From: Podochytrium sp. JEL0797
Lineage: Eukaryota; Chytridiomycota; Chytridiomycetes; Chytridiales; Chytriomycetaceae
Direction of reading: 5' to 3'
Assembly: GCA_027596195.1 (NCBI GenBank)
Contig: JADGJG010000913.1
Span: 1 to 10,999 of the forward strand
Length of the DNA stretch: 10,999 nucleotides
Numbering within the stretch: the first letter of the stretch is position 1; every line of letters begins with the position of its first letter. The notes beneath the pieces are model-generated. The model did no database searches. It saw nothing but the letters and a program-made list of their open reading frames with translations, and was not told the DNA's origin. This document shows, one piece after another, positions 1-10,999 of this stretch. The position numbers were made by a program, and so were the translations under genes.

Positions 1-118
1 ATCAATCTCCATCAGTAATCGAAGACGGACGAAAGACACGAAGGGTGGTGATGCAATCACAGACGAACGTTGCTGATGCATCAACACGGAATCCTGACAA
101 AGGGGGCCCAACCCAAAG

Positions 119-176
119 CGATTGCAGCCCGATGGCTGCTCAAATTTTCACTCAATCGCAGTCCAATGACTGTCCA
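119..176 (+). repeat. Imperfect 24-bp direct repeat, 34-bp period
   Basis: Positions 119-142 and 153-176 align without gaps with 17 of 24 identities. All seven differences are transitions (C/T or G/A). The copies share the cores GCAG, CC, ATG and CTG. Short tandem repeats in U3 often act as enhancer units, but no function can be shown here. The transition-only divergence fits cytosine deamination or a RIP-like process, which is inference. Confidence 0.5.
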
Positions 177-183
177 CTCCTTT

Positions 184-233
184 CCCCTGGCTGGCTGTCT
201 TAACAGCTTGACCTACGGTGTTCCGTATTTAAG
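184..233 (+). repeat. Upstream block repeated within intron 1 (copy at 970-1016)
   Basis: CCCCTGGCTGGC at 184-195 is identical to 970-981. After a 2-base gap and a few transitions, GCTTGACC-N-ACGGTGT recurs in both places (about 208-219 here and 989-1004 there), and similarity fades in the TCCGTATTTAA / TCCCGTGTTTTA part. The upstream copy ends at the TATTTAAG box. The second copy lies wholly inside the predicted intron 959-1051, so it is not explained by coding constraint. Confidence 0.55.
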
Positions 234-521
234 GCCTGGATAAGGCGGTTCTCACTTCCTAAAGTGATTGTTTTATGATCAAGTGATGAAGTTATGCCCA
301 AATTATGGGATTCAATAAACATTTCCCTTTCACAATGTTGATAATAATAAAGAAGCCGTGTTGTTTTACGACAGTTGTCCTACACCGATAAGAGGCGTGC
401 CAGTCACGTAATCCACTTGAATCACAGGGTTTATTTCCACGCGAAGACACGTGTAAAAATCGCGACCAAGGAGAATTTAATCCTGATTCTCAAGACACGC
501 TGGTGCCACACTGAGGGCACG

Positions 522-541
522 CACGTGGCGTCCTATAAAAA
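522..541 (+). promoter_or_regulatory. CACGTG (E-box/G-box) and TATAAAAA box before the ORF
   Basis: CACGTG at 522-527 is the site class bound by bHLH/bZIP factors. TATAAAAA at 534-541 lies 63-70 bases upstream of ATG 604, which would put a start site near 560-570 and give a very short A-rich 5' leader. The TATA call rests on motif and spacing; the E-box could be chance. Confidence 0.5.
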
Positions 542-547
542 GGACTC

Positions 548-572
548 GCTTTCCAAAAAAAATAGGGAAAGC
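548..572 (+). other. Leader hairpin GCTTTCC / GGAAAGC with A-rich loop
   Basis: GCTTTCC (548-554) is the exact reverse complement of GGAAAGC (566-572), separated by 11 bases that begin with eight A residues. It lies at the expected start of the transcript driven by the TATA box at 534. A further run of eleven A residues (579-589) follows just before the start codon. Seven pairs with an AT-rich loop is a modest signal. Confidence 0.35.
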
Positions 573-603
573 ACATACAAAAAAAAAAATCCAAAAACTC
601 AAC

Positions 604-1412
604 ATGAGCGACCAACTCTCAGTCACTGACGCCTCCCAAGACCAAGTCATGGATGGTACTCCTCCAACCCCACAACCCTCCGCCGAGCAGCAGAGGATTC
701 TCGCCCTCGAGCGCCAGCTCGCGATCTTCCAAGAACAAGAGACCACCAGACTTGCGCGCCTTGCGATGGACCAACGCCACTTCGAGGCCCTGGAATCCCT
801 CGCCGCGGTCCTCGAGGAGCGCTTCAAGGACGCGGACGAAATCCCCCGGCTCACGAGGGAGTTCAAGGAGCTTGCCGAGGTCGGCCCTGTGTCGCCCGAT
901 TCATACGTGGCAACACACCGCGTGTGGGACTTGGTGGAACGCAAGGACAAGACTAAGAGTAAGTATATCCCCCTGGCTGGCCTTGATGGCTTGACCCACG
1001 GTGTGTCCCGTGTTTTACCCTTGATTGAATTCCCTCTCTCTCTACTCCCAGAACTCGAAGCCAAGGAGTTCTACCGCGGGGTGAACCAAGCCGACAAGTT
1101 CAACAACATGAGGGACTTCATGTACGCTGCTCAACACATGTCCAAAGACGCGGCCGCCCATGTTGCTGCCAGTGCCGGAGAGTTTGTGTCGGCACAGCAC
1201 GTGACGACTCAGCGTTTCCGCTCGGCCAAGCAAGTGGCCAAACGACACCGAAGTGAGTGTTCTATATCGGATTTTGGGGACACGCTTCCTCATTATAACC
1301 CCTTCTTTCAGGGAATGACAACAATGGCGACGAACCCGGCGGAAACGGTGGTCGCAGCAACCCCAGTGGCGCTACTCCTCGTCAAGGAGGGCGCTACAGC
1401 AGGGATATCTAA
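604..1412 (+). CDS. Predicted spliced first ORF, 218-aa Gag-like/nucleic-acid-binding protein
   Basis: Removing introns 959-1051 and 1253-1311 joins three exons (604-958, 1052-1252, 1312-1412; 657 nt) into an open frame of 218 codons ending at TAA 1410-1412. The N-terminal third is rich in Glu, Leu, Gln and Ala with heptad-like spacing, probably a coiled coil. The middle is helical and Lys/Ala/His-rich. The last 33 residues, read in the frame reached by the second splice, are rich in Gly, Asn and Arg (for example GGNGGR and RQGGRYSRDI), much like the basic Gly/Arg tails of Gag and RNA-binding proteins. An AATAAA at 1440-1445 follows the stop. I recognise no named family. Both the introns and the product are inferred from sequence, without transcripts. 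The alternative is that the introns are retained and only the polyprotein is made. Confidence 0.55.
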
Positions 1413-4400
1413 TTTGTCTCCTCATATCACCGAATTTAAAATAAAGCGTCTTTTGATGACGAAATCTTACTCTTTGGCTGATCTGTTTGGAAATGGTATC
1501 ATTAGAATGTACCAAAATTTCATTTTTTACATGAATATCTTTTTGTTGATTTTCCCAACTAAAGTGGGAGCTTACAAAATCATCCCAAACCCGGAACTCC
1601 CCTTCCTAGTTGAGCACGATGCACCCCAACTTGTTAACGTGAGCATTCTGGACTCCCTGTTTATCCTCTCCTTGGTGGTAGTTATTCTTGGACACTTGTA
1701 CTTACGCCATCACAAATCACGCAGTATCACCATCGACGGGTCGACCATCACGCTCAACATCCTTGGAAAGCTCGTCAAGCTCGACCTCGTGCATGGAACC
1801 GAGTTCCAAGGAGTTGGTTCCAAGATTGGTGCCAAGCAGTCGCGGGTCATCTACCTCGTCCTGTGTCACTCCGTGGCTGCTTTCCAAACATTGGCTCCTC
1901 GCTACTCTGAGGAGTCATTGAAGACCTTGTTCAAAATCATCGCCTCCTTCCCCGGCAAGACGGTCGATGACATCCCTCCCGAGTACGTGGGTCTCAAGAA
2001 CCTCGCCCACCCCCAGGGATTCACGACCATGGAAGAAGCGGTTGACGCCTTGGACAACGTGTTCGAAATCACGCAGCACCCAGTGGGAGTTGCCGACGCC
2101 GCTGTCGACGAGGAGGCTTCTGAAACCAGCGCAGACGATTCTGTCGTTGCCCAGGCCTACCAGACTCCCCTTCCAATCCGCTCCACGGATGCCACTCGTG
2201 CTGGGGTTTCGGTACCCCGTCTCCCGACATCTCGTCAACCACTCCCTTCGTTGTTTGAGCCGGACACACTTCCAGCCATTGCTGCCATGCTCCAGACGGT
2301 GTTGACCACTGTAGCCCGAGGTCAAGAAAAGTACACTTCCCTGTCCGACATCACCAAGCAGCGGCTCCAGAATTGCAAGTTGAACCCGGAGAACGCGCCT
2401 CAGTACAAGCAGCTCCTTCATGGGCTCTATGAAGAGTTTGTCGGACCCAAGAAGATGCTTCTCCAGTCCGAGGAGGACATTCTGACACGGCACATTGTCG
2501 CCTGTACGGTGCCCGACGGGCAACTGGCCGTGCTCTTCCTCCGTCTGGTGAGCAGCAACTGCACCCGCGGGAACTTGAACGAGCAGTTCATGACCTTCTT
2601 CTTGGGCAACACCATCCAAGCCGCCAACATGAAGATGGCCGCCCAGTGGGAGTGGGCATCCGACAACGCTGTCATGGAGGCACAGTTGCTGTTGATGCGC
2701 AACTCCGAGCTGGAGCCAAGGCACCGCCTCAACCGGAAGGAACTCGTGCGCTCGTACGCGCTTGGCTTCGAAGCGAAGCAACCCCGCTCTTACGCTCAGA
2801 TGGTCGAGTCTTCCATCTTCTCTGCCTCTACCGGTGTCAAGGTGTCATGCTACGACGACGCTCTCGACTTGATGGATTACGCGAACTACTTGAAGACCAA
2901 GGGCTTCTCGGGTGCCACGCTCCCTCCCGTCCCTGCTGCTCTCGGCTCTGGACAAGAGAACCCCCGTCGCCTCGACTCGAGAACCAACCCACCTCCTGTT
3001 GTTGGCGGAGGGCGTCCCCTTGCGAATCCCGCGCGCAAGTCCACTTCTTTCCCACAACGTCCACCACTGGTGACTTTTGTCTCTCACTTGGAGGACCCCT
3101 CGGCACCTGACGTGGACATTACGGCCCTCGACAATGCGGATGACTTTTATGAGTCGATCTACGAGACCTTCGCAATGCACGTCGAGGATGAGGAGAAGAG
3201 AGACGAGTTCAAAAAGAGAGTCTTCCGTTGCTTCAACTGCGAAGAGGTTGGTCACTTGCGCAGAGAGTGCACCAACCCACCCAAAGGTGACGGTATGAAT
3301 CCTTCTCTTGAAACAACTGAAATTTCCCCTATTCAGACCGTTCTTCCAAGAGCACTCGTTGATTATTCAAGCGCGTCAGAAGGAGCGACCTCAGGGGAGG
3401 AGGAGGAAGGCCCTTTGGAAATTGTTTCTTTGAATAAAAAATCTGTTGGTTCGGCACCTGAGGCCGCAAAAAACTGGGACAAACAAATTGAGGAAACGCA
3501 TTGCGACGAAACAGCAATGGATGAAGAGGTCCATTACTGGAATTGTGTAAAACCAGGCTCACTCGCGTGTCAAGCACAACTCTTCGAAGAGTTTCGGAAT
3601 CAATGGACCGCCATTCCCCTCGGACAATCGACCGTCTCGAAAGAAGTCGACACGGCAGGGGGAATAGTTTCTTGCATGAAGAAACTCAATCTCGACTCGA
3701 ACAAACGCGTCAAATTTGACGACAACGTCGAAGGTGCGTTTGTCGACTGGTCCTTCGCGACCACCAGCTTGTGCATGGTACCCAGCGATCGAAACTGGAC
3801 AAAACAGAACCAAAAACCTCAGAAGGAGGGGTACAGAAAGTCACATGGGGTGGTTCACAGCCAAGGGTGGATTGGATCTGTTTTTGTAACCGACTTGCTG
3901 CTTGACAGTTGTGCCAACGGCGCCGTGATGGATTTCGACTTTTATATGAGTTTGGGAAATCGACCCCCGCTAATCCCTGTGAAAAAACCGACTCTCAACC
4001 ACGGTATAGGTGGTGCAACCTCCGTGTTTGGATTCAGTACTATTCTCACATGTATTGGGAAAGCGCCAGTTCTGCGCCAACCAGTCCGGTATGCGATCAT
4101 CAAAAATTGCCCACGACCTGTCATCCTGGGTACACCCCAATTAGAACAATTCCAAGTCGACTTGTTATTCACCATCGACAAAGTGTTCTGGGGACCTGAC
4201 CTAAAAGCTCACGCGGATACCTTGAGTCCCGAGCTCAAAGTCGCAATTCGCGGCTCGAAAACACCGAGATTAAGCATGCCGCTCAGGTATTACACCGAAC
4301 ACATTCCGGAGGAAGTCTTGAAGGCGAATGCTCCCAAGCAAATGCGGTTAGAAGAAGACTTGGTCATGACGCGCAATTACAAGTACCGGGCCAACATTAA

Positions 4401-7400
4401 GCTGCCTAATTCGCTCGATCACGAGGCTCTAAGCTTGGCTGGTACATGCTTTGTAATTGGCCTTCCTGAACTGGCAGACAAGGGCGTTTTCATCACCAAA
4501 ACAATCTATAATTCTTCTGATATCCTCAAAGGAAGCGTGCCCATCGAAATTTGTTATGTCGGAATGAAACCCTTGCGCTTGCCTGCTTTCTCCGTCATCG
4601 CGACACTCGAGGGGGGTGGCCAATATGACGTCAGCATTCTCAATGTCCCCGAAGAAATAAACGGGTCTCAAACCGATTTGGCCACCATGGTGACTGCAGC
4701 GACACACTTCCAACCGCACGACAACGAGTCGTTCCTTGAATATCTCAAAAACGGAAAGCCGGAGGTTGATACTTCCCCCCCCACTGAGGGAGGTGAGCCT
4801 GACGGAGAATTACCGGATACAATGGTTACGGAAACCGTACCGGAAGAAGGACTCCCGTTGGCATTTGATGATGACGAATTGGACAAAATCTTCATGAAAT
4901 TGCCCAAGGTACGAGAGATTTATACCGGTCGAAACGCCCTGGTAAAAAACATACAACGGAAGATTCTTCGCTCACGACCAAGAATCCGAAAGCTCCTCAC
5001 TTTCCTGGATGAAAGTGATACCGAGGATACGCGTAATCTGTTGATGAACTCAACACCAACACGAGACACCTCGAAAGAAGAGAAACGTGATTATATCCCG
5101 GAACCCGAGGTCAAAGATGACCAAGAATTCATTTCAAAGTTTGACCTCGAGCACATGGATAACCTTCCCAACCTTTCCATAAAGGAAAAACTTGTTGACA
5201 TGTTGCTTGAATTCCGAGGCGTGTTCACTACCCGGATGAAAACGGGATCTCAAACCCTACCAGAGCATGAGATTGACACAAAACCAGGCGCCCGTGTCCC
5301 ACACTCACCGCCGTACCCGGAAGGGCCGGGGCGAACAGCGGTACTGCGTGAACACATTCAGAAGATGCTCGACGATAACGTCATTAGACCATCAAAGTCT
5401 CAATACGCATCTCCGGTTGTATTGGCGAAGAAACCCGACGGCAGTTGGCGTTTTTGCGTTGATTACCGCAAATTGAATGAAATCACCGTACCCGATCGGT
5501 ACCCCTTGCCCAATATTGAGGACATGTTCACAACAATTGGGAATCGATACTACTTCAGCAGTGTCGATCTCCAATCCGGGTTTTGGCAAATTAAGCTGGA
5601 CGAAGAAAGTAAAGCCAAAACGGCTTTCATATCCTCGCAAGGGCTTTTCGAATTCAATGTTCTCCCATTCGGGCTCACGAATGCGCCACCGACGTTCCAA
5701 CGTCTGATGGATGTCGTCCTCGCCGGATATAAATACGTATTCGCACTCGTTTACATCGATGACGTCGTTATTTATAGTGATGATGAGGATGACCACCTCG
5801 AACACATTCGCCTCATTCTACAAAGAATGCACGACTACAATTTGAAAATAAAACCATCGAAGTGCCATTTCTTCTACACTGACCTGCCCTTTTTGGGACA
5901 CGTCATCTCGAAGGAAGGATTGCGCGTCGACCCCAATAAAATCGCAACTCTCGAAAACTGGCCCGTTCCGAAAACGGTGAAAAAACTCCAACAGTTCCTA
6001 GGGTTTGCGAATTACTTCAAGCGTTTTGTGAAAAGCTTTGCGCAAACGGCATTGCCTTTATACCACCTTTTGAAGGAAACAACGCCATGGAAATGGACAC
6101 CTGATTGCGAGGACGCGTTTAAAACGTTGATTTCCAAACTCCAGAAAGACATCGTACTCCACAATCCAACGGAGACGGACGAATTCATCATCGAATGCGA
6201 CGCATCCAGTAACGCGCTGGGAGCAGCGCTATACGCGAAGGGTGTCACCAGCGCGCGGACAGCCCGGAAACCCATCGCATTCATCTCGAGAACCCTCACA
6301 CCCGTTGAGCAACGGTACTCAAACACGGATCGAGAAGGCCTCGCCTGCGTGTGGGCCGTAAACTGCTTCGACAAATGGATTTGGAATCGCCCTGTCACCA
6401 TCGAAACTGATCATTCAGCATTGGTCCCGCTCTTCCACAAGGGCGACCTGACAGGAAGATTCGCAAGATGGGCATACGCATTGTCTGACTACGACATCAC
6501 GTTGGTACACGTGCCAGGGAAATCCCAAGTTGTTGCCGACGCGCTGTCGAGAGCCAATATCCACAAGGCAAAAGCCTCCGCAGACGAGACCGACATAATC
6601 ACCATGTTCTCCTTCCGGAGGAAGGACATTCTCAAAAAAGAGGCCAATAGTCACGGAGGTGACCAAGGGGTTGATGAAACTCTCGAGACATTCGTGAGCG
6701 AGGTTTCAATGGAACTACCCCCATTAAAAAATTTATTCCAAACATACGTGTTTGGTCTTTCGAACAATAAGGACGAGCCTGTCCCAAAAAACAAGGCTGA
6801 ACATGCAAAAAGCGAATTTGTCAGATTATTCACGTTATTGGTGGAAACGGACGAGACTCACAAACTTGTGAGTGACTTGTCCAAGCGGATCCTGAAATAC
6901 CGAAAAAAGGAAGGAATCAAGTCCATCACGGACCTCCGAAAGGAAGTCAAACGGTCTCCCGCTTTCAAAGCGGGACAGAGCAGTCTCAATGTCCTGACTT
7001 GGAATATCAATGGATTCCGACACGTGTTCAAGAAACACGTCAAAGAACATGATCTCGCCAAAGAGAAAATGGAGATGCAACTGGACCACTTCTTCAATTC
7101 GACGGATTGCGGAGTCATTTGCCTGCAAGAGACTCGAATGGGAGTGAACGCCAAGAGCAAGAACATTTTCGAGGCCATGCGAAATCTCCACCAATGGAAC
7201 TGTTACTTTAACGACAAAAACACCGGTTACGCAGGCGTTGCCGTTATTATCCGAAAAGAATTGGCACAGAAAGTTGATGATGTTATCATTTTGCCCGAAA
7301 TGGGCGATTGGAAGGACGACGAAGGCCGCGTCATCACTATTCTGGTGGGCGCAATCGCAATCGTTACCGCGTACATTCCTAGTGGAATGCGAAAAGATGA

Positions 7401-10400
7401 CAGACAAGAGTTTAAACTCCAATTCCTCGAGGAATTCAAGGCACACTGCGACAAGCTCCGAGATACTCACCTTGTTATCGTAGCAGGCGACTTCAACGTC
7501 GCACCCTCACCCAGAGATGTTTTGGAATTTGTTGAAAAAGAACCCGGATTGAAGGACCGGTTCCGATCCACCATCACAAAGGAGGAACAAGAATGGTTTA
7601 ATTCAATGTTGGTGAACTTTCACGACGGGTTCCGAATTAAGCACCCCCACGACATGGGAGCCACTTGGACACTTAAAACGGTTGATGGAAAAGAGTATCC
7701 TTTCTGGCGTATCGACCATTTCCTCATTGACAAACGAGTCTCTCCCGACTGTTTCGACATCCGCGTCAACACTCGAAACACAATGAGTGACCATCTGCAA
7801 TTGCGTGCTGACTTGAAGCTGGATCATTTCGATGTCCCCTTGGTCAACCAGTCCACATGGATCCCCGCCGAAGGAGCCCAGGAAGGCGAAAATGCGACAT
7901 ATGTGATGGAGTGTTATCTCGGCCTCACGTCCCTCCCCCTGTTCGGGCTCGACCCCAAGAAAATGCGGGAGTTACAACTCAAGGATGCCCATTTCGGAGA
8001 AGTGATTCGCTTCTTGGAAGACGGTACAATTCCGGTCGAAAAAGATGCCGAGGAGATGCGGACTCTCTCGAGACACTTTGTGCTTGACAACGCCGGTCTG
8101 CTTTATCTGGTTTCCGACATTACGTCGAAATCTGTTCGACGCCAACCTGGTCGTATCGCTTTATGCGCGCCCGACTCACTGCGGCGAGAAATCCTGGAGC
8201 GTCACCATGATGACATTTACAGCGGTCACTTGGGAGCTTCGAAAGTTCTTCCCACCCTCATGGACCGATTCTGGTGGCCTAATATGGCGTCTCAAGTAAA
8301 GAATCATATCCAATCGTGCGTGGACTGTCAAAAGTCGAAGGATCACTCAGTCAAAACGGGTTTTGTACACCCCATTCCACTCGGCGAATTCCCGATGGAA
8401 CGAGTCTTTGTTGATTTCATGGGTCCCATGACGGAGACTGAGGACGGAAATAAATATGTCATGGTCCTGGTGGACAGTTTTACGAAGTGGGCGGAAGCGA
8501 TCCCGCTCCCCGACATATCGGGTCCCACCGTGGCCAAGGCGCTTGTAAAAGATGTCTTCTCAAGGACTGGTATTCCAGTGTTCCTACACTCGGATCAAGG
8601 CCCCCCCTTTGACGACAAGTTGATGAGAGAGCTTAGCAAAATGCTTGGGTTCAGCAAAACGTTCACCGCACCGTATTGGCCTCGCGCCAACGGCCCCGTC
8701 GAACGGTTAATTAAAACTCTTTCGCAAGAGTTGCGAGCGTACATCAACCAGTATGATTACAACGACTGGGATGAGATTCTGCCTTTCATCCTTTTCGCAT
8801 ACAGAACGCACGTTCACTCGTCAACGGGCGAAACCCCATTCTTTATGTACCATGGGCGCGACGCGCGCCTTCCCTCCGATTTGTTTTTCGGAATCAGTCC
8901 GGATGATCCCCTGTATCCGAAGCCGACACTTGATCCCCAAGCCGGTGAAGAAAGTGACGATGAGCCCGACGTATTCCTCACGGAGGTCGGCCACAGCCCC
9001 CGTGACGCGAAGAATTTCAGATTCCCGAATCTCGCCATTGCGGAGTTCAGCAGTTTGAAGCAGTTTCAAGACAAGTGCTGCAAAAAGATGCACGGATTCC
9101 ACAAGGACGAACAATTATTCGAAACCCTTCGGGATGTTTTCGAGCACTTTGAACTTGACGTGTTGTGTTTATCTTACGAACCCAGGAGGCAGCGAAGTTC
9201 AACGAGTGACTTCCCCGGATATTTCTATCTCCGGGACGGAAGTATTGTTTCTATGAAAGACCACGCGTACCGACTCAACCCTGAGTCCGATACGCCTATT
9301 GTGTGTACACCCCGACAAAAAGCCAAACGAATTTCTGTAGTTTATGCGCGACAGGGTACCCTCAACATCGGACCCCCTCCTTTGTCTCTCGACGATGTCG
9401 AAGGCGAGGTCAAATACCCATTCCTTTGCACGGGTGCCGTGAATCAAGTTGTGTGTGTCCACCGATGTTTCCGACCTGACGGGTCGCACCTTGATAAGCA
9501 GCAAATACTTTTTGATCCTCTCAAGAAGTCCTCGGTGGTGTTCTCGAATTCGCCGATGTGGGACAACTCCGGCAAATTCGTGCGGGTAAAAAGCCCATTG
9601 CTGTCGATCGAAACCGACAGCCGACACGGCTCGTATGTCTTCGTGAGCGAGACATCGGACGAGATGGAGTTTGAGACGTATCATGTGAAGCTTGATGGGG
9701 AAGCCTTGGAATGTTACATTCTGGAGGAAGACGTACATACCAGTGTACCCACCCCCGACGAGGCCCGCGTCGCCACTTTGAGGAGTATTCTCCTTGGCTT
9801 GCAAGCGAGCCAAGACGTCATCAAAGCAAAAGTTGCACAAAATCAAGAGAAACAGCGAGAGCTGTCGGAAGAAAATGACCATGCACCGCATGAGTTTGAC
9901 ATTGGAGATCGAGCGTGGCTCTCAGTCCCCTTGCAAGGTGAATCTCAGCGTTTGGGTGTCCCCAAGAAGCTGATTTTTAGGTGGGTGGGACCTGTTCGCG
10001 TTATCGCCCGATCTGGCGGAACCAGTCAGACACACTACACTGTTGTCGAGACTTTCCCAGGAGGTGAAATCACATGTCGGAAAGTACACGTTAGTAGGCT
10101 CCGACCTTTTGTCGCAAGGGTACCAGTGGATTCGGCAGAAGACGCCGCCGCCTTGGCAGGCGACGATTTCGAAGCCGAACTCAAGAAATTTGAGGAGGCG
10201 TTGTTACTCAAACAACGACCACGGCATTCGCACAAGAGTAAGCTCTCCGGTACCAATCTTTGGATGGCCCGGAAGTTTGACCCTGATTTCGAGGAACGAG
10301 ACGTTCACGACCCGAAATTAATCATTAAGCAAGTGCTTGACGTCGCGTTCGATCGCGACCGATCCGGTTCATTTGTATACCGAGTAGTGGCCCTGGACCA

Positions 10401-10713
10401 AAGTCATCGCGATGCCTGGTGGCAGAAACATGACGACATGCCGGAAGCCGTGCTTGAAGAATTCTGGCGGCAGATGCGCCAGAGGAAGAGTGGCTGGTGG
10501 ACCCGCTACTCCAAATGGAGCCGCACCCAAAGGAAAACCGTTGATCCCTTGCCAAGAGCTGTCAATGTTGACCAGGCCGAGCTGCCTGAAAGGGTCGACG
10601 TACCCATCGCCAAACCCCTACCTAGGCGACCGCGGGCTGCCACGCCACCCCGCCCACTAGCTGCCTCTCGAGAAGAGAGGGCAGAAGCGCGCTCAAAACG
10701 AAGAGGGAGTTAG
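604..10713 (+). CDS. gag-pol: Giant Gag-Pol polyprotein with embedded ExoIII/APE1-type endonuclease
   Basis: This is a 3369-residue frame without a stop or visible frameshift. ATG 604 has A at -3 and follows an A-rich leader. Domains in order: coiled-coil N-terminus (about 25-80); hydrophobic stretch (302-370); Gag-like helical region (550-830); CCHC knuckle (876-889); protease (D1101, ILG 1174-1176); RT (1552-1778, YIDD 1717-1720); RNase H (D1866, E1911, D1936, D1979); ExoIII-like endonuclease (2127-2406); integrase (H2C2 2535-2575; D2604, D2664, E2700); unknown insert (2770-3052); GPY/F (3053-3169); chromodomain-like (3239-3291); basic tail. It should yield structural and enzymatic proteins by proteolysis for reverse transcription and integration. 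Part of 959-1724 is probably intronic in at least some transcripts, so the mature polyprotein may start later or lack those residues. Typical Ty3/gypsy Gag-Pol totals are about half this size. Confidence 0.88.
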   Translation: MSDQLSVTDASQDQVMDGTPPTPQPSAEQQRILALERQLAIFQEQETTRLARLAMDQRHFEALESLAAVLEERFKDADEIPRLTREFKELAEVGPVSPDSYVATHRVWDLVERKDKTKSKYIPLAGLDGLTHGVSRVLPLIEFPLSLLPELEAKEFYRGVNQADKFNNMRDFMYAAQHMSKDAAAHVAASAGEFVSAQHVTTQRFRSAKQVAKRHRSECSISDFGDTLPHYNPFFQGMTTMATNPAETVVAATPVALLLVKEGATAGISNLSPHITEFKIKRLLMTKSYSLADLFGNGIIRMYQNFIFYMNIFLLIFPTKVGAYKIIPNPELPFLVEHDAPQLVNVSILDSLFILSLVVVILGHLYLRHHKSRSITIDGSTITLNILGKLVKLDLVHGTEFQGVGSKIGAKQSRVIYLVLCHSVAAFQTLAPRYSEESLKTLFKIIASFPGKTVDDIPPEYVGLKNLAHPQGFTTMEEAVDALDNVFEITQHPVGVADAAVDEEASETSADDSVVAQAYQTPLPIRSTDATRAGVSVPRLPTSRQPLPSLFEPDTLPAIAAMLQTVLTTVARGQEKYTSLSDITKQRLQNCKLNPENAPQYKQLLHGLYEEFVGPKKMLLQSEEDILTRHIVACTVPDGQLAVLFLRLVSSNCTRGNLNEQFMTFFLGNTIQAANMKMAAQWEWASDNAVMEAQLLLMRNSELEPRHRLNRKELVRSYALGFEAKQPRSYAQMVESSIFSASTGVKVSCYDDALDLMDYANYLKTKGFSGATLPPVPAALGSGQENPRRLDSRTNPPPVVGGGRPLANPARKSTSFPQRPPLVTFVSHLEDPSAPDVDITALDNADDFYESIYETFAMHVEDEEKRDEFKKRVFRCFNCEEVGHLRRECTNPPKGDGMNPSLETTEISPIQTVLPRALVDYSSASEGATSGEEEEGPLEIVSLNKKSVGSAPEAAKNWDKQIEETHCDETAMDEEVHYWNCVKPGSLACQAQLFEEFRNQWTAIPLGQSTVSKEVDTAGGIVSCMKKLNLDSNKRVKFDDNVEGAFVDWSFATTSLCMVPSDRNWTKQNQKPQKEGYRKSHGVVHSQGWIGSVFVTDLLLDSCANGAVMDFDFYMSLGNRPPLIPVKKPTLNHGIGGATSVFGFSTILTCIGKAPVLRQPVRYAIIKNCPRPVILGTPQLEQFQVDLLFTIDKVFWGPDLKAHADTLSPELKVAIRGSKTPRLSMPLRYYTEHIPEEVLKANAPKQMRLEEDLVMTRNYKYRANIKLPNSLDHEALSLAGTCFVIGLPELADKGVFITKTIYNSSDILKGSVPIEICYVGMKPLRLPAFSVIATLEGGGQYDVSILNVPEEINGSQTDLATMVTAATHFQPHDNESFLEYLKNGKPEVDTSPPTEGGEPDGELPDTMVTETVPEEGLPLAFDDDELDKIFMKLPKVREIYTGRNALVKNIQRKILRSRPRIRKLLTFLDESDTEDTRNLLMNSTPTRDTSKEEKRDYIPEPEVKDDQEFISKFDLEHMDNLPNLSIKEKLVDMLLEFRGVFTTRMKTGSQTLPEHEIDTKPGARVPHSPPYPEGPGRTAVLREHIQKMLDDNVIRPSKSQYASPVVLAKKPDGSWRFCVDYRKLNEITVPDRYPLPNIEDMFTTIGNRYYFSSVDLQSGFWQIKLDEESKAKTAFISSQGLFEFNVLPFGLTNAPPTFQRLMDVVLAGYKYVFALVYIDDVVIYSDDEDDHLEHIRLILQRMHDYNLKIKPSKCHFFYTDLPFLGHVISKEGLRVDPNKIATLENWPVPKTVKKLQQFLGFANYFKRFVKSFAQTALPLYHLLKETTPWKWTPDCEDAFKTLISKLQKDIVLHNPTETDEFIIECDASSNALGAALYAKGVTSARTARKPIAFISRTLTPVEQRYSNTDREGLACVWAVNCFDKWIWNRPVTIETDHSALVPLFHKGDLTGRFARWAYALSDYDITLVHVPGKSQVVADALSRANIHKAKASADETDIITMFSFRRKDILKKEANSHGGDQGVDETLETFVSEVSMELPPLKNLFQTYVFGLSNNKDEPVPKNKAEHAKSEFVRLFTLLVETDETHKLVSDLSKRILKYRKKEGIKSITDLRKEVKRSPAFKAGQSSLNVLTWNINGFRHVFKKHVKEHDLAKEKMEMQLDHFFNSTDCGVICLQETRMGVNAKSKNIFEAMRNLHQWNCYFNDKNTGYAGVAVIIRKELAQKVDDVIILPEMGDWKDDEGRVITILVGAIAIVTAYIPSGMRKDDRQEFKLQFLEEFKAHCDKLRDTHLVIVAGDFNVAPSPRDVLEFVEKEPGLKDRFRSTITKEEQEWFNSMLVNFHDGFRIKHPHDMGATWTLKTVDGKEYPFWRIDHFLIDKRVSPDCFDIRVNTRNTMSDHLQLRADLKLDHFDVPLVNQSTWIPAEGAQEGENATYVMECYLGLTSLPLFGLDPKKMRELQLKDAHFGEVIRFLEDGTIPVEKDAEEMRTLSRHFVLDNAGLLYLVSDITSKSVRRQPGRIALCAPDSLRREILERHHDDIYSGHLGASKVLPTLMDRFWWPNMASQVKNHIQSCVDCQKSKDHSVKTGFVHPIPLGEFPMERVFVDFMGPMTETEDGNKYVMVLVDSFTKWAEAIPLPDISGPTVAKALVKDVFSRTGIPVFLHSDQGPPFDDKLMRELSKMLGFSKTFTAPYWPRANGPVERLIKTLSQELRAYINQYDYNDWDEILPFILFAYRTHVHSSTGETPFFMYHGRDARLPSDLFFGISPDDPLYPKPTLDPQAGEESDDEPDVFLTEVGHSPRDAKNFRFPNLAIAEFSSLKQFQDKCCKKMHGFHKDEQLFETLRDVFEHFELDVLCLSYEPRRQRSSTSDFPGYFYLRDGSIVSMKDHAYRLNPESDTPIVCTPRQKAKRISVVYARQGTLNIGPPPLSLDDVEGEVKYPFLCTGAVNQVVCVHRCFRPDGSHLDKQQILFDPLKKSSVVFSNSPMWDNSGKFVRVKSPLLSIETDSRHGSYVFVSETSDEMEFETYHVKLDGEALECYILEEDVHTSVPTPDEARVATLRSILLGLQASQDVIKAKVAQNQEKQRELSEENDHAPHEFDIGDRAWLSVPLQGESQRLGVPKKLIFRWVGPVRVIARSGGTSQTHYTVVETFPGGEITCRKVHVSRLRPFVARVPVDSAEDAAALAGDDFEAELKKFEEALLLKQRPRHSHKSKLSGTNLWMARKFDPDFEERDVHDPKLIIKQVLDVAFDRDRSGSFVYRVVALDQSHRDAWWQKHDDMPEAVLEEFWRQMRQRKSGWWTRYSKWSRTQRKTVDPLPRAVNVDQAELPERVDVPIAKPLPRRPRAATPPRPLAASREERAEARSKRRGS
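959..1051 (+). other. Predicted intron 1 (93 nt, in frame)
   Basis: The donor is GTAAGT at 959-964. The acceptor CCCAG ends at 1051 after a strong C/T tract (1031-1050), with possible branch sites in the TTGATTGAAT stretch just before it. The length is 31 codons and it contains no in-frame stop, so retention or removal leaves the frame unchanged. The encoded residues are hydrophobic and Pro/Leu-rich, unlike the charged flanks, which favours real splicing. The intron contains the copy of the 184-233 repeat. Confidence 0.65.
1253..1311 (+). other. Predicted intron 2 (59 nt, frame-switching)
   Basis: The donor is GTGAGT at 1253-1258. A branch-like TATAAC lies at 1294-1299 and the pyrimidine-rich acceptor CTTCTTTCAG ends at 1311. 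Fifty-nine is not a multiple of three, so splicing moves translation into the frame that ends at TAA 1410-1412, whereas retention keeps the 3369-codon frame open. The sequence is compact and matches fungal-type introns in size and signals. Confidence 0.65.
1413..1724 (+). other. AT-rich junction segment with hydrophobic reading and possible third intron
   Basis: This stretch is visibly richer in A/T than its surroundings, especially up to about 1560. In the long frame it reads as two hydrophobic segments (residues about 302-325 and 347-369) that would be membrane-spanning, which is odd for a Gag region. An AATAAA is at 1440-1445. GTGAGC at 1639 and GCAG ending at 1724, with CTTAC at 1710-1714, form a plausible 86-nt intron. 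Using it, ATG 1619 (A at -3; its upstream frame is closed by TAG 1607-1609) would enter the long frame at 1725 and give a 3002-aa Gag-Pol. This may therefore be an inter-ORF spacer, not coding sequence. The two readings cannot be decided without RNA. Confidence 0.45.
1725..3300 (+). other. Gag-like region with capsid-like helices and CCHC zinc knuckle
   Basis: Residues about 550-830 are mostly helical, polar and aromatic-containing, as in Ty3/gypsy capsid domains, with stretches such as LVRSYALGFEAKQPRSYAQM. This is followed by a Pro/Arg-rich linker. The zinc knuckle at 3229-3270 (residues 876-889) has the spacing C-X2-C-X4-H-X4-C (CFNCEEVGHLRREC), the standard nucleocapsid motif for packaging RNA. 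Residues 375-545 before the capsid-like part are of unknown function and include an acidic Ala/Asp/Glu/Ser segment. The knuckle assignment is secure; the capsid assignment is by position and composition only. About 30 codons after the knuckle a possible short intron (ending 3336) would close the Gag frame at TGA 3360-3362. Confidence 0.75.
3856..4203 (+). other. Retropepsin-like aspartic protease domain
   Basis: The segment LLLDSCANGAVMDF has D1101 as the likely catalytic Asp after a hydrophobic strand, and VILGTPQLEQF (ILG at residues 1174-1176) matches the conserved ILG motif near the C-terminal end of retroviral and retrotransposon proteases. The spacing of about 73 residues between them is normal. 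The domain would work as a homodimer to cut the polyprotein. The catalytic triplet reads D-S-C-A rather than D-S/T-G-A; the Gly to Cys change is unusual in this family. Position between the zinc knuckle and RT supports the call. Confidence 0.72.
4204..5256 (+). other. Long protease-RT spacer with a possible beta-domain
   Basis: About 350 residues separate protease from RT, much longer than in simple Ty3/gypsy elements. Residues about 1255-1345 look strand-rich and end in PLRLPAFSVIATLEGGG, which resembles the short beta-domain that follows protease in some gypsy-like and related elements (the pattern V-N-x-P-x-x-L-x-x-G-T-x-I-A-x-L). Then comes an acidic Pro/Glu/Asp/Thr-rich linker (4771-4890) and a basic RKIL-RSRPRIRK patch (about 4954-4995). 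The end, up to the TLPEHEID stretch, is the usual lead-in to RT. I do not recognise a named domain. Confidence 0.5.
5257..5937 (+). other. Reverse transcriptase domain
   Basis: All hallmark Ty3/gypsy RT blocks are present: LPEHEIDTKPGA, YASPVVLAKKPDGSWRFCVD, YRKLN, the SSVDLQSGFWQI block with the first catalytic Asp, FEFNVLPFGLTNAPPTFQRL, and the catalytic YIDD at residues 1717-1720 (5752-5763), followed by FLGHVISKEGL. It copies the element RNA into cDNA. No catalytic residue is missing. The usual connection segment (VPKTVKKLQQFLGFANYFKRF) follows at 5938-6174 and leads into RNase H. Confidence 0.97.
6175..6555 (+). other. RNase H domain
   Basis: The segment IIECDASSNALGAALY holds D1866, TDREGLACVWA holds E1911, ETDHSAL holds D1936, and VVADALSR holds D1979. 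This is the complete D-E-D-D catalytic set of Ty3/gypsy RNase H. It degrades the RNA strand of the RNA:DNA hybrid during reverse transcription. The closing VPGKSQVVADALSR motif is typical of the family. What follows is not integrase, as in ordinary elements, but a 140-residue linker and an endonuclease domain. Confidence 0.95.
6556..6981 (+). other. Linker between RNase H and the endonuclease domain
   Basis: These roughly 142 residues (1985-2126) are rich in Lys, Glu, Asp and Leu, probably helical, with several basic clusters (FRRKDILKKE, RILKYRKKEGIKS). No known motif was found. It could be a DNA-contacting or tether segment captured together with the endonuclease, but nothing in the sequence proves this. 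Confidence 0.4.
6982..7821 (+). other. ExoIII/APE1-type endonuclease (EEP superfamily) domain inside pol
   Basis: Every active-site block of the exonuclease III / AP endonuclease family is present in order. LTWNINGFR carries N2134 (N2136 sits at the APE1 D70 position). ICLQETR carries the metal ligand E2176. TAYIPSG carries Y2257. VAGDFNVAP carries D2296 and N2298. WRIDHFLID carries D2371, with W2368 at the abasic-pocket position. SDHLQL carries D2396 and H2397. The segment EEQEWFNSM...FHDGFRIKHP is typical of ExoIII/APE1 rather than of LINE-type endonucleases. At about 280 residues it is full length, so cleavage at abasic sites or 3'-end processing of DNA is plausible. Its place between RNase H and integrase of an LTR element is highly unusual. 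The family call is secure; its role in the element is unknown. Confidence 0.93.
8077..8910 (+). other. Integrase: H2C2 zinc module and DD35E catalytic core
   Basis: The N-terminal module reads HHDDIYSGHLG ... SCVDCQKSK, giving H2535-X6-H2542-X29-C2572-X2-C2575, the zinc-binding H2C2 fold. The core holds D2604 (FVDFMGP), D2664 (LHSDQGPPF) and E2700 (NGPVERL); exactly 35 residues lie between the second Asp and the Glu, the DD35E signature. ILPFILFAYRTHVHSSTGETPFFMYHG ends the core as in other gypsy elements. It would insert the cDNA into the host genome. The usual SDQGTEF / SDQGPNF motif is SDQGPPF here; all catalytic residues are kept. Confidence 0.95.
8911..9759 (+). other. Unrecognised domain of about 280 aa inserted in integrase
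   Basis: In ordinary Ty3/gypsy integrases the core is followed within roughly 50-80 residues by the helix and FxxGDxVWL strand of the GPY/F module. Here residues 2770-3052 intervene. The segment opens with an acidic linker (EESDDEPD), then a helical part (EFSSLKQFQDKCCKKMHGF...), then a strand-rich part with several Cys residues (CTGAVNQVVCVHRC) and many aromatic and beta-branched residues. It ends at the helix RVATLRSILLGLQASQ that normally precedes GPY/F. I recognise no family. It could be a captured host domain or a lineage-specific targeting module. Confidence 0.6.
9760..10110 (+). other. Integrase C-terminal GPY/F module
   Basis: A helix with many Gln and Lys (residues 3055-3090) leads into FDIGDRAWL, then KLIFRWVGPVRVI with G3129-P3130, and ends at CRKVHVSRLRPF (3158-3169). 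These are the landmarks of the GPY/F module of Ty3/gypsy integrases, which helps multimerise the enzyme and bind DNA. The third position is Val (GPV) instead of Tyr or Phe. Confidence 0.85.
10318..10476 (+). other. Degenerate chromodomain-like segment
   Basis: Residues 3239-3291 follow the chromodomain pattern: a first strand LIIKQVLD, a strand FVYRVVALD in place of the canonical YLVKWKG, and a closing helix AVLEEFWRQM, which matches the LLEEFW-type helix of retroelement chromodomains. The aromatic cage residues of canonical chromodomains are largely replaced, as in the group II chromodomains described for chromoviruses. It may guide integration to chromatin. The remaining tail to residue 3369 is Arg/Pro-rich and basic. 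The assignment is by pattern and position only. Confidence 0.5.
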
Positions 10714-10999
10714 TGGCTCTTCTTGGGCGCGTAGGTGGAGATGTTTGGAGAAGGGAGGTGCTATGGTGGGATTGTTGTATATAGGTGTGGTTTAGATGGA
10801 GGCTGATGATTGGACGGATTTGGGGACCCCTCGGCCACTGCGAGTTTGCTTGTCACGACACCAAGTTGACGGAGCAACTCCCGGGTTATTTTCGAGGCCA
10901 CTGTGAGATTCCCATCTCACGGGGGGTTGGTTGAGTTTGTTCTTTAGTTAGTTGTTGGATGTATTCAGTTTTGGGCTTGGGATTTTTCTCCGCGGGCGG
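10714..10999 (+). other. Non-coding 3' region with a polypurine-tract candidate
   Basis: This G/T-rich non-coding stretch follows the stop codon. GGAGAAGGGAGG at 10747-10758 is 12 purines followed by TG (10759), the form expected for a polypurine tract and the start of a 3' LTR, but no copy of what follows is found in 1-603. A shorter purine run lies inside the end of the gene (10700-10709). A perfect hairpin lies at 10903-10920, and a 12-base near-repeat at 10833-10844 and 10896-10907. No gene or clear poly(A) signal is seen. Confidence 0.4.
10903..10920 (+). repeat. Perfect hairpin GTGAGAT-TCCC-ATCTCAC
   Basis: Seven exact base pairs enclose a four-base loop, with one further wobble and one C-G pair outside, followed by a run of six G residues. 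It overlaps the second copy of a 12-base near-repeat (GGCCACTGYGAG at 10833-10844 and 10896-10907). No function can be assigned; it could be a structured RNA element near the 3' end of the transcript. Confidence 0.45.

Follow-up and report, generated by a model that had tools for sequence, protein, structure and literature searches.

An ExoIII/APE1-type nuclease domain between RNase H and integrase of a Ty3/gypsy LTR retrotransposon

Why would an LTR retrotransposon carry a repair-type nuclease in the middle of its pol polyprotein, and what would such an enzyme do there? The question is raised by a window of 10,999 nucleotides, the whole stretch of DNA analysed here, which is one contig of a fragmented 24.4-Mb eukaryotic assembly (995 contigs). 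The window contains one Ty3/gypsy element, whose single open frame runs in the order CCHC, putative protease, reverse transcriptase (RT), RNase H, nuclease and integrase (Table 1). Judged from sequence, the RT–RNase H–integrase order and the nearest RT of solved structure identify the element as a Ty3/gypsy LTR retrotransposon; the Ty3 RT is the top PDB match for window positions 5242-6570 (3.1e-86), and the next kind of match is 8r0s, an ‘Enzymatic polyprotein’ (4.2e-70) that we take to be a caulimovirus RT. Two diverged relatives in the same genome, C642 and C404, aided the assignment of the less conserved regions. The protease region gave no match in the Pfam scan of the window frame; LLDSC stands there in the window and C642, and in the alignment the DTG of C404 lies at most one column away. 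The D-D35-E triad of the integrase is kept (by motif, D in VFVDFMG, D in HSDQG and E in PVERL), and a second profile search placed the H2C2 domain of the window identically. The C-terminal 631 residues of the window frame had no match in the Pfam scan, chromodomain included; the window tail aligns to a chromo-like stretch of C404 that scored 24.1 bits against PF00385 (3.5e-05), under the cut-off of 25.1.

Table 1. Features of the element in the window.
Feature	Position	Strand	Basis
5' LTR, 3' end (ends ...CTGACA)	1..99	+	recurs in other contigs; contig starts within LTR
GGGGGCCCAACCC, conserved, presumed primer-binding site, no TGG start	102..114	+	directly inside 5' LTR
gag-pol frame, single, uninterrupted, 3369 aa	604..10713	+	ORF and Pfam scan
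gag zinc knuckle (CCHC)	3226..3276	+	PF00098 zf-CCHC, residues 875-891
aspartic protease region (putative)	3871..4158	+	motif and alignment only
reverse transcriptase, YIDD	5428..5907	+	PF00078 RVT_1 1.5e-37, residues 1609-1768
RNase H	6175..6492	+	PF17917 RT_RNaseH 6.6e-27, residues 1858-1963
ExoIII/APE1-type endonuclease/exonuclease/phosphatase (EEP) domain, complete	6982..7821	+	profiles, catalytic residues, predicted fold; residues 2127-2406
integrase H2C2 zinc domain	8170..8343	+	PF17921 Integrase_H2C2 2.9e-20, residues 2523-2580
integrase core	8392..8679	+	PF00665 rve 2e-11, residues 2597-2692
chromo-like C-terminal stretch (weak)	10321..10473	+	alignment to C404 stretch
3' LTR, 5' start (TGTGAGAT...)	10902..10999	+	recurs elsewhere; contig stops within LTR

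The nuclease domain, its junction and its conservation

A preliminary description of this DNA had placed a complete ExoIII/APE1 domain between the RNase H and integrase of an LTR element and had judged it closer to cellular ExoIII/APE1 enzymes than to LINE endonucleases, and profile searches bear out both points. PF03372 (Exo_endo_phos) matched residues 2131-2397 over the full model (1-225 of 225; E 1.1e-14, 55.2 bits against a cut-off of 24.5), in a Pfam order that puts it between RNase H and integrase, and TIGR00633 (xth) scored 132.5 bits, above the NCBIfam cut-off of 99.05. Queried with a profile of five element units, the PDB returned Helicobacter pylori XthA (1.4e-23), zebrafish APE1 (2.7e-21) and human APE1 (2.4e-17), whereas the LINE-1 endonuclease 8sp5 reached 1e-3 and the LTX structure 2v0r, presumably an L1-endonuclease construct, 5e-4; the LINE endonuclease profile PF14529 gave 15.1 bits, under its cut-off of 27.4. 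The catalytic set named beforehand was found residue for residue (N2134, E2176, Y2257, D2296, N2298, D2371, D2396 and H2397), as was the W-R-x-D pocket motif, here W2368-R2369-I-D2371. The pocket tryptophan occurs in only 20/35 aligned rows and therefore does not prove AP specificity. With a predicted fold of the ExoIII/APE1 type in addition, the domain reads as a complete nuclease of that type. The ExoIII/APE1 family comprises AP endonuclease, 3'-exonuclease, 3'-phosphatase and RNase H-like activities; the predicted fold and the active site cannot separate the first of these from the other three.

C642 and C404 carry the EEP domain at the identical junction with unchanged catalytic residues, so that it is present in all three families found, the window and C404 domains being 44% identical. 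The RT motif is YIDD in the window and C642 and YVDD in C404. Both relatives have homologous frames that continue unbroken through RT–RNase H–EEP–H2C2–rve, and an assembly join or one-off chimera, which the preliminary description had raised against its own reading, is ruled out by the shared junction. The spacing from RNase H to H2C2 is 504-559 residues in the EEP-bearing elements versus 120-196 in three elements of this genome that lack the EEP domain, the extra length being the nuclease plus linkers. Between the window and C642, dN/dS was 0.029 for the EEP domain, 0.025 for RT and 0.027 for RNase H, ratios that describe one pair of families, since C404 has diverged too far to yield one (dS 3.8 or saturated); in the same comparison, the linkers around the domain evolve faster than the domain itself. 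These substitution ratios point to strong purifying selection on the EEP domain, comparable to that acting on RT and RNase H, in line with the selection previously claimed for it, and relaxed selection was not seen.

Element ends, integration and origin of the domain

A non-LTR element was at first suggested by a window without LTRs and by head-to-tail partial units; this reading was dropped because LTR ends with flanks and a target duplication were found. Bases 1-99 have 100% copies in C21 and C85, directly followed by two different, unrelated flanks, and bases 10902-10999 have a 100% copy in C819 behind an unrelated flank and a 93% copy in C310. The LTRs, known from such end pieces and none of them whole in one piece, have TG...CA ends. 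For one insertion, the flanks in C819 and C21 both carry GCGA, a 4-bp target-site duplication; one of two candidate 3' flanks fits, for which the chance is about 2/256. Truncated head-to-tail units occur in C642 and C404, and one in the LINE-like element C119 as well; in C642, the unit stops inside the frame at the very point where the contig stops, which looks like an assembly fault. The presumed primer-binding site lies within positions 64-130, a stretch common to the window, C642 and C791 (87%). An exact search with the 13-nt complement of positions 102..114 only gave three matches in the assembly, every one within these elements; together with the missing TGG start, this suggests that priming may be unusual.

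Where did the domain come from? A LINE inserted in a gypsy element is ruled out, as the sole RT matched in the frame is Ty3-type and lies upstream of a domain that scores as ExoIII; the EEP domain of C119, a LINE-like element of this genome, is a different one. In profile searches, none of the other Ty3 integrase matches in this genome coincides with an EEP match. In the tree, the domains of the three elements group together (100/100), and the stem leading to them is long (2.56). Their grouping with vertebrate APE1 was rejected (AU p 0.00086); a grouping with LINE endonucleases, on long branches, was not (p 0.395). Among the best candidates scored, no stand-alone xth-family donor gene exceeded the TIGR00633 cut-off in the assembly, where introns could hide one. 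Beyond the elements and C119, the best candidates comprised PF03372 matches in C55 (fused to a 2'-5' RNA ligase-like domain), C509 and C825, and a weak TIGR00633 match in C825 only. Capture of a repair gene of this host, as suggested earlier, finds no support in the long stem, the rejected vertebrate-APE1 clade and the search without a donor over cut-off. Acquisition of the domain was probably a single event that predates the divergence of the window, C642 and C404 families. A second, integrase-independent insertion route, also proposed earlier, is unsupported because the LTR ends, the 4-bp duplication and the DD35E integrase point to ordinary integration. What stands of the preliminary interpretation is thus the domain's identity, junction, copies and selection; host capture stays a conjecture, and the integrase-independent route is unsupported.

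Proposed role of the nuclease

Our preferred reading, to which we give a probability of roughly 45%, is that a Ty3/gypsy lineage gained an ExoIII/APE1-family domain and retained it as a working pol enzyme acting on element cDNA. The position, completeness, catalytic residues and predicted fold, the presence in three of three families and the purifying selection between the window and C642 are demonstrated, and repair or trimming of cDNA, by abasic-site incision and 3'-end cleaning, is the most likely role. The nuclease would sit inside the particle alongside RT, RNase H and integrase, with the element's own cDNA as its substrate. It would cut 5' to the lesion at abasic sites and clean blocked 3' ends; the resulting 3'-OH ends could be extended by RT and used by integrase, so that damaged cDNA, for example after removal of uracil or oxidised bases, might still be completed and integrated, the integration step being left to the element's integrase. 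We entertain tentatively, as somewhat unlikely, a private base-excision-repair step in pol, in which the AP endonuclease and RT as repair polymerase would mend cDNA in the particle or pre-integration complex and make the element independent of host repair.

Could the substrate be RNA in an RNA:DNA hybrid or primer, with the domain assisting RNase H in clearing away genomic RNA, the polypurine primer or a first-strand primer of an unusual kind? RNA within hybrids can be cleaved by enzymes of the ExoIII/APE1 family, the nuclease adjoins RNase H in the frame, and the presumed primer-binding site, with no TGG and its complement only in elements, would accord with unusual priming. However, the element already has an RNase H that is under constraint, other Ty3 integrase matches in the genome lack a coinciding EEP, and the priming argument comes from a single motif; we regard an RNA substrate as unlikely. 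Still less probable is a part in countering host defence, such as processing damaged or edited cDNA ends while the particle is under attack: excerpts of the relevant papers discuss enzymes acquired by LTR elements, a gypsy DNMT (PMC5890265) and an m6A demethylase carried by gypsy elements of orchids (PMC9289625), as host–element conflict, but here no sequence feature points to a particular defence, and the idea overlaps with cDNA repair.

We consider nicking of the chromosomal target, as a second, LINE-like insertion route or as site choice for integrase, very improbable. Related endonucleases nick LINE targets, an EEP-bearing LINE-like element shares the genome, a clade with LINE endonucleases was not rejected, and the truncated head-to-tail units would fit, if real; yet the LTR ends are TG...CA, the sole site with both flanks seen has the GCGA duplication, the integrase keeps DD35E, the profile is much closer to ExoIII/APE1 than to the L1 endonuclease, and the C642 unit end has the look of an assembly fault. 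A functionless passenger, produced by chance fusion or assembly error, is barely credible: the assembly's fragmentation and the tandem joins of C642 and C404, which look odd, speak for it, but one junction in three diverged families, an invariant catalytic set and a dN/dS of 0.029 do not.

A repair-type nuclease kept in the pol core and as constrained as RT suggests that these elements may be limited by damage to their reverse-transcribed DNA, or by its ends, strongly enough for a fifth pol enzyme to be selected. Its presence also blurs the rule of thumb by which EEP nucleases are taken as a mark of non-LTR elements, a point that matters for automatic transposon classification.

Comparison with known systems

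Searches outside this genome returned no close relatives. Among long and mid-length proteins (461 and 729 candidates scored), none was related at E <= 0.001; a protein database search gave 43 ExoIII-type proteins with at most 31% identity to the element domain (28% for the best three); those few that carry an organism name come from bacteria, and eukaryotes may be thinly represented. Nuclease, integrase and RT alignments found no relatives in viral_contigs, a search run without a positive control on a collection that may hold few retrotransposons, and genome_contigs yielded three bacterial ExoIII loci (25-26% identity). Among the papers listed in literature searches, none described a conserved ExoIII/APE1 domain at the RNase H–integrase junction; sporadic Exo_endo_phos in another LTR lineage is known (PMC11673190), and ‘complex’ fungal LTR elements with additional inserted domains are mentioned (PMC3248453), both as given in excerpts of these papers.

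The element shares with Ty3/gypsy elements (Metaviridae) the RT–RNase H–integrase order, a Ty3-nearest RT among solved structures, CCHC, TG...CA LTR ends, a 4-bp duplication (at one site) and perhaps a weak chromo-like tail, and differs in the longer RNase H–H2C2 gap that holds the nuclease and in one fused 3369-residue frame. From the ExoIII/APE1 family (TIGR00633), it has the whole domain, catalytic residues and predicted fold, embedded here in a retrotransposon polyprotein. APE-type non-LTR retrotransposons (LINEs) likewise join an EEP nuclease and RT on one polypeptide; in the LINE-like C119, however, the nuclease is N-terminal to RT, no integrase match occurs in the pieces scanned, and the EEP domain scores 78.5 bits, under the TIGR00633 cut-off, with 2v0r as its only PDB match at E <= 0.001.

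The remaining parallels are drawn from excerpts of the cited papers. Kuafuorterviruses are eumetazoan LTR elements, mostly of 5-6 kb, in which Exo_endo_phos is ‘only ... sporadically’ present and perhaps host-derived (PMC11673190); their RT has I/V/LADD, which is absent from the window RT (YIDD, with YVDD in C404), and the EEP domain here is in all three families found. Helentrons carry an AP-type endonuclease in a non-LINE transposon, but are Helitron-type DNA transposons without RT or integrase (PMC6431247). Bdelloid LTR elements have also acquired a nuclease, of another family (DEDDy exonuclease) and in a separate ORF3 (PMC5408684). KnitGypsy-Dnmt3 has, like the present element, an additional enzyme within the gypsy pol frame under purifying selection (Ka/Ks < 0.2), the enzyme there being a cytosine methyltransferase (PMC5890265).

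A constrained nuclease domain between RNase H and integrase

The window, which is the whole of one contig (C905) in a 24.40 Mb assembly of 995 contigs, taken to be eukaryotic from its size and its Ty3 and LINE-like elements, carries one open frame of 3369 residues that encodes, in order, a zinc knuckle, a protease region (assigned by motif alone), RT, RNase H, Exo_endo_phos, the H2C2 integrase zinc domain and the integrase core. In a PDB comparison, the closest solved structure for RT and RNase H was Ty3 (E 3.1e-86). The pol carries a complete, constrained ExoIII/APE1-type nuclease (EEP), placed after RNase H and before integrase; the LTR ends of the element are ordinary, and its integrase retains DD35E.

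A genome search with the Exo_endo_phos profile, PF03372, returned at least ten places. Thirteen H2C2 matches were detected; EEP lies upstream of five, all of this lineage, and the other eight are on contigs free of PF03372 matches, one of which (C283) has its H2C2 match beginning 118 bases into the contig, with the upstream part out of view. The RNase H-to-H2C2 gap spans 559 residues in the window, 550 in C642 and 504 in C404, the contigs with diverged relatives, and 120, 196 and 152 residues in EEP-free Ty3 elements (C381, C318 and C344, respectively). Paired units in C642 and in C404 may be assembly duplicates and were counted once; unit end and contig end coincide in both, suggesting assembly faults. 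The domain is thus found at the same junction in three families (window, C642, C404), ruling out the one-off chimera considered in the preliminary description.

Features of the window and of related contigs
Feature	Contig	Position	Observation
Presumed primer-binding site	C905	102-114	conserved; no TGG start
Open frame	C905	604-10713	
Gag segment	C905	1621-1700	residues ~340-366; strongly hydrophobic, 19-residue mean hydropathy up to 2.5; membrane-anchor-like
Protease motif	C905	3871-4158	LLDSC, also in C642, against usual D-S/T-G; C404 has DTG within one column in alignment with the window
EEP	C905	6982-7821	residues 2127-2406
Segment between integrase core and C-terminal tail	C905	8824-9850	~340 residues, no assigned kind; 631-residue C-terminal piece without Pfam match at E <= 10
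Stretch within the LTR start	C905	10969-10981	TTTTGGGCTTGGG
PF03372, this lineage	C905, C642 (two units), C404 (two units)		5 places
PF03372, LINE-like element	C119 (two units)		2 places
PF03372, elsewhere	C55, C509, C825		3 places
Head-to-tail partial duplication	C642	10545	3.8 kb, 96% identity
Head-to-tail partial duplication	C404	11658	7.4 kb, 99.87% identity
Head-to-tail partial duplication	C119	19913	7.3 kb, 100% identity
LINE-like element	C119	15859-23199	EEP endonuclease precedes RT in one long frame; sole PDB match of EEP 2v0r
Fused open frame	C55	5021-6493	2'-5' RNA ligase-like domain (27.1 bits, cut-off 27) and Exo_endo_phos (44.3 bits); perhaps a host RNA-processing enzyme

Substitution rates were estimated by the Nei-Gojobori method using our own script, with the window and C642 unit 1 as the main pair. 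Over 280 EEP codons, dS was 0.991 and dN 0.029, and the resulting dN/dS of 0.029 is near those of RT (0.025) and RNase H (0.027), showing purifying selection, where the preliminary description had argued for selection from intact residues; integrase yielded 0.014. The linkers flanking EEP evolve faster (0.147 and 0.085), marking the nuclease as an island of constraint. Ratios were 0.194 for the protease region, 0.105 for the stretch upstream of RT and 0.37 for gag, the last at dS 2.0. Against C642 unit 2, EEP gave 0.035; the two C642 units gave 0.083 from few changes (13.5 synonymous, 4.5 not). The C642 frame is broken downstream of the integrase core, leaving the compared pieces unaffected. 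C404 is 44–45% identical in EEP, 61% in RT and 65% in integrase, and its EEP ratio of 0.135 to the window is of little meaning, dS being 3.8 or saturated.

Origin of the domain

A tree was built from 42 rows: three element domains, the C119 domain, five solved-chain stretches and 33 of 43 database proteins. The element domains form a single clade (100/100) on the ExoIII side, and its stem is 2.56 changes per column long. Grouping with vertebrate APE1 was rejected (AU p 0.00086); grouping with LINE endonucleases was not (p 0.395), both LINE rows being long-branched and one partial. Profile comparisons speak against derivation from a LINE, and the ultimate source is likely the cellular ExoIII/APE1 family. 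No donor for the proposed capture of a host repair gene was found in the host assembly, where only the five element units exceed the cut-off of TIGR00633, the ExoIII/APE1 family profile, although intron-bearing genes match exon by exon and could escape this search.

LTR ends, priming and possible roles

No repeat linking the two window ends was found. The first 99 and last 98 bases of the window recur elsewhere in the assembly adjoining unrelated DNA, and the LTR starts with TGTGAG and ends with TGACA. The junctions in C819 (TTGCGA/TGTGAG) and C21 (TGACA/GCGAAC) fit as the two borders of a single insertion that duplicated 4 bp, GCGA; one such fit among two candidate 3' flanks has a chance of about 2 in 256. 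The further 3' flank, C85, does not fit C819 and is a site distinct from C21. Assembly breaks fall inside the LTRs of this element, and the 100% identity of the recurring ends may partly reflect contig overlaps of a single locus.

The substrate proposed for the nuclease is the element's own cDNA, where it would incise abasic sites or clean up 3' ends. The chief rival reading, work on RNA:DNA hybrids or primers, draws on the odd presumed primer-binding site, GGGGGCCCAACCC, just inside the 5' LTR, whose exact complement is confined, in this assembly, to elements of this lineage. By eye, the complement of the GGGGGCCCAACCC surroundings resembles TTTTGGGCTTGGG with one gap, and self-priming through this likeness is possible. 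Target nicking as a second, integrase-independent insertion route, as proposed earlier, finds little support given the ordinary LTR ends and the DD35E integrase. Action on cDNA would leave integration to that integrase.

Comparison with known elements

LTR elements are described with dUTPase (PMC5408684; PMC2774666), a DEDDy exonuclease (PMC5408684), Dnmt3 inside pol at Ka/Ks < 0.2 (PMC5890265) and an m6A demethylase (PMC9289625). Helentrons, a kind of DNA transposon, are reported to carry AP-EN (PMC6431247). The nearest precedent, which lowers the novelty, is the sporadic Exo_endo_phos reported in Kuafuorterviruses, a different lineage by their RT motif (PMC11673190). Among the best-ranked matches listed from the open literature, none describes an ExoIII/APE1 domain conserved at the junction of RNase H and integrase. 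LTR elements with additional enzymes are already known; as far as those matches show, what is new here is this conserved domain at this junction.
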